From Thermincola carboxydiphila (GTDB lineage: Bacteria > Bacillota > Thermincolia > Thermincolales > UBA2595), in contig JAENYP010000001.1 in assembly GCA_016841725.1 (NCBI GenBank), positions 62,001 to 126,000 of the forward strand: a stretch of 64,000 nucleotides of DNA, written 5' to 3'. Below the pieces are notes generated by a model. The model was given only the letters and a program-made list of their open reading frames with translations, had not been told where the DNA came from and searched no databases. Shown here one piece after another: positions 1-64,000 of this stretch (positions are counted from its first letter, which is position 1; each line of letters opens with the position of its first letter). Position numbers and translations under genes: made by a program.

Positions 1-806
1 AGTTCCTGAACAGCCCTGAGGTCAGCTCCCCCGTCCAACAGGTGTGTGGCAAAAGAATGCCTTAATGTATGCGGGCTGATACGGCGCTGGATACTTACCT
101 GTTTTACATATTTGTCTACGATATTGCGGACACTTCTTGCCGTCAGCCGTCCCCCGCTCCTGTTTAAGAATAGCGCTCCAGTCATCTGTTTGCCGGTAAG
201 CTGGGGCCTTCCGTCCGCCAGATACCCGGTCAGGGCCTTGATGGCATAAGACCCCATGGGAACAATCCTTTCCTTGGCGCCTTTGCCCATAACCCTCACA
301 TATTCAAGCTCCAGGTCAGAGTCTCCGGTATCCATCCCCACAAGCTCACTGACCCGCAAGCCGCTGGAATACAGTACTTCAAGAATAGCCCTGTCCCTTA
401 GCCCTGATGCCTTCTTGGTATCAGGCGCTTCCATAAGGCTCCTGATTTCATCTTCATACAGGAATTCGGGCAGCCTTTTTTCAAGTTTTGGAGTTGAAAC
501 CCTTAACATAGGGTTACCGGATACAACCTCTTCCCGGGAAAGAAAGCGGTAAAATGATCTTAAGGCTGCCAGTTTCCTGGCAATCGTAGACCTGTGCAGC
601 CCCTTTTTCTGTAGCTCAGCCAGGTATCTCCGGACCGACAGGTGGTCAACCTGATCCGGTGTCACCTGTTCACCGGACACTTTAAATTCATCAGCCATGA
701 AATCTACAAACTGCCAGATGTCTCTCTGGTAACTTTCCTGAGTCCTTGGCGAAGCATTTTTCTCCACTTTTAAATAAACTATGAAGCTATCAATAAATGT
801 ATACAT
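1..806 (-). CDS. xerC: Tyrosine recombinase XerC, C terminus beyond window
   Basis: Site-specific tyrosine recombinase that resolves chromosome dimers at dif. About 268 residues are visible: an N-terminal SAM-like core-binding domain, then the catalytic domain with the first arginine in LYSSGLRVSELVG and the box HTLRHSFATHLL. The catalytic tyrosine would lie past the left edge, so the gene is cut by the window and not broken. I place the start at ATG 806, which has AAGGTGAT a few bases upstream; an in-frame ATG at 824 has no ribosome site. Neighbouring trmFO, topA and dprA match the usual Firmicutes order, in which xerC is followed by hslVU and codY. Confidence 0.9.
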   Translation of the reverse strand, partial: MYTFIDSFIVYLKVEKNASPRTQESYQRDIWQFVDFMADEFKVSGEQVTPDQVDHLSVRRYLAELQKKGLHRSTIARKLAALRSFYRFLSREEVVSGNPMLRVSTPKLEKRLPEFLYEDEIRSLMEAPDTKKASGLRDRAILEVLYSSGLRVSELVGMDTGDSDLELEYVRVMGKGAKERIVPMGSYAIKALTGYLADGRPQLTGKQMTGALFLNRSGGRLTARSVRNIVDKYVKQVSIQRRISPHTLRHSFATHLLDGGADLRAVQE

Positions 807-876
807 AGAATCACCTTGCTTCATGGGCTCATCGGTGCAGCGCTCTTTTAACAGCCCTTGAGCTGCCCGTTGATGA

Positions 877-1527
877 TTAAGATTTTAAAGGCAGTACATA
901 TAAAAGCACTGCCAAAAAATGGCACACACTGCCGGCCATGACAAACATATGCCAGACAGCATGGGTAAAGGCCTTCTTTTTCCTGATATAAAAAACCGTT
1001 CCGGAACTATACATTAATCCCCCGGCAACAAGCCAGGCAAGACCCGGGCCAGGTATACCTGCAACCAGAGGCTTAACTACTGAAATTACCAACCAACCCA
1101 TTAAAAGATAAAGAATTGTTGACAGGATGCGAAACCTTTTTACAAAAAAGATCTTAAATACAATTCCGGCAGCTGCCAGCCCCCAAACCACCCCGAATAA
1201 GGTCCAGCCCAACCGGCCGTGAAGGGTGATGAGGGTAAACGGAGTGTATGTTCCCGCTATCAGTAAATATATCGCCGAATGATCCAAAACCTTTAGGATA
1301 TCTTTGGCCTTTCTGTTCCGTAGTGTATGGTACAGGGTTGAGACCAGGTACATTAAAACAAGTGTCGAGCCATAGATGCTAAAACTGACAACATGCCAGA
1401 TGTCACCATACATCACCGCAAATACAATAAGTAAAACAAGGCCTGTCACAGCAAGGGCAGTACCTATGCCGTGAGTCAGGGCATTAATTCTCTCTTCAGC
1501 AAGAGAATACTCACCCGTATTTACCAT
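877..1527 (-). CDS. trhA: Hemolysin III family (PAQR-type) membrane protein
   Basis: Integral membrane protein of 216 residues with about seven hydrophobic segments, the usual size for bacterial hemolysin III/TrhA proteins. The family signature appears near the N terminus as NALTHGIGTALAV, and the metal-type histidines recur near the C terminus in HAVWHMFVMAG and CHFLAV. Bacterial members have been linked to membrane fluidity homeostasis; the haemolysin label is historical. It sits between trmFO and xerC, an insertion into an otherwise standard gene order. Family assignment is firm; physiological role is not. Confidence 0.85.
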   Translation of the reverse strand: MVNTGEYSLAEERINALTHGIGTALAVTGLVLLIVFAVMYGDIWHVVSFSIYGSTLVLMYLVSTLYHTLRNRKAKDILKVLDHSAIYLLIAGTYTPFTLITLHGRLGWTLFGVVWGLAAAGIVFKIFFVKRFRILSTILYLLMGWLVISVVKPLVAGIPGPGLAWLVAGGLMYSSGTVFYIRKKKAFTHAVWHMFVMAGSVCHFLAVLLYVLPLKS

Positions 1528-1545
1528 AGCTTCTCCCCACCAATC

Positions 1546-2865
1546 TTATACTTTTGCGGCCGCTAAACCTGGCTTAAATTCCTCAAGCCTGTTGAGCGCC
1601 CTTTCTGATATTTTACCATATCTCAGCCGCTTATCCCGGATTTTTTCATCGAGTTTTGGTAAAATTCCGAAATTAATATTCATGGGTTGAAAATTTTTGG
1701 TCACCGGTGTGGTAATATATTTGCATAATGCCCCATGGGCTGTTTCCTCCGGAAAAATAACCGGCATCCCACCGGCGGTCATCCTGGCTGCGTTAATCCC
1801 GGCAACAAGACCCATTGCCGCCGATTCCACATAGCCTTCAACCCCGGTAATCTGTCCGGCAAAATAGATATTTTCGTCGTTCTTCAACTGAAGAGTCGGC
1901 CTCAGTATTTCGGGAGAATTAATAAAAGTATTCCGGTGCATTACGCCATAACGTACGAACTCGGCATTTTCGAGTCCCGGGATCATTCTGAAAACCCGAT
2001 TCTGTTCACCCCACTTGAGGTGTGTCTGAAACCCCACAATATTATACAAAGTGCCTTCACTGTTATCCTGCCTGAGCTGTACCACTGCATAAGGCCTGTC
2101 ACCGGTACGCGGGTCTGTCAGTCCCACAGGCTTTAACGGCCCAAACAACAAAGTCCGGTATCCCCTGGAGGCTAATTCCTCCACAGGCATACAGCCCTCA
2201 AAAAATATCTCCTTCTCAAACTCCCTCAGGGGAGTACACTCGGCATTTACCAGTTCCTGATAAAACCTTTCGTACTCTTCCCTGCTCATAGGACAGTTGA
2301 GATAGGCTGCTTCACCCTTATCATACCGGGAAGCCCGAAAAACCCTGGAGTGATCCAGGGATTCCAGGGTTACTATCGGAGCTGCCGCATCATAAAAGTA
2401 AAGGTATTCACAACCCGTAATTTTCCTGATAGTACCGGACATGGCAGCAGAAGTCAAAGGACCGGTGGCAATTATTACCGGATTGGCTGCATCAATTTGG
2501 GCAGCCTCCTGTCTGATAACCTCCACGTTTGGATGTCCTGATACCATATCGGTGACCAGCCCGGCAAATTCCGACCGGTCAACTGCCAGAGCGCCGCCTG
2601 CCGGAACTGATGATTTATCGGCACACTTTATAATTAACGAATCAAGACGGCGCATTTCTTCTTTTAATAATCCCACGGCATTTTCCAGGGAACTCCCTCT
2701 AAGGGAATTACTGCACACAAGCTCGGCAAACATGTCGGTATGATGAGCCGGGGATTTTCTCACCGGCCTCATTTCAAAAAGTCTGACCCGGACACCTCTG
2801 GAGGCAAGCTGCCAGGCCGCCTCCGAACCGGCCAGCCCGGCGCCGATTACAGTTACTGGTTTCAT
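1546..2865 (-). CDS. trmFO: Folate/FAD-dependent tRNA(uracil-54-C5)-methyltransferase TrmFO
   Basis: Makes ribothymidine at position 54 of the tRNA T-loop, using methylene-tetrahydrofolate and reduced FAD. The 439-residue protein is full length. The FAD-binding motif [11 protein letters not shown] lies at residues 7-17. Family cysteine motifs are VCSNSLRG and [11 protein letters not shown], and the C-terminal FAD-site segment [19 protein letters not shown] is intact. The gene follows topA by about 50 bases and is probably co-transcribed with it. Confidence 0.95.
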
Positions 2866-2918
2866 TTAAGCCAAAACCCTTTCTTGATCAGATAGTTGAC
2901 TGACCACCGGAGCGGCGG

Positions 2919-5015
2919 CTATTCAACCACAGCTGCTTTTTCCTGGTATTTACAGTCACTGCCGGAGCATTTAAGAATGGGTCCTTTACCGCCGACAGAT
3001 TTCTGCACCAGGACTTTGCTGCATTGAGGGCATTTTTTATCTGTAGGCTGGTCCCAGGAGACAAATTCACAATCCGGGTAGTTGCTGCATCCGTAAAATT
3101 TTCTACCCTTTTTACTTCTCTTAAGAACTACTTCTCCTCCACAAACTGGGCAGGAAACCCCGATTGTCTCCAGAAGGGGTTTGGTATTCCTGCATTCAGG
3201 AAAACCAGGGCAGGCCAGAAATTTACCGTACCTTCCCATTTTGATAACCAAATTGCGTCCGCACTGGTCACAAACCTCGTCACTTACCTCGTCTTCTATC
3301 TCAATGACACCAATGTTTTTTTCCGCCTTTTCCAGGGTTTTTTTAAACGGAGTATAAAATTCCCTTATGATTTCTATCCAGTCGGTATCGCCCTCTTCTA
3401 TGCTGTCAAGTTTATCCTCCATGGCAGCAGTAAACTGTACATTTATGATGTCCGAAAAATGCTCCTTCAACAGATCAACCACCACAAAACCCAGTTCTGT
3501 GGGGAAAAACTGTTTTTCTTCCTTTATTATATATCCCCTCTTTTGAATCGTCTCCACTATTGGCGCATAGGTGCTCGGGCGCCCAATCCCATTTTCCTCA
3601 AGGGCCTTAATAAGACTGGCATCTGAGTACCTCGGGGGCGGTTGGGTAAAGTGCTGTTTCGGTTCCAGGTTTTTCATTTCAAGGGGGCTGCCCTTTTCCA
3701 GGTCCGCAGGCAGTGACCCGGCTTCCTCTTTGTCACCATTGTCCTGGCTTTCAGTGTAAACTTTCATGAACCCGGGAAATTTTACCACTGAACCTGTTGC
3801 CCTAAAAGTGTACTCTCCGGCCGTAATATCCACAGTGGTGGTATCTACCACTGCAGAACTCATCTGGCTTGCCAGAAACCTCTCCCAGACCAGTTTATAA
3901 AGTTTATACTGGTCTCTGGTGAGAAACTTTTTAATTTTATCAGGTTCATGTATAATCGTCGTCGGCCTGATAGCCTCATGAGCATTTTGGGTCCGGCCTT
4001 TGGTCTGGTACTGCCTTACCTTTTCAGGCTTATAGTCGGCCCCATAGTTATCCAGGATATATTGTGCTGTCTCCACCTGGGCCGTTTCAGAGATTCTGGT
4101 GGAATCTGTTCTGATATATGTAACCAGACCTACCGTACCTTCAGGACCAATATCCAAGCCCTCATAAAGCTGCTGGGCCACCTGCATGGTTTTCCGGGCC
4201 GCAAAATTCAGCTTCCGGTAAGCTTCCTGCTGCATTGTACTGGTAGTAAAGGGCGGGGAAGGATTCCTCTTCTTTTCCCTTTTCTTGATGTCATTAATGA
4301 CATAGTCAGCCCCTTTGAGGTCTGACATTACCCGGTCCATCTCTGTTTTGTTGGAGATGTTTATTTTCTTTTTATTATGTTTCAGAAGTTTTGCTGCAAT
4401 ATCAGTCTTGTTACCAGGTTTCTTGAAAATACCTGTCAAGGACCAGTATTCCTCAGGAACAAATGCCTTAATTTCCTCTTCCCGGTCACAAATCAGCCTC
4501 ACCGCTACCGACTGAACCCGACCGGCGCTGAGACCCTTTTTAACTTTTCTCCAGAGCAGTGGGCTGAGATTGTATCCAACCAAGCGGTCCAAAATCCTTC
4601 TGGCCTGCTGGGCGTCTACTCTGGGCCCATCGATGGTGCGCGGGGCTTTCATCGCCTTTTGCACGGCATCTTTGGTGATTTCATTAAATTCTACCCGGCA
4701 TTTTTCCTTTTCATTTATCTGCAGTTGGTACTGCAGATGCCACGCAATTGCCTCACCTTCCCGGTCCGGGTCAGTAGCCAGCAAAATATGAGTCGATTTT
4801 TTGGCTGCATTGCGCAGTTCCTTTAAAATATCACCTTTACCCCTGATAGTAATGTACTTAGGGGCAAAGTTTTCTTCCACATCTACTCCAAACTGGCTTC
4901 TGGGCAAATCCCTGACATGTCCCATCGATGCCTTTACAATATACCTTTTGCCAAGAAACTTTCCTATGGTTTTGGCCTTGGCAGGCGACTCTACAATCAC
5001 CAGATACTTTGACAT
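2919..5015 (-). CDS. topA: DNA topoisomerase I
   Basis: Type IA topoisomerase relaxing negative supercoils, 698 residues from the chosen start. The Toprim domain begins at once (YLVIVESPAKAKTIG), the active-site tyrosine is in GLVTYIRTDSTRIS, and the C terminus carries three four-cysteine zinc ribbons (CDQCGRN..., CPVCGGE..., CPQCSK...). The frame is open 21 codons further upstream, to 5078, but ATG 5015 is preceded by AGGGGTGAT at proper distance and matches the family N terminus. It lies downstream of dprA, as in many Firmicutes. Confidence 0.95.
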   Translation of the reverse strand: MSKYLVIVESPAKAKTIGKFLGKRYIVKASMGHVRDLPRSQFGVDVEENFAPKYITIRGKGDILKELRNAAKKSTHILLATDPDREGEAIAWHLQYQLQINEKEKCRVEFNEITKDAVQKAMKAPRTIDGPRVDAQQARRILDRLVGYNLSPLLWRKVKKGLSAGRVQSVAVRLICDREEEIKAFVPEEYWSLTGIFKKPGNKTDIAAKLLKHNKKKINISNKTEMDRVMSDLKGADYVINDIKKREKKRNPSPPFTTSTMQQEAYRKLNFAARKTMQVAQQLYEGLDIGPEGTVGLVTYIRTDSTRISETAQVETAQYILDNYGADYKPEKVRQYQTKGRTQNAHEAIRPTTIIHEPDKIKKFLTRDQYKLYKLVWERFLASQMSSAVVDTTTVDITAGEYTFRATGSVVKFPGFMKVYTESQDNGDKEEAGSLPADLEKGSPLEMKNLEPKQHFTQPPPRYSDASLIKALEENGIGRPSTYAPIVETIQKRGYIIKEEKQFFPTELGFVVVDLLKEHFSDIINVQFTAAMEDKLDSIEEGDTDWIEIIREFYTPFKKTLEKAEKNIGVIEIEDEVSDEVCDQCGRNLVIKMGRYGKFLACPGFPECRNTKPLLETIGVSCPVCGGEVVLKRSKKGRKFYGCSNYPDCEFVSWDQPTDKKCPQCSKVLVQKSVGGKGPILKCSGSDCKYQEKAAVVE

Positions 5016-5142
5016 AATTATCACCCCTGTAACAGCTCCTGCTTCTACATATTTAAAATAGCAATTCCCGATTATCACAGTGCTGTCATTTCGTAGTCTT
5101 AACCGTAACTTTACTTTTATATACAGTTACAAAAACTTGCCT

Positions 5143-6273
5143 TTAAACTAGGCTATTCCGGACATATCTCTGTCCGGGCAGCTGCCTGACGAGACCCTTT
5201 AATTCCATAACCAGGAGCATAGACATTACCTCAGAAGGCCTGATTCCGGTGTTGCATATTATTGTTTCACTGCTAATGGGATCATCTGAAATAATATTAT
5301 ATACCCTTTTTTCGGCATCGGTCAAATAAATATTGCCCCCGATACCACACAGCTCCCGCCCGGGAAATATCCCATCATCAGGGGCAGTCAGTCCCAGTTC
5401 CCCAATAATATCCCCTGCGTTTTCCACCAGGCAGGCACCCTGACGGATAAGCTGGTGGCAGCCCCGGTTCAGCCTGTTGGTCACCTGCCCCGGTACTGCA
5501 AATACCTCACGCCCCTGTTCCAGGGCAAAATCCACCGTAATCAGGGAACCGCTTTTCTCGGCAGCTTCGACAACCAAAACACCACAGGATAATCCGCTGA
5601 TGAGTCTGTTGCGCTGCGGGAAGTTGCCGGCAGCAGGTGAGGTTCCCGGAGGAAACTCACTGATTACCGCTCCTTTTAGAGTTATCTCTTCCATTATATT
5701 TCGGTTCTCCCTGGGGTATACCACATCCGCCCCGCATCCCAAAACAGCAACAGTGAGTCCACCTGAATCCAGGGCCCCCCTATGGGCTGCTGTGTCAATT
5801 CCCCTGGCCATACCGGATACAATCCCCAGACCGGCGCGTGATAATTCACCAGCTATCGCCCGGGCTGCCGTTAATCCATAATGGGTCGCTTTTCTGGCCC
5901 CCACTATGGCAAACATCTCTTTATTCAGGATACTCTTGTTACCCTTGACATATAAAATCTTCGGAGGATCATAAATACTTTTGAGCATTAGGGGATATTC
6001 CGGTTCCTCAATGGAAACAACCCCGATTCCAGAGTCAGCAAGTTTCTGTATTTCTGTTTCAGGTTTTAATTCCCTGCGCCTGTCCAGAAGATACGAAATA
6101 ACCTTGGCCGGAACTCCAGGTACAGACCTTAAAGCTGCTTCACTTCCATACCAGACCTTTTCCGCTGTACCCATGAACTCAATCAATGCAGCAAGCCGGC
6201 GCGGCCCCAGACCATCCACCATGCTCAGCAAAACATAATAAGCCTTGGAATCCACTAACTGCACCCCTGACAA
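5143..6273 (-). CDS. dprA: DNA-processing protein DprA
   Basis: Single-stranded-DNA-binding protein that loads RecA during natural transformation. The 376 residues contain an N-terminal helix-hairpin-helix/SAM-like region, the Rossmann-like core (IVGARKATHYGLTAARAIA, GIVSGMARGIDTAAHRGAL, PRENRNIMEEI) and a C-terminal winged-helix region around residues 310-370. The start is uncertain: TTG at 6273 is the longest frame, and GTG at 6255 has a better-placed AGGGG. It belongs to the dprA-topA-trmFO-xerC block. Confidence 0.93.
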   Translation of the reverse strand: MSGVQLVDSKAYYVLLSMVDGLGPRRLAALIEFMGTAEKVWYGSEAALRSVPGVPAKVISYLLDRRRELKPETEIQKLADSGIGVVSIEEPEYPLMLKSIYDPPKILYVKGNKSILNKEMFAIVGARKATHYGLTAARAIAGELSRAGLGIVSGMARGIDTAAHRGALDSGGLTVAVLGCGADVVYPRENRNIMEEITLKGAVISEFPPGTSPAAGNFPQRNRLISGLSCGVLVVEAAEKSGSLITVDFALEQGREVFAVPGQVTNRLNRGCHQLIRQGACLVENAGDIIGELGLTAPDDGIFPGRELCGIGGNIYLTDAEKRVYNIISDDPISSETIICNTGIRPSEVMSMLLVMELKGLVRQLPGQRYVRNSLV

Positions 6274-6377
6274 ATATTAAGATTTCAAAACACACATGCC
6301 TTTTTATCCTTTACACTGTTTCGGGGTAGTTCCTTAATTTCCTGCACAGGAAGAAATTTTTCTGCCAAATTATTCTA

Positions 6378-7283
6378 CTAACGTACCATTGCCACCAATT
6401 TCTGAAGCCTTTGACCAGGTTTCAGCAAATCCCCATAAAGATCCCCAGCCTGCCTGATTCTGTCCCTGATATTGCCGCTGTTAAAGTCACCGGGACGTAC
6501 TTTACCCTGCCTGACCTCTTCCCAGGTCAGCGGCGTTGATACCGGCGCTCCCGGAACCGGGCGCAGGCTGTATTGAAAAGTCATGGTTTTACCCCGGGTA
6601 TTCTGCAGGTAATCCAGGTAAACCTTGCCCCCCCGGTCGGCCACCAGTCTTTCCATGGTAGTCTTCCGGGGAAAAACAGCATGGACCTGACGGCAGATAA
6701 ACTCCACGGCATCCCTAACCTCACTGTAGGTATATTCAGGCTTGATGGGAACAAAGACATGCAGTCCCGTAGCGCCTGAGGTCTTGGGATATCCATGAAG
6801 GCCAAACTGGTCCAGAGCCTCTTTTACCAAGAGGGCAACCTCAAGTGTATCAGCAAAACCCGCCGGAGGCATAGGGTCAAGGTCAAAAACCATAATATCG
6901 GGGTAGTTTATCTCAGGCACCTTTGCCAGCCAAATATGAAGTTCAATACAGGCTTGATTGGCAAGCCATAAGAGCGTATTCAGGTCATTACAAATAATAT
7001 AGTTTATCGTTTTCCCTGTATCAGGCGACTTTACAGGAAATGTCCTGACCCATTCCGGCGCATACCCGGGACAGTCCTTCTGATAGAACATCTCTCCATG
7101 AATCCCATCAGGATACCGGCTCATAATAAACAGCCTGTCCTTCAGGTGTGGCAGCAGGATGTCTGCAATATCAGCATAGTACTTGATAAGTCCCGCCTTA
7201 TTTATTTTATCACCGGGCCACATCAGTTTTTCCAGGTTTGTCAGTTTAAGACTTTTCCCGGCAACGATTACCTCTCTGTCCAA
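6378..7283 (-). CDS. LigD-type polymerase/primase domain protein (NHEJ)
   Basis: Stand-alone archaeo-eukaryotic primase-type polymerase as in the PolDom of LigD, 301 residues. It fills in and extends ends during Ku-dependent double-strand break repair. The metal-binding acidic pair is in MVFDLDPMPP, and the nucleotide-site motif is in SGATGLHVFVPI. The start follows a ligase gene by only 5 bases, and the order ku - ligase - polymerase implies one operon. In mycobacteria and pseudomonads these domains are fused in LigD; here ligase and polymerase are separate and no phosphoesterase domain is present. Confidence 0.9.
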   Translation of the reverse strand: MDREVIVAGKSLKLTNLEKLMWPGDKINKAGLIKYYADIADILLPHLKDRLFIMSRYPDGIHGEMFYQKDCPGYAPEWVRTFPVKSPDTGKTINYIICNDLNTLLWLANQACIELHIWLAKVPEINYPDIMVFDLDPMPPAGFADTLEVALLVKEALDQFGLHGYPKTSGATGLHVFVPIKPEYTYSEVRDAVEFICRQVHAVFPRKTTMERLVADRGGKVYLDYLQNTRGKTMTFQYSLRPVPGAPVSTPLTWEEVRQGKVRPGDFNSGNIRDRIRQAGDLYGDLLKPGQRLQKLVAMVR

Positions 7284-7288
7284 CTAAA

Positions 7289-8230
7289 TCACCTTTCCAA
7301 GCGGCATTTTTCCGGTGGAATTTCTACAAACGCCTGAATACTCGGCTGTCTTAGCGTGTGACCCCCAGTCCATTCTATAAACTTTACTTTAACGGTGATG
7401 GCAGGCTGCAGCCAAATGGCAGTTTTTATACGCTCCGGTTTGTTTACAAAGTGACGCTCCTTTACCACTAAAGGTTTAATGCGTTCAGTCAATGCCCTCC
7501 ATTCAGCCATGGTCAATTTCCCTGTTCCGGCGTGCCCAATATACCAAAGCCGGCCTTCCCGGTCATAAAGTCCCAATAGCACTGCATTTACAAGATCACC
7601 TCGAAAAGTCACTCCACCAACTACAGCAACCAAGTCATGATAATTTTTAAGCTTTTGCCACCTGCGGTCTTTACCTTTTATACCATATGTACTTGTTAAG
7701 TCCTTACATACGATTCCCTCCAAGTCCTGTGCTGAAACTACTTGGTAAAGAGATTGCGGGTCATGAAAATTTTCAACTAACTGAACATCATCGGAAGGTG
7801 TTATCATATCATGCAGTATCTCCTGCCTTTGTTCCAGTGGCAAACCGGTAATCCACTTCCCGTTATAAAACAAAATATCAAAAACCATATATGTTACAGG
7901 TGTTTCTCTCATCGCTCGCGGAACTTTATCCGGTTGTCTAACGCCATCCCGCTTCATTACATTATGAAAAGACGGTTTTCCTTTTTCCAAAGCAATTACC
8001 TCACCATCCAACACAATTGATGCTGCGGAACAATATCGTTTTATATCAACTAACTCCGGAAACTGAAGGGTTCGGTCATTTAGTTTCCTGTTAAATAAGC
8101 CCACAATGTCCCCATCAAAATACGTTAAAATGCGCACTCCGTCCCATTTAACCTGGGCTGTCCACTGATCTCCAACCGGTATTTTATCGGTCTTGATAGG
8201 TTCAAACGGGATTACCGGTTTCAGCTCCAC
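7289..8230 (-). CDS. ATP-dependent DNA ligase, LigD ligase-domain type
   Basis: ATP-dependent DNA ligase of 313 residues sealing ends in non-homologous end joining. The adenylated lysine is Lys28 in VKWDGVRI (motif KxDG). Motif III-like VLDGEVIAL and motif IV-like DLEGIVCK follow, and a C-terminal OB fold contains GLYDREGRLWYIGHAGTG. The length equals an isolated ligase domain. Its start overlaps the 3' end of ku by 10 bases, and the polymerase gene follows 5 bases after its stop, so translation is likely coupled. Confidence 0.92.
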   Translation of the reverse strand: MELKPVIPFEPIKTDKIPVGDQWTAQVKWDGVRILTYFDGDIVGLFNRKLNDRTLQFPELVDIKRYCSAASIVLDGEVIALEKGKPSFHNVMKRDGVRQPDKVPRAMRETPVTYMVFDILFYNGKWITGLPLEQRQEILHDMITPSDDVQLVENFHDPQSLYQVVSAQDLEGIVCKDLTSTYGIKGKDRRWQKLKNYHDLVAVVGGVTFRGDLVNAVLLGLYDREGRLWYIGHAGTGKLTMAEWRALTERIKPLVVKERHFVNKPERIKTAIWLQPAITVKVKFIEWTGGHTLRQPSIQAFVEIPPEKCRLER

Positions 8231-9108
8231 GTTCCGGCCTTCTTCCGGCCTTTGCCAGACCCGGTTCCGGCCTTTCTGCCGGCCTTTGCCCCTGCTTTGG
8301 CTCCCTTTTTCATCCGAGCCCGTTCCTTTTCTTCCTTAGCCAGGTCGATACTCGCCTTAAGAGCCTCCATAAGGTCAACTACCTTGCCGGTCTCCGCTCT
8401 CGGGGCAACCTCTACCTCTTTACCGGTAATCCTGGACTCGATGAGTTCACTTAACGCGGCCCTGTATTCATTATGGTATTTTTCCAGGCTGAATGGCTCC
8501 GTCAGACTTGCAATCAGATTTGATGCCATTTTAGCCTCATTTTCGCTTACCTTCACACTGTAATTAATTTCCGGCAGCAGCTCGGTATTCCGAATTTCAT
8601 CAGGATAAAACATCGTCTCCATAACAATAATATCCCGGTATACCCTGAGGGCTGCCAGAGATTCCTTAGACCTGATAATTACTTTTGCTATAGCTACTTT
8701 TCCGGTTTCCGCCATCGATTTTTTGAGTAATTCATATGCCTTCTGCCCACCGTCTCCCGGAGCAAGATAATATGATTTATCAAAAAGCACCGGATCTATT
8801 TCACTCAGGTCGGCAAAGTTTATAATTTCAACTGTTTTTGCTGTAGCCAAGGGAATACTCTCAAAATCTTCATCGCTGAGAATAACATATTTACCCTTCT
8901 CATATTCATATCCCCTGACAATTTCATTCATAGGCACTTCTGTTTCACACGTTGGACAGATCTTTTCATACCGTACCGGTGTCTTGCATTTCTCATGAAG
9001 GTAATTAAATTTAATGTCCTTTCGCTCAGTCGCCGCGTACAATTTTACAGGTACATGCACCAGGCCGAAACTGATTGCTCCCTTCCAAAGGTTTCTCACC
9101 AAACCCAC
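8221..9108 (-). CDS. ku: Ku homodimer protein (NHEJ)
   Basis: Prokaryotic Ku, 295 residues, binds DNA ends and recruits the ligase and polymerase encoded downstream. The N terminus LWKGAISFGLVHVPVKLY is characteristic, and two CxxC-like pairs (CKTPVRYEKICPTC) lie near residues 40-60. The C-terminal 35 residues are a lysine/glycine-rich tail of the kind that binds DNA in longer bacterial Ku proteins. GTG at 9108 gives the full frame; GTG at 9099 is an equally plausible start. In spore formers this system commonly protects spores; no regulator is visible here. Confidence 0.95.
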   Translation of the reverse strand: MGLVRNLWKGAISFGLVHVPVKLYAATERKDIKFNYLHEKCKTPVRYEKICPTCETEVPMNEIVRGYEYEKGKYVILSDEDFESIPLATAKTVEIINFADLSEIDPVLFDKSYYLAPGDGGQKAYELLKKSMAETGKVAIAKVIIRSKESLAALRVYRDIIVMETMFYPDEIRNTELLPEINYSVKVSENEAKMASNLIASLTEPFSLEKYHNEYRAALSELIESRITGKEVEVAPRAETGKVVDLMEALKASIDLAKEEKERARMKKGAKAGAKAGRKAGTGSGKGRKKAGTWS

Positions 9109-9109
9109 C

Positions 9110-9250
9110 TCACTTTATATTATTATCACCCCCATTACATTTATCATGTACAGGCAGTGCTTCATAATTAAATGAGGCCCTTTTTTTGCGTCTAAAGCAC
9201 AGAGAGTGGCCGACATCTTCCTTCACGACACTAAAGCCGTTCCGCAACAT
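9110..9250 (-). CDS. Possible 46-residue small protein upstream of ku
   Basis: A short frame from ATG 9250 (GGAGTGG six bases upstream) to TGA 9110, ending one base before the ku start codon. It begins MLRNGFSVVKEDVGHSLCF and is basic in the middle (RRKKR). The tight junction with ku argues for a translated leader or small protein. I recognise no family, and a chance frame is quite possible. Confidence 0.3.
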   Translation of the reverse strand: MLRNGFSVVKEDVGHSLCFRRKKRASFNYEALPVHDKCNGGDNNIK

Positions 9251-9288
9251 ATCTGCCACTCCATTAACAGACGGAAATTACTCTATTG

Positions 9289-10389
9289 TTACCGGACAGG
9301 TAATTTTACTATACAGGTTGTGCCCACACCTTCAATAGAATTAACCTGCATAATACCATCGTGATTCTGAACAATACGATAACATACTGTCAATCCCAGT
9401 CCGGCAGCCTCCTCCCTGGTTGTGAAAAAAGGGTCGGCTATCCGGTTGAGAACATCGGGAGGAATTCCGGTTCCGGTATCACTTATGCTCAGGGTAACCA
9501 TATTGTCCTCACCTGAATACTTAGTCTGAATTTTTAATGTCCCCCCGTTTGGCATGGCCTGAATCGAGTTTCTGCACAAATTGCTCACCAACTGCGTGAT
9601 CTGCGGACGATCAAGGTAAACTTCAGGCAGTCCCCCGGAAAAATCCGTTTCTATTAAAACCCCGTTATCAACTGCATACATGGCAGTATCAGGCAGCAGC
9701 TGGTCGATTAGTTCATGGATGCTGCTTTGTTTCATTACCGGGAAAGTCGGTACCGCCATCATCAGGAACTGGTTGATGATGCCCTCAATATGCTGAACCT
9801 CTTTTTTAATTATCTGTGCATATTCCCATCCCTGTTCCCCGTGTTTAAATTTATCCTGAAGAAGATATGTGAATCCCTTTATACTTGTAAGCGGGTTACG
9901 AATCTCGTGGGCTGTACCTGCCGCAGTCTCCCCGATGGCGGTAAGCTTTTCATACATGAAGTGATTTGCCAGCATCCGCTTGTCATCCTCATGGTACTCG
10001 CGGATTTTCCCAACCATATCATTGATGGCGGCGGTAAGATGTGCTATCTCATCAGTCCCCTCATCTACAATAACATTGGTGAAGTTCCCTGCCGCGACCT
10101 CATCCAGACTTTCGGTTATCCTGTAAATGCGCTTCAGGGTACTGTGTAAATACCTGAAAATGATTCCGGAAGTTATGATAATACCTCCCAGAGGAACCGC
10201 CAGCAGTGTTAACACCGGGATGCATTCAGACCGTACTTCCAAGCCTGTCAGCGCTGGACCTGTATTAAGTTGTAAGTTAAATCCGATAAAAAAAATGCCG
10301 CCCAAAACCACTGAAGAACTGATAAACAAAGAAAAAACCAAAGCTATAGTCTTCCTAATATCATATCCCGGAAACAGATCTTTTTTCAC
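9289..10389 (-). CDS. Membrane sensor histidine kinase
   Basis: Two-component sensor kinase of 366 residues. Two membrane segments (about residues 13-35 and 57-78) flank a very short external loop. A HAMP domain follows, then a HisKA box with the phospho-acceptor in TAHEIRNPLTSIKG, and a HATPase domain with NLCRNSIQAM (N box), DTGTGIPP (G1) and GLGLTVCYRIVQ (G2). It resembles the sporulation-kinase and NtrB-like group. The start is GTG 10389. No response regulator is adjacent, so it is an orphan; it lies 150 bases downstream of the HdrD-like gene on the same strand. Confidence 0.9.
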   Translation of the reverse strand: MKKDLFPGYDIRKTIALVFSLFISSSVVLGGIFFIGFNLQLNTGPALTGLEVRSECIPVLTLLAVPLGGIIITSGIIFRYLHSTLKRIYRITESLDEVAAGNFTNVIVDEGTDEIAHLTAAINDMVGKIREYHEDDKRMLANHFMYEKLTAIGETAAGTAHEIRNPLTSIKGFTYLLQDKFKHGEQGWEYAQIIKKEVQHIEGIINQFLMMAVPTFPVMKQSSIHELIDQLLPDTAMYAVDNGVLIETDFSGGLPEVYLDRPQITQLVSNLCRNSIQAMPNGGTLKIQTKYSGEDNMVTLSISDTGTGIPPDVLNRIADPFFTTREEAAGLGLTVCYRIVQNHDGIMQVNSIEGVGTTCIVKLPVR

Positions 10390-10542
10390 TTGTTTTTCGG
10401 AATCCCCTTTACTGTTAATCCAAAATTTGTAAGAATTATCTGAATTTCGTTCAGAGCTTACTTTTTTTTCGTTATATAACTGAGAAATCCCTTTATTTTC
10501 CGGGCGAAATGATTGTAGATATGTGGGAAGTTTTTTCGAATT

Positions 10543-11793
10543 TTAGTCTTTCAAAGCAGCGCCGATGCCCATTGACCTGGCCACCAACTCTGCCATATGA
10601 ATAACTTTAATGTTAGATTCAGCTTTTGCGGCCCCACCTGACAGTCCGGAAAAGCAGGTCGGGCACGGAGTTGTCAGATATTCGGCTCCGGTTTCCTCAG
10701 CATCCCTGATGCGGCGGACCGATGCCTCTTCCTGTAAATCGTGGTTAGCAATCTTCAGACCTCCACCTACCCCACAGCACCTTGAGAACTGCCTGGTTCT
10801 TTCCATCTCAACCAGCTCGATTCCCGGAATTGCCTGCACCACCCGGCGTGGGGCTTCGTAAATATTGTTGTGCCGTCCCAGCAGGCAGGGGTCATGGTAA
10901 GTAATCCTCCCCTGAACAGGCACATTTAATTTGATCTGTCCCTGCCGAATCAGAATGTCAAGGTACTCGGAAAGATGATAAATCTGATACTTTTGCTGTC
11001 CCACCTTGGGATAATCACTGTTGAGGGTTTTAAAACACCCGGCACATGCAGAAACCAGTGTGTCAATTCCCAGGCTGTTCAATTTTTCTATGTTTTGTCC
11101 GGCCAGCTGCTTAAAGGTAGGATCCCCCATCCGGCGCAGTTTGCCATAACAACAGTTTTCTTCGCTTCCCAAAACCCCGAATTTAACTCCGGCTTCGCTA
11201 AGGATGTTTACTGTATGTTTGGCAATCCTGCTTACTTTTTCATCAAAGGTTGCCGTACACCCAATAAACAACAGAACCGAAGCCTTGTTTTCCTTAATCA
11301 GTTCAGGCCTGTACAGCAGTGTTCCATCCTGAAGGCCGTCTTCTATCCAATCAGTCCTGGCTGACTGCTCCTTTTTATATGGATTCCCGAATTTGACAAG
11401 GTTTTCGCAGAAAGTCCTTTGTTCAGGGATTGGTCCCAATCCTGATCTGAACATAGCCTCCCGGACATCTTCCCAGAGTTCGACGGTATCAATTCTTGAC
11501 GGACAGACGAAATGGCACTGGTTGCAGCAGGAACACTCATACAGGCCGGTCAAAAAGTCCGCCAAAGTATCCTGTCGAATCTCAGATTTGAATAATCCCA
11601 GTAATCCGTTCTGGGCTTTTAAGATGGACTTAAAATTCTTTATTTTGGCCCTTGGGGTAACTTTTTCGTTTTTCGTAAGACTATATACCGGACACCAATT
11701 CTGACACTCTCCACATCTGGTGCAGGCATCCAGGCACATAAGCCGGCGGGGACTTAATTTATCCAAAGGTATTTTACTATTACTCTTTTTCAT
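10543..11793 (-). CDS. HdrD/DsrK-like (Fe-S) oxidoreductase with two CCG domains
   Basis: Cytoplasmic iron-sulfur protein of 416 residues. Two ferredoxin-type cluster motifs come first (CTRCGECQNWCPVYS and CSCCNQCHFVCPSRI). Two cysteine-rich CCG domains follow (LLFIGCTATF...ENCCYGK and YHDPCLLGR...FSRCCGVGGG...TPCPTC), as in HdrD and DsrK subunits that handle disulfides or thiols at a non-cubane cluster. Its start overlaps the preceding NarI-like membrane gene by 4 bases (ATGA), implying a membrane-bound pair exchanging electrons between quinone and a thiol/disulfide or soluble carrier. The substrate is unknown. Confidence 0.88.
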   Translation of the reverse strand: MKKSNSKIPLDKLSPRRLMCLDACTRCGECQNWCPVYSLTKNEKVTPRAKIKNFKSILKAQNGLLGLFKSEIRQDTLADFLTGLYECSCCNQCHFVCPSRIDTVELWEDVREAMFRSGLGPIPEQRTFCENLVKFGNPYKKEQSARTDWIEDGLQDGTLLYRPELIKENKASVLLFIGCTATFDEKVSRIAKHTVNILSEAGVKFGVLGSEENCCYGKLRRMGDPTFKQLAGQNIEKLNSLGIDTLVSACAGCFKTLNSDYPKVGQQKYQIYHLSEYLDILIRQGQIKLNVPVQGRITYHDPCLLGRHNNIYEAPRRVVQAIPGIELVEMERTRQFSRCCGVGGGLKIANHDLQEEASVRRIRDAEETGAEYLTTPCPTCFSGLSGGAAKAESNIKVIHMAELVARSMGIGAALKD

Positions 11794-12575
11794 ATATACA
11801 GATCACCCCTTACCCGTTCTTCTGAAGCGTTAAACAGAATCTCTGCGGGACTACTGATAATATGCATAAACTTACTATGGGGAAAATAGGCCAGCATAAC
11901 GGCCGTAAGAAAGGCATGCAGGGTCCAGATCACAGAAGCAGCATTTCTGCCCGACTCGCCCTGTAATAAAGAGAGTTCCGCCAACCGGTATCCGATAAAA
12001 GAATAATGCAGCCCCGGGACAGACCCGGAGAGCGAAATCCTTAGAGCTTCCAGCAGAAATCCGGTAATAACTAATAATAGCAGGAAAACTAAGGTCGTTG
12101 TGTCATAAGAGTCTGTATTCAGTTGTTCAGCCCGGAAAATAAACCTTCTCAGAAAGGCAGCAGTCAATCCCGCTAACAGCATTAATCCGAAGAGATCTCC
12201 AGCCAGCTTATAATAGTTGTGGCCCTGACCCTGAAGCATATATTGAGTGATCCGGGAACTTTCCGGGATAATGGTCTCTAAAGCCACAGCTATTGCCGAT
12301 AATGAAATCAACCCGATAAAACCCCAAAAAATCAACATATGAACAGACCAGCGCAAAAGGCTTCTTTGGGCTATATGTTTCTGAAACAATACTTCCCGGA
12401 AAAAGGCGGCAGACATTGCTTTGTAGTCTGGCTGTTTGTACAGTAGTCTGCCTTTCCCACTGAAATAAAAGGAAAATTTCGTAACCATGCCTACTATAAA
12501 AAGTAGTAGACCAAATGACTGAATTATCCAGAATATTGTCCAGGGTTTGTAGTAAAGCACTACACCTGAATCCAT
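11790..12575 (-). CDS. NarI/DsrM-like membrane b-type cytochrome
   Basis: Integral membrane protein of 261 residues resembling the gamma subunit of respiratory nitrate reductase and DsrM/HdrE. About five transmembrane helices are seen (near residues 12-32, 75-97, 122-142, 163-183, 212-230), with histidines placed for haem b (HMLIFWGFIG, TLHAFLTAVML). It would anchor the HdrD-like protein encoded immediately downstream (4-base overlap) and exchange electrons with the quinone pool. The gene follows the UGA-containing membrane-protein gene by 44 bases, so the three form one likely operon. Confidence 0.85.
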   Translation of the reverse strand: MDSGVVLYYKPWTIFWIIQSFGLLLFIVGMVTKFSFYFSGKGRLLYKQPDYKAMSAAFFREVLFQKHIAQRSLLRWSVHMLIFWGFIGLISLSAIAVALETIIPESSRITQYMLQGQGHNYYKLAGDLFGLMLLAGLTAAFLRRFIFRAEQLNTDSYDTTTLVFLLLLVITGFLLEALRISLSGSVPGLHYSFIGYRLAELSLLQGESGRNAASVIWTLHAFLTAVMLAYFPHSKFMHIISSPAEILFNASEERVRGDLYI

Positions 12576-12619
12576 CTAACCACCCCGCTTATTAAATATA
12601 TTGGGAGCCTTTTCTCTTA

Positions 12620-13744
12620 TTACTTAACTTTATGGGCCTGATAAAACTTGCCAAAAACGACAGCATACATAATTGATGCAAATATTACGCTGATATAGTT
12701 TGCGGCAGAAAGTACTGCACTGGGAAAATAGTTTGCATACACATAAACCCCCAAAACTTGGGAGCCAACAAAAGCTCAGACCATAGCCCACTGGGTTGCG
12801 GAAAATTCACTTCTATAGAAATATTCTTTAAAGTAGCTGCTGAGTAAATAAATACTGAAAACACCCCAGCCAATTGAAGTGACATAAGAGAAGTTGATTA
12901 AAAAGAATGAGATAATCTCTGTATCAATATTAAAATGTATCTGTAAATACTCTGTTAGTCTCAGGAGACTTATTCCAAACAGGCAGGTAATGGGAATCAT
13001 AATAAAATAGCTGGGCAGTACGGGGCTTTGCGGCAAACTGACAGATTTCAACTGCAGGTAAACCAAATAACTAAGCTTAGTTACCAGTAAAAACAAACCC
13101 ACACTCAAAGCCAGCAGTGACGCGAAAGCAGCTATAGATGAAAGCTCTCTGCCGGCTGCCATGGAGGCTATTCCGGTACCGGTCAGATTAACCAAACCAA
13201 AGGCGAAAACATCAAGCAGCCATACAAAATTTAATTTAGCTCCATCAAGAGGCTGGGTTAACCAGTTCTTCAGAAACTTGAATTCAAGCATAAAAAGAAT
13301 AAACCAGAGACAACCAAAGAAAATGAATCCTGGCAGCATCAAAGACTGCAGATTTGACGATATTTCAGGGATAAAAAAAGCCAGTGGAGCCAAGACAACA
13401 TTTGCAATCATAGACATGGAGGCAATGGGAACAAAAATACCGATACTCATTGTCGGCGGCCCATTCATAAAAGCGTTATATTCCTCCCTGTTAAAAAGCC
13501 ATACTAAAAGGCTTTTTAAAAGAACAACTGTGGAGATTAAGCTGATAGCCGTAAAAATTAACATGATTCCGGTTAAAAAAAGGTACATTAAATTTTGAAC
13601 CGTACTTAATCCTGCCCATGGCATATCTGACAATTTGATTAATCCTTCTCCATGAGGCACGGCAAACTGCAGATAATTAAAGGCCATTAGTGAGATACCT
13701 CCTGCAGCCAGAGGCACCTGGAATTTGAATGGTGTAAACTTCAT
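12620..13744 (-). CDS. Polytopic membrane protein, probable selenoprotein (Sec323)
   Basis: The frame runs 322 codons to an in-frame TGA (12778-12776), then stays open for 51 more codons to TAA 12620. The continuation (VYVYANYFPSAVLSAANYIS and onwards) is hydrophobic, like a further membrane helix, so the reading frame looks coding on both sides of the TGA. Immediately 3' is a hairpin CTCCCAA-GTT-TTGGGGG whose apical loop lies about 19-21 bases after the UGA, within bacterial SECIS spacing. SelD in this window shows the cell uses selenocysteine. I therefore call a 374-residue selenoprotein with about ten membrane segments. I recall a family annotated as TsoY (seleno)protein with this architecture but cannot verify it. 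The gene is followed by a NarI-like and an HdrD-like gene, suggesting membrane redox chemistry. The alternative is a nonsense mutation. Confidence 0.75.
12736..12778 (-). promoter_or_regulatory. Candidate bacterial SECIS element after UGA of membrane protein
   Basis: In the mRNA the UGA is followed by a seven-pair stem (CTCCCAA pairing with TTGGGGG, including one G-U) closed by a GTT loop. The loop begins at the nineteenth base after the UGA and starts with G-U, as in SelB-recognised bSECIS loops. Pairing was judged by eye, not computed. Confidence 0.6.
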
Positions 13745-13839
13745 TAAATGATACTCCTTTCAATAGTATTCTGTTCTGTAGTTGTTGAAAACCCAGTTCT
13801 ATGAGTTGTTCTTATCTTACCATAACCTTAAATATAATT

Positions 13840-13868
13840 GAAATGCATAATTATCATATTAGTTATGA
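13840..13868. promoter_or_regulatory. Putative LysR-type operator, copy 2
   Basis: This 29-bp site upstream of the UGA-containing membrane protein matches 24 of 29 positions of the site at 21356-21384 between selD and the LysR gene, in the same orientation. The conserved core is ATGCATAAT, three bases, CATA, two bases, AGTTAT. It lies about 96-124 bases upstream of the membrane-protein start, a normal position for a LysR activator site. A TATG(G)TAAGATA string sits between site and gene in both places. Confidence 0.55.
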
Positions 13869-13888
13869 CAGATTAACATATCAGAAAA

Positions 13889-15262
13889 CTATCTTTCCCT
13901 ACGCTCCATATTGATATATTCCCGTCTTTTTAAAACACTTTTATAGGCCGGTCTGATGATTTTTCCCTCATTTACAATTTCTTCAATGCGATGGGCGCTC
14001 CAGCCGCTTATTCGGGAAACGGCGAATATTGGAGCAAATAATTCAAGGGGTATATCCAACATCCTGTATGCAAATCCTGAATAAAAATCCACATTTGCAC
14101 TGACTCCCTTGTACATTTTGCGAACCCTGGCAATTACTTCAGGTGCCAGCTTCTCTACCTTTGCATAAAGCCTGAATTCATCTTCAAGGCCCTTTTCCTC
14201 AGCAAGCTGAGCAGCACAACGCTTTAGAATAACTGCCCTGGGGTCAGATATTGAGTAAACAGCATGTCCTATGCCATAGATCAAACCTTTGCGGTCAAAT
14301 GCTTCATTGTTGAGTAGTTTTGATAAATGATTTTTTATTTCTTCGTCATCTTCCCAATCCGTCAATTCCTGTTTCATATCGTCAAACATTTGAATGACCT
14401 TTAGGTTTACCCCCCCATGCCTTGGCCCTTTGAGTGACCCCAATGCGGCAGCTATCACAGAATAAGTATCTGTTCCCGTTGATGTGGCCACATGAGTTAT
14501 GAAAGAAGAGTTATTACCTCCCCCGTGCTCGGCATAAAGAACTAAGGCAAGATCCAGCACTTTTGCCTCCAGGTCTGTGTATTTATTGTCCGGCCTCAGC
14601 ATATAAAGAATGTTTTCTGCAATGCTTAGCTCCGGCTTCGGTTTAACCACATAAAGGCTGCTCTTGCCGTGATAATGTGATAAGGCCTGATAACCATACA
14701 CCGTCAGTGACGGAAAGCGTGCTATAAGCTGCAAACACTGCCTTAATACATTTTGAACAGACGTGTCATCAGCTTTTTCATCAAAGCTGTATAAAGCCAA
14801 TACACTTCTGGATAACATGTTCATAATATCCTTGCTCGGCACCTGTAAAATCATATCCCGGGTAAAATCTCCCGGCAGCCCCCGGTACTCAGCAATAAGC
14901 CGCCTGAAATCCAGAAGTTCTTGTTCAGCAGGCAAATTCCCAAATATTAACAAATAGCAGACTTCCTCGAAACCGTAACGCCCTTCAGAAAGAAACCCGG
15001 TTACAATTTCATTTAGATCAATCCCTCTGTACAACAGCATACCAGGCGCCGGGACTATTTTGTTATCTTCCGTATCATAGGCCTGCACTTCACCAATTTC
15101 CGTCAAGCCTACAAGCACACCCCTCCCATTAAGATCGCGAAGTCCTCGTTTCACTTCATATTTAACATATAAATCAGGATCTATAAAGCTGCTTTTTACT
15201 GCCTTTTCGGAAAGTGTTGTCAGCATGGCTTTTTCAAAATTACCCGTAATTATTTCACTCAT
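13889..15262 (-). CDS. Citrate synthase (Si-type family)
   Basis: Condenses oxaloacetate and acetyl-CoA. The 457-residue protein carries the citrate synthase blocks LYAEHGGGNNSSFITHVATS, LGSLKGPRHGGVN, GIGHAVYSISDPRA and FYSGFAYRMLDIP, including the catalytic histidines. It could also act as a 2-methylcitrate synthase, which sequence alone does not exclude. It is separated from upstream lpd by an intrinsic terminator and from the downstream membrane protein by 144 bases holding a LysR-type site, so it may be monocistronic. Confidence 0.9.
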   Translation of the reverse strand: MSEIITGNFEKAMLTTLSEKAVKSSFIDPDLYVKYEVKRGLRDLNGRGVLVGLTEIGEVQAYDTEDNKIVPAPGMLLYRGIDLNEIVTGFLSEGRYGFEEVCYLLIFGNLPAEQELLDFRRLIAEYRGLPGDFTRDMILQVPSKDIMNMLSRSVLALYSFDEKADDTSVQNVLRQCLQLIARFPSLTVYGYQALSHYHGKSSLYVVKPKPELSIAENILYMLRPDNKYTDLEAKVLDLALVLYAEHGGGNNSSFITHVATSTGTDTYSVIAAALGSLKGPRHGGVNLKVIQMFDDMKQELTDWEDDEEIKNHLSKLLNNEAFDRKGLIYGIGHAVYSISDPRAVILKRCAAQLAEEKGLEDEFRLYAKVEKLAPEVIARVRKMYKGVSANVDFYSGFAYRMLDIPLELFAPIFAVSRISGWSAHRIEEIVNEGKIIRPAYKSVLKRREYINMERRER

Positions 15263-15305
15263 GACCTTGATCCTCCTGTCTGTGCTTTTAAGGCTGTTTC
15301 AACAT

Positions 15306-15347
15306 AAAAAGACCACTCTCCTTTTTTTATACAAAATAAAGTGGTCT
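15306..15347 (-). terminator. Intrinsic terminator after lpd
   Basis: An eight-pair stem (AGACCACT / AGTGGTCT) with an approximately 20-base loop is followed on the minus strand by TTTTT, 13 bases past the lpd stop. It closes the selD-to-lpd operon. Confidence 0.75.
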
Positions 15348-15359
15348 CATAATTATATA

Positions 15360-16739
15360 TTAAATATGAATACTCAGTCCATGTACAGCCTCTGCCGCTT
15401 CCATTACTGCTTCCGCCAAGGTAGGATGGGCATGGATTGTACCGGCAAGCTGTTCTGCAGTTGCCCCCAGTTTCATGGCCAGTGCCGCTTCAGCTATCAA
15501 ATCTGCCGCATGTGGTCCGACAATAGTGGCCCCAAGTATTTTATCAGTTACCGGGTCTGCAATGATTTTTACAAATCCTTCTGCCTGTCCTGCTGCCAGG
15601 GCCCTGCCGGTGGCCATAAAGGGGAATTTTCCGGTTTTTACGGCAATGCCCTGTTCTGCAGCCAATTGGCCGGTTATCCCAACTGAGGACACTTCCGGAT
15701 AAGTAAAAATACAGTTTGGCACCACAGTGTAGTCCATTTCAATTTCCTTACCCATGATATGTTCCACTGCAGCAATACCCTGGGCTGAGGCTACGTGCGC
15801 CAGCTGTATCTTATTGGTTACATCACCGATGGCATAGATATTCCCGATACCGGTCTGCATCCTGGAATTGACCGGTATTTCGCCCTTGGGGCCGGTCTCT
15901 ACCCCAACTGTATCCAAACCTATCCCTTCAGTATTAAAAGCCCGTCCAACTGAAACCAGCATTTTGTCAGCCTTGATTTCCTCACCGGTCTCCAGGGTCA
16001 CCGTAACACCGCCCGGACCTTTAATTACTTTTTGGATTCCGGTTCCGGTCTTTAGATTGATTCCTTGTTTTTTAAACAGGGTCTGCATTAATCTGGCCGC
16101 TTCCTGATCCAGTGTGCCCAGTATTGAAGGCATTATTTCCACAATGGTAACTTCAGTGCCAAGTTCGGCAAAAATACAGGCAAATTCACACCCAATAACT
16201 CCTCCGCCGATTATTGCCAGGCTCTTTGGTTTTTCTGTCAGGTTAAGGATTTCATCACTGGTTAATACGGTTGTCCCGTCATAGCCCCAGGAAGGATTGA
16301 CAGCCGGTCGTGAGCCGGTGGCTATAATTATGTTCTCAGCCTTTACCTCTTCACTGCTGCCATCCTCTTTAGCAATATGGACAGTGTTTGGGGACAATAG
16401 TTTCCCGGTGCCTTTTACTATCCCAATCCGGTTCTTTTTAAACAGGTAGCTGATACCGGCAGCCAGTCTCTGCACCACCTGATTCTTGCGCCCCATAAAA
16501 AGCGAAAAATCTACCACCGGATTATCGGCGCTAATTCCGAATTCCGGCCCCTTTCTGAGCGCCCGGAGTATTTCCGTCCCGGAAACCAGCGCCTTGGTAG
16601 GTATACAGCCTCTGTTGAGACAGGTTCCTCCCAGCCGGTCTTTTTCCACCACCAAAACCTTTGCCCCCAGCTGTGCAGCCCTGATGGCCGCCACATAACC
16701 TCCCGGGCCTCCACCTAAGATGACTGTTTTATATGCCAA
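15360..16739 (-). CDS. lpdA: Dihydrolipoyl dehydrogenase (E3/L-protein)
   Basis: FAD/NAD disulfide oxidoreductase of 459 residues that reoxidises dihydrolipoyl groups. The FAD motif is GGGPGGYVAA, the redox disulfide is in GGTCLNRGCIPTK, the NAD motif is GGGVIGCEFA, and the C-terminal dimer histidine motif is HAHPTLAEAVMEA. It is the last gene of an operon containing a GcvH-like carrier and lipoate assembly genes, so its partner is probably the lipoylated carrier encoded upstream. No E1/E2 or glycine decarboxylase genes are in the window. Confidence 0.93.
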   Translation of the reverse strand: MAYKTVILGGGPGGYVAAIRAAQLGAKVLVVEKDRLGGTCLNRGCIPTKALVSGTEILRALRKGPEFGISADNPVVDFSLFMGRKNQVVQRLAAGISYLFKKNRIGIVKGTGKLLSPNTVHIAKEDGSSEEVKAENIIIATGSRPAVNPSWGYDGTTVLTSDEILNLTEKPKSLAIIGGGVIGCEFACIFAELGTEVTIVEIMPSILGTLDQEAARLMQTLFKKQGINLKTGTGIQKVIKGPGGVTVTLETGEEIKADKMLVSVGRAFNTEGIGLDTVGVETGPKGEIPVNSRMQTGIGNIYAIGDVTNKIQLAHVASAQGIAAVEHIMGKEIEMDYTVVPNCIFTYPEVSSVGITGQLAAEQGIAVKTGKFPFMATGRALAAGQAEGFVKIIADPVTDKILGATIVGPHAADLIAEAALAMKLGATAEQLAGTIHAHPTLAEAVMEAAEAVHGLSIHI

Positions 16740-16787
16740 ATTCTTACCTCCTTATATGCAGCGCAGACTGTATGTTTCGCTATTCCG

Positions 16788-17600
16788 CTACCTTTTCCTG
16801 TTCCAGGCCTCTGTGCCGTACTTTGACCGGGATAAATCAAAGGCCTCAGCCATTTCAGCGCCTGATAACTGCTGTGGCGTTAAACTTATCCCCCACCCGG
16901 CTGCAAACGATTTGGTCAAGGCGCCGGCGACTTCCTGAAATTCCGGAGCATATCCCAAAACCTCGTTCAGTGAAGCAGCCTTGTCATCAAAAATACGCTT
17001 TCCATTTTCCCTGGCCTGTTCAGAGGGATACTGCAAACAGGAAAACAGTAAATCAGTTTCTTTTTCTATTAATACTGAACCGTGCTGGAGAATACAGTTA
17101 TTTCTCCTGGTCTGGGCGCTGCCAACAATCTTTTTGCCAAAAACAGTGACTTCATACCGGGATGGTGAGTCAAAACAGGCCGCCGTACCGGCGCCCGGCC
17201 TTTTTTCGCCGCCGGATATTTCGGCCGGTATGCCCAGCTCTTTTAAACCGCCTGTAATACCACGACTGACCGCCAGATAAGTCTCCAGCAAAGTCCCTCT
17301 GAGAATCCGGTTATTCTCCGGCGCAATTACACTGTAAGTCAGTTCCCGGTGATGCAGGATGGCCCTGCCGCCGGTTAAACGCCTGATAACATCCACACCC
17401 TGTTCCCCGGCGCTGACGGCATCAATTTCCTTATGATAGCTCTGGAAATAACCCAGAGTAATTGCCGGCTGCGACCATTGATAGAACCTGACCGTGGGTG
17501 GAGCAGTCCCCCTGGCGGCAGCCAGAAGTATTGCTTCATCAACCGCCATATTAACAGCCCCCGATTCAGACATACTGATAATCAGCCGCCACTCCTCCAT
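16788..17600 (-). CDS. Lipoate-protein ligase A / octanoyltransferase family
   Basis: LplA/LipM-like protein of 270 residues. The motif RRLTGGRAILHHRELTYSV and the lysine in KKIVGSAQTRRNNCILQHGS are the substrate-binding landmarks of the family. It loads lipoate or octanoate on lipoyl domains. Placement next to two radical SAM genes, a GcvH-like carrier and lpd matches the more recently described lipoate assembly sets in which an Lpl-type enzyme works with the radical SAM pair LipS1/LipS2 instead of classical LipA. Whether it uses lipoate or octanoate cannot be told here. Confidence 0.85.
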   Translation of the reverse strand: MEEWRLIISMSESGAVNMAVDEAILLAAARGTAPPTVRFYQWSQPAITLGYFQSYHKEIDAVSAGEQGVDVIRRLTGGRAILHHRELTYSVIAPENNRILRGTLLETYLAVSRGITGGLKELGIPAEISGGEKRPGAGTAACFDSPSRYEVTVFGKKIVGSAQTRRNNCILQHGSVLIEKETDLLFSCLQYPSEQARENGKRIFDDKAASLNEVLGYAPEFQEVAGALTKSFAAGWGISLTPQQLSGAEMAEAFDLSRSKYGTEAWNRKR

Positions 17601-17605
17601 CAGCT

Positions 17606-18586
17606 CTAACTCTCCTCTTCCAGGTTATCCAGTATAGAATTAACAGCCTCGCTAATTTCATCAGGGGTAAGCTCCCGAGGGTAGTTATACATCACACCGC
17701 CTGGTTTTTCGTTATAATAAGGCCGGTTACAGTCAGGACAACCTGAGGTCTTAAAGGCAGTTCCTCCACTAAGATGTTCCTTCAAGGCAGCTCTGGTCAA
17801 TCCATAACTTGTCAGATTACCGGAGTCAAATTTACACTGGGATGCAGTTATCAGCTTTCCTTCCATAAGATAGCGGGCCGCCTGGATCCTCCTGTAGCTA
17901 TCGACCCTTGGGGGCGTAACCCCGGCCATCGGGGTCCCTGGAACAGGAGTAAAGGCAAAGAGTCCTGAAGTAATTCCCCGGTCCTGCATTTGCTGTAATA
18001 TATTTATCATTTCTTCTTCCGTTTCTCCCAGCCCCACAATCAGGTGTGTGGAAATTCTCCCGGGATACAGATCGGCTGCAGTATAAAGCATATCGAGGTT
18101 CGCGTTCCAGCTGCCCCCTTTGGTGTTTCGGTAAACATAGGAGCCGGCGGCATCCAGGGCAATGGTAATCCGGTCAACTCCTGATTGGACAATAAATTTT
18201 AATTCATCAGTATTTTTAATCCTTACAGAAACACAAATGGGAACATCTGAAAACCTTTTTATGGTGCAGACTGTGTCTCTTATTTCTGACAGAGGCTGCC
18301 CGTCACTGACCACCTGCAGGCATACCCTTTTAATCCTTCCGGCAGCATAAGCATAGGCAGTTTTTTGCGCCACATCCTCAAGTCCGGCCTCATGCCAGGT
18401 AATTCTGGACAGGAACCGCGGCCGGGACAACGCGTTTTGGGCTTGGGGGCAAAACCCGCAATTATAAATGCACCTATCACCAGTCATCAAATAAGCGGTT
18501 GTGGGCAGCACATCAGCTGCGATTTTCCGGTAGCCAAACAAATGCGCGGTACCTGCTGAGACCCTGATGATCATAGTACACAACAT
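17606..18586 (-). CDS. Radical SAM protein, LipS1/LipS2-type lipoate synthase component (second gene)
   Basis: Radical SAM enzyme of about 326 residues with the cluster motif CIYNCGFC (C-x3-C-x2-C) near residue 40 and a C-terminal cysteine pair (TSGCPDCNRPYYNEKPGG), probably for an auxiliary Fe-S cluster serving as sulfur donor. The start is ATG 18586 or ATG 18574; both overlap the end of the upstream radical SAM gene, the second through an ATGA junction. With the lplA-like gene six bases downstream and a GcvH carrier upstream, I infer a LipS-type enzyme inserting sulfur into octanoyl groups. I cannot tell LipS1 from LipS2. Confidence 0.72.
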   Translation of the reverse strand: MLCTMIIRVSAGTAHLFGYRKIAADVLPTTAYLMTGDRCIYNCGFCPQAQNALSRPRFLSRITWHEAGLEDVAQKTAYAYAAGRIKRVCLQVVSDGQPLSEIRDTVCTIKRFSDVPICVSVRIKNTDELKFIVQSGVDRITIALDAAGSYVYRNTKGGSWNANLDMLYTAADLYPGRISTHLIVGLGETEEEMINILQQMQDRGITSGLFAFTPVPGTPMAGVTPPRVDSYRRIQAARYLMEGKLITASQCKFDSGNLTSYGLTRAALKEHLSGGTAFKTSGCPDCNRPYYNEKPGGVMYNYPRELTPDEISEAVNSILDNLEEES

Positions 18587-19428
18587 TCCTCTCCCAGCTT
18601 AATATCAAGTCCGAGATCTGCCGCTATTTCTGCTGTCCCGGGGGCAGGCTGGACAATCCGGTTGATTCCGCAGCGCAGGGCAAGCTGGTCCACTTCCTGC
18701 CTGTGTCGCCCTCCGGGTCTCATACACCCTAAATGCAAAGGAACTTTTGGCAAATCTATTCTGGCTTTGCACAGGACTCTGGCCACATCGTCAGGTGCCG
18801 GAATCTGCCGGTTAGAGAAAAGGGTGTCTCTGGTAGGACGAAATACCAGAAACACCAGCCCATCAACCCCTATTTCCCGCAGCAGGTCAATAGCCCTGAA
18901 TTCACCACTGAGCCGGCCGCCCCTAAGACCGATACAGATATGGGGGATGACCCGGACCCGCTTTTTTAGTTCCCGGTATGTATTGATATATTCCCCAATA
19001 TCTTTCTGCAAACCATAGACTTCTCTCACTGTTTCACTGTCTCCCACAAAATCAAAAGAGATGGTATCAGCAAGTTTACTGATTTGTTCGATTTCATCTG
19101 TGCCAATCAGTCCGGTGTGCAGGTTGATCCTCAGCCCGGCCTTTTTAATATCCTCCAATATGTGAAGGCAGTCTAAAACAGGGACCCGGCCGTTTGGGTC
19201 ACAACCTCCGGATACCAGGACACTTTTAATTCCAGGTTTTATTTTTTTCTGCCATAACTCTGCCGGAATCATGTTCCTCAGGTAGCGGCCGCTGCAGTGG
19301 GCACAGTTCAGCTGGCAGCGGCTCCCGGTAACGCTGATGGCCATTGTTTTTTGCGGTGTGCAAATTACCACTTCATCAGAAAAGTGTTTGCGTCTTACCT
19401 GATAGGCCTGGGTAATTAGCTGTGCCAA
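18571..19428 (-). CDS. Radical SAM protein, LipS1/LipS2-type lipoate synthase component (first gene)
   Basis: Radical SAM enzyme of 285 residues with CQLNCAHC (C-x3-C-x2-C) around residues 39-46, a glycine-rich SAM-binding segment (VLVSGGCDPNGRVPV), and extra cysteines at the extreme C terminus (GEECCVL) and in HLGCMRPGG. It begins 17 bases after the GcvH-like gene and overlaps the next radical SAM gene. The pair of non-identical radical SAM proteins next to a lipoate ligase is the signature of LipS1/LipS2 lipoate synthesis. Function is inferred from context and motif, not direct similarity. Confidence 0.72.
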   Translation of the reverse strand: MAQLITQAYQVRRKHFSDEVVICTPQKTMAISVTGSRCQLNCAHCSGRYLRNMIPAELWQKKIKPGIKSVLVSGGCDPNGRVPVLDCLHILEDIKKAGLRINLHTGLIGTDEIEQISKLADTISFDFVGDSETVREVYGLQKDIGEYINTYRELKKRVRVIPHICIGLRGGRLSGEFRAIDLLREIGVDGLVFLVFRPTRDTLFSNRQIPAPDDVARVLCKARIDLPKVPLHLGCMRPGGRHRQEVDQLALRCGINRIVQPAPGTAEIAADLGLDIKLGEECCVL

Positions 19429-19445
19429 AACAGTTTCCTGAATTT

Positions 19446-19838
19446 TTACTGCTCCTCACCTTCGATCAATAGCCTCCCATATTCCTCCACAGTAAGCAAG
19501 CCATCAAGTTCTGCGATATCTGAAACTTCCAGGACAGCTATCCAGCCCCCGCCGTATGGTTCCTCATTTATCAGTTCAGGAGAGCTTTCCAACCCGGTAT
19601 TGACTTCTATTACCTTTCCACCTATAGGAGCAATGACTTCAGATACGGCTTTCACCGACTCAATCCTGGCCATAGGTTCACCGGAGGCACACTCATCTCC
19701 GATGGCGGAAAGTTCAATAAATACCACATCACCCATTAAGGATTGAGCAATATCAGTAATCCCAACCGTAACCTGGCTGCCGTTTATTCTGACCCACACG
19801 TGTTCTTTGGTATACTTTAAATCCTTTGGATTAATCAC
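19446..19838 (-). CDS. gcvH: GcvH-like lipoyl carrier protein
   Basis: Glycine-cleavage H-protein homologue, 130 residues, with the lipoyl-lysine in ARIESVKAVSEVIAP and the normal H-protein fold motifs (KYTKEHVWV, VGITDIAQSLMGDV). The start is GTG 19838, preceded by AGGAGG that overlaps the stop of the DsrE-like gene. There is no gcvT or gcvP nearby. The protein may therefore be the acceptor on which the downstream enzymes build lipoate, or a stand-alone lipoate-binding protein as in lipoate-dependent sulfur metabolism. The symbol refers to family, not proven glycine cleavage. Confidence 0.85.
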   Translation of the reverse strand: MINPKDLKYTKEHVWVRINGSQVTVGITDIAQSLMGDVVFIELSAIGDECASGEPMARIESVKAVSEVIAPIGGKVIEVNTGLESSPELINEEPYGGGWIAVLEVSDIAELDGLLTVEEYGRLLIEGEEQ

Positions 19839-19848
19839 GGAATACCTC

Positions 19849-20199
19849 CTAAAATGTCAAGACTTTGTCAGCCTCTTCCATCCAATGGGCCAATTCTATC
19901 ATGTTGCTTCTTTCAGTTCCCTCGACCATTTGTACTTCGCTCAGTCCCCGAGCGTCCATACAGGTCCCTCACAACTTGACTTTCCCGCCTTTAACCAGGA
20001 TTCCCTTAAGCATGCGCTCAATATTATAATAACCCTGTGGCGTATTCTGGCCTGTTACAGCATTGCCAACAGCATCAGCCATCAGAAAAACCCTGACATC
20101 GGCAGCAACCTCTTTTTGCATCACCATGGCCAGCCTGAGAGCATTATAGGCTTTTTCTGTTCCATAAGGGCCGTCATTGACTATAAATAGATACTTCAC
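19849..20199 (-). CDS. DsrE-like sulfur-relay protein, probable selenoprotein (Sec77-x-x-Cys80)
   Basis: Small DsrE/TusD-family protein. The frame meets TGA at 19971-19969 and continues open for 39 codons to TAG 19849. Decoded as Sec, the junction reads KLU-GTCMDARGL, where DsrE-family proteins normally have a CxxCxDARG motif, so the first cysteine is replaced by selenocysteine (U77, C80). The continuation is clearly coding (GLSEVQMVEG...AHWMEEADKVL). A stem CGCTCGG-GGA-CTGAGCG follows with its loop 22-24 bases after UGA. GTG 20199 is chosen because GGAGG lies six bases upstream; an ATG at 20223 precedes that ribosome site. Full length is 116 residues. It lies between selD and gcvH, with the gcvH ribosome site touching its stop, so it is co-transcribed with lipoate assembly genes. 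A sulfur or selenium carrier role is inferred. Confidence 0.85.
19938..19971 (-). promoter_or_regulatory. Candidate SECIS element in dsrE-like mRNA
   Basis: A seven-pair stem (CGCTCGG with CTGAGCG, one G-U pair) with a GGA loop begins about 15 bases after the UGA. The loop is at bases 22-24, within the range for SelB recognition. Judged by eye. Confidence 0.6.
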
Positions 20200-20249
20200 A
20201 TCATCCCTCCTTCCATTCACCATCTGTCATCAGACAGCGTATTTTTGCG

Positions 20250-21293
20250 CTATGGCAAAAGTTCAATAATACCTGGGGGCCCGCCGGTGATTTCCCCAAC
20301 ACAGGCCGCTGTCTGGCATCCTTCTCTAATCAGCGACTCTTCCAGCTTCTCTGCCTTTTCCGGTGCCACTGCAATTAACAATCCACCCGAAGTCTGGGAA
20401 TCACATAAAACCGTCCGGATTTCAGGCAGTACTTTAGCTGACCTTACTTTATCCGCCAGGTAACGGTAATTATTATGAGTTCCGGCAGGTACAATGCCGG
20501 CACGGACCAGGTCCCAAACCTCATCAATGACCGGAACGGCTCCGGTATATATCCCGGCGCCCGTCCCACCTGCCGCTAACATTTCATACAGGTGGCCCAG
20601 GAAACCAAACCCGCTCACATCAGTACAGGCATTGACACCCACTTCCAACATAGCCCTGGCTGCACCACTATTCAGTTCCACCATCAGGTCATAGACCTTT
20701 ACTGTCAGCTCTGTACCGGCTAAATCGCGGTCGATGGCAGTTGTTATTATTCCTGACCCTAAAGGCTTGGTAAGGTACAGCTTATCACCGGGCCGCGCCC
20801 CTTTTTTAAATAACAGCTTTTCAGGATTTACGGTACCCGTAACAGCCATCCCATACTTAGGAGCATTGTCCTCCACCGAATGTCCCCCGGCAACGGTGAC
20901 TCCGGCTTTTGAAGCAATATCAGCCCCGCCGCGCAGGATCTCTTCAAGGATGCTGACAGCCAGGCTTTTTACGGGAAAACAGACGATGTTTAAAGCAAAA
21001 ACCGGTTCAGCCCCCATGGCATAAATATCACTTAAGGCATTTGCAGCTGCTACTGCTCCGAAGGAGTAAGGGTCGTTTAAAACCGGGGTTATAAAATCAA
21101 CGGTCTGGACCATTGCCAGTTCTTCACTGATTTTGAAAACCGCCGCATCATCAGCGCCCTCAGTATAAAAGCGTTTATCCTTAATTTTGGGAAGACATGT
21201 CAAAATTTGTTTAAGATCCGCCGGATCTATTTTGCAGGCTCAGCCGGAACCCGGCGAAAAACTGGTTAACCTGACAGTGGGTTTCTCATTCAA
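20250..21293 (-). CDS. selD: Selenide, water dikinase SelD, itself a selenoprotein (Sec18)
   Basis: Makes selenophosphate, the selenium donor for Sec-tRNA and other uses. A standard ORF call from 21203 loses the N terminus. The frame extends upstream through TGA 21242-21240 to TTG 21293, which has AGAGGG eight bases before it. Read through, the N terminus is LTSFSPGSGU-ACKIDPADL, the classic catalytic site with Sec at residue 18 in place of Cys. Total length is 347 residues, as normal for SelD. A perfect five-pair stem GATCC-GGC-GGATC lies 13-25 bases past the UGA. ATP/Mg motifs GADDAAVF and GGHSVEDNAPKYG are present. It is the first gene of a seven-gene operon running through the DsrE-like and lipoate genes to lpd, divergent from a LysR gene. 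Confidence 0.95.
21214..21242 (-). promoter_or_regulatory. Candidate SECIS element in selD mRNA
   Basis: Stem GATCC / GGATC (plus an outer A-U pair) with a GGC loop located 18-20 bases after the UGA codon of selD. Geometry is very close to the other two candidates in this window. Confidence 0.65.
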
Positions 21294-21355
21294 TGCTATT
21301 GCCCTCTTTTCTATATACTTATATCTTACATATTATCACATGTAGTGATATAATA

Positions 21356-21384
21356 GAAATGCATAATCAGCATACCAGTTATAA
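21356..21384. promoter_or_regulatory. Putative LysR-type operator, copy 1
   Basis: Located in the 121-bp space between selD and the divergent LysR gene, the classical position for an autoregulatory LysR site. It shares 24 of 29 bases with the site at 13840-13868. On the plus strand a GATATAAT string lies just before it (21347-21354). Confidence 0.55.
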
Positions 21385-21414
21385 TAATTAATTATATCCT
21401 CAGGTGGTGAAATT

Positions 21415-22299
21415 ATGGAATTATCCCAACTCAGGGCTTTTTATGAAATCGCCAGATCCGGCAGCTTCAGTAAAGGGGCCGAAAAACTTCATATTACACA
21501 GCCGGCCCTGTCACGCCAGATTGAATCCCTCGAAAAATCAGTTGGGATAAGCCTGTTCAACAGGCACAGCCGTGGGGTTTACCTTAGTGAAGCAGGCCGC
21601 AGATTATTTGAATATGTGGAACAGATGCTGAGGCTGGCCGATGAGGCTGACAGAACCCTTCAGGAATTACAGGGCCTTCATATCGGCAAGCTGAGCATCG
21701 GCGCCTGCACAACTATGGGGAGCTATTTACTGCCTACTCCACTGGCTACTTTTCTGAAAATGCATCCCAATATTGAGGCTTCCCTGGAGCTGGGCAGCAG
21801 TGATGAAATCGCCGCCAGGGCTGCCAACAGGGATTTTGATCTGGCCTTTATCGCAGGCATTACCGACCCGCCGGGGCTGTGTATCGAACCAATTCTCGAA
21901 GACCAGATTCTTTTTTTAGTTTACCCTGACCATCCTTTGTCTAAAACGACCGTCTTTCAGCCAGAACTGCTCGCTAAAGAGGTTTTTATCATGAGGGAAT
22001 TGGGTTCAGCCACCAGAAAGGCCCTGGAAACCATTCTGGAAAGTGTCCACATCAAACCGGGCAGGGTTGTCACCCTTGGTGATACTGAAGCTGTGAAAAG
22101 GGCCGTCATGGCCGGTATGGGGATTACTTTTCTGTCACGGTTCACCGTGGGGCTGGAACTGCAGACCGGCCTTTTATGTGCCCCCAGTTTTCCGGAGCTG
22201 CAAATGAGCCGGAAACTGCTCTGTATTTATCCCAAAGGAGTACACCTTTCCCCGGCATCCCTGGCCTTTTTGTCACATATAAAAAAAGAGAGCTATTAG
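21415..22299 (+). CDS. LysR-family transcriptional regulator
   Basis: LysR-type regulator of 294 residues. The N-terminal winged helix-turn-helix contains SFSKGAEKLHITQPALSRQI and the remainder is a periplasmic-binding-like effector domain. GGTGG lies seven bases before ATG 21415. It is transcribed divergently from the selD-dsrE-lipoate operon, so it is the likely regulator of that operon. A second copy of its presumed site upstream of the UGA-containing membrane protein points to a wider regulon. The effector is unknown; sulfur- or selenium-related metabolites are reasonable candidates. Confidence 0.9.
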   Translation: MELSQLRAFYEIARSGSFSKGAEKLHITQPALSRQIESLEKSVGISLFNRHSRGVYLSEAGRRLFEYVEQMLRLADEADRTLQELQGLHIGKLSIGACTTMGSYLLPTPLATFLKMHPNIEASLELGSSDEIAARAANRDFDLAFIAGITDPPGLCIEPILEDQILFLVYPDHPLSKTTVFQPELLAKEVFIMRELGSATRKALETILESVHIKPGRVVTLGDTEAVKRAVMAGMGITFLSRFTVGLELQTGLLCAPSFPELQMSRKLLCIYPKGVHLSPASLAFLSHIKKESY

Positions 22300-22312
22300 G
22301 CTCTCTTTTTTT
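22281..22312. terminator. Bidirectional intrinsic terminator
   Basis: The stem AGAGAGC / GCTCTCT is flanked by an A-run and a T-run, overlapping the last codons of the LysR gene. It lies between two convergent genes and can end transcription from both sides. Confidence 0.85.
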
Positions 22313-22320
22313 ATATACTC

Positions 22321-23106
22321 TTATCTAGCAAATACATGGTTGCCAATTACTTTTGTGACAGGCAGTGTCTTGATCCACGTGTCCGAACTTATCTCCGGGT
22401 TATAGAAAAAGAGGGCCCCACCTGTCGGGTCTTCACCTTTTAAGGCACGTTCAGCGGCATAAAAGGCGGAACGATCCGGTTCCAGATTAATCTGTCCATT
22501 AGAAACAGGAGTAAACTGGTACACGTCTTTGGTTCTCTGAAATATGATTTCCCTGATTGAAGAGGGAAACTGCTTACTCTTCAGCCTGTTTAAGATAACC
22601 GCACCAACTGCAATCTGGCCATTGAGCGGCTCACCCCTGGACTCGGCATAAATCATTTTGGCCAGCAGCAAAATATCATCACTGCCAAAGGATACGTTTC
22701 CACTGAGCACCTGCTGAACCCTCGGTTCTGCAGCATCGTTACCGGCCGTTAGGGCAAGCCTCATACCGGGAACAATCAAGTCACCGGACAGATTGTTTTG
22801 GTTTTTTATTTCTGTCACCCGGACACCATACTTCTGTGAAATACCATAGAGTGTCTCCCCTGCCATGACAGTATGAAAAATTCCTGCTTCTAAAGGTATA
22901 TTCAGTTTCATTCCAGGCACGATAACAGTGGAATCCAGTTTATTGGTCTTCATGACTGCACTGTGGTGCAAACCGAATCTCTGTCCTATTTCATAAAGGG
23001 TATCCCCCGGTTCAACCGTATAAACGGCAGCTTCGCCCGCATACGCAAAACAGGCTGAGAAAACAATGGCAACCATAATTATGCTAATTAAAGCAATTTT
23101 TTTCAA
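22321..23106 (-). CDS. LysM-domain cell-wall hydrolase, SleB family
   Basis: Exported peptidoglycan hydrolase of 261 residues. There is a signal peptide (about residues 1-23, ending near CFAYAGEA), two LysM domains (YTVEPGDTLYEIGQRFG and HTVMAGETLYGISQKYG), and a C-terminal SleB/CwlJ (Hydrolase_2) domain with the catalytic-region motif KMIYAESRGEPLNGQIAVGAVILNR. Such enzymes act in spore cortex lysis or germination and support a spore-forming host. It shares a bidirectional terminator with the convergent LysR gene. Confidence 0.9.
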   Translation of the reverse strand: MKKIALISIIMVAIVFSACFAYAGEAAVYTVEPGDTLYEIGQRFGLHHSAVMKTNKLDSTVIVPGMKLNIPLEAGIFHTVMAGETLYGISQKYGVRVTEIKNQNNLSGDLIVPGMRLALTAGNDAAEPRVQQVLSGNVSFGSDDILLLAKMIYAESRGEPLNGQIAVGAVILNRLKSKQFPSSIREIIFQRTKDVYQFTPVSNGQINLEPDRSAFYAAERALKGEDPTGGALFFYNPEISSDTWIKTLPVTKVIGNHVFAR

Positions 23107-23192
23107 GCTATCAACCTCCTTCCCGGATTATACCCAGCATTATTATGAACAATACTGGAAAATTTTAAACATTTCCGGGATAGGAGATATGT

Positions 23193-24866
23193 CTACCTAA
23201 ATTGATTCACCAGTTCCTGCATCCGTGCCGCCATCCGGGTCAACCCTTTTGCCGATGTAGAGATGTTATCGATAGAACCGGCAAGCTCCTCTGTTGATGC
23301 CGATACTTCTTGCACAGAGGCAGCATTTTCCTGGGAAATTGAAGCAACATTCCGGATGGTTCCATTGACCTGTTCACTGGAAGCAGATATCTGTTGGGTT
23401 GCCGCCGAGTTCTCCTCAGTTATGGCGGCAACATTGTTGACTGCATCGGAAACCTCGCGGCTGCCGTCCATTATCTCATTTATAGTGTCGGTAATTTTGC
23501 CGACATTTTCGGCTGCGGTAACAACCCCAGTTACAATTTCGCTTAAAGCCTGACCTGCTTCTTCAGCCAGTCCAACTCCTTCTGAAGCTTCCCTGGTCCC
23601 TATTTCCATTGAGTCCACCGCAGTCTTGGTCCTCTGCTGAATATCAGTTATCAGGTCAGCAATTTCCTTGGTAGCCTCTCCAGACCGCTCGGCCAGTTTC
23701 CGCACCTCATCTGCCACCACTGCAAAGCCCTTACCGTGTTCGCCGGCCCGGGCAGCTTCGATGGCGGCATTTAGCGCCAGAAGGTTTGTCTGTTCGGCAA
23801 TTTCGTCAATCACCTGGATAATTTCACCGATTTTTTGTGACCTTTCCCCCAGTTGGTTCAGGTTTTGTGAAGTCTCCAAGACGGCGGTCCTGACTCTGTT
23901 CATACCTTCCACTGTTTTGTTCACTGACGTCCCGCCATTTTGAGCCAGGTTTCCGTTCTGCTGCGAAACCTCCCTGACAATTTGCATGCCTGCAGCCATT
24001 CTGTCCATTTTGGCTGTCATTTCATTTACCATCTCAGTGGTTTTTAACACATTATCGCTCTGTTCCTGGGCCCCGGAAGCAATCTGCTCAATAGACAGGC
24101 CCACCTGTCCCATAACTGAGACAGCCTCATTGGTAATCTTAGCCTGCTCTGTTGACCCTTTAGCTACCTGATCAATGGCAGCGGCGATTTGCCGGAATGA
24201 GGCAGAGCTGGTTTCTGATATTCTTTCCAGCTCCGTGCTTGTCTCAGCCAGTTGTGACGCATTTTCCTGCAGCATTTTGATAAAATTCTGCCGTTCCGCA
24301 AAGAAAGAGTTTAAGTTTTCCGCCAGCATCCCGATTTCATCTTTCCGTTTTACTCTGAGGCAGATACGAGAACCCGTGTCACCGGAATTGGCCAGAATAA
24401 TGCCATTTAATATGGAACGGATAGCATTTGACATACCGGCACTGGGAATCCACCAATAAATTATACCAAAAACAACAAAACCGGCTGCCAGCATCCAATC
24501 CACACTATTCAGACGTGAAACCATTCCAAACGCAATAATGGTAGCATAAGCCCATATGGGGTGAAGGATGCCGGAAAACTTTTTCAGGATATTTACTTTA
24601 CTGCCAATAACAACATTAATTGCCAGACCTGCCAATGAAACAACCAGCATGACTGTGCTTAAAGAATTCCACTTATCCTGATACAATACCGCAGGCACCA
24701 GGAAGACCAGTAAAGAAGCATAAATTGCAGGAAATATGTATTTGAGGTTAAAACTTACCTGGGTGAATACGTGGCCCTCAAGGCCCAGGTTTTCTAAAAA
24801 GTTAAGTTTATAGGCTTGTTTTCCCAACCTTTTAACCCTCCCGTAATAGAAATTCCCATACCCCAT
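23193..24866 (-). CDS. Methyl-accepting chemotaxis protein under c-di-GMP riboswitch
   Basis: Chemoreceptor of 557 residues. The N terminus has four or five membrane segments (about residues 40-150) with almost no external loop, so it probably senses membrane state or an intracellular signal. A HAMP-like stretch ([15 protein letters not shown]) and a signalling domain with the hairpin tip [20 protein letters not shown] follow. ATG 24866 lacks a good ribosome site; TTG 24827, preceded by GGGAGGG, is an alternative start about 13 codons in. Upstream lies a c-di-GMP-I riboswitch with terminator, linking receptor synthesis to the motile/sessile second messenger. Confidence 0.9.
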
Positions 24867-24916
24867 CAGCAGAATTCTTATGTCAGGAGGAGTTTAGACT
24901 CCTATCGGACAAATTG

Positions 24917-24952
24917 AATAAAACCGTTCCGGCGTACCGAAACGGTTTTATC
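24917..24952 (-). terminator. Riboswitch-associated terminator upstream of MCP
   Basis: Strong inverted repeat (ATAAAACCGTT...AACGGTTTTAT with a CCG/CGG inner part) immediately after the c-di-GMP-I aptamer and before the receptor gene, followed by U-rich sequence. It is probably the expression platform. Confidence 0.75.
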
Positions 24953-24956
24953 CAAA

Positions 24957-25033
24957 TCCGGCAGCTTGGCAGTCATAGTAAAATCACCTTAGACCCATAG
25001 CTTTGTGCCCCCGCCTTTCAACGGGTTTACCCT
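24957..25033 (-). ncRNA. c-di-GMP-I (GEMM-I) riboswitch aptamer
   Basis: On the minus strand the sequence runs AAGGGTAAACC, a GAAA tetraloop region, GGGGGCACAAAGCTATGGG, TCTAAGG, and ends ATGACTGCCAAGCTGCCG. These are the conserved blocks of the GEMM-I family: the tetraloop/receptor, the CAAAGC core and the GCC...GCCG closing side. A consensus-like promoter directly precedes it and an intrinsic terminator directly follows, before the chemoreceptor gene. The CACAAAGC block differs from the commonest ACGCAAAGC, so ligand specificity (c-di-GMP versus cGAMP) should not be assumed. Confidence 0.82.
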
Positions 25034-25037
25034 TGTC

Positions 25038-25066
25038 ATATTATTGATTCATAATTTTACGGACAA
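25038..25066 (-). promoter_or_regulatory. Sigma-A-type promoter for riboswitch-MCP transcript
   Basis: TTGTCC, a 17-base spacer and TAATAT, placed so that transcription would start at about 25031, right at the aptamer's first strand. Confidence 0.65.
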
Positions 25067-25094
25067 CATTTTTTCCACCATTGCACCGGGAAAA

Positions 25095-25757
25095 TTACTG
25101 TTGTAGGTCTTTCAGTGCCTTAACCATGTTCAGGGCATCTTTCAGGGCATTATTGGCATCCTTGGCAAAGCCGTCAGCGCCCCACTTGTCAGCGAGGTCC
25201 TCAGATACAGGAGCGCCACCGATCATAATCTTGCAATTAGGGTTCTTTTCCTTAATCTTGGCAATTATGTCTTTCATACCAACCATGGTAGTTGTCATCA
25301 TCGCTGAGAGAAGAACCAGTTCGGAATCGGTTTTCAGCTGCTCTTCAACAAACTTGTCCATGGGAACGTCACGACCGAGGTCATGAACATCGAAACCGGC
25401 TACGTCAAACATCATCTTAACAATGTTTTTGCCGATATCATGAACGTCACCCTGGACAACTCCCATTACTACTGCGCCTTTAATGCCGCCTTCTTTTTGT
25501 ATGATATGGGGCTTCAGGATATCGAGGCCTGCATACAGAGCATCTGCACACATCAGCATTTCAGGAACAAAATACTCCTGCTCTTCATACAGCCTGCCAA
25601 CTTCGTTCATACCTTCCACGAGACCGTCAAATACTGCATCATAAGCGTCGAGACCTTCGTCAACTACAGCTTGAGCCGCTTCTTTTACTGCATCCTCATC
25701 GTAATCAATAACTCCCTGCTTTAACGCTTCCCATAATTCTGCTTTCTTGTCTGCCAT
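25095..25757 (-). CDS. Corrinoid protein of methyltransferase system, copy 1
   Basis: Methyl-carrying cobalamin protein of the MtaC/MtbC/MttC type, 220 residues from ATG 25757. GGAGGAGG lies just upstream of this ATG and inside the longer frame that begins at 25775. An N-terminal four-helix cap domain (ending near residue 95) is followed by a Rossmann B12 domain with the lower axial ligand histidine in GDVHDIGKNIV. It accepts a methyl group from a substrate-specific methyltransferase, probably the UroD-family protein encoded two genes upstream. It is very similar to the second copy at 35117-35782. Confidence 0.92.
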   Translation of the reverse strand: MADKKAELWEALKQGVIDYDEDAVKEAAQAVVDEGLDAYDAVFDGLVEGMNEVGRLYEEQEYFVPEMLMCADALYAGLDILKPHIIQKEGGIKGAVVMGVVQGDVHDIGKNIVKMMFDVAGFDVHDLGRDVPMDKFVEEQLKTDSELVLLSAMMTTTMVGMKDIIAKIKEKNPNCKIMIGGAPVSEDLADKWGADGFAKDANNALKDALNMVKALKDLQQ

Positions 25758-25786
25758 TTTATAATCCTCCTCCATTTTGGTTTAAG

Positions 25787-26671
25787 CTAAGATGTCAACT
25801 TTTCTTTCAGCGCATCCCGGTCAAAATCTTTCCCAATAAAGATAAGCTTGCTTCCTTCAGCCTCAGGGAATTCTTCAAAATCATAATTCCCCTGGACATA
25901 ATCCATTTTCTCGAAGCCGCCGCCGCTTTTTTTATATATCCCTTTGGCCCGGTAGATAACGCCATATTTCCCTGCCTTCATTTCTTCCATAATCTCAACC
26001 AGCAGATTATGATCAAAGGCCTCATCTGTAGTTATGGCCACTGAGTCAAAGTCATGGTCAAAATGCAGGTGCAGGTATTCGGTGCCATGTTCCCTGATAA
26101 AGTCAGGCAAATCAGTTTCACAATTAACCGTTGTCAGGATAATGGCATGGAAATTGTATTTCCGCAGCTCTTCCTCAATTGCTTTAATTGTTTTTTCATT
26201 TACCAGGTCGGCTTTGTTAATCAGGATAATGTCTGAATTGGCAAGCTGATCTGTATAAAAATCACCGAACAAGCCAGAGTGTATATTGGACAGGAAACCG
26301 TCAGCATCCACGATACCGATAATTGCTTCAAATTCAAGCTCATACTTTTCCTTAATTGGTTCCAGAGCTTCCAGTATCCCCGATGGGACTGCCAGTCCGG
26401 AAGGTTCTATAACCAAACGGTCCGGGTTGAACTTGGTTTTAATTTCCTTGACTGCCGACACCAGGTCTTTGGCCAGGGTACAGCAGATACATCCACTGGG
26501 GAGTTCCACCATATCAACCACATTGCCTTTGTTGACAGCCTCGGCATCAATCCCGATGTCACCGAACTCATTTACTATCACAGCCATGTTCCCATCGGCT
26601 TTTTTCAAAACATTTCTGATGCAGGTTGTTTTTCCGGCCCCTAAAAATCCACTGATTATTTTAATCTTCAA
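25787..26671 (-). CDS. CobW/G3E-family GTPase, copy 1
   Basis: P-loop GTPase of 294 residues: Walker A GFLGAGKTT, the metal-binding CxCC motif in SGCICCTL, the switch glutamate in VIEPSGLA, and the guanine-recognition NKAD. G3E proteins act as metallochaperones or cofactor-insertion GTPases. Lying between a methyltransferase and a corrinoid protein gene, it probably delivers zinc to the methyltransferase or handles the corrinoid, which is inference. The start is TTG 26671 behind GGGGGG. A close paralogue lies at 32808-33698. Confidence 0.88.
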   Translation of the reverse strand: MKIKIISGFLGAGKTTCIRNVLKKADGNMAVIVNEFGDIGIDAEAVNKGNVVDMVELPSGCICCTLAKDLVSAVKEIKTKFNPDRLVIEPSGLAVPSGILEALEPIKEKYELEFEAIIGIVDADGFLSNIHSGLFGDFYTDQLANSDIILINKADLVNEKTIKAIEEELRKYNFHAIILTTVNCETDLPDFIREHGTEYLHLHFDHDFDSVAITTDEAFDHNLLVEIMEEMKAGKYGVIYRAKGIYKKSGGGFEKMDYVQGNYDFEEFPEAEGSKLIFIGKDFDRDALKEKLTS

Positions 26672-26768
26672 GGTTCCACCCCCCGCCTTTTGGGCATATT
26701 TACAGGTTGTCTTTCGTCGCTTTTACGTTAACTTAGATACCTATATTAATGCTTTACCTGTACTTCTT

Positions 26769-27842
26769 TTAGCGGTATGAACCATATGCTTTGGCAGCAT
26801 CCATAATGGCTATTGCATTCAGCAGGGAACCATTTGGCGGGAACTCGCAGCCTGTTGAAAGGATGAAGCCGCCATCACAGTCTTTGAAGTATTCAATGAA
26901 CTCACGGGTATATTCCATTACACCCTGCGGATCAAGGGTCATACCCACTTTTGCGGGATCCATGGAACCAATTGAAACGATCTTCTTGCCCCACTTGGCG
27001 GCATGCTCTTCCCACGACTTGCAGTCAGCAGCCGGGTAAGCATGGGAGATGGCCACAGGGTCGGTATATTTCTGCTGCACATCGAAGTAAATGCCGCCAC
27101 CGCAGTTGTGCAGTACCAGAGCGCCTCCGGCTGCTTTAACGGCATCGGCAATCCGCTTGGCAAAGGGAGCTTCAATGGCTTCCCACATCTTGGGGCTCAT
27201 AATGGTTGCTGAGGCATAGAGGGTATCCATTACAATTGCATGAGCACCTGCCTCTACCTGGGCAACAGCGTAATCAATCAGTGCAGGCGTAATGGCCTCA
27301 CAGGCAGCGATCAGGTCTTCCCTGTGTTTGATACAGTCAATAAACATCCTCTCATGGCCTCTCATAGCGCCAAGTACGCCCAGCGGGGCATAAACGAAGC
27401 CACAGACCCCGCACTCTTTGCCCTTAGCCTTAGCGATTCTGTTAACCACATCAATTACCATTTTGGTCCGGCCGGTTTCCCTCAGGTTAACCTGTTCAAT
27501 TTTATGGTAATCTTCATGGGACTTTAGAATGGGATGGTTGGGGTCAGAGTAGGGAGTACTCTCCATTGGGTATATACAGGGCTGGCCAAAAGCTTCCGCT
27601 TCCACTGAGAGGTCTACCAGGGTCACGAAGATATCAAAGTCCATTAATGCGTGAGCCTGTAACATTGACTCTGCGCAAAGCTCGGAATCAGTTGCCCACT
27701 TGTCATAAGTAACCCCAAGAATTCTCCTTGATGCTCCGCAAACCAGTGAAGCCACAGGCACTCTGTCCGGCTTCTTATATGACAGGGCAGCCAGCGCCCT
27801 CTCCAAACCTGTCATTTCTTCTTTAAACTGCTTAACAACCAT
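26769..27842 (-). CDS. UroD/MtaA-family corrinoid methyltransferase, copy 1
   Basis: Zinc-dependent methyltransferase of the uroporphyrinogen-decarboxylase fold (MtaA/CmuA/MtbA group), 357 residues. Candidate zinc ligands are in VLHNCGGG and LSTGCEFPPNG. It moves a methyl group between a corrinoid protein and a thiol, tetrahydrofolate or an unknown substrate. It is nearly collinear with copy 3 (35841-36920) and more distant from copy 2. The neighbours (CobW GTPase, corrinoid protein) form a unit with it. Substrate cannot be deduced. Confidence 0.88.
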   Translation of the reverse strand: MVVKQFKEEMTGLERALAALSYKKPDRVPVASLVCGASRRILGVTYDKWATDSELCAESMLQAHALMDFDIFVTLVDLSVEAEAFGQPCIYPMESTPYSDPNHPILKSHEDYHKIEQVNLRETGRTKMVIDVVNRIAKAKGKECGVCGFVYAPLGVLGAMRGHERMFIDCIKHREDLIAACEAITPALIDYAVAQVEAGAHAIVMDTLYASATIMSPKMWEAIEAPFAKRIADAVKAAGGALVLHNCGGGIYFDVQQKYTDPVAISHAYPAADCKSWEEHAAKWGKKIVSIGSMDPAKVGMTLDPQGVMEYTREFIEYFKDCDGGFILSTGCEFPPNGSLLNAIAIMDAAKAYGSYR

Positions 27843-27901
27843 TAATATCCCTCCAATAATTTGTTGTTGAAACCCATTTTAAGATTCGCTCACTATCAAA
27901 A

Positions 27902-28453
27902 CTAATCCAATAACACTAAACCGCAATAAACAACCTCTGAAGATAAACCCAGATTAAAACCCATACCTGCATTTTCGGCTGTCTTGAAAATATCAACCCC
28001 CATTGACTCGATACTGGGCCGCGCCTGATATGGATGCCGGCACGGCTCACCGGAATGATAACCTACACATTCCGGACACAGCTTGCACGATGATGCAATA
28101 TATCCTGTAGCCAGATAGTTTCCCTTTGTCAATGCCCTCCCTTCCACCTTATTAATGACAGAATGTAGATCTTTCTCAGCTGCAATAAGGTCTGCCTTAT
28201 CATAACCGCTGCTCTTAACCTGAACCAGTAAAGCAGCGGAATACTGAGCACAAAGTGATTTGAATTTCTCCACAGGAATGGTGTGAGGCGGGCACAGGAG
28301 GTGTCGGTTATAGTCCTCACAGACCGGTACATGGCACTTCAGTCTGACCCTGTCATCAATAACAACATCTGCTGCTGCCAGCAATTTCGCCCGGTAAGCG
28401 CCCAGTTCCTGGGCATACTCTTCCAAATCCCGGAGTTTTTCTAAGTCTGTCAT
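27902..28453 (-). CDS. DUF2284 family cysteine-rich metal-binding protein, copy 1
   Basis: Protein of 183 residues with ordered cysteines: RLKCHVPVCEDYNRHLLCPPH and CKLCPECVGYHSGEPCRHP, the pattern of DUF2284 proteins, which probably hold an Fe-S cluster. These genes recur next to corrinoid methyltransferases; their function is not established to my knowledge. ATG 28453 is chosen because AAGGGAGTG precedes it; the frame is open to 28486. It lies between the VWA gene and methyltransferase copy 1. Confidence 0.8.
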   Translation of the reverse strand: MTDLEKLRDLEEYAQELGAYRAKLLAAADVVIDDRVRLKCHVPVCEDYNRHLLCPPHTIPVEKFKSLCAQYSAALLVQVKSSGYDKADLIAAEKDLHSVINKVEGRALTKGNYLATGYIASSCKLCPECVGYHSGEPCRHPYQARPSIESMGVDIFKTAENAGMGFNLGLSSEVVYCGLVLLD

Positions 28454-28525
28454 ATTTATCACTCCCTTATTTTCCTTTATGTCCAAGGCTTCTAACCTTA
28501 AACCTTTAGTTATTTGCTCTATCGT

Positions 28526-28653
28526 TGGCTCCGGAAATGCCCGAGGTCTATAGTGAGATTTTGTATAAGATTTTCCTTAGACTCATAGGCGGCAGTGCGG
28601 AAAATCGATACAATAGCTCACCATATACCCTCTCCGGTCATTTCCGGGAGCCA
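28526..28653. repeat. Long imperfect palindrome (about 128 bp)
   Basis: The two ends are complementary (TGGCTCCGGAAATG and its near-complement CATTTCCGGGAGCCA). Pairing continues inwards through GAGGTCTATAGTGAG / CTCACCATATACC, TTGTAT / ATACAA and GATTTTCC / GGAAAATC around a 22-base centre. It starts one base after the VWA stop codon and has no following T-run, so it is not an ordinary terminator. A MITE-like element or structured RNA are options. Confidence 0.7.
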
Positions 28654-28654
28654 G

Positions 28655-31534
28655 CTAAGTAGTAAGATTCTTATAGGTTTCAGTGAGTTTGGTGGGAAGG
28701 GCATTTACATCATCAATGATGATGTAATTTACATTACCGAAAATAAAATCCATATATTCCTGCCCTTTAGTGTCAACAGTGATACAAAAGGGGTTGACAC
28801 CTTTCATCTTGGCTTCCCTGAGGGCCATCCTGGTGTCGCTTTCCGGATAGAGCGGCTCATAATCCTTGGTCATGCCGCTGTTGTAGTCAAAGTCAAAGGG
28901 CCGCCCATCACTGAGTATAATCAGAATTTTGATGGCTGAGCGGACTTCCTGCATCTTGCTTACTGCATGCCTGGTTGCTGCTGCCAGACGGGTCATGCCG
29001 TAACTCTTGAGACCCCCATAGCGCTGCTTCACCTCTGCTGTATAAGGTTCCTCAAAATCCTTGACCACATAAAAGTTCACTTTATCCCGGCTGTCACTGT
29101 TAAATCCATAGATGGCATACTTGTCTCCCAGGACCTCCAGGGCTTCAGCCATTACAACCACTGACTCGGTCTCCACATCAAGGAGGGTCTTTCCCGTCTG
29201 GGAAATCACTTCCTCTGTGGAATAACTCAGGTCCAGCAGGAAACCAACGGCCACATCCCGTTCCCGCTTATCCCGGCGGATATAAAAACCGGTCTCCGGA
29301 GCCACTCCGGCCTTTATTTCCACCATTGCCTCAATCACCGCATCTATATCGATGTCCTCACCGTCTTCACGGCGCCCGTATTTCTGCACCCGGTCAGGTC
29401 TGAGCATACCAAAATAACGTTTCAGGGTATTTATCATCCCCCGGTGTTCTTCAAGTGCCCGGGTAACAAACCTGCCGGTGCTGGGTTTCAGCACAATCTC
29501 CCGCACCCGGCACCAGTCTTTTTTATAGTCATTCAGGGTCCGGTCCCACTCATCATAATAGACTGTCATCCGGTAGGGATTTTCCTCATCCTCATGAAAC
29601 TTTTGGAGCAGCTTTTTAAGTTTGGGGTAAAATTCACCCGTTAAATCAGGAACAGTCTCCTCAGCCGGGGAAACCTGTCCCCCGATTTCCTCGTCAAGTT
29701 TCATTGCTGTGTATATCAGGTCATACCGGAGCCGACCGCGATAAATATGGTTTTTCTGCCTGTCTGTCTGGTAATCCGGCTGCTGATTCTGCAAAACCGG
29801 AAACATCCTGCGGGCCAGAGACAAGGATTCTGCCGCGCTGCCACCCGTTTCTACGACATTTTCCCAGAAGCCCTCCATATCCGCCCTGACCTCTGGGGTA
29901 ACCAGAAGTTTTTCAAGGTCAAGATTGCCTGGCCACAGGAAAGATTTCAGGTATAATAAAATGTCTTCTTTTAGACAACCTTCTCCCACGCTATTTTCTA
30001 TGCTGTTAACATCAGCCACTATTCCCATATCCCGGTTCAGGCCTGGGTAGTGCTTCATTGCCAGGTAATCGACCCGGTTATCCTCGATATATTCAAACAG
30101 CTGGCCCAACTGCCTGTTTTGGATCAGTTCCCCCAGCTCTTCACATGTCAGTTCCAGGGTTCCGAAGGTCATGTGTGCTGACAGGTGCATCAGCATGACC
30201 CGGTACAACCGGAGGTTATCCCGCTCTTCTTCATAGCTCCTGAGCATATCAGGGAGGTATATTCTCCTGGTATCCAGGGTCCCGAATAAACGGTCATCCT
30301 CATGTATTTTCCCGGGAAGGTCTGAGGCATTCCTGATAATCACTTCTTCCCCGGTCAGGCCCTCAAAATATATTAACAGAACCTTTCTGATTGCTTCCAG
30401 GAATAAACCGCTCCTCAGCTTTGATACTGTATCCCGGCTTTCCTGCGACTTAAGAGCAAAATAAGCCAGCCGGTTGTCTTGTTCTATATTCTCCAGCCCG
30501 TACCGGACCCAGCCGGCCAGCTCGTTTGCATCCAGCTGCTGCAGCAGTTCAGGCGTATTCAGGATAAAATCACAGGCCCCTGCGCCGCCTTGACCCGTTT
30601 TCACCCGGCTTATCAGGTCAACCCAGGCTTCTAACTCATCCCAGCTAAGATTTTTCAGCGCCTGGGGAGTCACTTCAAAGAAAGCCTCCCCGGCCCTGCT
30701 GTCTGCCAGGGCAACCTGCCGTCCTAATAAGGCCCATTTCTCAAATAACCCCTTTAGGCCGTATGCCTTTTTTGCTGTTTCAGCAACAGCCGGTGTGGCT
30801 GCAAAATACTTCCCGCTCACGCCGCGCCTGCAGTCTTTAAGCAGGTATGCGGCCTCCGCCCACCGGTCCAGACTGCCAATTCCGGCATGCCGGATAAACA
30901 TGGGGGCTGCCAGAAAGAACTCCCCGGCATCATCAGGCAGAGCACCTGCCAGCCGGTAACCTGTGGTCAGAAGTTGTTCCATTCCTGCTATATCCAGAGC
31001 GCCTGCAATTTCCGGCCATACCTTCAAAGCGGCCACTGCTGCCTGCCAGGACTTTACGGTTATCTGGGAGATCCACTTAATCAGAAGCCTTTGTTCCCCT
31101 TCATTAAGCAGCCCAAAGATGTATTCACTGTTCTTGAAATACCAGTTTGCTTCACGGCTGCTGTACTTTAAAAGCTCCCTGCCCACAGCCGCCCAGTCTG
31201 CGAATACCTCCGGACCGGTCCGGCCGGCAACCTCAGCGCTGGCCTTCAGAAATGACAGGGCACATTCCCATTCCCCCCGGGAAATTCGCAGCCCTTCCTC
31301 AAGCCACACCTCAAATGCAACAGGCGGAACCTCCCGGCCTACCTCGGAAACAATTCTCCAGAACCAAATGCCATTAACTGTACTGGATTTATGAAAAACC
31401 TGACCTGTTTTATTAATCAGCTCTACCCGTTCTTCCGGCAGACCTGTCAGGTATTCGATAAGGCTTTCTCGTTCAGCGTCATTTAGAGATTTTAGCATCG
31501 AATCATTTATTTCAGCATTCCCGATACATACCAT
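28655..31534 (-). CDS. Large VWA-domain protein, NorD/CoxE-like
   Basis: Protein of 959 residues with a long helical, leucine/alanine-rich N-terminal part and a C-terminal von Willebrand A domain. The VWA domain has the MIDAS motif DLSYSTE (DxSxS) near residue 760 and ILSDGRPFDF later. Such proteins pair with MoxR/NorQ-type AAA+ ATPases to mature or reactivate metalloenzymes (NorQ-NorD, CbbQ-CbbO). The partner ATPase gene ends 11 bases upstream. Location inside a corrinoid methyltransferase region suggests a methyltransferase or corrinoid protein as client; this is inference. Fragments of a second copy survive at 34882-35095. Confidence 0.85.
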   Translation of the reverse strand: MVCIGNAEINDSMLKSLNDAERESLIEYLTGLPEERVELINKTGQVFHKSSTVNGIWFWRIVSEVGREVPPVAFEVWLEEGLRISRGEWECALSFLKASAEVAGRTGPEVFADWAAVGRELLKYSSREANWYFKNSEYIFGLLNEGEQRLLIKWISQITVKSWQAAVAALKVWPEIAGALDIAGMEQLLTTGYRLAGALPDDAGEFFLAAPMFIRHAGIGSLDRWAEAAYLLKDCRRGVSGKYFAATPAVAETAKKAYGLKGLFEKWALLGRQVALADSRAGEAFFEVTPQALKNLSWDELEAWVDLISRVKTGQGGAGACDFILNTPELLQQLDANELAGWVRYGLENIEQDNRLAYFALKSQESRDTVSKLRSGLFLEAIRKVLLIYFEGLTGEEVIIRNASDLPGKIHEDDRLFGTLDTRRIYLPDMLRSYEEERDNLRLYRVMLMHLSAHMTFGTLELTCEELGELIQNRQLGQLFEYIEDNRVDYLAMKHYPGLNRDMGIVADVNSIENSVGEGCLKEDILLYLKSFLWPGNLDLEKLLVTPEVRADMEGFWENVVETGGSAAESLSLARRMFPVLQNQQPDYQTDRQKNHIYRGRLRYDLIYTAMKLDEEIGGQVSPAEETVPDLTGEFYPKLKKLLQKFHEDEENPYRMTVYYDEWDRTLNDYKKDWCRVREIVLKPSTGRFVTRALEEHRGMINTLKRYFGMLRPDRVQKYGRREDGEDIDIDAVIEAMVEIKAGVAPETGFYIRRDKRERDVAVGFLLDLSYSTEEVISQTGKTLLDVETESVVVMAEALEVLGDKYAIYGFNSDSRDKVNFYVVKDFEEPYTAEVKQRYGGLKSYGMTRLAAATRHAVSKMQEVRSAIKILIILSDGRPFDFDYNSGMTKDYEPLYPESDTRMALREAKMKGVNPFCITVDTKGQEYMDFIFGNVNYIIIDDVNALPTKLTETYKNLTT

Positions 31535-31545
31535 TGGGCCACCAC

Positions 31546-32367
31546 CTAACTGAATATTGAAACAGCGATTTCCTCAAGACTAATCTGCATAGCTTCATCA
31601 TCAGTGATAGGCTTGATCATCGCCACTCGTACGGCATTCATTAGGTCAATACGTTCACTTATTAACTGACCTGCATATATCAACAGCCTTGTACTCACAC
31701 CTTCTTCAAGACCACGGTTTTTCAGGTTTCTTATTTTATGGGCCAGTTCGATAAGTTTTTCCGCTATCTCTTCACTGACTCCCGATTCTTTGACTACTAC
31801 CTGTTTTTCCAGGTCAGCGGTGGGATAATCGAAATCCATGGCAATAAACCTTTGTTTGGTACTCTGCTTGAGGTCTTTTAGGAAGGTCTGATATCCGGGG
31901 TTATATGAAACAACCAGCATAAAATCATCAGGGGCTGTCAATATCTCACCCTTCTTTTCGATGGGCAGTACCCTCCGGTTGTCAGTCAGCGGGTGAATTA
32001 CAACAGTGGTATCCTTACGGGCCTCCACTACCTCATCAAGGTAACAGATGGCCCCTGTCTTCACCGCTGTTGTTAACGGCCCGTCATTCCAAACCGTTTC
32101 CGTACCCTTTAGAAGATATCTCCCCACCAGGTCACTGGTAGTCAGGTCCTCATGACAAGCTATTGTTATCAGGGGCCTTTGCAGCCGAAAAGCCATGTGT
32201 TCCAGAAACCTGGTCTTGCCGCATCCCGTCGGTCCCTTCAGCATTACCGGCAGCTTGCTCTGATAGGCCTGTTTAAAGATAGTTATTTCATCCCCCAGGG
32301 GCATATAAAACGGTTCTTCCTTGATAGTAAAATCTTCAATCCGGTGTTCCACAGCCTTTGTCATCAT
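31546..32367 (-). CDS. MoxR-type AAA+ ATPase, NorQ/CbbQ-like
   Basis: AAA+ ATPase of 273 residues with Walker A GPTGCGKT, Walker [11 protein letters not shown], and sensor-region SYNPGYQ, in the NorQ/CbbQ/GvpN branch of MoxR. It forms a two-gene unit with the VWA gene (11-base gap) and probably remodels a target protein together with it. The usual partners (nitric oxide reductase, Rubisco) are absent; corrinoid methyltransferase genes flank it on both sides. Confidence 0.88.
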
Positions 32368-32807
32368 CTATCAAGCTCCTTATTTAAAAATTTGCTAATA
32401 TTTCTTACGTTAACCACATTCTGTTATAGGGTAATCGTAATTCATCAAATACTTACTTTATTATTAAAAAATTAGAAACGGTTTTTTAATTCCTCCTGAC
32501 CCGCTTCTAATTTTTCCTTATAATAAGCCTTAGTTCCTCTATATACACCTGATGTATTAGCAAAACTAACCTACTTAACACTTATATCACACATTTTCTA
32601 ATTATTGGTTAATACGGTTTACTAATTATTCACTTTTTCTTAATCTCTTGGTTCAAATTATAAATATCTATACCACATTACCGTGCATTTTTTTTGGTTA
32701 ACTGTCGTTATTTATGGTCGAACGGTCGTTTTCCGGGTGGGAATGGTTTTTTCGTTGGTTCACAACTTTTGCACTTTTGCTGATTATGAGCGGCTTACTT
32801 AGTGAAA
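32368..32807. other. AT-rich intergenic region upstream of AAA-VWA operon
   Basis: 440 bases without a credible gene. It contains the terminator-like repeat listed separately and a GTCG/CGTT-rich stretch (about 32700-32760: gtcgttatttatggtcgaac, then ggtcgtttt). Presumably it holds the promoter of the AAA-VWA genes; no consensus promoter stood out. Confidence 0.5.
32467..32515 (-). terminator. Intrinsic terminator upstream of AAA ATPase gene
   Basis: Arms AAAAATTAGAAACGG and CCGCTTCTAATTTTT pair over about 15 bases with one mismatch. The minus-strand transcript continues in a U-rich run. It lies 290 bases past CobW copy 2 and 100 bases before the ATPase gene, so it may end the upstream operon or attenuate the downstream one. 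Confidence 0.6.
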
Positions 32808-33698
32808 CTAATTGCATTCACCCAGTTTCACCTGTAAAGCTTGGCGGTTAAAATCCTTACCGATAAAAATCAGCTTACTGTCTGCTGTTTCGGGAAAATC
32901 CTCCAAAGTATAATTACCCTGGACATAATCCATTTTAGAATATCTGCCGCCGGTTGTTCTGTAAATGCCTTTTGCCCTGTAGATATTGCCGTACTTACCT
33001 GCTTTCATTTCTTCCATCAGTTCTTTCATCAACTCCGGTGAATATTCCCTTTCTGAAGTTATGGCCAGGGAATCAAAGTCATGGTCAAAATGAAGGTGCA
33101 GAAATTCAGTACCGTGTTCCCTGATAAAATCTGGCAGCTCTGTTTCACAGTTTATTGTATTCAGCAGGATTGCATGGGAATTATACTTGCGCAGTTCTTC
33201 CTCAATCAGTTTGATAGTGTTTTCATTCACTAGGTCGGATTTATTAATCAGAATAATATCAGAGTTGGCCAACTGGTCTGTGTAAAAGTCGCCGAACAGA
33301 CCGGAGTGCACGTTTGAGAGGAAACTGTCGGCATCTACGATGCCTATTATTGCTTCAATCTCCAGCCCATACTCTTTACTGATAGGTTCAAGCACCTCCA
33401 GAATGCCGGAGGGCACGGCCAGCCCGGAAGGTTCTATAATCAAACGCTCCGGGTTATACTTGCTCTTGATTTCTTTGACAGCCGCGACCAGGTCATTGGC
33501 CAGGGTACAGCAGATGCAACCGCTGGGAAGTTCCACCATATCAATAACATCACCCTTACTGATGGCTTCAGCATCAATACCCACATCGCCAAATTCATTT
33601 ACAATGACAGCCATGTTCCCACTGGCTTTTTTGAGTACGTTTTTGATACAGGTGGTCTTACCTGCCCCCAAAAAACCACTGATAATTTTGATTTTCAT
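32808..33698 (-). CDS. CobW/G3E-family GTPase, copy 2
   Basis: Protein of 296 residues, closely similar to copy 1 over its whole length (GFLGAGKTT, SGCICCTL, NKSD all conserved). It follows methyltransferase copy 2 with a 43-base gap. Having one GTPase per methyltransferase/corrinoid set implies a dedicated metal- or cofactor-handling role and reflects duplication of the whole unit. Confidence 0.87.
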   Translation of the reverse strand: MKIKIISGFLGAGKTTCIKNVLKKASGNMAVIVNEFGDVGIDAEAISKGDVIDMVELPSGCICCTLANDLVAAVKEIKSKYNPERLIIEPSGLAVPSGILEVLEPISKEYGLEIEAIIGIVDADSFLSNVHSGLFGDFYTDQLANSDIILINKSDLVNENTIKLIEEELRKYNSHAILLNTINCETELPDFIREHGTEFLHLHFDHDFDSLAITSEREYSPELMKELMEEMKAGKYGNIYRAKGIYRTTGGRYSKMDYVQGNYTLEDFPETADSKLIFIGKDFNRQALQVKLGECN

Positions 33699-33741
33699 TT
33701 AATCCCCCCCAGATATCATTTGTTCCTCAGAAACCGTTCTC

Positions 33742-34812
33742 TCAGTTGGTTCCATAGGCTTTGGCCGCTCTACACATAGCAATTAAATTGAGCAAGGTGC
33801 CATTAGGCGGGAACTCACACCCTGGAGCTAAGAAAAACCCTCCATTACAGCCGTCAAAGGTGTCAATAAAGTACCGGCACTCCTCCATTACCTGTTCTTC
33901 GTTCCAAACCATGCCTATCTTGGAAGGATCCATAGCGCCTATATGCAGTACCTTTTTGCCCCATTTGGCTGCGTGTTCTTCCCAGGTCTTACATCCGGCG
34001 GCCGGGTAAGCATGCGAAATGGCTACGGGTTCGAGCCACTTGATCTGTTCCTCAAAGTAGGGACCGTTTCCACAGTTGTGCAGCATAACAGCGCCGCCTG
34101 CCTTTCTTACTGCATCAGCAATCCTCTTGGCATAAGGCGCTTCAATGGCCTCCCACATCTTAACACCCATTATGCTTTGTGAAGCACACAGCGTATCTAT
34201 GGTTATGCCCCCTGCGCCGACCTCTACTTGGGCAACAGCATAATCCTCCAAAACAGGGGTTATTATTTCGAGGGCTTCAATTACCGCATCCTTGTTTTTC
34301 ATAATGTCAACAAACATTCTTTCATGTCCTCTCATTTGGCCAAGAACGCCAAGAGGGCCATATACAAATCCACCCACAGAATATTCTTTTCCTTTAGCCT
34401 TAACTAACTTTTCTGTGCCGTAAATTGTATCCTTCATCCGGCCTGTTTCCCTTGGATTAATCCTTTGTAATCTTCTGTAATCATCGACAGTCTTTATTAA
34501 AAGGTTATTGGGATCGGCGTAAGCAGTACTCTCAAGAGGATAAACAACTGATTGACCGAAAGCCTCTGCTTCCACAGAGAGGTCATAAACAAATGCAAAT
34601 GCATCAAACCCATAATCACAAAGCTTATGCAGCTGTAACTGAGCTTCTACATAGATGTCAGGATCCCGGGACAATTTGCTCATACTAACACCCAAAACGC
34701 GTCGCGCAATACCAATAGACTGTGGTACCACAGGCACCCGGTCAGGCTTCTGATATGTCATTGCCGCGATAACCCTTTCCAATCCTGTCATTTCATCCTT
34801 GAACTGTTTCAT
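33742..34812 (-). CDS. UroD/MtaA-family corrinoid methyltransferase, copy 2 (divergent)
   Basis: Protein of 356 residues of the same family as copies 1 and 3. Probable zinc ligands are in MLHNCGNG and APGCEFPPNG. It differs from the other two at many positions in the substrate-facing region (for example FVYDLSVEAEAFGQSV and DTLCASQSIMG), so a different methyl donor or acceptor is likely. It lies downstream of the decayed VWA remnant and upstream of CobW copy 2. Confidence 0.86.
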   Translation of the reverse strand: MKQFKDEMTGLERVIAAMTYQKPDRVPVVPQSIGIARRVLGVSMSKLSRDPDIYVEAQLQLHKLCDYGFDAFAFVYDLSVEAEAFGQSVVYPLESTAYADPNNLLIKTVDDYRRLQRINPRETGRMKDTIYGTEKLVKAKGKEYSVGGFVYGPLGVLGQMRGHERMFVDIMKNKDAVIEALEIITPVLEDYAVAQVEVGAGGITIDTLCASQSIMGVKMWEAIEAPYAKRIADAVRKAGGAVMLHNCGNGPYFEEQIKWLEPVAISHAYPAAGCKTWEEHAAKWGKKVLHIGAMDPSKIGMVWNEEQVMEECRYFIDTFDGCNGGFFLAPGCEFPPNGTLLNLIAMCRAAKAYGTN

Positions 34813-34881
34813 TTAACATCCCCCCGTCAATTTGGTCTCTAAAACCATACCTTGGAATAGATACCCACATATGCTCCCTTC

Positions 34882-35095
34882 TACATCAATTATGATGTAA
34901 TTTACATTACAGGGGCTGCCAGGAAGAACTCCCCGGCATCATCAGGCCGCTCTGCCCGTTCTTCCGGCAGCCCTGTCAGGTATTCGATAAGGCTTTCTCG
35001 TTCGGCGTCATTTAGAGATTTTAGCATCGAATCATTTATTTCGGCATTCCCGATACATACTATTGGGCCACCACCTAACTGGATATTGCCACAGC
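34882..35095 (-). pseudogene. Decayed remnant of a second VWA gene
   Basis: Three short blocks, in order, match separate parts of the intact VWA gene: 34882-34910 matches 28706-28737 (gene 3' end), 34911-34946 matches 30902-30938 (middle), and 34950-35089 matches 31421-31560 (gene 5' end and the last bases of the ATPase gene). The large parts between are deleted. Orientation is the same as the intact gene. This shows that a second AAA-VWA pair once lay between corrinoid copy 2 and methyltransferase copy 2. Confidence 0.88.
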
Positions 35096-35116
35096 ACCCC
35101 GTTTCTTAATTACTTA

Positions 35117-35782
35117 TTACTGCATATCTTTCAAGGCCTTAACCATGTTCAGGGCTTCTTTCAAGGCATTATTGGCATCCTTCGCAAATCCGTCAGCCCC
35201 CCACTTTCCTGCCAGGTCTTCGGAAACAGGGGCGCCGCCAATCATAATTTTACACTGGGGGTTTTTGTCTTTCACCTTCTTAATTACCTCAGGCATACCC
35301 ACCATCGTGGTGGTCATCATTGCCGACAGGCAGAGCAGTTCAGAATCAGTCTTCAACTGTTCCTCGACAAATTTTTCCAGGGGAACATCCCGGCCCAGGT
35401 CATGAACGTCAAAACCGGCCACATCAAACATCATTTTGACGATATTCTTACCAATGTCATGAACATCTCCCTGAACGACACCCATTACCACTGTACCCTT
35501 GAGACCCATATCTTTCTGTTCTATATGCGGCTTCAGGATATCCAGGCCTGCATATAAAGCATCTGCACACATGAGGATTTCGGGGACAAAGTACTCCTGC
35601 TCTTCATATAACCTGCCCACTTCGTTCATTCCTTCAACCAAGCCCTCAAAAACTGCCGTATAGGCATCGATACCCTCATCAATAACAGCCTGGGCCGCTT
35701 CCCTCACACCGTCCTCATCATAATCAATAACACCCTGTTTTAAAGCATCAAATAACTCTCTTTCTCTTTCCGATACAGCCAT
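35117..35782 (-). CDS. Corrinoid protein of methyltransferase system, copy 2
   Basis: MtaC-like corrinoid protein, 221 residues, with a helical cap domain and the B12 motif GDVHDIGKNIV providing the axial histidine. It is highly similar to copy 1, the main changes being in the first 20 residues and around EQKDMGLKGTV. It follows methyltransferase copy 3 by 58 bases and is its probable partner. Confidence 0.92.
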   Translation of the reverse strand: MAVSERERELFDALKQGVIDYDEDGVREAAQAVIDEGIDAYTAVFEGLVEGMNEVGRLYEEQEYFVPEILMCADALYAGLDILKPHIEQKDMGLKGTVVMGVVQGDVHDIGKNIVKMMFDVAGFDVHDLGRDVPLEKFVEEQLKTDSELLCLSAMMTTTMVGMPEVIKKVKDKNPQCKIMIGGAPVSEDLAGKWGADGFAKDANNALKEALNMVKALKDMQ

Positions 35783-35840
35783 CTAACCATTACCTCCCTT
35801 TATTCATCTCTTTTACCGGTATGCTCCACATATTCTTGTT

Positions 35841-36920
35841 TTACCGGTATGTTCCATAGGCCTTAGCCGCTTTAATAATCGCCATGGCATTTATTAAGGT
35901 GCCATTGGGTGGAAACTCACATCCGGTTGAGAGGATAAACCCTCCGTCACAATCCTTATAATATTCGATAAATTTCCGGGTTTCTTCCATAACCTGTTCT
36001 TCATTCCAGGTCATGCCTACACTCGCAGGGTCAAGAGCTCCTATTGATACAATCTTTTTGCCCCATTTGGCTGCATGATCCTCCCAGGTCTTGCAGTCAG
36101 CTGCCGGATAGGCATGGGAAATAGCCACAGGATCGGTCCACTTCTGCTGGACATCAAAGTATATGCCCCCGCCGCAGTTATGCAGGACCAGGGCTCCTCC
36201 GGCCTTCTTGACAGTATCAGCAATTCTCTTGGCATATGGCGCTTCAATGGCCTCCCACATTTTGGGGCTCATAATGGTAGCCGAAGCATACAATGTATCC
36301 ATGACTATTGCCTGTGCGCCGGCCTCTATTTGGGCAACAGCATATTCTTCCAGAACGGGAGTAATTATTTCACAGGCTTCAATAATGGCATCCGGGTGTT
36401 TAATGCAATCAACAAACATCCGCTCATGCCCTCTCAGGGCGCCGATAACACCAAGGGGGGCATACACAAATCCACAGACACCGCATTCTTTTGCCTTGGC
36501 TTTGGCTACCCGGTGTGTTGCCTCGATGACAACCTTCATCCGCCCTGTCTCCCTTGGGTTGATCCGTTCTAACCTTCTATAGTCATCAACTGTTTTGATG
36601 ATGGGGTTATTGGGATTGGCATAAGCGGTACTCTCGATGGGGTAAATTACCTCTTGACCGAATGAACCGGCTTCAACCGAGAGGTCAACCAGCATCACAA
36701 AGATGTCAAAATCATAATTCATAATCTGGTGTGTCTGGATAAGAGATTCTGCGATGAGTTCCGCATCCTGAGACCATTTGTCGTAAGTTACACCAAGAAC
36801 ACGGCGTGCTGCGCCGCATACCAGTGATGCCACAGGCACCCGGTCAGGTTTCTGATAAGACAGTGCAGCCAGCGCCCTTTCCAAACCTGTCATTTCATCC
36901 TTGTACTGTTTTACAACCAT
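35841..36920 (-). CDS. UroD/MtaA-family corrinoid methyltransferase, copy 3
   Basis: Protein of 359 residues, almost collinear with copy 1 (shared VPVASLVCGA, CGVCGFVYAPLG, AIVMDTLYASATIMSPKMWE, LSTGCEFPPNG). It heads the second unit (methyltransferase, corrinoid protein, VWA remnant, methyltransferase 2, CobW 2). The 580 bases upstream presumably hold its promoter. Methyl donor unknown. Confidence 0.88.
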   Translation of the reverse strand: MVVKQYKDEMTGLERALAALSYQKPDRVPVASLVCGAARRVLGVTYDKWSQDAELIAESLIQTHQIMNYDFDIFVMLVDLSVEAGSFGQEVIYPIESTAYANPNNPIIKTVDDYRRLERINPRETGRMKVVIEATHRVAKAKAKECGVCGFVYAPLGVIGALRGHERMFVDCIKHPDAIIEACEIITPVLEEYAVAQIEAGAQAIVMDTLYASATIMSPKMWEAIEAPYAKRIADTVKKAGGALVLHNCGGGIYFDVQQKWTDPVAISHAYPAADCKTWEDHAAKWGKKIVSIGALDPASVGMTWNEEQVMEETRKFIEYYKDCDGGFILSTGCEFPPNGTLINAMAIIKAAKAYGTYR

Positions 36921-37477
36921 TAAGATCCCTCCATTAAATCTGAACTATCTAACCTCCGGCAAAAGCAAACTACACTAAATAGCCACTGATGCCGTGCCTG
37001 AAACTGCCCCTCCCTTCCTTTTTCTTAATAACCGAATGCAGCTGCAAAAAAATATATGGTTCCTATCGCGACAATGCTTTTTAACCTATATTAAAAACGG
37101 TTTAGCACCCATGTACAAATACTGTATTATAGGTAAAAAAATAAGCAAGCATTCTTAAACTTAATTAGAAGCTGCTGCTGTAAAAAACAGAAGACCAATT
37201 CAAGAATGTTTGCTGTATGGAGAAACTTTAGAAAATAGTTTTAGTTTTTCTTCAAATAAAGAAAACAAATACTAGTCAAGCTATCTACATTAAATTGTAA
37301 ACGTTTGCACCATTAGTTGGTAACCCTTTTTCTCTTAATGGAAATGATTTAGACTTGAGCGGTTATCCTCAGCTTTAAGCAGTCAAGCCTGTTCAAATCA
37401 TTTTTACTACTACTATTGTCGTTTTGCAGCCATTATCAATATTATGTTAATAACCGGGCCAGCTGCAGATATTTGAA
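36921..37477. other. Long AT-rich intergenic region with an inverted repeat
   Basis: About 560 bases with no credible gene. A 16-bp inverted repeat is present: AGCAAGCATTCTTAAA at 37143-37158 and its near-complement TTCAAGAATGTTTGCT at 37199-37214 (two mismatches, 40-base loop). It could be an operator pair or RNA hairpin in the leader of methyltransferase copy 3. No clear sigma-54 site was found. Confidence 0.5.
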
Positions 37478-37505
37478 AAAAAAAGATGCCTTTACAGACA
37501 TCTTA
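37478..37505 (-). terminator. Intrinsic terminator after DUF2284 copy 2
   Basis: Stem AAGATG...CATCTT followed by TTTTTTTTT on the minus strand, beginning in the stop codon of the DUF2284 gene. It ends the DUF1638-DUF2284 transcript and insulates the methyltransferase region. Confidence 0.85.
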
Positions 37506-38054
37506 GATAAATAACATCCCCATGAAATTTAGTTCAGTAGTCACCGGCCATTCCACCCTGACTCCAAGTTTGCGGGCGACTGTAGTAATATCAATCCCAA
37601 AACCGGTAATGCCCGGATGTGCCTCCAGGGGTTTGCGGCACGGTTCATCCCGGGAAACACATTCCTCACACAGCCTGCAGCCCCCCACTGTAAGACCAAA
37701 AGCCAGGTGGTTAATTTTTTCACAGGCGCTCTTCTCAAATTTGCCAATTAATTTCATCAGCTCATTCTGAGGTTTCTCTCTTTTTACTTCTTCCATCACA
37801 CCTTCAGAGTATGGGATCGTCAGCACCACAAGTGCCCCGCCCTGATATCCTTTCAAAGCGCTGCGGATGAAATCCAGGTCCGGAAGGTTTGGCGGACAGA
37901 ACTTGCCTCTCCCGTAATTGGGGCACGGAGGAATCATACACTTTAAGCGCACCCGTTCCTCGACTTTAATGTCTGAAATCTCGAATGGTATCAGTTTCAC
38001 CCTGGGGTCTGTATTTTCTTCCTGAAGAACCTTTACCAGGTCAGCAGCGGACAT
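37503..38054 (-). CDS. DUF2284 family cysteine-rich metal-binding protein, copy 2
   Basis: Protein of 183 residues with the DUF2284 cysteine pattern (LKCMIPPCPNYGRGKFCPPN and CRLCEECVSRDEPCRKP). It is only distantly related in sequence to copy 1. ATG 38054 is preferred, with GGAGGGGAG upstream; the open frame extends to 38072. It follows a DUF1638 gene by 45 bases. DUF2284 and DUF1638 proteins are common companions of corrinoid methyltransferases; biochemical roles are unknown to me. Confidence 0.8.
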   Translation of the reverse strand: MSAADLVKVLQEENTDPRVKLIPFEISDIKVEERVRLKCMIPPCPNYGRGKFCPPNLPDLDFIRSALKGYQGGALVVLTIPYSEGVMEEVKREKPQNELMKLIGKFEKSACEKINHLAFGLTVGGCRLCEECVSRDEPCRKPLEAHPGITGFGIDITTVARKLGVRVEWPVTTELNFMGMLFI

Positions 38055-38099
38055 TTTCTCCCCTCCAGTCATTTATAGTAATTTATTAAAACCAAACAA

Positions 38100-38786
38100 T
38101 CAGCACCCCTGTACACAAACCTGTTCCCCCGGAGACAGGAATTCCTGTTCATCAATTACCCGGTCTGGGGGTATAGTTACAAAGAGCCTGTCATCCCAAG
38201 GCCCATAAACGAGCTGCTGAAGATAATTCAGATCGCCCTCGGTACCCTGGCACGGCAGCTCCAGTATCTCTGCAAACTCCCTGGTTTTCTGCAAAGTTGC
38301 TTTATCACGCGGGTGTCCGGTATGGATATACAAAAGCCGGTTGTAGTTTTCGAACATCATGCGGAAGATCTTCAACGCCCTTTTGGGCCCAAACTGAACA
38401 CAACTGCGTTCGTATTCCGGAATCATCATGTGGTCACCTTCCACCCAGCCCCCGGAAAAATAGAAGGTCCCCTTATAGTTCTTTTGCATAGTGTCATACG
38501 TAGTTTTAGAACCCAATAACACAGGAATGCAGTCATGGACCCTGGGGATTATCATCTCACATCCGGGGGCCCGGATGCCCCTCAGGGCGCCCCCGCAAAG
38601 TCCGAATCCCAGAATCACCCTGCTATAGCCCCGGGACCTGGCAACTGCGTGACTAACTTCCTGATATAACTTTTGGGGATGCAGATGAAGTCCCATTGAC
38701 AGGTATTCGATATCTGTATCCGGTATCAAACCCATGGAGTTGATTTCCTCCTTAAAAACATCACAACAGAGCAATTTTCTTTTCAC
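38100..38786 (-). CDS. DUF1638 family protein
   Basis: Protein of 228 residues with several conserved cysteines (LLCCDVFKEEI, LGFGLCGGALRG, APGCEMIIPRVHDCIPVLLG), matching DUF1638, a family found beside methylamine-type and other corrinoid methyltransferase genes. The histidine/cysteine pattern suggests metal or corrinoid binding, which is inference. It forms a short operon with DUF2284 copy 2. Confidence 0.78.
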   Translation of the reverse strand: MKRKLLCCDVFKEEINSMGLIPDTDIEYLSMGLHLHPQKLYQEVSHAVARSRGYSRVILGFGLCGGALRGIRAPGCEMIIPRVHDCIPVLLGSKTTYDTMQKNYKGTFYFSGGWVEGDHMMIPEYERSCVQFGPKRALKIFRMMFENYNRLLYIHTGHPRDKATLQKTREFAEILELPCQGTEGDLNYLQQLVYGPWDDRLFVTIPPDRVIDEQEFLSPGEQVCVQGC

Positions 38787-38881
38787 AGCATCAACCTCAC
38801 TACAGTAGTTACTTTTAGGTAATAATTAAACTTATTATAGCATCTTTGGCGCTTCAAGTCAGCACCCATTTTTGATGCCAA

Positions 38882-39562
38882 CTAAAGATGCAGTTCGGCT
38901 ATCACCGGCAGATGGTCTGAGGCATCACATCCGGGTACAGTAAAAGCCCTGCACTTAAACTCTGCTGAAAAAAGAATATAATCGATTCTGTCAACAGGAT
39001 TGGTCAGGGAAAACGTGGGTGATGATCCAAAAAGACTGCCGGCATCTGTTAATAATTTGTAAAGCGGGGCCAACTGGTCAGGGCCACAGTTAAAGTCACC
39101 CATCAGTATTACCGGATTTTCTTCTTGCTCCACCAGTCTCCTGAGCTCCGCTATCTGCTCAAACCGTTCCTGCCTGTTAAGTCCCAGATGGGTTGTAAAT
39201 ACTGTGATATACCCGCCCGGGACACGAAGTCGTGTCCGCAGGCAGCATCTCTGCTCACGTTTGGCGGAAAGCCGAAAGTTTTCCGATTCATAAACAGGAT
39301 ACCTCGACAGGACGGCATTCCCGAAAAAGCCAATCGGCCCAAGTTTAATGGCAGGCCCATAGCGGTACAGCATGTTCCGTGAAGCAGCAAGTCGTTTGGG
39401 CTGATTGACAAAACCGACCCTGGGGCTGAAACTTTCTACTTCATTAAGGCCAACTATTGCCGGACGCTCATTCCTGATGAAATCACATATGCGTTTAAGG
39501 CTCTTCCTTTTCTTAACATCTATACAGGAATGTACATTGTAAGTCATTACTCTCAATTTCAA
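38882..39562 (-). CDS. Endonuclease/exonuclease/phosphatase (EEP) family protein
   Basis: Protein of 226 residues with the EEP fold landmarks: MTYNVHSCID at the N terminus, the metal glutamate in VGLNEVE, HLGLNRQER, MGDFNCGPD, and C-terminal CDASDHLPVIAEL with the catalytic histidine. It may act on DNA, RNA or a phospholipid/inositol phosphate; substrate is not deducible. There is no signal peptide, so it is cytoplasmic. The gene stands alone between the DUF1638 gene and a palindromic element. Confidence 0.85.
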   Translation of the reverse strand: MKLRVMTYNVHSCIDVKKRKSLKRICDFIRNERPAIVGLNEVESFSPRVGFVNQPKRLAASRNMLYRYGPAIKLGPIGFFGNAVLSRYPVYESENFRLSAKREQRCCLRTRLRVPGGYITVFTTHLGLNRQERFEQIAELRRLVEQEENPVILMGDFNCGPDQLAPLYKLLTDAGSLFGSSPTFSLTNPVDRIDYILFSAEFKCRAFTVPGCDASDHLPVIAELHL

Positions 39563-39640
39563 AACCCCACTTCTAATAAAATATAATAATATGTCAGGAC
39601 TATATTATTATATTAAACAGTGCAGACGGAATATGTACCT

Positions 39641-39668
39641 AAGACTTCCAGTTAAGAAGCAGGAGTCT
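39641..39668. repeat. 28-bp hairpin repeat, copy A
   Basis: AAGACTTCC...GGAGTCT; can fold on itself and is repeated at 39878-39905 in direct orientation, flanking a long palindrome. Confidence 0.7.
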
Positions 39669-39690
39669 CGGGCTGTTAACAAAGTCAATA

Positions 39691-39854
39691 ATTTTGACTA
39701 TAAAAATGTTTAAGACAGGGGTAGATGTGTTCCGGAGGGCGGAGTCTGTCGTCCGTCCGGCCCGCGACCGCAAAGCGGGAGCGGATGCCGGCGGAGATGT
39801 AGCCCGCCCAAGGAATTCATCTACCCCTGTCCAAAATACATTTTATAATCAAAA
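39691..39854. repeat. Long imperfect palindrome with GC-rich centre (about 164 bp)
   Basis: Outer arms 39691-39727 and 39818-39854 are complementary over about 37 bases, with a perfect 14-bp core (GACAGGGGTAGATG / CATCTACCCCTGTC). The centre is much more GC-rich than its surroundings and also partly self-complementary (CCCGC...GCGGG). It is flanked by 28-bp direct repeats. A non-autonomous mobile element or a large RNA hairpin are possible; no coding function is credible. Confidence 0.75.
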
Positions 39855-39877
39855 AGCATGGGGTTTGTCAAAAAGGT

Positions 39878-39905
39878 AAGACTTCCGCTTAAAAAGAAGG
39901 AGTCT
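39878..39905. repeat. 28-bp hairpin repeat, copy B
   Basis: Direct repeat of 39641-39668 with differences mainly in the central bases. Confidence 0.7.
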
Positions 39906-39907
39906 AA

Positions 39908-39940
39908 AACTAAAGGACTGCTCCCTTTTGGAAACAGCCC
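39908..39940 (-). terminator. Intrinsic terminator of infC-rpmI-rplT operon
   Basis: An 11-pair stem (GGGCTGTTTCC / GGGAGCAGTCC, several G-U pairs) with an AAAA loop is followed by TTTAGTTTT, about 30 bases beyond the rplT stop. Confidence 0.75.
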
Positions 39941-39971
39941 CATTTAATCAGCGCTTTAATTGAAATATGGA

Positions 39972-40331
39972 TTAGGCATTAAGCTTCTGTTTGGCAACTT
40001 CAACAAGCCTGCCAAAAGCCTTTTCGTCCTTTACGGCCATATCGGCCAGAATCTTGCGGTTGATATCCACTCCAGCCTGTCTTAATCCGTTAATAAGCTT
40101 GCTGTAAGACATTCCGTTAATCCTTGCTGCCGCATTAATCCTGGCAATCCAGAGTTTGCGGAAATCCCTTTTTTTAGCCTTACGGTCACGGTAAGCATAT
40201 GAAAGGGATTTTAGCACCTGCTCGTTAGCGGGTCTGAAAAGCTTACTCTTAGAACCAAAATAACCCTTGGCAAGTTTTAAAATCTTCTTATGTCTTTTAC
40301 GGGCTGTAACCCCTCTTTTCACCCTAGGCAT
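39972..40331 (-). CDS. rplT: 50S ribosomal protein L20
   Basis: L20 of 119 residues, full length, with the basic N terminus [20 protein letters not shown] and [13 protein letters not shown]. It is required for early 50S assembly and in Firmicutes represses its own operon through the infC leader. Last gene of infC-rpmI-rplT. Confidence 0.97.
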
Positions 40332-40382
40332 ATCCTAAACCTCCTTAAAAACTTGTAATTTATCTTTTGATTCAGCCAATTA

Positions 40383-40580
40383 TCAGGAATAAGGCATTAA
40401 AAGCTTGATTCTCTTGGCATCAGCTTTAGAAACAAGGTTAGACTTGCGGAGGTTTCTTTTCCTCTTGGCAGATTTCTTCTCTAATATATGGCTTTTATAT
40501 GCTTTAGCCTTTTTGACTTTCCCGGTTCCGGTAACTTTAAACCTCTTGGCAGCGCCCCTGTGAGTTTTCATTTTGGGCAT
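40383..40580 (-). CDS. rpmI: 50S ribosomal protein L35
   Basis: L35 of 65 residues, highly basic, with the family start [20 protein letters not shown]. It lies between infC and rplT, the universal arrangement. Confidence 0.97.
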
Positions 40581-40597
40581 AACTCTGCTCCTCCTCT

Positions 40598-41110
40598 CTA
40601 GTCCTGTTTTGGTGCTAAAATCATTATCATATTTCTTCCTTCAACCTTTGGCTGTCTTTCAACTGTAGCCACTTCTTCAGTCGCATCAGCAACCCTCTTC
40701 AAAAGCTTTTTCCCCAACTCGGCGTGAGCCATTTCACGCCCCCTGAACATCAGGGTCACCTTGACCTTGTCACCCTCTGTTAAAAACTTCAGGGCATTCT
40801 TGGTCTTTACCTCAAGGTCATGGTCCTCAATATTTGGCCTTACCTTTACTTCTTTGACACTGATAATTTTCTGTTTCTTGCGCGCTTCTTTTTCACGCTT
40901 GCTCTGTTCATACTTGTACTTGCCAAAATCCATAATGCGGCATACCGGGGGCTTAGCATTAGGCGCAATCTCAACTAGGTCGAGTTCCTGTTCCTGAGCC
41001 ATTCTCAGGGCATCCCTGACCGGCACGATGCCTAACTGTTCTTGTTCGGAACTAATTAACCTGACTTCCTTACCCCTGATTTCCTCATTAATTCGCATAT
41101 CTTTGCTTAT
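40598..41110 (-). CDS. infC: Translation initiation factor IF-3, probable AUA start
   Basis: IF-3, about 170 residues, with N-terminal [15 protein letters not shown] and C-terminal [17 protein letters not shown] domains. The start is unusual. The longest frame begins at TTG 41125, but that codon overlaps the strong ribosome site GGAGGTGA. The first codon at proper distance is ATA 41110, giving an N terminus SKDMRINEE that aligns with the ATT-started Bacillus subtilis protein. The first ATG (41098) is 17 bases from the ribosome site. Rare start codons on infC are known to allow IF-3 to repress its own translation. Confidence 0.93.
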
Positions 41111-41125
41111 TGGGTTCACCTCCAA

Positions 41126-41285
41126 ATTTTATCTCCTCTAAAAAACTAAGCGGGTGGATAACCACCCGCAGAAAATCAAATATAGAATACCTGATTTTAG
41201 AAATTCGTTGACCTTATCAACAGCCGGAGCGTTATAAGGTGAGAAGCGGATGGCTTCTGCTTTTGGATAAAATATCAAATTCTTT
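41126..41285 (-). ncRNA. infC leader RNA (L20-leader type) with attenuator
   Basis: The leader contains GCCATCCGCTTCTCACC...GATAAGGTCAACGAATTTC and ends in a strong GCGGGTGG/CCACCCGC hairpin with a T-run. This arrangement resembles the Firmicutes L20 leader, where L20 binding promotes termination. Assignment is by position and partial motif recall. Confidence 0.6.
41139..41169 (-). terminator. Attenuator terminator in infC leader
   Basis: Perfect eight-pair stem GCGGGTGG / CCACCCGC followed by TTAGTTTTTT, 30-60 bases before the infC start. Confidence 0.85.
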
Positions 41286-41288
41286 ATT

Positions 41289-41318
41289 ATTATAGCACTG
41301 TTTATCACCGGATGTCAA
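41289..41318 (-). promoter_or_regulatory. Sigma-A promoter of infC operon
   Basis: Perfect TTGACA (41318-41313) and TATAAT (41294-41289) with an 18-base spacer, just beyond the thrS stop codon. Confidence 0.8.
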
Positions 41319-41324
41319 ATACAT

Positions 41325-43235
41325 TTACCTTTTCAGCTCAATTTCCTCCCTGACAGTTTTCACAAACTCATCAAGGGCAATACTTCCCTGATCTCCTTCG
41401 CCGCGTTTGCGCACAGCCACTGCGCCGCTGTCAACTTCACGGTCTCCGATTACCAGCATATATGGGATTTTTTCCAGTTGGGCCTCCCTTATCTTATAGC
41501 CGATTTTTTCATTTCGGCCGTCAACTTCTCCCCTGATACCATTTTCCTCAAGGATTTTCAGGATTGTTCCCGCGAAGTCACGTCCCCGGTCGGTTACCGT
41601 AAGCACCTTAACCTGTACCGGGGCCAGCCATACCGGGAATGCTCCGGCATAATGTTCGATAAGGATTCCGATAAAGCGCTCAATGCTCCCGAATACTACC
41701 CGGTGAATCATTACCGGCCGGTGTTTTTGTCCATCCTCACCCACATATGTGAGGTCAAATTTTTCCGGCATCAGGAAGTCAAGCTGAATGGTCCCGCACT
41801 GCCAGGTCCTCCCCAGACAGTCCCTGAGGTGGAAATCAATCTTGGGTCCATAGAATGCCCCATCACCTTCATTAATCTTGTAATCCAGGCCTTTCTCATC
41901 AAGGGCCTGCTTCAAGGCATCTGTGGCCATATCCCATATTTCATCAGATCCCATAGCCTTTTCCGGTTTAGTACTTAATTCCACGTGATATTCAAAGCCG
42001 AACACGCTGTAAAACTTGTCAATAAGGTCAATTACCCCAATTATCTCTCTGGTCGCCTGGGAAGGCAGCATAAATATGTGGGCATCATCCTGGGTAAAAC
42101 AGCGCACCCTCATTAACCCGTGCAGCGCCCCTGACAGTTCGTGCCTGTGGACCAGACCCAGCTCACCAAGCCTGATGGGCAGGTCCCGGTAGCTGTGCAG
42201 TTTGGACCTGTAGACAAGGATACCGCCGGGACAGTTCATGGGTTTTACCGCAAAATCGGTTTCATCGATACTGGTGAAATACATGTTTTCTTTATAGTTA
42301 TCCCAGTGGCCCGACTGCTCCCAGAGGCCCCGGTTCAGAATCACCGGGGTACGGATTTCCTGGTATCCGGCCTTTTTATGTTCTTCCCGCCAGAAGTTTT
42401 CCAGTTCATTCCGCAGCACCATCCCCTTAGGGTGGAAAAAGGGGAAACCAGGGCCCTCATCCTGCATGGAAAACAGTTCAAGTTCGGCCCCCAGCTTACG
42501 ATGGTCACGTTTTTTGGCCTCTTCTATCCGGAAAATATGTTCATCCAATAGAGACTTCTTTGGGAATGAAGTCCCATATATCCTCTGGAGCATTTTATTT
42601 TTCTCGCTGCCCCGCCAGTAAGCCCCGGCCAGGTTCATCAGTTTTACAGACTTTACTTTTCCCGTAGAAGGCACATGAGGTCCGGCACAGAGGTCGATAA
42701 AGTCTCCCTGGCGGTAACAGCTGATGACCGCATCCTCAGGAAGGTCATTAATCAGCTCCACCTTATAGTTTTCCCCGGCTTCCTCAAAGAGCTTCAGGGC
42801 TTCGTCCCTGGATACCTCCATACGCTCAAAGGGGTAGTCTTCTTTGATAATCCTCTGCATCTCCTTTTCTATCCGGGGCAGGTCTTCAGGAGAAAAGTTT
42901 TCCGGGACGTCAAAATCATAATAAAACCCTTCCGAGATAGATGGGCCGATGCCAAATTTAACTCCGGGAAAGAGATTTTTCACAGCCTGGGCCATAATGT
43001 GTGCCGTACTGTGGCGATATACATCCTGCCCTTCGTCACTGTCCCATGTAATAATCTCAAGCGCACTGTCTGCATTGACAGGTGTGCCCAAATCTACTTT
43101 TTTGCCGTTAAGTTTTGCTGCCAGGGCATTTCTGGCGAGACCATGGCTGATGTCGGCAGCAATATCGATTACCGGTGTCCCCTTTGGAAATTCCTTTACT
43201 GAACCGTCTTTTAAAGAAATCCTGACCATAGACAT
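41325..43235 (-). CDS. thrS: Threonyl-tRNA synthetase
   Basis: Class II threonyl-tRNA synthetase, 636 residues from ATG 43235, which follows AAGGAGG by 9 bases. The frame continues upstream to 43280 without support. Domains: N-terminal TGS, editing domain with HSTAHIMAQAV, class II core with AVKPMNCPGG and RCFTQDDAHIF, and an anticodon-binding domain from about residue 535. It is controlled by a T-box leader upstream. Confidence 0.96.
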   Translation of the reverse strand: MSMVRISLKDGSVKEFPKGTPVIDIAADISHGLARNALAAKLNGKKVDLGTPVNADSALEIITWDSDEGQDVYRHSTAHIMAQAVKNLFPGVKFGIGPSISEGFYYDFDVPENFSPEDLPRIEKEMQRIIKEDYPFERMEVSRDEALKLFEEAGENYKVELINDLPEDAVISCYRQGDFIDLCAGPHVPSTGKVKSVKLMNLAGAYWRGSEKNKMLQRIYGTSFPKKSLLDEHIFRIEEAKKRDHRKLGAELELFSMQDEGPGFPFFHPKGMVLRNELENFWREEHKKAGYQEIRTPVILNRGLWEQSGHWDNYKENMYFTSIDETDFAVKPMNCPGGILVYRSKLHSYRDLPIRLGELGLVHRHELSGALHGLMRVRCFTQDDAHIFMLPSQATREIIGVIDLIDKFYSVFGFEYHVELSTKPEKAMGSDEIWDMATDALKQALDEKGLDYKINEGDGAFYGPKIDFHLRDCLGRTWQCGTIQLDFLMPEKFDLTYVGEDGQKHRPVMIHRVVFGSIERFIGILIEHYAGAFPVWLAPVQVKVLTVTDRGRDFAGTILKILEENGIRGEVDGRNEKIGYKIREAQLEKIPYMLVIGDREVDSGAVAVRKRGEGDQGSIALDEFVKTVREEIELKR

Positions 43236-43292
43236 GAAAACATACCTCCTTATTTGAGCGGCTGCAACCGGTGCCGCCAACTAATAAAACCC

Positions 43293-43527
43293 CTCATCCC
43301 TGGCAATAACACCAGAGACGAGAGGTTGTTCTCCCGCGGTTCCACTCTGCTTCCGGCAAACCGGCTCTTTCACAGTCTGTAACGGGACTCACCCGGTCAG
43401 AGCATACTTTGTTCAGCCCGACAGCTCCAAGGTGGTTTTTCGGCTGCCTGTTCCCTGATAAGGCTTCCAGCCCAGGCCTTATCTCTCTGGCAGGTGCCAC
43501 AGCTTACTTTTCCTCTTCACAGCATTT
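43293..43527 (-). ncRNA. T-box riboswitch of thrS
   Basis: The leader carries the T-box sequence GTGGAACCGCGGG (about 43330-43342), a terminator CTCGTCTCTGG...CCAGGGATGAGG with TTTTATT, and a Stem I region with AAAAGTAAGC and CAGAGAG elements. A threonine ACC triplet occurs in AAAAACCACC at the expected end of Stem I. Uncharged tRNA-Thr would favour the antiterminator and thrS expression. Confidence 0.9.
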
Positions 43528-43532
43528 GTTTT

Positions 43533-43561
43533 ATTATATGACTCCGGAAGCACGGTGTCAA
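43533..43561 (-). promoter_or_regulatory. Consensus sigma-A promoter of thrS
   Basis: TTGACA and TATAAT with an exact 17-base spacer, overlapping the 3' end of the DUF445 gene. Transcription would start near 43526, directly before the T-box leader. Confidence 0.88.
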
Positions 43562-44154
43562 GTCCTGGCGGCAACTGCCACCAGCAATTGCAGCAAACCC
43601 GCAGCCACCCCGATCAGGGCTGCTCCGGTTTTCAGATAAAACACCTCAGTCATCCTATTTACCCTGGTCTCCAGGTCAGCCAAATCATAAGTGCGTATTT
43701 TTTCTTCAATGAACCGGCAGAGGTCTGAACCGGCTCCCCTGTCTTTGCGGACACTATAGACCAGTTCATCTAAAAATGCTGTAATTTCTTTCCTGACAAC
43801 ATCTTCAACCAGATCAATTATCTTCTGCCTTACTCCCCTTGGCACCAAAAAGGGAATCTTGTGCTGAATGTGTTCCTTTATGGAAACCACAACAGTATTA
43901 CTAAGGTTTGCTCTGACCTCATAGGCCGGGCCTGACTCCTCAGTAACGGCCAATTGCAGCTGGGTTTGGATGATTTCCCTAATACCTGCCGCCAGGTGCT
44001 CCTGTTTTCCGGGCAGCAATCCCCTGATATACCTATCGGCAAAAGGTGCTTTAACGGGATCTGCAGGCCGGAACAGGATTTTCAGGGCCAGAGCCGCAGT
44101 AAACCATCCCGATATCCCTCCGATAACAGGAATTAAAATTAATATATACTCCAT
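43558..44154 (-). CDS. DUF445 family membrane-associated protein
   Basis: Protein of 198 residues with an N-terminal hydrophobic segment (ILIPVIGGISGWFTAALALK), a conserved block LLFRP-like (KILFRPADPVKAP, GLLPGKQEHLA) and a C-terminal hydrophobic anchor. This matches DUF445/YheB-like proteins, here shorter than the usual approximately 380 residues. Function unknown. The thrS promoter lies inside its last codons. Confidence 0.75.
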   Translation of the reverse strand: MEYILILIPVIGGISGWFTAALALKILFRPADPVKAPFADRYIRGLLPGKQEHLAAGIREIIQTQLQLAVTEESGPAYEVRANLSNTVVVSIKEHIQHKIPFLVPRGVRQKIIDLVEDVVRKEITAFLDELVYSVRKDRGAGSDLCRFIEEKIRTYDLADLETRVNRMTEVFYLKTGAALIGVAAGLLQLLVAVAART

Positions 44155-44258
44155 ACAGTCAGTCCTTTATTATAGTCTTTACTCCCTAAAAATATACCAG
44201 AAGCTGTCTCAGACTGCAATGGAAAAAACGGGGAAAATTTCGCCCGCCGGGTAAATTT

Positions 44259-45698
44259 CTATTTGTGCCAAAAGCTGGGCAAAACCAGCACCAATACTGT
44301 GAAAATCTCCAGTCTGCCCACCAGCATAAAAAAACACAATAAATACTTGGCAGCGTCAGGTAAAAATGCATAGTTCTCCATAGGACCCACTGCTCCAAAA
44401 CCGGGCCCGATATTACCCAGGGTGGCCAGAACCGCCGTCTGGGCAGATTTAAGGTCCAGACCAAAACCGGTCATGATAACAGTTCCGGTGACTACCATGA
44501 AAATGTAAAGGAAAAAAAACTGGAAAATCGATATTATAATATCCTCCGGATAACCCCTGCCTCCCACCTTAAGAGAAAAAACCGCCCTGGGATGAAAAAA
44601 CTTCTTTAACTGCATCCCGGAATGTTTCAGCAGCACCAGGTAACGGCTCACCTTCATCCCGCCGCCGGTGGAACCGGCTGAGCCCCCGACAAACATTAGG
44701 AGGAATAACACACCTTTGGCCAGACCCGGCCACAATGCATAGTCATCAGTAGCATATCCTGTGGTTGTAATGATTGAGACCACCTGGAAGGAAGCCAGTC
44801 TGGCGGCCTTGAAAACACCGTGTTCGGCAGCCATGATAAACCAAATTATCAGTGTTGCCCCTATAATAATCGAGGTATATAGCTTGAATTCCTCATTACG
44901 CCAGAAGGTTTTCAGTGACTTTTTCTTGACCGCTGCATAGTAAAGCGCAAAATTGGCTCCCGCCGCATACATGAAAACTATGATTATCCAGTCAACTGCG
45001 GGACTCTCAAATGCCCCGACACTCAGGTTCCTGGTGGAAAATCCGCCGGTGGCCATAGTTCCAAAGGTATGGGTCAGGGAATCAAACCAATCCAACCCTG
45101 CTGCCCGGAGCAGCAGGGTCTGTAATAGAGTTAGAATGACATAGGTCAGCCACAATATTTTCGCAGTTTCACTGATCCTGGGTTTAATCTTCTCGGTAAT
45201 CGGTCCGGGAGCTTCAGCCCGGAATACCTGCATGCCCCCGGCGCCAAGCTGGGAAAGTAAGGCCACAAACAGAACCATAATGCCCATCCCGCCCAGCCAG
45301 TGGGTCAGACTGCGCCAGAACAGAAGGCTCCGGGGCAGGCTTTCAATATCTGATAAAATGCTGGCCCCTGTTGTGGAAAAACCGGACATACTTTCAAAAA
45401 AGGCGTTTGCAAAGACAGGAATAGCCCCTGTCATCCAAAACGGCAGAGCCCCAAAAAAAGTAGCTGCCACCCAGCCAAAAGTAACCATGGCAAAACCTTC
45501 CCGGTAGCCGATGGTCTCTTTGACCCGTACAGCCAGGAATAAGAGGACCCCCAGAACCGTAGTCATAGCGGCTATAACGGTCAGCGCCGGCACATATGGC
45601 TCCCTGTTAACAATACTTATGAATACTGGGGCCAACATGGCCAACCCAACAATAGCAATTATTAGTCCTAAATGCCTTATAACCACAGAAAAATTCAT
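44259..45698 (-). CDS. trkH: Trk potassium uptake channel protein TrkH
   Basis: Potassium-translocating subunit, 479 residues, with about ten to twelve membrane segments and four pore-loop repeats typical of TrkH/KtrB (STTGASILSD, TMATGGFSTRN, ITTTGYATDD, TLGNIGPGFG). It forms an operon with trkA, whose stop is 28 bases upstream, and is gated by the TrkA ring. Confidence 0.93.
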   Translation of the reverse strand: MNFSVVIRHLGLIIAIVGLAMLAPVFISIVNREPYVPALTVIAAMTTVLGVLLFLAVRVKETIGYREGFAMVTFGWVAATFFGALPFWMTGAIPVFANAFFESMSGFSTTGASILSDIESLPRSLLFWRSLTHWLGGMGIMVLFVALLSQLGAGGMQVFRAEAPGPITEKIKPRISETAKILWLTYVILTLLQTLLLRAAGLDWFDSLTHTFGTMATGGFSTRNLSVGAFESPAVDWIIIVFMYAAGANFALYYAAVKKKSLKTFWRNEEFKLYTSIIIGATLIIWFIMAAEHGVFKAARLASFQVVSIITTTGYATDDYALWPGLAKGVLFLLMFVGGSAGSTGGGMKVSRYLVLLKHSGMQLKKFFHPRAVFSLKVGGRGYPEDIIISIFQFFFLYIFMVVTGTVIMTGFGLDLKSAQTAVLATLGNIGPGFGAVGPMENYAFLPDAAKYLLCFFMLVGRLEIFTVLVLVLPSFWHK

Positions 45699-45726
45699 TT
45701 TATATAATTACCTCTGCCTCATAAAA

Positions 45727-47070
45727 TTACTTGCCTACCTCAAAGAATTGATTAACCCTGGAAACAGCCTCAGGCAGTGTAAACACCATCACCTTGTCTC
45801 CGGGCATAATCATATCATCACCAACCGGAACAATAGCGGTATTGTCCCTCATTATAGAACCCAGGATGGCTCCCTTGGGAAACTTGAGTTCCTTAAGCTT
45901 TCTATAATTTGCCCGGCAGCGTTCGGGTACAATTAGTTCCAGGGTTTCGGCATCCGCCCCGCCCAGGAAGCTGACTGAAACCACCTCCTGGGGCAGGATG
46001 AGCTTGAGAATAGTACTGGTTGTCAGGGAACGCGGGCTTACAACCGTGTCGATACCCACTTTTTCCACCAAAGGGATATAGTCTGAACGCCTGATCACAG
46101 TAATCGTATTTTCAACTCCCAGGTGTTTGGCAATCAGGGAAACCAACAGGTTCAGCTTATCGTCACCGGTAACGGCAACAAAGAGATCTACTTCTCCGGC
46201 TCCTTCTTCCTGCAGCAGGTCTATATCTGTCCCATCCCCGTTAAGCACCAGGCTGTGGTTAAGCTTGCCTGAAATGACCCGGCACTTTTCTCTGTCCTTT
46301 TCTATGATTTTAACCTCTTTCTTTTTCCCCTCCAGCAGCCTGGCCAGGTAGTAACCAATGCGCCCACCCCCGAGAATCATTACCTTTTCTATGGCAGCCC
46401 GGCTTTTACCCAGCAGTTTTTCCACATCTACCATTTGCTCGGTGCGGGCGACAATAAAAACTATATCATTAACCTCAAGATGATTATCTCCGCGGGGAAT
46501 AATCATTTTTCCACTGCGGGAAATAGCAACTATGAGAGCATTTCCGGCCAAATCAAGGTCCTTGAGCATCTTACCGACTACCACGGCCGATTCCGTAAGC
46601 TTGAGTTCCAGAAGCTGTATCTGGCCATCGGCAAAGTACTCCACATTCAAGGCTTCAGGTACTTCCATAAGTTTTATAATTTCTTTTGCCGTTACCTGTT
46701 CGGGATTTATGATGAGGTCAATCCCCAGGGAGAATTGCGGGGACTTGTGGCTTGTTTCCACATAGTCCGGATCCCGCACCCGCGCCACAGTTTTGGGGAC
46801 TCCATACTGTTTGGCCATCAAACAGGATACAATGTTTAATTCATCTGTTTCCGTAACCGCCACTACCAGGTCGGAATTTGTCACCCCGGCTTCTTCCAGA
46901 ATTACCGGAGAAGACCCACTTCCCAGGATTGTCTGAACATCAAGGGCTTCCTGGACATATAAAAACCGCTCCTCATCTTTTTCAATAACGACAACATCGT
47001 GGCCTTCATATGACAGCATCTGGGCAATACTAAAACCCACTTTGCCGGCGCCGATTATTATGGCATGCAC
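45727..47070 (-). CDS. trkA: Trk system potassium regulatory protein TrkA
   Basis: Cytoplasmic regulatory subunit of the Trk channel, about 447 residues, with two tandem RCK units. Each has an NAD-type Rossmann motif (IIGAGKVGFSIA near the start and ILGGGRIGYYLAR near residue 225) followed by a TrkA-C domain. GTG 47070 fits the family N terminus and follows AAAGGGGAAG; the open frame begins at 47097. Co-transcribed with trkH. Confidence 0.93.
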   Translation of the reverse strand: MHAIIIGAGKVGFSIAQMLSYEGHDVVVIEKDEERFLYVQEALDVQTILGSGSSPVILEEAGVTNSDLVVAVTETDELNIVSCLMAKQYGVPKTVARVRDPDYVETSHKSPQFSLGIDLIINPEQVTAKEIIKLMEVPEALNVEYFADGQIQLLELKLTESAVVVGKMLKDLDLAGNALIVAISRSGKMIIPRGDNHLEVNDIVFIVARTEQMVDVEKLLGKSRAAIEKVMILGGGRIGYYLARLLEGKKKEVKIIEKDREKCRVISGKLNHSLVLNGDGTDIDLLQEEGAGEVDLFVAVTGDDKLNLLVSLIAKHLGVENTITVIRRSDYIPLVEKVGIDTVVSPRSLTTSTILKLILPQEVVSVSFLGGADAETLELIVPERCRANYRKLKELKFPKGAILGSIMRDNTAIVPVGDDMIMPGDKVMVFTLPEAVSRVNQFFEVGK

Positions 47071-47097
47071 CAAAACTTCCCCTTTCCACCGAATCAA

Positions 47098-47299
47098 TGA
47101 TACAATAACCTAATCTTTCCCTATTCTGCAGGAAGCCATACAATGACTGCAGCTATCATTTCTCCCGTTTACCGGGCTGTAGTAATATTTGTCAGATTAC
47201 CAATTTTGATATCAATTTCGCTTCTATGCCTGTGAAAACCTTCTTCATCATAACACAAATTATCAATGACAGGTTGAAAAACTTTTCACATACCGGGGC
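47098..47299. other. Intergenic region between trkA start and BMC operon terminator
   Basis: No gene is visible. It should hold the trkA promoter; a TTGATA and a TATGAT string occur near 47240-47260 but without proper spacing. A c-di-AMP riboswitch was looked for and not recognised. Confidence 0.4.
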
Positions 47300-47334
47300 A
47301 AAAAAAGCCCGGGCAGGTCTAAAACCGGCCCAGG
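47300..47334 (-). terminator. Intrinsic terminator of the microcompartment operon
   Basis: CCTGGGC pairs with GCCCGGG, with an inner GGT/ACC pairing, followed by CTTTTTTTG on the minus strand, 73 bases past the permease stop. It marks the 3' end of the approximately 15-kb operon. Confidence 0.85.
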
Positions 47335-47406
47335 GGAGGTAAAACCAATGCCATAGCTAAGGGTATGAACGTTAGCCGGCATGTAGGGAGAGACTGTTTA
47401 ATGTTA

Positions 47407-48816
47407 TCAGTCGAGATCAATTTTTTCAGGATTTTCTGCTATTACCGTTTCCGCCTTATCCTGAACCTTTTTGCGGTAGAGACATAAAGGAATAACTAAC
47501 AGTGTAATAACGCTGCCTGTCACCATTACTTCGGCGCCGTAATAAAGAGCCCCGGGTAAAATCAGAATCACATTAAAGGCTCCCAGGACAAATGCCAGGG
47601 GTACCATGAAATTCGGCAGCTTAAATGGTCTGGGATGGTCAGGTCTCTTCTTGCGCAGAATAACGAATGCAAACAGAGGCATAAATATACAAATCATGTA
47701 GGCTAAGTTGGAAGCGGCAATAATCTTAACAGGTACTTCAAAGGTCATCAGGAAAATTGCAAAGGCTATATTGAATATAGCAGCTACATAAGGAAATCCG
47801 TTAGGACTGAGTTTCATCCACTGCTTCAGGTTTGTGCCCTCCTTGGACATCCCGTACAGTATCCGTGCCGTCCCGTTAAATGCAGTGTTTGCCATCAAAA
47901 AAAGACCTGTAAAAATGATAAACAGGGCAACCCGGCCGCCGACAGGGCCAAGAATAGCTTCAGATAGTTTCAAGAAGGGATAATCAGGATTATCCGCAAA
48001 TGCCGCTACCCCGAGGACACCCACCAAGGCAAGGGTAATCATGGTATTTAATATAGTTACCACCGTACCTGAGGACCAGGCGGCTTTAACGGTATCCTTG
48101 ACAGGGTTTTTGTATTCCCCGACATATACAGTTATTGTTTCAAAGGCATATGAGCCCCATGAGGCTACATAATACGCCGCACCTATACCAACCCAGCTCA
48201 TCATCGAAAACCAGGACCCCTCGGGATTACTGAAACTCCCCCAAGAGCCATAAGGCCTAAATGGCAGCAGGTTATCCATTGACACCAAACCTCTGGCAAA
48301 TGCCACCACAATCATAACTACAAGCGGCAGGAGGCTCACAGCGCTAATGATCAGCTGACCCCGTTCACTTACCGTGATACCGAAATAGTTGATGGCAAGC
48401 AATACGCCCAGAATAACGATACCAACTATAAAAGGACTGAAATTGGTCCCAATCATCTGGTTCAAATATTGAGCCATAAGTATCGGCATAATCCCCATGA
48501 CCGGGATCCAAGCATACCAGTAGGCCCATTGGGCAATAGTAGTCGGCCAGTGGGACCACTTGTCAAATGCATCTCCCATACACATGGTCATGCCGCCGGT
48601 TTCATTCTGATACATTCCTGCCAGTTCTGAATATATTAAAACCTGAAGCAAACCGACAAAAGAAGACGTAGTCCATACAAGGATTGATACCGGCCCTACT
48701 TGCTGGGCCAAGGGTCCTGCAGATACCAGGGTTAGGGCACAAACTGCTATGCCCATTAAGAAACCTGTTCGCCAAGTCGCTCTTCTGAGAATTCCGGTTT
48801 TTTCACCAGTGGACAT
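47407..48816 (-). CDS. APC-family amino acid/amine permease
   Basis: Transporter of 469 residues with about 12 membrane helices. The APC-superfamily start is TGFLMGIAVCALTLVSAGPLA, with GNIGxxx-like unwound regions and a charged C-terminal tail. It is the last gene of the microcompartment operon, 49 bases after ackA, and the only transporter in it. It is therefore the candidate importer for the pathway substrate (an amine or a gamma-glutamyl amide such as theanine). Specificity cannot be read from sequence. Confidence 0.85.
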   Translation of the reverse strand: MSTGEKTGILRRATWRTGFLMGIAVCALTLVSAGPLAQQVGPVSILVWTTSSFVGLLQVLIYSELAGMYQNETGGMTMCMGDAFDKWSHWPTTIAQWAYWYAWIPVMGIMPILMAQYLNQMIGTNFSPFIVGIVILGVLLAINYFGITVSERGQLIISAVSLLPLVVMIVVAFARGLVSMDNLLPFRPYGSWGSFSNPEGSWFSMMSWVGIGAAYYVASWGSYAFETITVYVGEYKNPVKDTVKAAWSSGTVVTILNTMITLALVGVLGVAAFADNPDYPFLKLSEAILGPVGGRVALFIIFTGLFLMANTAFNGTARILYGMSKEGTNLKQWMKLSPNGFPYVAAIFNIAFAIFLMTFEVPVKIIAASNLAYMICIFMPLFAFVILRKKRPDHPRPFKLPNFMVPLAFVLGAFNVILILPGALYYGAEVMVTGSVITLLVIPLCLYRKKVQDKAETVIAENPEKIDLD

Positions 48817-48865
48817 AAGAATGACCTCCTTTTAAGTTTTAGAGGGGTTCTTCAAAAAGCTACGC

Positions 48866-50056
48866 TTAAACAATAAATTTACATGCTTCTTTAGCAATCA
48901 TCAATTCTTCATTGGTAGGTATTACCAGTATTTTCACCTTGCTCTGCTTGCCGCCTATATCAACATTACGGCCGGCGGCTTTGTTTTTTTCATCATCAAG
49001 GGTTATGCCAAGGTAATCAAGGCCAAGGCAGATTTCCCTTCTGATTTCAGGTGAATTTTCCCCGATTCCGGCAGTAAAGACCAAGCCGTCAATGCCATTC
49101 ATCACCGCCGCATAGGCTCCAATATATTTTTTCACACTATAAGCAAAAACCTTTAGTGCAAGTGTGGCTTGCTGATTACCATTTTCTGCAGCCTTCTGAA
49201 CCTCTCTAAAATCATTGCTAAGTTCCGAAATTCCCAGTATCCCACATTCGCGGTTTAATACCGCCATTGCATCCGAAGCACTCAATCCCTCTTTTTCCAT
49301 CAGGAATAACAATATTCCGGGATCGAGATTGCCACAGCGCGTTCCCATGGGTATCCCCTCTAAAGGGGTAAAACCCATGCTATTTTCCACAGATACACCT
49401 TTTTGAACGGCTGATATGCTTACTCCGTTACCCAAATGGCAGGTAATTAGCTTTAATTCCTCCAGCGGCTGTTTCATTAATTCAGCTGCCTGCTCAGCTA
49501 CATACCGGTGTGATGTACCGTGGAATCCGTATCTTCTGATTCCGTATTTCTGATAGTACCTATATGGCAAGCCATATATATAAGCCTCTGCCGGTAAGGT
49601 TTGATGAAAAGCCGTATCAAATACTGCCACCTGGGGAGTTTCCTTCAGTATGGCTTTACACGCCCTGATACCCATGATATTTTGTGGATTATGTAATGGG
49701 GCCAGGTAATTAAATTGTTCCAGCTCCTCAATTGTTTCATCCACTAAAACAGTAGGAGCGGAATATTTCTCACCTCCATGTACTACCCGGTGGCCAACCG
49801 CCGAGATCTCGTCCAGGTCACGGATTACCCTGGTCTTAGAATCAGTCAGAATTTTAAAAACCAACTCCATTGCCTGATGATGATCCCGTGCGGTTACCGG
49901 TTCTTTTACCGTTTTCCGTGATTTTTTGTAAACAGATAAGGCTTTCTCTGACCCAATTCTTTCTATGCTTCCCCCAAACCGGATCTGTTCTCTGTCCATA
50001 TCAATCAGCTGATACTTGAGTGATGAACTGCCGCAATTAATTACCAAGATATTCAA
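48866..50056 (-). CDS. ackA: Acetate kinase
   Basis: Acetate (or propionate) kinase of 396 residues with the family motifs NCGSSSLKYQL, VAVFDTAFHQTLP and CHLGNGVSI and the catalytic-site TAGIGENSPEIR. In this operon it would turn the acyl phosphate made by PduL into ATP and a free acid, giving the pathway its energy yield. No adjacent pta, consistent with PduL taking that role. Confidence 0.95.
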   Translation of the reverse strand: MNILVINCGSSSLKYQLIDMDREQIRFGGSIERIGSEKALSVYKKSRKTVKEPVTARDHHQAMELVFKILTDSKTRVIRDLDEISAVGHRVVHGGEKYSAPTVLVDETIEELEQFNYLAPLHNPQNIMGIRACKAILKETPQVAVFDTAFHQTLPAEAYIYGLPYRYYQKYGIRRYGFHGTSHRYVAEQAAELMKQPLEELKLITCHLGNGVSISAVQKGVSVENSMGFTPLEGIPMGTRCGNLDPGILLFLMEKEGLSASDAMAVLNRECGILGISELSNDFREVQKAAENGNQQATLALKVFAYSVKKYIGAYAAVMNGIDGLVFTAGIGENSPEIRREICLGLDYLGITLDDEKNKAAGRNVDIGGKQSKVKILVIPTNEELMIAKEACKFIV

Positions 50057-50086
50057 CGCCGACCACTCCTGACTTCTAAAGCCTGA

Positions 50087-51316
50087 TTACATTGTCCCTA
50101 CAAGAGGAATCCCTGTAATTGCAGAAGCTTCCATACTCAGGGCACGCATGTCTTCAGGCTCCAAATTGTGCACATCTGTCTTTCCGCAAAGGTGGGCCAG
50201 CATTTTAGCTTCCATGGTCATAGCCTTGAGGAGGTTGCATACTCTCTCAGCAGCTTCATCAATATCAAGCCTTTTGGTCAGGACCGGGTCGTGTGTGGCA
50301 ATCCCCTTGGGGCACTTGCCTGTGGTACACTGCATACATCCAATACATCCCATTGCTATCATTGCTGCTGTACCTATAGCCACAGCGCTGGCACCCAGGG
50401 CCAGGGCCTTGGCTACATCGGCCCCGCTGCGGATTCCTCCCATGATAATCAGGTCGACCTTGTCTTCCAGTCCAACTTCCTCCAGTACCTGTCTGGCCTG
50501 AACCACCACAGCCATGGAAGGGACACCGACATGTTCAGCCACAACCTCAGGAGACGCTCCGGTACCGCCCTGCATTCCGTCGAGTGCAATAATATCTATG
50601 CCCACCTTGCAGGCAATTTTAACATCTTCTTTAACCCGCCCGGCGCCCATTTTGAGGCTCACAGGAATCCTGCAGTCAGAGGCTTCCCTAAGTTCTTCCA
50701 CCTTCATTACCAGGTCATCAGCGCCCAGGACATCAGCATGACGGCATGGGCTGCGCAGGTCAATCCCCTTGGGGATGCCCCGTATTTTAGCAATTTCATC
50801 GGTAACCTTATCTCCCATCAGGTGGCCGCCAACTCCCGGCTTTGCTCCCTGGCTGATGAGCAGTTCAATAACATCTGCCTTGCGCAGGTCATGAGGATTA
50901 AATCCATATCTGCCGGGTGTACACTGGTAGAACAGCTTCTTCGCTGCCTCCCGTTCTTCCGGGAGCATTCCTCCTTCCCCGGTACTGGCTGCCGTCCCAG
51001 CCAAGGCGGCGCCTTTGGCAAGGGCGATCTTGGCGTTTTTGGAAAGGGCGCCAAAGCTCATTGGTGCAATAACAATCGGAATATCAATTTCCAGAGGTTC
51101 TTCAGCAAACCGCCTGCCCAAAACTGTTTTACTGGAGCACTCTTCCCGGTACTGCTCCACGGCCAGTCTGGATAAATTGGCCGGTAAAAAAGTCAGGTCA
51201 TCAAAATTCGGCATTTTCCTGTAAGAACCAAACCCCCGTACCTTGTACCGTCCGATCCTGCTGCGCAGGTGTATGCCCTTAATGACATCCGGAGTCCATG
51301 TATTGCTGATTTTCAT
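50087..51316 (-). CDS. FMN/Fe-S glutamate synthase-domain protein (MgsC-like)
   Basis: Protein of 409 residues corresponding to the FMN-binding synthase domain of GltB, with TGEGGMLPEEREAA, the flavin-site ALDGMQGGTGASP and a 3Fe-4S-type cysteine cluster CIGCMQCTTGKCPKG. Together with the separate GXGXG and amidotransferase genes upstream it forms a three-part enzyme. That split is known from archaeal-type GOGAT and from N-methylglutamate synthase MgsABC. In this operon I favour an N-alkylglutamate synthase role; an ordinary glutamate synthase is the alternative. Confidence 0.82.
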   Translation of the reverse strand: MKISNTWTPDVIKGIHLRSRIGRYKVRGFGSYRKMPNFDDLTFLPANLSRLAVEQYREECSSKTVLGRRFAEEPLEIDIPIVIAPMSFGALSKNAKIALAKGAALAGTAASTGEGGMLPEEREAAKKLFYQCTPGRYGFNPHDLRKADVIELLISQGAKPGVGGHLMGDKVTDEIAKIRGIPKGIDLRSPCRHADVLGADDLVMKVEELREASDCRIPVSLKMGAGRVKEDVKIACKVGIDIIALDGMQGGTGASPEVVAEHVGVPSMAVVVQARQVLEEVGLEDKVDLIIMGGIRSGADVAKALALGASAVAIGTAAMIAMGCIGCMQCTTGKCPKGIATHDPVLTKRLDIDEAAERVCNLLKAMTMEAKMLAHLCGKTDVHNLEPEDMRALSMEASAITGIPLVGTM

Positions 51317-51341
51317 AATCTCTACCCCCTGCGATGTTTAA

Positions 51342-52004
51342 TTATTCTTTAGTGGAATAGTGGTGTAGTTCTTTGCGCGAAGTTATCTTCTTGAACGGCT
51401 TGTCTGTTACTAATCCCTGTTCTGCCAGCGTTGTCTCCAGAAAATGTTTATCTGCATCGGTGAGTTCCTCAATCTGGGCATCACTACCGAGACCTTCAAT
51501 ATTTCCGCCTACAAATATCTCACCATTAATCAACCAGTGCCCGGCGCGCTCTCCGATGTCACCCAGAACAATAATCCTGCCGCCCATCATCATAAACCCG
51601 GCCATAAACCCGGCATTGCCTTCTACTACAATCAGGCCGCTTTTCATTACCTGTCCCAGCCGGTTCCCGGCATCACCGTGAACAACTATGGTGCCTCCAC
51701 GCATAGCCGGACCTACACTGCTGCCGCCTCTGCCGTTAACAATAATTTTTCCTGACATCATGTTGTCACCGAGACACCACCCGGCATTTCCGTTAATCAC
51801 TACATTACAGCCATCAGTAAGGGCAGTGCAGAAATACCCAACACTTCCTTCATATGTTATCCTGGCCGGACTAAGTACACCTACACCGAGGTGGTGGCTG
51901 GCTGAAGGATTGGTTATCCTGATTTCGTCACCTGCTGCGGCAGCCCGTTTTATTTCGGCATTAATCTCGCGGCTGGTCTTCCCATTAGCGTCTATCTCAA
52001 CCAT
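51342..52004 (-). CDS. GXGXG-domain protein (GltB C-terminal domain, MgsB-like)
   Basis: Protein of 220 residues made of right-handed beta-helix repeats with glycine-rich turns (GNAGWCLGDNMMSGKIIVNG, GDAGNRLGQVMKSGLIVVEG), i.e. the structural GXGXG domain of glutamate synthase that separates amidotransferase and synthase sites. ATG 52004 is chosen because GGAGGT precedes it; it overlaps the amidotransferase gene by 13 bases. Its size and position match MgsB of N-methylglutamate synthase. Confidence 0.82.
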   Translation of the reverse strand: MVEIDANGKTSREINAEIKRAAAAGDEIRITNPSASHHLGVGVLSPARITYEGSVGYFCTALTDGCNVVINGNAGWCLGDNMMSGKIIVNGRGGSSVGPAMRGGTIVVHGDAGNRLGQVMKSGLIVVEGNAGFMAGFMMMGGRIIVLGDIGERAGHWLINGEIFVGGNIEGLGSDAQIEELTDADKHFLETTLAEQGLVTDKPFKKITSRKELHHYSTKE

Positions 52005-52897
52005 GTCATGACCTCCTTCGGGCCAGGCTCCCAATAACGGTTTCCTGTTTGTTTGTCACTGAAAACCTTGCGGATGGCCACTTCTTCTGAAGCTATGGCC
52101 ACAAAATCTTCACCTTCCAGAACAGCCATCGGTTTAGCGCCCAGCTTATCTTTGGCAAAACCGATTTCATTAGGTGTAGAGACCAGATATGAAAAGGTCC
52201 CGTCAAAGTTTTCCAGCGACAGGTGCAGGGCATCTTGCAGGTTATCTCCACGGGAGAGCCTGTCGGCAATATAAACGGCAATTAACTCAGAATCATTATC
52301 TGTCCGGAAGCGGTAGCCCTTATGCTCCATCTTTCTCTTAAGGGTATAGTAATTGGTCAACTGGCCATTATGGACTATAGCAACATCAGCAAAGCTGTTT
52401 GCCCAGAACGGGTGGGCCCTGCGTACATCCACATCGCTTTCGGTTGCCAGCCTGGTATGCCCAATCCCGTGTGTGCCCATAAATTCAGAGAGGGCAAACT
52501 TCTTGTCAATGTCTTCGGCAAAACCCTCATCCTTGAATATCTCCAGGGAATGACCAACACTGATAATGTGAAGTCCGCTTATAGCCTCCAATTCGCTGCA
52601 AACAGTGTCCAGGGACTCCGGCTCATCCATTTTCACTGTGAGAAAATCCCCATTCCAACCAATTGAACGGATACTTATGCCCAATTTGTTGAGACACTCC
52701 TTGATAATACCGGTAACCGTGCTTATTTCAACTCCCCCCGAATAGTACAACCAGATCTTCAGGCACTCGTCCTCGGCCCCGTAAAGGGCAACACCTGTGG
52801 AATCCGGACCGCGGTGTTGGATGCCCGACAGCATGGAAACCAAAGTTTTTCCAACAAAAGTGGGTTTTTTGTATATGACCCCGGCAATCCCGCACAC
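51992..52897 (-). CDS. Class II glutamine amidotransferase (GltB N-domain, MgsA-like)
   Basis: Class II amidotransferase of 301 residues. The start is GTG 52897, so the mature N terminus is the nucleophilic cysteine of MCGIAGVIYKK. The substrate-site motif HTRLATESDVDVRRAHPF and HNGQLTNYYTLK follow. In GOGAT this domain releases ammonia from glutamine. In N-methylglutamate synthase the related MgsA would release an amine from a gamma-glutamylamide. It overlaps the GXGXG gene and follows the ferredoxin-fused FMN gene by 19 bases. Confidence 0.85.
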   Translation of the reverse strand: MCGIAGVIYKKPTFVGKTLVSMLSGIQHRGPDSTGVALYGAEDECLKIWLYYSGGVEISTVTGIIKECLNKLGISIRSIGWNGDFLTVKMDEPESLDTVCSELEAISGLHIISVGHSLEIFKDEGFAEDIDKKFALSEFMGTHGIGHTRLATESDVDVRRAHPFWANSFADVAIVHNGQLTNYYTLKRKMEHKGYRFRTDNDSELIAVYIADRLSRGDNLQDALHLSLENFDGTFSYLVSTPNEIGFAKDKLGAKPMAVLEGEDFVAIASEEVAIRKVFSDKQTGNRYWEPGPKEVMTWLR

Positions 52898-52916
52898 TTT
52901 ACATTCCTCCTTTGAT

Positions 52917-54332
52917 TTAAGCTTGTGAATATACTTTCCGAACTCCTGTTATTTGCGCAATATGTTCGTCAAGTGCCATCAGGTCATTGAGATCAAGATG
53001 GGCTACATCGTCTTTTCCGACCATACGGGTAATCATCTGCAGCTCGCGGGTACTTGCTTTCAGGAAATTGGCCAGTTGGATGGCATTCTGCTCAATATTG
53101 AAGCCAGCTGCCAGCACCTCATCCTGAGTTGCAATTCCATTGGGACAGTTGCCTTTATGGCAGCAGCGGCACAAGCGGCAGCCCATTGCTACCAGGGCTG
53201 ATGTGCCGACATAAACCAGGTCTGCCCCCAAAGCCAAGGCCTTGGCAAAATCAGCGGCATCACGGAGCCCACCGCCTATTCCCAACTTTATTTTCTTTTT
53301 CGCCTGGTGGTCTTCCATGAATCTTGCTGCTCTTTTCAGGGCATAAAGGGCCGGAATGCCAACATGGTCTGACGCGATTACGGGAGCTGCACCGGTCCCG
53401 CCTTCCATGCCGTCAATCATAATTATTTCCGGTTCTGCGGTAACAGCTATTTCCAGGTCTTCTTCAATATGCCCGGCAGCAATTTTTATGGCTATCGGCA
53501 CACCACCACTGATGTCCCTTAATTCAGCGACCTTTCTTCGCAGATCTTCGGCTGAATTTATGTCTGGGTGACGTGCAGGTGAAATAATATCCCTGTCAGT
53601 TCCGATTCCCCTGACACGGGCAATTTCCGGGGTAATCTTATGTTTCAGAAGATGCCCGCCCAAACCGGGCTTTGCTCCCTGGCCGATTTTAATTTCAATC
53701 ATGTTAGCTGACTTGAGCACATCTTCCGTAACCCCAAAGCGTCCTGTACTGTACTGAACCGTCAGCAGCTTAGCTTCAGCCCGTTCCTCGGGAAGCATCC
53801 CGCCTTCTCCGGTATTGGCCATGCTGCCAGCCATAGCGCTGCCCCTGGCCAGAGCAATCTTGGCCGGCTTGCTGAGAGCGCCAAAGGACATGGCGCCGAT
53901 TATTATTGGCATCTCCAAAACAATGGGTTTCCCGGTTTTAGCGCCAATAACTGTTGAGGTGTTAACCTTCTCCTCTTCTAACAGTGGTCCCCTGCTGAGC
54001 TGTGCGGGGACAAACACCAGCCGGTCAAATTCGGATGGCTTGTTTTGCTGACCACATCCCATTATATTCGGTTTTCCGGAAACAGCCTGTTGGCGGATAT
54101 TAGCCAGCCTATCCTTTGACCAGACCCTCTGTCCCAACTCAGGAACAAATTCTATCTGTATCGCTTTGGTGGGACAGGCATCTACGCAGTACATACAGCC
54201 CTGGCAGTTACTGTCAGGCTTTTGGCCCGGCTTTCCGTAGTTCTCAACCAGATTTTCATTAGGGCATGTCTCGACACATCTCAGGCATTCGAGACAAATG
54301 CCTCGTTCAATACGCGCTTGGTACACTATCAA
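52917..54332 (-). CDS. Ferredoxin-fused FMN glutamate synthase-domain protein
   Basis: Protein of 471 residues: two ferredoxin-type 4Fe-4S motifs in the first 65 residues (CLECLRCVETCPNEN and CQGCMYCVDACPTKA), then an FMN synthase domain (TGEGGMLPEERAEA, IDGMEGGTGAAP) with CRLCRCCHKGNCPNG. The fused ferredoxin could feed electrons to the flavin. It is a second synthase subunit in the same operon as the 409-residue protein, which is unusual. The start is TTG 54332 (overlapping the shell gene's stop) or GTG 54326, better spaced from GGGGGGA. Confidence 0.85.
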   Translation of the reverse strand: MIVYQARIERGICLECLRCVETCPNENLVENYGKPGQKPDSNCQGCMYCVDACPTKAIQIEFVPELGQRVWSKDRLANIRQQAVSGKPNIMGCGQQNKPSEFDRLVFVPAQLSRGPLLEEEKVNTSTVIGAKTGKPIVLEMPIIIGAMSFGALSKPAKIALARGSAMAGSMANTGEGGMLPEERAEAKLLTVQYSTGRFGVTEDVLKSANMIEIKIGQGAKPGLGGHLLKHKITPEIARVRGIGTDRDIISPARHPDINSAEDLRRKVAELRDISGGVPIAIKIAAGHIEEDLEIAVTAEPEIIMIDGMEGGTGAAPVIASDHVGIPALYALKRAARFMEDHQAKKKIKLGIGGGLRDAADFAKALALGADLVYVGTSALVAMGCRLCRCCHKGNCPNGIATQDEVLAAGFNIEQNAIQLANFLKASTRELQMITRMVGKDDVAHLDLNDLMALDEHIAQITGVRKVYSQA

Positions 54333-54631
54333 TCCCCCCGTTTACGGCCTTTTTTTTCGTTGGTATACTGTGTCAAATCAATTTCTACCTGATCCACAAT
54401 TCCTACCACAGAAGCATCAATGGCACCATCTAAGGTTGCCCGGGCAGGACTGCCTTCTACGACGATCACCAGGTTACCCAACCCTGCGCCGATATGGTCA
54501 TTAACAATCTTTATGTTGCCTAATGGCTTCATTCTATGATCCAGGGGCTGTACAACCAGCAGGCGGTAACCTGTGATACTTTGCTCTTTCCGGGTAGCCC
54601 ATGCATTTCCAACTACTTTTCCGAGGAACAT
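54329..54631 (-). CDS. Microcompartment vertex protein, EutN/CcmL family (BMC-P)
   Basis: Pentamer-forming shell protein, 100 residues, that caps the vertices of the polyhedral shell. The family start MFLGKVVGNAWATRKEQSITG, GAGLGNLVIVVEGSPAR and DASVVGIVDQVEI are all typical. It is the only BMC-P gene here. It is followed directly (4-base overlap) by the ferredoxin-fused synthase gene, evidence that shell and nitrogen-handling genes share an operon. Confidence 0.93.
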   Translation of the reverse strand: MFLGKVVGNAWATRKEQSITGYRLLVVQPLDHRMKPLGNIKIVNDHIGAGLGNLVIVVEGSPARATLDGAIDASVVGIVDQVEIDLTQYTNEKKGRKRGD

Positions 54632-54658
54632 AGTTTGTTCACCCTTCTTTTCGTGGAT

Positions 54659-55213
54659 TTAACCTAATGAATTCCATATTGCCATGTCCGGTATGGGAAC
54701 AACAACACTCTGGACAAGAAGGCCTCTTTCGGCCACTATCCCGGTTCCGACTTGGACTGCTGCTTCAACTGCACTTATCTCACCTGAAAAATAGGCAACC
54801 CCTTTGCCCCCGATGCCAATCCCAACCTTGAGGTCAATTACTTCAACATCACTGGCTTTAGCTGCAGCATCAGCAGCAAGAATAATGGATGCTATTGAAA
54901 AGGTTTCAATAATGCCAAGGGCACCCGGTTTACTCTCAGGTATAATACTGGTGTTATTAAAGGCCTCTAGAAGCGATGCATGGACATTAGGCAGAATAAA
55001 GGTGTCAACCACAAATTGCTGACCTTTTTCGATACCGGCGGCAACTGAACTCTCAACAGCAGATACTTCCCCACTTACCAGGCCGATATATTTCCCGGGA
55101 CAGACAGCGCGAGCGGTAATCAACTCAACTTGGGCGGTTTTAACCATAATGTCAGTACTTTCGATTCCCTTTGCGATACTGTTAAATTCGACCAATCCTA
55201 GTGCAAGACTCAT
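54659..55213 (-). CDS. Tandem-domain shell protein, PduT-like (BMC-T)
   Basis: Shell protein of 184 residues with two BMC domains (residues 1-90 and 95-180; ALGLVEFNSIAKGI and ALGIIETFSIASII). Cysteine 38 in ARAVCPGKY corresponds to the residue that binds a central 4Fe-4S cluster in PduT trimers. It thus probably conducts electrons through the shell in partnership with the PduS-like protein encoded 3 bases upstream. Confidence 0.9.
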   Translation of the reverse strand: MSLALGLVEFNSIAKGIESTDIMVKTAQVELITARAVCPGKYIGLVSGEVSAVESSVAAGIEKGQQFVVDTFILPNVHASLLEAFNNTSIIPESKPGALGIIETFSIASIILAADAAAKASDVEVIDLKVGIGIGGKGVAYFSGEISAVEAAVQVGTGIVAERGLLVQSVVVPIPDMAIWNSLG

Positions 55214-55216
55214 GGG

Positions 55217-56560
55217 TTACCTCCTTTCGATGACGATTCGTTCAGAGTCAACCTTACTGACTACGCCATCTATACTGGAATAAAGGTTTGCACCCAACTT
55301 GCCCTTGGGTATACCTGCAATTAAATCTCCTGTGGTTATGGTATCCCCTTCTCTGACAACGGGTGCAGCCGCTGCACCGATGTGCTGGCGTAAGGGAAGG
55401 CTGACTCTGTCAGGGACCATCTTAAGGGACCGGAAGGGCGCCGGAACATCATAAGCGGTAAGTCCCAGCCATTTTTTCACTTTCTGAGAGGGCATCCGGC
55501 GGTAATTTCTTTGCGGATTTGCCATCAGATTCCCCTTGTCCTTTTGTTCCCTGGCAATTTTTGCTTTTGCCAATTCGGTCTTTAAAAAACTGTTAATTGC
55601 CCGTGGTGACAGACCGTTTGGGCAGACAATTTCACATAAACCACAATCAGAACAGTAGTAGGCATCTTTGAAATATGCTCCCTGGGTCAGAGGGAAACCA
55701 AATGCACGCATAATCAAATGTGGCCTGAAATGGTGTCCAATCAACTGTCTGGGGCAGGAGTCACTGCAGTAAGAGCACTGGATACAGGCTGCCTTCGCCC
55801 GGCGGGCAGTTTTTACAAAATCTTCCTGTTTGCGGACTGCTGCCGGGTGCTCCCTGGGTAAAACCAGGAGGGCGCTGGTAGTCTTGGTAACCGGCGTATT
55901 GAAATCAGTGACAAGTTTCCCCATCATCGGCCCGCCGTCAATCACCTGCATTCCTTCCAGCTCTACCGCCAGGAAGTCAACCAACAATTCACCCACTGAG
56001 ATTCCCAGGGGAACCTGTAAACTACACGGTTTACTCACAGCTCCACCGATAGTGACCCACTTGGTGATTACCGGTTGTTCCTCCAGCGCCCGGGAGACGT
56101 TATACAGAGTCTCGATGTTGATTACTGCTACGCCGACCTGTATGGGAATACCACCTTCGGGAATGATTCTTCCCGTTGCTTCAAAAACTAAAACCTGTTC
56201 ATCCCCTGCCGGATAAAAGTCTTCCAGCAGGCATAATTCAATTGGGGGCTTAATATACTGTTTTAGCCTGTTGATTAGGGTTTCGTGCTTCTTTTTGATG
56301 CCAATTATTGCTTTTGGCACCTTAAATACTGATACAAGCAGTTCCAGGCATTCCACAAGCTTCAGTGTCTCCTGCTGTAAAAGAACCTGGTCCTTATACA
56401 ACAGGGGTTCACACTCAGCCCCATTAATAATCAGAAATTCAAGTCCGGCATTCAGTTTCACATGGGTGGGAAATCCGGCGCCTCCGGCACCTACAACACC
56501 GGCTGTCTCAATAAGTTCCAGTAATTTTGACTTTTCCGTTATTTGTTGCATACTTGGCAC
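55217..56560 (-). CDS. PduS/RnfC-like flavo-iron-sulfur NADH dehydrogenase
   Basis: Protein of 447 residues of the RnfC/PduS group: N-terminal glycine-rich GVVGAGGAGFPTHVKLN, an NADH/FMN-binding core (IINGAECEPLLYKD), and two 4Fe-4S motifs (CIQCSYCSDSCPRQ, CSDCGLCEIVCPNG). A lipoyl-like/SLBB end (GDTITTGDLIAGI) follows. In the Pdu system PduS reoxidises lumenal cofactor and passes electrons to PduT. With no alcohol dehydrogenase in this operon it may be the main route for NADH recycling. Confidence 0.9.
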   Translation of the reverse strand: MPSMQQITEKSKLLELIETAGVVGAGGAGFPTHVKLNAGLEFLIINGAECEPLLYKDQVLLQQETLKLVECLELLVSVFKVPKAIIGIKKKHETLINRLKQYIKPPIELCLLEDFYPAGDEQVLVFEATGRIIPEGGIPIQVGVAVINIETLYNVSRALEEQPVITKWVTIGGAVSKPCSLQVPLGISVGELLVDFLAVELEGMQVIDGGPMMGKLVTDFNTPVTKTTSALLVLPREHPAAVRKQEDFVKTARRAKAACIQCSYCSDSCPRQLIGHHFRPHLIMRAFGFPLTQGAYFKDAYYCSDCGLCEIVCPNGLSPRAINSFLKTELAKAKIAREQKDKGNLMANPQRNYRRMPSQKVKKWLGLTAYDVPAPFRSLKMVPDRVSLPLRQHIGAAAAPVVREGDTITTGDLIAGIPKGKLGANLYSSIDGVVSKVDSERIVIERR

Positions 56561-56564
56561 CTCA

Positions 56565-57365
56565 TTAACGTGTAATTGAAATGGTCAGTCCCAGCTTGGC
56601 TGCAGTTTCACGGGCTAAAGGAGTTACTATGCACCTCTGGGGAGTTCTGATTTCTCCCATGGACATCTCATGGTATTTTAAAATATCTGCTTCGGTCAGT
56701 ACGGTAACTTTTGAATCCCCGGTCACTTCTTTTCCCAAGGCCGTCCCCTGAAGTTGCTGCCTCAATGCAGTTACCATTTCATCCCGCCGCATCAGCGTGA
56801 TATTCAGAGACCTCAAGGTCTTTTGGTAATCATTCAGCAGCTTAACATAAGGTGCAGGTATTGATTTGTATGCCTTTTGCAGATTTCCCGGCAGCAAATT
56901 ATCATCAAGGGCTGCCAATACAGGTTTACCCTGCATAACTGCGGAAATCGCAATTTTTGCCGACAAGGTATCATTAAAGCCTAAGGCTAATCTGGCAGCC
57001 AATTCCTGACCCACCCAGGGTATTACCACCACTCTTGCTGCAGCCAACAACTGTTCCATATCTGTGCAGTCAGTCGGTCTGATAATCCTCCCGTAATTGC
57101 TCTCAGGAGACCATTCCGTTTCGGCAGCGGAATTTCTTCCCGGCTCCTCCAGGTCTACGAATATTGCCGGGTTAGGCGCTATTTCGCGGAATTGAGGCAG
57201 CCAGGCCAAGGTTTCTGCCACCCTGGCCCGAGACCCATTGACAATAAATACCACTGGATTTGCCTCTTGAACGATATCTTTGTTTTCTAATACCGGTGAG
57301 CCCTTTTCATTCAGGTGTTTTAACACCAAGCGGGTAATTATTTCAACCATATCCTGATCAAACAT
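56565..57365 (-). CDS. Microcompartment-associated protein with encapsulation-peptide-like N terminus
   Basis: Protein of 266 residues that I cannot assign to a characterised enzyme. Residues 1-22 (DQDMVEIITRLVLKHLN) form an amphipathic helix, followed by a polar linker (GSPVLENKDIVQEAN), the pattern of BMC cargo-targeting peptides. The centre looks like a flavoprotein/Rossmann alpha-beta fold (VVFIVNGSRARVAETLAWL, AARVVVIPWVGQELAARLA), and the end (CIVTPLARETAAKLGLTI) recalls motifs next to PduL and EutT-type domains. ATG 57365 overlaps the pduL stop; the open frame extends to 57467 but that part lies inside pduL. Confidence 0.7.
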   Translation of the reverse strand: MFDQDMVEIITRLVLKHLNEKGSPVLENKDIVQEANPVVFIVNGSRARVAETLAWLPQFREIAPNPAIFVDLEEPGRNSAAETEWSPESNYGRIIRPTDCTDMEQLLAAARVVVIPWVGQELAARLALGFNDTLSAKIAISAVMQGKPVLAALDDNLLPGNLQKAYKSIPAPYVKLLNDYQKTLRSLNITLMRRDEMVTALRQQLQGTALGKEVTGDSKVTVLTEADILKYHEMSMGEIRTPQRCIVTPLARETAAKLGLTISITR

Positions 57366-58170
57366 CGCTGTCTTCTCCCGATATCCAAATGGTCCCCGCA
57401 GTACCCGTCGCCAAAGAGGCAGCATTCGCCTCATCAGTGTCCAGGTGCATCTCCAGGTTGAAATCATCCCTCACTCTTACCAGCACCTCATCATAAACCA
57501 GACTTCTGGGTCCCGCTACCCGGACCTGGACCTTGTCATGGTCCTTTAAACCCATCCTTTTGGCATCCTCAGATGTCATATGAATATGGCGTAATGCAGT
57601 TATGACACCTTCTTCAAGATCTACCGTACCCCTGGGTCCAATCAGAGTAATCCCGGGAGTACCGGCTAAATCTCCGGAATCCCTTTCTGGAGGTATAATC
57701 CCCAAGCGGTGGCCGTCGGTCCGGGAAATCTCTACCTGGGTCTGGGAACGCTCAGGTCCAAGAACCCGGGCGCCGATAATTATCCCCTTAGGACCGACCA
57801 GCACTACTGTCTCTTCTGCAGAGAACTGACCAAACTGGGATAGTTCACCTTTCTTGGTCAGGCGATAACCCTCTCCAAAAAGAACTTCCACATCTTTCTG
57901 GCTTAGATGGACATGGCGACCGGAAACTGCCAGCCTGATATCACCAATCTTTTTCAAGATGTCCGGGCATTTACAGACAATGCCCGCAGATCCGGGTTCC
58001 GGTCTCCTGTCTCCTGTTTCGTGCTGAATAATGAGTTCGGTTCCTGTTTCCTTTAGATAGTGGCGGGCAGACGGGGTGATCAGGGTATGATTTGATACTG
58101 CTATTTCCTTGGGCATCTGACCCCGGTATTTATGCCTTAAATCCAATTCAGTTAAAACCCTCAATAGCAT
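57358..58170 (-). CDS. pduL: Phosphate acyltransferase PduL with N-terminal extension
   Basis: Converts acyl-CoA plus phosphate to acyl phosphate and CoA, recycling CoA inside the shell. The protein has 270 residues. From about residue 75 the PduL domain shows the zinc-binding pairs SGRHVHLS and ITALRHIHMT. The first 60 residues (ITPSARHYLKETGTELII) are an extra domain similar to the N-terminal part of EutT/PduO-neighbourhood proteins. The gene overlaps the next by 8 bases and follows the aldehyde dehydrogenase by 28 bases. Confidence 0.92.
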   Translation of the reverse strand: MLLRVLTELDLRHKYRGQMPKEIAVSNHTLITPSARHYLKETGTELIIQHETGDRRPEPGSAGIVCKCPDILKKIGDIRLAVSGRHVHLSQKDVEVLFGEGYRLTKKGELSQFGQFSAEETVVLVGPKGIIIGARVLGPERSQTQVEISRTDGHRLGIIPPERDSGDLAGTPGITLIGPRGTVDLEEGVITALRHIHMTSEDAKRMGLKDHDKVQVRVAGPRSLVYDEVLVRVRDDFNLEMHLDTDEANAASLATGTAGTIWISGEDSDV

Positions 58171-58198
58171 TCACCTCTGGAACCAAATTGGTCCATAT

Positions 58199-59647
58199 TT
58201 AGACAGCCACTTGTTCCAATACCTGTTGGATAACCTTTTTCAAAATCTCGTCTGACACTCCCTGATTTATCTGGGCCGGCGCGGTTTGTGCAGAAACTTC
58301 TTCCAGGCCGTATGCCAGCCTTTTAATAGTAATTAAATGCCGCGGGGTAATATTGTCTCCGGTACTGTTTTTGCCCCAGCTCCCACAACCCAATGTGAGT
58401 GAAGGCGCCAGGCCTGTGCTTAATCCAACCGCTCCATGAGTGGAAGGGGTATTCACCAGGATACGTGAAACCGGTTTCTTCAGGGCAAATTCCCTGATGA
58501 TACTTTCATCCCTGGAGTGGATTGACAGGGTGTGTCCAATGCCGCCATAGTTGAGGATTTCAATACACTTTTCACAGGCAGAGTGCCAATCACTTGCGGT
58601 GTAAAGAGCCAAAACCGGTGACAGCTTTTCCATTGAAAAGGGAAATGCCCTGCCCACACCGCTCTCCTCGGCTACCAGGACCCTGACATCTGAAGGTACA
58701 TTAAAACCTGCCATAGCGGCTATTTTCTGTGGAGGCCGCCCTACAATCCCCGGGTTAAGACCGCCATTAGGCTTAACCAGAACCCCTTCAACCAGGCGTT
58801 TTTGCTCCGCATTCAGCATATAACACCCGACCCGGCGCAATTCCTGGATCACTTGTTCTTTGATAACATCTTCCACTACGATAGCCTGTTCAGATGAACA
58901 TATTGTCCCATTATCAAAGGTCTTGCTCACCATAATGTCGGCAATAGCCTTGGTGATATCGGCTGTTCTCTCGATAAAAGCCGGTACGTTTCCCGGTCCC
59001 ACCCCATATGCGGGCTTTCCGGTACTGTAGGCCGCTCTTACCATAGCTGCACCACCTGTAGCCAGAATCATGTCAACACCACGGTGTTTCATTAACTCAT
59101 CAGTGCCTTCCATAGTGGCATGGGACAGACAGCCGATGATTCCCGCAGGGGCTCCCATAGCAACCGCCGCTTCACTCATTATTCTGGCGGTTTCCACACT
59201 GCACTTGATAGCTGCAGGGTGGGGGCTGAAAACGATGGCGTTCCTTGATTTAATCGCGATCAGAGCTTTATAAATCAATGTGGAAGTTGGATTTGTAGTT
59301 GGCAGGAGACCCAGGATTACTCCAACAGGTTCTGCAATTTCCAAAACCTTGCGTTCCGGATATTCGGCGATAACGCCTACTGTCTTCATGTCTTTGATGT
59401 ATTCATATACTGTTTCAGAAGCCAGCAGGTTTTTAGCAACCTTATCTGCAACTACTCCAAAACCAGTCTCCTCTACTGCCATTTCGGCCAACCGTAAGGA
59501 GTTGTTTTGCGCCGTTTCGGCCATAACTTGGATAAGCCTGTCAATTTGTTCCTGACTGTATTCCTTTAACTTAAGAAACGCCTCTCTGGCCTGTTTAACT
59601 AGGCAGCGTGCTTCATGGACCGACCTTAGGTCTACATCCAAGTCCAT
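58199..59647 (-). CDS. CoA-acylating aldehyde dehydrogenase (PduP/EutE family) with C-terminal cargo helix
   Basis: Oxidises an aldehyde with NAD and CoA to acyl-CoA, 482 residues. The catalytic cysteine is in DNGTICSSEQAIVV, and PTTNPTSTLIYKAL and GPGNVPAFIERTAD are family motifs. The main domain ends near residue 445; then comes a linker (SAQTAPAQINQG) and a terminal amphipathic helix (SDEILKKVIQQVLEQ), resembling encapsulation peptides but at the C terminus. Expected substrates are acetaldehyde or propionaldehyde. Confidence 0.92.
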   Translation of the reverse strand: MDLDVDLRSVHEARCLVKQAREAFLKLKEYSQEQIDRLIQVMAETAQNNSLRLAEMAVEETGFGVVADKVAKNLLASETVYEYIKDMKTVGVIAEYPERKVLEIAEPVGVILGLLPTTNPTSTLIYKALIAIKSRNAIVFSPHPAAIKCSVETARIMSEAAVAMGAPAGIIGCLSHATMEGTDELMKHRGVDMILATGGAAMVRAAYSTGKPAYGVGPGNVPAFIERTADITKAIADIMVSKTFDNGTICSSEQAIVVEDVIKEQVIQELRRVGCYMLNAEQKRLVEGVLVKPNGGLNPGIVGRPPQKIAAMAGFNVPSDVRVLVAEESGVGRAFPFSMEKLSPVLALYTASDWHSACEKCIEILNYGGIGHTLSIHSRDESIIREFALKKPVSRILVNTPSTHGAVGLSTGLAPSLTLGCGSWGKNSTGDNITPRHLITIKRLAYGLEEVSAQTAPAQINQGVSDEILKKVIQQVLEQVAV

Positions 59648-59690
59648 ATCATCGCCTCTTTCTTTTGGTAGTTACCATTTTTCTGCACCA

Positions 59691-59972
59691 TTAATCCTCA
59701 ATTTTAGGCAGAATCCTGTCAACATCTTCATGAGGACGGGGAATCACATGGACCGCTACCAGTTCACCAACCCTGGATGCTGCTGCCGCTCCGGCATCAG
59801 TTGCAGCCTTAACAGCGCCTACATCACCGCGTACCATAATCGAAACATAACCTCCGCCAATGGTTTCCTTACCGATGAGCCTCACGTTGGCAGCCTTTAC
59901 CATAGCGTCACCAGCCTCGATTGCACCAACCAAACCTTTAGTTTCAACTATTCCTAATGCCTTCATTTCCAT
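59691..59972 (-). CDS. Hexameric shell protein, EutM/PduA family (BMC-H)
   Basis: Single BMC-domain protein of 93 residues ([40 protein letters not shown]), the main facet tile of the shell. It is the only BMC-H gene in the operon, located between the opine-type dehydrogenase and the aldehyde dehydrogenase. Confidence 0.95.
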
Positions 59973-60013
59973 TATTTGTTTCCTCCCTTATGCTTTTTTG
60001 TTTTTATTTTTAT

Positions 60014-61255
60014 TTAACCGTTTACATATTCCAGCATCGCATCGCGATCAATTTTGGGGAAGCCTAATTTGTCAAGTGTCCTTCCTTCGTTACTGAAGTC
60101 CACCGCACACATAGCGCTGCCCAGGTTAATAATCGCATCCATCATCGGGGTCGGGACTCCCACAAGCCTGCCAAATTCCGCCATCGGAACCAGGCTGTTA
60201 GGAACCTCATCCAGCACATGATAGTATGCCAGGAAATGCTTAGGCGCCGAGAAGCCTACATAATAGTGGTTATTCTGCAGCACATCATAAAGGGTATCGC
60301 CGTCGATATCATAACATTCCTTATACCACTGCTTGGCCGAGGTCGGTTTCAGACCAAAGGCCTTCACAATAGCTACCTTTTCATCATCAATACCCTGCAT
60401 AACCAAGTTACACATAGTCGGTGAGATGATATCCCGGTAATACCTCAGATCCTGGCCCTTGGCAGCAAGGTCAATGAGACCGGTGTTCAGGAGCATCGGA
60501 GCCGGATGTACTACCATTCCATGATTGTTCAGACTGGTTTCCAGGACATTGGCTGCCGCCTTGTATTCGGGGTAAACCTTGTTTACCACAGCTAATGCGG
60601 CCTGGGTATCTTTTGCCGGCAGGGCGGCAAACTTAACCACATTTTTAACCTTCATAATCTCAACATGGGCCGGACCCCTGCTCTCAACAGCATATAAGAA
60701 GGTCTGGGCTTCTGACAAAATAAACTTGGTCTTTACAGCATACCTGTTCAGGGTAGCCCTGAACTCCAAAGCACCGCCGGTACGACCGGGACTCAGAACC
60801 AATATCTGTCCTTCCTTTAAAGAACCGCCTATTAATGATGCAATTGTTTTATGAGCCAGAGCAGGCATGATTACGAAGATCAGGTCCACATCGCGGACCG
60901 CTTCATCCAGAGAGCTGGTCAGCAGTTCAATGCCGCCATCTTCCATTTTGGCAAATGCCTGGACATCACCCTCCATTTTAATCCCGCCGCGTTCCCTGAC
61001 AGGGGTCAGTTCCTTCTCAAAGGGACTGTAAATATTAACCGGAAAACCTCTGCTGACAATATGTCCTGCAGTAGCTAACCCGCCGTGACCTGCTCCCAGG
61101 ACAGCTACTTTCACTTTACCTTTGCCGGCATTATAAGCAGGTGCATTGTTAAAACTGGGCGCATAGCCGCCACTCTTCGAAAACGCCTGGGGACTGCTTT
61201 TTTGCAGTTCATTAATTACTGAACCAACAATTGACGCGATTTCCGTATTATTCAT
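60014..61255 (-). CDS. Octopine/nopaline-dehydrogenase-family enzyme with N-terminal encapsulation-type helix
   Basis: NAD(P)-dependent opine dehydrogenase family member, 413 residues. The Rossmann motif VAVLGAGHGGLATAGH begins only at residue 49, and the catalytic domain has the conserved NNHGMVVHPAPMLLN. Ordinary members start at the Rossmann strand. The extra 48 residues consist of an amphipathic helix (NNTEIASIVGSVINELQ) and a flexible linker, very like the PduP targeting peptide, so the enzyme is probably lumenal cargo. The family forms or cleaves secondary amines: amino acid plus carbonyl and NADH. I infer oxidative cleavage of an N-alkylglutamate to glutamate and aldehyde. Confidence 0.88.
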   Translation of the reverse strand: MNNTEIASIVGSVINELQKSSPQAFSKSGGYAPSFNNAPAYNAGKGKVKVAVLGAGHGGLATAGHIVSRGFPVNIYSPFEKELTPVRERGGIKMEGDVQAFAKMEDGGIELLTSSLDEAVRDVDLIFVIMPALAHKTIASLIGGSLKEGQILVLSPGRTGGALEFRATLNRYAVKTKFILSEAQTFLYAVESRGPAHVEIMKVKNVVKFAALPAKDTQAALAVVNKVYPEYKAAANVLETSLNNHGMVVHPAPMLLNTGLIDLAAKGQDLRYYRDIISPTMCNLVMQGIDDEKVAIVKAFGLKPTSAKQWYKECYDIDGDTLYDVLQNNHYYVGFSAPKHFLAYYHVLDEVPNSLVPMAEFGRLVGVPTPMMDAIINLGSAMCAVDFSNEGRTLDKLGFPKIDRDAMLEYVNG

Positions 61256-61307
61256 CTGTTATGGTCACCTCATTTATCCTTTTAGGAATTTTTTAACATC
61301 ATAACTG

Positions 61308-62678
61308 TTATGCCATTTCCATATACCTTTTGCGTTCCCAATCAGTTACTGATTTAAGGAAAACCTTGATTTCCCACAGCCTTGTTGACAGGTAGTGGTC
61401 AATAAACTCTTCACCGAAGAATTGCTTGGCTGCCGCGCTGCCTCTTAAGGATTCCATTGATTCAGTAAGGTTTTTGGGCAGCGGCTTGGCTATTTCCGGA
61501 GGTAAGTTATAGCCATTTTCACGGACCAGCAGTTTGGTAGGCTCGATCTTATTCATTATTCCATAAAGACCTCCTGCCAAAAATGCAGCAGTTACCAAAT
61601 AAGGGTTGCCATCAGCGCCAGGAGTCCTGTTCTCCAAACGGGCGCCTTTCTTTGAAGAGGTAATAGCCCGGCATGCCACAGTCCTGTTGTCTATGCCCCA
61701 GGTTTCATTAAAGGGAGCATAGGACTCTTCAACAAAACGCTTGTAAGAATTAATGGTTGGTGCATATAGGGCTGTAAACTCACGCAGTGTAGCCAGAACC
61801 CCGCCTGCAAAATACCTCATGGTATCAGATATGTTGTGAGGGTTATTGGCATCATAGAATAGGTTTTGAGTCCCATTTAGATCCCAGAGACTTTGGTGGA
61901 TATGGAAAGAGTTGCCCGAAATCCCTTCCTGCCATTTTGCCATAAAGGATGCAAACAGGTTCTTCTCAACAGCAATTTCCTTAATATAGGTTTTGTAGAG
62001 AACCGTCCGGTCAGCCTGTTCCAAAGCATCAGTGTATTTAAGGTTAACCTCAAACTGTCCGGGACCGTATTCCGTATTACAGGCCTCCAGTTCAATATTG
62101 TACTGGTCCATACGGCGTCTGACTTCACCGATGATGTATTCTACCGCTGATGACCGGACAAGGTTGTAGCAGTGAATCCCTGGAAGCAAAACATTGGGAT
62201 TAGAAAATTGTTTCTCATTCATGGTTTTGAGTGTTTCATCAAAAAGGTAAAACTCCAGTTCTGATGCTGAATAAGGCCGGAAACCAAGTTCATTGGCCTT
62301 GGCGATAACTTTTTTCAGGACTGATCTGGGGGCAATATTCAAGGGTTCACCGTGTTCTGTGTAATAATCGCAGAGTACAGAGGCGGTTTTTTCCTGTCCG
62401 GGCACTACCCGGAAGGTATTCAGATCCGGGACAGCAACAATATCACCATACCCGGTATCCCATCCGGTAAACTTCAGTGGAACTTCATAAATCTGATTCT
62501 GGATATCCCAGCCAAAGAGCACGTCACAGAAACAAATCCCCTTGTCCCAGGCGGAACCCAAAAACTCTCTGACCGGTATTCTTTTGCCCCGGTATACTCC
62601 GTCAATATCCACCCCGCCGATTTTGATGGTGTCAATTTGTTCCTTTTCAATAATTTCCCTTATCTGGTCAATGTTCAA
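61308..62678 (-). CDS. Glutamine-synthetase-like ligase (gamma-glutamylamide synthetase candidate)
   Basis: ATP-dependent ligase of the glutamine synthetase superfamily, 456 residues, in the subgroup of GmaS/PuuA-like gamma-glutamyl ligases rather than housekeeping GlnA. The N-terminal beta-grasp (KIGGVDIDGVYRGKRIP), glutamate-binding ASELEFYLFDE, metal site GNSFHIHQSL and ENRTPGADGNPYL are intact, and the C terminus ends DWERKRYMEMA. As first gene of the microcompartment operon it probably activates an amine by joining it to glutamate. Start is TTG 62678 behind GGAGGAGG. Confidence 0.85.
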   Translation of the reverse strand: MNIDQIREIIEKEQIDTIKIGGVDIDGVYRGKRIPVREFLGSAWDKGICFCDVLFGWDIQNQIYEVPLKFTGWDTGYGDIVAVPDLNTFRVVPGQEKTASVLCDYYTEHGEPLNIAPRSVLKKVIAKANELGFRPYSASELEFYLFDETLKTMNEKQFSNPNVLLPGIHCYNLVRSSAVEYIIGEVRRRMDQYNIELEACNTEYGPGQFEVNLKYTDALEQADRTVLYKTYIKEIAVEKNLFASFMAKWQEGISGNSFHIHQSLWDLNGTQNLFYDANNPHNISDTMRYFAGGVLATLREFTALYAPTINSYKRFVEESYAPFNETWGIDNRTVACRAITSSKKGARLENRTPGADGNPYLVTAAFLAGGLYGIMNKIEPTKLLVRENGYNLPPEIAKPLPKNLTESMESLRGSAAAKQFFGEEFIDHYLSTRLWEIKVFLKSVTDWERKRYMEMA

Positions 62679-62709
62679 TTTTCCTCCTCCTTTCCGGTAT
62701 TACAATTTT

Positions 62710-62751
62710 TTATCCACTTAGGCTAAAGAAATAAGGCTCTATCCTGCACAT
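62710..62751 (-). CDS. Possible 13-codon leader peptide
   Basis: AAGGAGG at correct distance before ATG 62751, and a short frame (MCRIEPYFFSLSG) ending 32 bases before the first gene of the operon. It may be a leader affecting translation or attenuation, or a chance ribosome site. Confidence 0.25.
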   Translation of the reverse strand: MCRIEPYFFSLSG

Positions 62752-62792
62752 GCAAATCTGGCCTCCTTTCCAAATGTCGAATTATCTGAACT

Positions 62793-62822
62793 ATTACAAC
62801 CATAGTAGCACACTAATATCAA
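62793..62822 (-). promoter_or_regulatory. Candidate promoter of the microcompartment operon
   Basis: TTGATA and TGTAAT with an 18-base spacer about 115 bases upstream of the ligase gene. A moderate match only. Confidence 0.35.
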
Positions 62823-62893
62823 GATAAAAGCAATTAATAGTAAAATACTACGAAAGTAATAATAAACTTTTGGACAACTTGCAGGAAATATCT

Positions 62894-62942
62894 ATAACTA
62901 CTCGAAGTTAACAATAAATATCAATAAGCGCTCAAAGTTAAT
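62894..62942. promoter_or_regulatory. Two direct repeats, probable activator binding sites
   Basis: ATAA-nnn-CTCRAAGTTAA occurs at 62894-62911 and 62924-62941 with a 30-base period (about three helical turns), in the divergent region between the microcompartment operon and the sensor/regulator genes. Same-face spacing is typical for response-regulator dimers. Confidence 0.5.
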
Positions 62943-62977
62943 TAGAACCAAATATTAAAAAGGAGGAACCAGCAGCG

Positions 62978-63649
62978 GTGAAAAGCTTTGTAACAGCTAA
63001 TGTAATTCCCTACCGGCCGTTCGCATGGAAAAATGAAATAACCGGTAAGTTAGAGGGTTTTGATGTCGACATAATTAAGGCGATCGGAAATGAAATAGAT
63101 ATTAGTGTTAGTGTTCAGGCAACGACCTGGGAAAAAATCTTCTTTAACCTGCTGGAAAAACAGTGCGACCTGGTAATCGCTGCACTCACAGTTACCAAGC
63201 AGAGACTGGAAACAATTATTTTCTCAGATTCATATCTGACAGCCGGACAAATAATTACTGTCCCCAAAAACAGTACCATTAAAGACCTGAATGACCTCGA
63301 GCAAAAAAAGGTCGGGGTCCTGAAAAACACCACCGGTGATTTTATTATGAAAGATATGAAGGAGCTGCATCCCCTAAAAATCAGAAAATATCCTTCAAAA
63401 ACCGAAGCCTTTACCAGCCTGCAGAAGGGTGAAACAGATGCACTTGTTATTGACCGGCCCCTGGCTCTTTATTTCATTAAAAACCATGCTGACCTTGAAT
63501 TAACCATTGCCTGTAACATGTTTACAACTGAAAATTACGCTATTGCCTTTCGCAAAGAAAGTCTGCAGTTAAGAGAAAACATAAATCAGGGGCTGAAGAA
63601 AATCAAAGAAAATGGCATCTACCAAGAGATTCTAGACAAGTTCTTTTAG
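62978..63649 (+). CDS. Cytoplasmic solute-binding-domain protein (SBP_bac_3)
   Basis: Amino-acid-binding-protein fold of 223 residues (FDVDIIKAIGNEIDISVSV, CDLVIAALTVTKQRLETIIF, ALVIDRPLALYFIK) but without signal peptide or lipobox: the domain starts at residue 2-3. It is therefore probably cytoplasmic and sensory, not part of an ABC importer, and no permease genes are adjacent. GTG 62978 follows AAGGAGGAACC. A response regulator gene starts 98 bases downstream, and the microcompartment operon is divergent. The ligand may be an amino acid or gamma-glutamyl compound of that pathway. Confidence 0.8.
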   Translation: MKSFVTANVIPYRPFAWKNEITGKLEGFDVDIIKAIGNEIDISVSVQATTWEKIFFNLLEKQCDLVIAALTVTKQRLETIIFSDSYLTAGQIITVPKNSTIKDLNDLEQKKVGVLKNTTGDFIMKDMKELHPLKIRKYPSKTEAFTSLQKGETDALVIDRPLALYFIKNHADLELTIACNMFTTENYAIAFRKESLQLRENINQGLKKIKENGIYQEILDKFF

Positions 63650-63747
63650 ATGCGCTAAACCTGCACCCAGACCATAGATGACATTCCTAACGCCAAAATG
63701 GCAGTTCTTCAAATAGAGACCGCAAAATGGGCTAAGGGGGAAAAACA

Positions 63748-64000
63748 TTGATTGGCAAGGTTTTACTTATTGACAGTGAAGCTGAAAGCCGCGACCTGGT
63801 CACTATTTACCTGACCCGGGAGGGTTTTCTGGTAGTCACCCATGGTGAAGGGACAACCGCTCTTGATATATTCAATAAAATTAGCCCGGACGTGGTCATT
63901 CTGGAAGTTAACCTTTCCGGGCTGGATGGTTATGAAGTATGCCGAAGACTGCGCTATAACACACAGGTACCGATAATATTTCTTTCTCATCGTTCCGATT
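63748..64000 (+). CDS. Response regulator, N-terminal receiver domain (runs off window)
   Basis: TTG 63748 behind AAGGGGG opens a frame of 84 codons to the window end: KVLLIDSEAESRDLVTIYL, VVILEVNLSGLDGYEVCRRL and VPIIFLSHRSD. This is a CheY-like receiver, but the usual phospho-acceptor context (LDLMLPG) reads LEVNLSG, with Glu-Val-Asn where Asp is expected, and the acidic pair near the start is D-S-E. It may be phosphorylation-independent. The output domain is not visible. Confidence 0.8.
   Translation, partial: MIGKVLLIDSEAESRDLVTIYLTREGFLVVTHGEGTTALDIFNKISPDVVILEVNLSGLDGYEVCRRLRYNTQVPIIFLSHRSD

Follow-up and report, generated by a model that had tools for sequence, protein, structure and literature searches.

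The gene tsoY occupies positions 12620 to 13744, minus strand, of the 64,000-nucleotide stretch of Thermincola carboxydiphila DNA that was analysed (the window). It starts with an ATG at 13744, with GAAAGGAG ahead of it, and closes with a TAA at 12622-12620 directly followed by TAG, giving a double stop. Its frame consists of 322 codons, an in-frame TGA (12776-12778, minus strand) and 51 further sense codons. With selenocysteine (Sec) inserted at the TGA as residue 323, the predicted product is a selenoprotein of 374 residues with ten membrane helices and the SLAC1/TehA fold. The Sec lies in TM9 within the motif W-A-M-V-U-A-F-V, and the Sec-dependent C-terminus (12620-12775, minus strand; 51 codons plus stop) supplies the remainder of TM9 and all of TM10. 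The initial annotation had placed a membrane protein at these same coordinates, which were correct, with the strand now set to minus; the plus-strand reading of the interval gave no frame in translation. Its observation of a late in-frame UGA followed by a hairpin is real, and the frame was indeed found open for 51 codons beyond the TGA and to encode a continuing membrane helix, corresponding to TM9-TM10. This extension is the longest among the ten TGA-ended ORFs of at least 200 amino acids in the window, the others ranging from 0 to 29 codons. Use of TGA as a sense codon throughout the genome was rejected because the nine other ORFs of this size terminate at TGA.

Downstream of tsoY lies a gene for a NarI-like membrane subunit (11790-12575, minus strand; PF02665, 41.9 bits), which is paired with a gene for an HdrD-like Fe-S/CCG protein (10543-11793, minus strand; PF02754 CCG, 100 bits). 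The distance from the tsoY stop codon to the ATG of the NarI-like gene at 12575 is 44 bases with read-through versus 200 without it, and the two genes are probably on the same transcript. On the other side of tsoY, two further genes with an in-frame TGA were found on the minus strand. One encodes a DsrE-like selenoprotein with the motif UGTC (19852-20202, TGA at 19971-19969; PF02635, 90.6 bits), and a strong hairpin follows its TGA at a distance of 21 nt. The other is selD (20250-21260 as translated, the start codon not being fixed; TGA at 21242-21240; TIGR00476, 353 bits), with a hairpin 17 nt downstream of the TGA. A LysR regulator of the selenium-metabolism type is located on the plus strand at 21415-22299, its best match being NF040786 (LysR_Sec_metab) with 231.8 bits at a cut-off of 250. 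The region between dsrE and tsoY (16788-19838, minus strand) is occupied by a lipoate cluster comprising a lipoate ligase-like gene, GcvH and two radical SAM genes, one of them LipS1, with a dihydrolipoyl dehydrogenase nearby. Rfam models above their gathering scores placed a c-di-GMP-I riboswitch (24957-25041), an L20 leader (41136-41268) and a T-box (43311-43529) on the minus strand of the window.

The full read-through product matched the NCBIfam model NF047643, 'selenoprotein TsoY', with 556.1 bits over positions 1-366 of 366 (cut-off 250 bits), and the wider model NF047644 with 342 bits. A 2026 review (PMC13188914) lists TsoY, with the motif UxxV, as a selenoprotein family with no stated function, and gives as its source Haft and Tolstoy 2025, mSystems 10:e0141724. 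The motif is present here as U-A-F-V at residues 323-326. The genome possesses selB (357.7 bits), a tRNA-Sec with anticodon TCA and the selD gene with its own UGA. By its sequence the gene is a member of the published TsoY family, because of the full-profile NF047643 score, the conserved UGA and hairpin, and the Sec machinery in the genome; the type of protein proposed initially, a membrane selenoprotein of the TsoY kind, was thus the right one. For comparison, 13 full-length Sec-type sequences were aligned. Besides that of the window, they come from other members of its genus, family and phylum and, in one case, from a deltaproteobacterial MAG, and these others are 48-91% identical to the TsoY of the window. 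All 13 have UGA at the Sec column and run on with conserved sequence into the C-terminal helices, and conservation after the UGA is about equal to that before it, so that no natural end of the homologues at this point was found. A Cys homologue, which the initial annotation had suggested looking for, was found in the distant relative L010 (22% identity; 422 bits to NF047644). Sequence and model together show UGA323 to be conserved as a Sec codon, and incorporation of Sec is predicted. A second TGA at codon 375 in the tsoY of genome G001 is presumably an ordinary stop. A remnant of tsoY containing only the C-terminal third, with two TGA and one TAA, was seen in genome G302 (L017, 1501-1791), and a collection of plasmids contained no tsoY match.

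The SECIS-like hairpin (12746-12766, minus strand) has 9 bp and the loop GUU, and reads GGCUCCCAA-GUU-UUGGGGGUU. The loop begins 18 nt past the UGA, its bases being numbers 19-21, as first described, and this spacing is indeed close to that of selD (17 nt) and dsrE (21 nt). It falls within the 16-37 nt given in the literature (PMC13188914). The published criteria for a bacterial SECIS were also satisfied at 80 of 300 (27%) random coding positions of the window, so the hairpin and its spacing alone prove little, and the 66-nt fold gave z = -0.07. Since neither the criteria nor a single fold was discriminating, conservation was used instead. The loop starts 18 nt after the UGA in all 13 sequences and is GUU in all except one, which has GUG. 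Standard pairs occupy 99.1% of the 117 pair cells of these sequences, compared with at most 70.9% when the partner strand is slid. Covariation is modest because there is only a single double compensatory change, from A-U to G-C. Nowhere else in the gene are synonymous codons as frozen as in the hairpin, where the mean codon identity is 0.78 versus 0.51 elsewhere, a level reached by random draws with p of about 0.0008. Given the UGA and hairpin in 13 of 13 sequences, the conservation after the UGA and the frozen hairpin codons, read-through is supported far beyond chance.

The structure predicted by AlphaFold2 from a 14-row alignment (pLDDT 85.6, pTM 0.87) consists of ten long helices, the C-terminal ones spanning residues 316-338 and 343-372. 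In a Foldseek search of the PDB with this model the top ten hits were all SLAC1, SLAH or TehA chains (E 5e-5 to 1e-3), and the best remaining hit had an E of 0.49. VIA-align gave Z values of 26.7-32.1 for SLAC1/SLAH/TehA, the best alignment covering 314 residues at 3.1 A, versus Z = 16.9 for the best unrelated row. Only the fold search made the link; searching the PDB by sequence, with the profile of TsoY, found nothing. Three TsoY relatives exceeded the gathering score of the Pfam SLAC1 model PF03595 (27.9) over their full length, with 35.8, 33.5 and 36.4 bits; PF03595 was not listed by hmmscan for the TsoY of the window, although one of these three relatives is 87% identical to it. The Cys relative L010 did not match PF03595, and its poor structure model (pLDDT 59) was left out of the comparison. 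Sequence and model thus show a predicted ten-helix SLAC1/TehA (TDT) fold for TsoY. The literature searched, the family's primary paper excepted, contained no description of this fold or of a Sec-for-Phe gate in TsoY, and a search joining 'selenoprotein' with 'SLAC1' returned plant papers only.

The position of the Sec was examined against nine aligned TDT proteins, in which W251 and F255 are among eight invariant columns and form part of the TM9 motif WW[AS][YF]xF(P). In profile-profile alignments by hhalign with three TDT sets, and by hmmsearch, W319-A-M-V-U323 falls on the W-x-x-x-F of this motif. Local, global and relaxed runs of hhalign all agreed on the gate column, but beyond TM9 the profile alignment is weak, with an identity of about 15%. 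The gate phenylalanine of AtSLAC1 is numbered F450 (PMC9076830), and Phe262 on TM9 is the gating residue of HiTehA (PMC11050165). The Sec323 column corresponds to F450 of AtSLAC1 and is the counterpart of F262 of HiTehA, so the TDT gate phenylalanine is absent from TM9 of TsoY, where Sec takes its place, or Cys in L010. The gate Phe is conserved in the SLAC1 family but was not used to define the PF03595 model. As judged by sequence and model, Sec323 occupies the gate-phenylalanine column of TM9, an inner helix, the residue-level assignment being based on the alignment and not on model coordinates. In TehA the odd helices line the pore, and in TsoY the odd helices are more conserved than the even ones (means of about 0.84 versus 0.70).

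The surroundings of tsoY were compared at 14 loci. The gene selD is close to tsoY in nine of them, a DsrE-like gene (UGxC, CGxC or a weaker match) is present in eight, adjacent to tsoY in L019, L040 and L045, a NifS-like desulfurase in six and a CGGC-domain protein in three. Six loci have a LysR for which the selenium-metabolism LysR model is the best match, each time just below the model cut-off. At least one of selD, nifS and dsrE was found in 12 loci, and of the two loci lacking all three, one starts at the end of a contig. What the conserved neighbours suggest is trafficking of selenium/sulfur; genes located near selD may be regulated together without belonging to a single pathway. The NarI- and HdrD-like genes lie next to tsoY only in the four genomes closest to each other, those of the genus and one more from the family (identity at least 76%), and were not found beside it in the more distant of the 14 loci. 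The Tso operon was rejected as the context of tsoY, as no TsoA above the cut-off was present in 398 genomes of the phylum; TsoA-like open frames without a stop, well under the TsoA cut-off, occur in L083 and L089 (own genome). Several further features were observed at individual loci. L042 encodes a Cys form (CGTC) of the DsrE-like protein, which resembles the C-terminal domain of YedF. In a Desulfosporosinus MAG (L023, 5027-6142), beside a broken tsoY and selD, a thioredoxin/DsbD-like frame has an in-frame TGA at EFYAKW-U-PSC (UxxC) and is likely another selenoprotein. ArsR-type regulators lie directly upstream of tsoY in L045 (7991-8326) and L044 (7113-7460), that of L045 resembling the sulfite-sensing BigR at a score below the BigR cut-off.

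On balance, TsoY is probably a Sec-containing membrane protein of the SLAC1/TehA fold that is linked to SelD and lets a small anion of selenium or sulfur pass, as a pore or as a facilitator; we infer that there is transport, as well as its direction, its substrate and the chemistry of Sec323. Candidate anions are selenite, hydroselenide, sulfite and the like. At the constriction the selenol might provide a redox-switchable gate or hold the chalcogen for a short time, and the DsrE-like carrier would be the cytoplasmic acceptor, handing the chalcogen on towards SelD. More tentatively, with the odds somewhat against so specific a version, TsoY might be a selenoprotein anion channel in which Sec stands in for the gate Phe, the selenol controls opening or chalcogen transfer, and selenium or sulfur is moved to SelD. 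Alternatively, a Sec in the pore might have a role in signalling or bind a metal.

The main rival to the selenium/sulfur pore is export of toxic oxyanions, in which TsoY would be a TehA/Ssu1-like channel, with Sec as its sensor, for selenite, sulfite or tellurite present in excess. The fold shared with TehA and the ArsR-type regulators adjoining tsoY in two loci are consistent with such a role; however, the neighbouring LysR_Sec, selD, nifS and dsrE genes suggest supply over removal, the sequence itself giving no direction, and detoxification seems rather unlikely. Less likely still is the thiol/quinone redox complex proposed in the initial annotation, in which TsoY would be a membrane subunit joined to the NarI-like cytochrome and the HdrD-like Fe-S protein, with Sec as redox centre. 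Sec is usually a redox residue, and the order tsoY-narI-hdrD with small gaps is shared by the window and three relatives, but among the loci compared the narI/hdrD pair is confined to these closest genomes, the SLAC1/TehA fold predicted for TsoY is that of an anion channel, unlike that of membrane subunits carrying haem or Fe-S, and a second conserved Cys near the Sec is absent, the motif being UxxV; we therefore regard this complex as improbable. The least probable reading by far, that the TGA is an ordinary stop followed by a chance frame, could appeal to neither feature being rare on its own, as the frequency of SECIS-like random sites illustrates, but it is practically untenable against the same conserved C-terminal helices in 13 of 13 homologues, the Cys in one relative, the conserved hairpin and the full-length match to the family HMM.

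The favoured reading, a SelD-linked selenium or sulfur pore, may be set beside three known systems. Compared with the known TsoY proteins of NF047643, the TsoY of the window shows no difference in sequence: it matches over the full length at twice the cut-off, with Sec in the same place and the motif UxxV. The gene adds one more member to a family already published, so the initial observation becomes ordinary once the family is known. In the phylum sampled TsoY is found without a TsoA above the cut-off, and sits with selD, nifS and dsrE. With SLAC1/TehA/TDT proteins TsoY shares the ten-helix fold (Z about 32) and the W-x3-[F/U] of TM9, and some TsoY proteins exceed the Pfam cut-off; it differs from them in the Sec replacing the gate Phe (Cys in the distant relative), in its selenium-gene context and in an identity of about 10-15%. 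The SLAC1/TehA fold, the gate Sec and the selD, desulfurase and DsrE-like neighbours together lead to a testable transport hypothesis. If it is true, TsoY would be a selenoprotein with Sec inside the pore of a channel, and might explain how selenium moves in some anaerobes without YedE. No YedE above the cut-off was found in this genome, and TsoY had no match to YedE (TIGR04112) among its NCBIfam matches at E up to 1. A role in selenium transport has been proposed for the set YedE-YedF-Sec lyase-SelD-LysR_Se (PMC5322559), and the neighbour set of tsoY is closely like it. By analogy of gene context, TsoY may play the part proposed for YedE/YedF of other bacteria. The DsrE-like protein differs from YedF in being without the SirA/TusA domain and in carrying UGTC. 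Both the tsoY and the YedE/YedF (TIGR04112/TIGR03527) sets combine a ten-helix membrane protein with a DsrE-type CGxC protein, and in both selD, a Sec-lyase-like gene and LysR_Se adjoin.

Follow-up and report, generated by a model that had tools for sequence, protein, structure and literature searches.

The window, by which we mean the whole stretch of 64,000 nucleotides from the anaerobic bacterium Thermincola carboxydiphila that was analysed, contains a short DsrE-family gene with a TGA codon in its predicted active site. The question raised by this locus is whether that codon ends the protein or is read as selenocysteine (Sec), and what such a protein, here called Sec-DsrE, would do in the cell. 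The features concerned are the following:

19849..20199, minus strand: predicted DsrE/YchN-family selenoprotein gene (GTG start at 20199, TAG stop at 19849, 116 codons, Sec at 77)
19971-19969, minus strand: in-frame TGA of Sec-DsrE, codon 77 (Sec), at the position held in homologues by the first Cys of the DsrE/YchN CxxC
19960..19962, minus strand: Cys80, second residue of the UxxC, invariant in alignment A1 (6 Sec and 27 Cys rows)
19938..19954, minus strand: apical stem-loop of a bacterial SECIS, 7 pairs, GG in the loop (fold, conservation and covariation)
19924..19966, minus strand: whole predicted hairpin with its lower stem, the lower part of which is not conserved in all relatives

A ribosome site of the GGAGG type lies just 5' of the GTG start, the translation around the TGA reads GGKVKL-U-GTC-MDARGLSE, and the protein belongs to the DsrE/DsrF-like family PF02635, which covers its whole length (90.6 bits, cut-off 22.7). 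An earlier note on this DNA had claimed that the frame runs through the TGA at the family's CxxC. This is the case, as codon 77 falls on the first Cys and the CxxC is present in all 78 relatives scored as Cys forms, including two loci retained among them that have TAA or TAG within the matched frame (L031 and L062). Among 80 relatives from public genomes, TGA stands at the Sec codon in five (L010, L017, L018, L033, and L084) and Cys in 75, and the TGA is kept among close Bacillota relatives. A match was obtained in 36 of the 398 genomes in a phylum-wide sample, and eight of the 398, including the window's genome, had a full-length close match with the TGA. The TGA was also seen in a damaged copy (G025) and in a partial match (G175) that was left out of the analyses. 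Surveys of the order and the class yielded an identical set of 10 genomes, which leaves the phylum sample as the only informative one. The Sec loci total 13, with the window included and a duplicate excluded; the duplicate is L092, whose contig of 84,546 bases is also that of L010, and which was nevertheless counted among the 14 Sec rows of the stem count below. The damaged copy (L130), which has a frameshifted middle, is in the stem and neighbour counts and was excluded from the tree and from a further stem-loop analysis.

When a tree was built from 53 rows, all 12 of its Sec rows fell into one group (support 99/94), with one label change. The tree sample consisted of these 12 rows and 41 Cys rows, E. 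coli YchN included, and was made from every second Cys locus plus L098-L101 with stop-bearing rows removed. Its Sec rows with named origins are all from Bacillota, and the others come from the sample of the window's phylum. Codon changes 3' of the TGA were mostly silent when the window was compared with L093 (9 synonymous and 5 other changes; p 0.0003, with 19% expected for random substitutions) or with L092 (5 synonymous, 3 not) and when L017 was compared with L033 (10 synonymous, 5 not). The pair L017 and L018 showed 3 synonymous changes and 10 that were not, contrary to the other three pairs. With synonymous bias in three of four pairs, the segment 3' of the TGA looks to be under selection at the protein level.

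A SECIS-like hairpin after the TGA had been proposed in the same note, with folding as a check on it. The 52 nt from the TGA folded with -19 kcal/mol (z -3.65), a value reached by 1 of 200 shuffles, and the stem pairs nucleotides 18-24 with 28-34, counted from the TGA. All seven pairs were found in 12 of the 14 Sec rows and six in the other two (11 and 2 of 13 without the duplicate), so that at least six pairs form in every Sec row, whereas among the 78 Cys homologues none has seven pairs and three have six. For 12 Sec sequences, 11 of them distinct, pairing is seen in 98.7% of 77 cells, with changes on both sides in 7 of the cells. Both arms of the stem have changed at two of its pairs (CG/UA/GC at one, CG/AU at the other); four of the seven are invariant and therefore add nothing to the covariation. 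The covariation score was matched by none of 500 shuffles, and slid controls were at most 40% paired. The hairpin is thus conserved and covarying.

These results bear directly on the possibility that the TGA is an ordinary stop, leaving a truncated 76-residue protein or a pseudogene. Standard gene finding does give an 84-aa ORF here, from an upstream ATG, but the TGA, the frame, and the SECIS are kept across the entire clade and the codons after the TGA show the bias just described, and we give this reading a negligible chance. A genetic code in which TGA is a residue was considered separately and is ruled out, because 5 of 27 checked window genes end at TGA as an ordinary stop.

The genome carries the machinery for Sec insertion, with a tRNA-Sec (71.7 bits), SelB (357.7 bits), and SelD. 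SelB (E 1e-60 or better) is present in 266 of the 398 phylum genomes, among them all ten with a Sec-DsrE TGA, and its excess among the eight genomes with a full-length Sec-DsrE is modest (p 0.04). Directly upstream of Sec-DsrE are the following:

20250..21293, minus strand: selD, selenophosphate synthetase, start read as TTG, 50 bp upstream of Sec-DsrE
21240..21242, minus strand: in-frame TGA of selD, codon 18, GSGUACK
21415..22299, plus strand: LysR regulator close to the LysR family of selenium metabolism (231.8 bits, below the cut-off of 250)

The selD gene therefore adjoins Sec-DsrE, as had been noticed before, and has an in-frame TGA of its own, in what we take to be the usual place for that codon. 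The evidence strongly supports Sec in the UxxC of this DsrE-family member, together with the SECIS and the link to selD. On the strength of these comparisons, the window's protein is almost certainly a true selenoprotein, with Sec77 in place of the first active-site Cys.

What would such a protein do? Its predicted structure (pLDDT 93.9) resembles YchN (1jx7, TM 0.92), TusD (2d1p_A, TM 0.87), and DsrE (2hy5_A, TM 0.87), and a profile search placed Sec77 on Cys78 of TusD (2d1p_A) and of A. vinosum DsrE (2hy5_A), with weak E values of 0.05 and 0.15. According to the portions of PMC3397948 consulted, Cys78 of DsrE binds sulfur and hands it to DsrC, and Cys78 of TusD is an essential residue. Because Sec77 is at the persulfide position of DsrE and TusD in a DsrE-type fold, a carrier role is likely by homology, and we favour the reading that Sec-DsrE carries sulfur or selenium, with a probability of roughly 0.55. 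Sec77 would take sulfane sulfur or selenium from a donor such as a NifS-type desulfurase, Cys80 would release the carried atom by forming a Se-S bond, and a cell reductant would reopen that bond.

It could also be that Sec-DsrE is a general thiol-disulfide or peroxide reductase that works through its UxxC and carries neither element. UxxC is a common redox motif that can be a plain thiol-disulfide centre, the part of PMC1088965 consulted lists DsrE-like proteins among redox selenoproteins, dihydrolipoyl dehydrogenase (Lpd) is the next gene after Sec-DsrE in two sibling genomes, and in L126 a gene close to Sec-DsrE resembles thioredoxin reductase. The fold, however, is that of DsrE and not thioredoxin-like, and Sec77 is at a known persulfide site, so we consider a general reductase improbable.

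The genes downstream of Sec-DsrE had suggested a more specific role. They are the following:

19446..19838, minus strand: GcvH, 10 bp downstream of Sec-DsrE, local neighbour only
18571..19428, minus strand: LipS1 lipoyl synthase, local neighbour only
17606..18586, minus strand: LipS2 lipoyl synthase, local neighbour only
16788..17600, minus strand: LplA-type lipoate-protein ligase, local neighbour only
15360..16739, minus strand: dihydrolipoyl dehydrogenase (Lpd), directly downstream of Sec-DsrE in two sibling genomes

The earlier note had described co-transcribed lipoate genes and had proposed that the protein may carry sulfur or selenium to the radical SAM/GcvH system. All five genes are indeed present; their co-transcription is deduced from spacing such as the 10 bp to GcvH. 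As a sulfur carrier, Sec-DsrE would in that case serve lipoate assembly on GcvH by LipS1 and LipS2. Apart from the tight spacing in the window, this idea draws on a sulfur-oxidising system elsewhere in which, in the portion of PMC11582611 consulted, DsrE3 and lipS genes occur together. The neighbourhood comparison does not agree with it. GcvH, LipS1, LipS2, and LplA were found near Sec-DsrE in none of the 12 other Sec loci, and the block of these four genes between DsrE and Lpd is seen in the window's genome only. LipS1 over the family cut-off is absent from four of the eight Sec-DsrE genomes (G006, G105, G191, and G212), and G006 is of the same genus as the window. In G005, also of this genus, the order is SelD, DsrE, Lpd, TsoY; both there and in G009 a GcvH-LipS1-LipS2-LplA-Lpd block is on another contig, with no DsrE match in the stretch examined. 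Sec-DsrE does not travel with the lipoate system, and because the block adjoins it only in the window's genome we reject the lipoate role, which we regard as very improbable. The lipoate genes have been added locally, which shows that a single gene neighbourhood can mislead.

Other neighbours recur between loci, above all TsoY, for which the window has the following features:

12620..13744, minus strand: TsoY-family membrane selenoprotein, SLAC1-like (NF047643, 478 bits before the TGA and 549 bits for the whole model with 1 TGA)
12776..12778, minus strand: in-frame TGA of TsoY, codon 323, WAMV-U-AFVGSQ
12746..12766, minus strand: SECIS-like hairpin 3' of the TsoY TGA, a stem being predicted there in all 14 folded TsoY sequences, window included

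Under the standard code the TsoY frame ends at 12776, and 51 further residues follow past the TGA. Ordinary gene finding cuts TsoY at this codon; it is the third selenoprotein gene in the stretch, with selD and Sec-DsrE. In the 12 other Sec loci, TsoY was a neighbour in eight, a NifS-type desulfurase in six, SelD in four, and LysR in four, and in the 78 Cys loci the corresponding counts were 0, 3, 1, and 2, in flanks of unequal length and with the Cys loci mostly from other phyla than the Sec loci, so that these differences are partly expected. Wherever TsoY is near Sec-DsrE, it has the TGA in WxMV-U-xFVGSQ. In both the window and G005 the locus has no NifS (best genome-wide match 47%), and none of TsoY, NifS, SelD, and LysR was found in the flanks examined of four of the 12 other Sec loci (L084, L123, L126, and L130). 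In L126, one of these four, the neighbours are a TusA-type protein, a fragment of a YedE-like transporter, and a selenium-type LysR that scores below the cut-off. Taken together, what surrounds these genes points to the trafficking of selenium and sulfur.

Several further observations were made around these genes. The SelD/NifS set of three genomes, G087, G117, and G284, contains a short DsrE that is distinct from Sec-DsrE and of the Cys type (CGTC; match of about 94 aa), and TsoY belongs to this set in G087 and G117. Such short DsrE genes are at L168 5703-5984, L169 7476-7195, and L171 6049-6330; they are weakly like the DsrE part of YedF and have SelD and NifS as neighbours, and TsoY as well in L168 and L169. 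In the window, HdrD/DsrK-like iron-sulfur and NarI/DsrM-like membrane proteins follow TsoY (10543-12575, minus strand), as in L010, L120, and L122, and it is possible that they are a membrane electron-transfer pair of the module. Citrate synthase (13889-15262, minus strand) lies between Lpd and TsoY, a position where L010 and L120 have no such gene. Elsewhere in the window, a c-di-GMP-I riboswitch (24957-25041, minus strand, 79.7 bits) lies ahead of a chemotaxis-receptor-like gene (23193-24866), and a bacterial end-joining set (6378-9108, minus strand) has Ku, DNA ligase, and a LigD-type polymerase as three separate genes.

The recurrence of SelD, NifS, and TsoY suggests a role of Sec-DsrE in handling selenium or reactive sulfur rather than in lipoate assembly. 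That it brings selenium to SelD is a tentative idea, with the odds against it. In a fuller and equally doubtful version, selenium would pass through it from a NifS-type enzyme to SelD, itself a Sec-containing protein, with TsoY as the membrane part, and the three selenoproteins would form a self-sustaining supply. To our knowledge, the way in which bacteria get reactive selenide to SelD without harm to the cell is not settled. A testable set of parts is offered by a small soluble selenoprotein that has Sec at the persulfide position of a carrier fold and that neighbours SelD, a membrane selenoprotein, and an enzyme of the NifS type.

Alternatively, Sec-DsrE may be a partner of TsoY, which would transport an anion of sulfur or selenium (sulfite, selenite, or a polysulfide, for example), with Sec-DsrE reducing or carrying it inside and SelD being near only because the genes need selenium. 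TsoY matches Pfam SLAC1, whose relatives include sulfite and tellurite transport proteins, and besides being the neighbour found in eight of the 12 loci it co-occurs with Sec-DsrE in six of the 398 genomes (eight have Sec-DsrE), a count that is uncorrected for kinship and in which the six fall in three families. Moreover, the gene sets of L017, L018, L033, and L125 have no SelD match and do have an ArsR-type regulator. Against this, no TsoY match was found in two of the eight full-length Sec-DsrE genomes (G191 and G212, the genomes of two of the four loci with none of these neighbours), and of the 12 genomes with TsoY over the cut-off Sec-DsrE is present in six and missing from the other six. 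We consider such a partnership possible but unlikely.

The preferred reading, Sec-DsrE as a carrier of sulfur or selenium, can be set beside several known systems. E. coli YchN (1jx7) is a full-length match (E 2.1e-27) with the CxxC at the same place and the same fold, but it has Cys where the window's protein has Sec, and ychN is beside chaC and ychO; our literature search found no paper on YchN together with DsrE. TusD and DsrE, of TusBCD and DsrEFH, share the fold and have their persulfide Cys78 at Sec77, whereas no TusB/TusC-type gene was recognised among the scanned neighbours of Sec-DsrE. The protein was also compared with the TusD/DsrE sulfurtransferase equivalog (TIGR03012), and its score of 35.8 bits is below the cut-off of 89.25. 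YedF has a DsrE domain with CGxC that is linked to SelD (PMC5322559, in the portion consulted), but Sec-DsrE lacks the TusA domain of YedF and has no match to TIGR03527, so it is not a member of that family. The TsoY neighbourhood (Haft and Tolstoy 2025, NF047643) is alike in that the window, like most Sec-DsrE loci, has a TsoY with the TGA; TsoY is also named, with credit to Haft and Tolstoy 2025, in the consulted part of a review (PMC13188914). DsrE-like selenoproteins with PF02635, UxxC, and a downstream SECIS have been on record since 2005 (Zhang and Gladyshev), one of them in Desulfovibrio vulgaris (PMC1088965, PMC1794560, in the parts consulted). The consulted parts of these two papers do not mention a TsoY/NifS/SelD neighbourhood for the family. 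The D. vulgaris member is WP_014524487.1. Sec-DsrE has both PF02635 and the UxxC and so agrees with this family, as compared with the published tables. DsrE-like UxxC selenoproteins are thus already known, and the window's protein adds a member in an informative neighbourhood.
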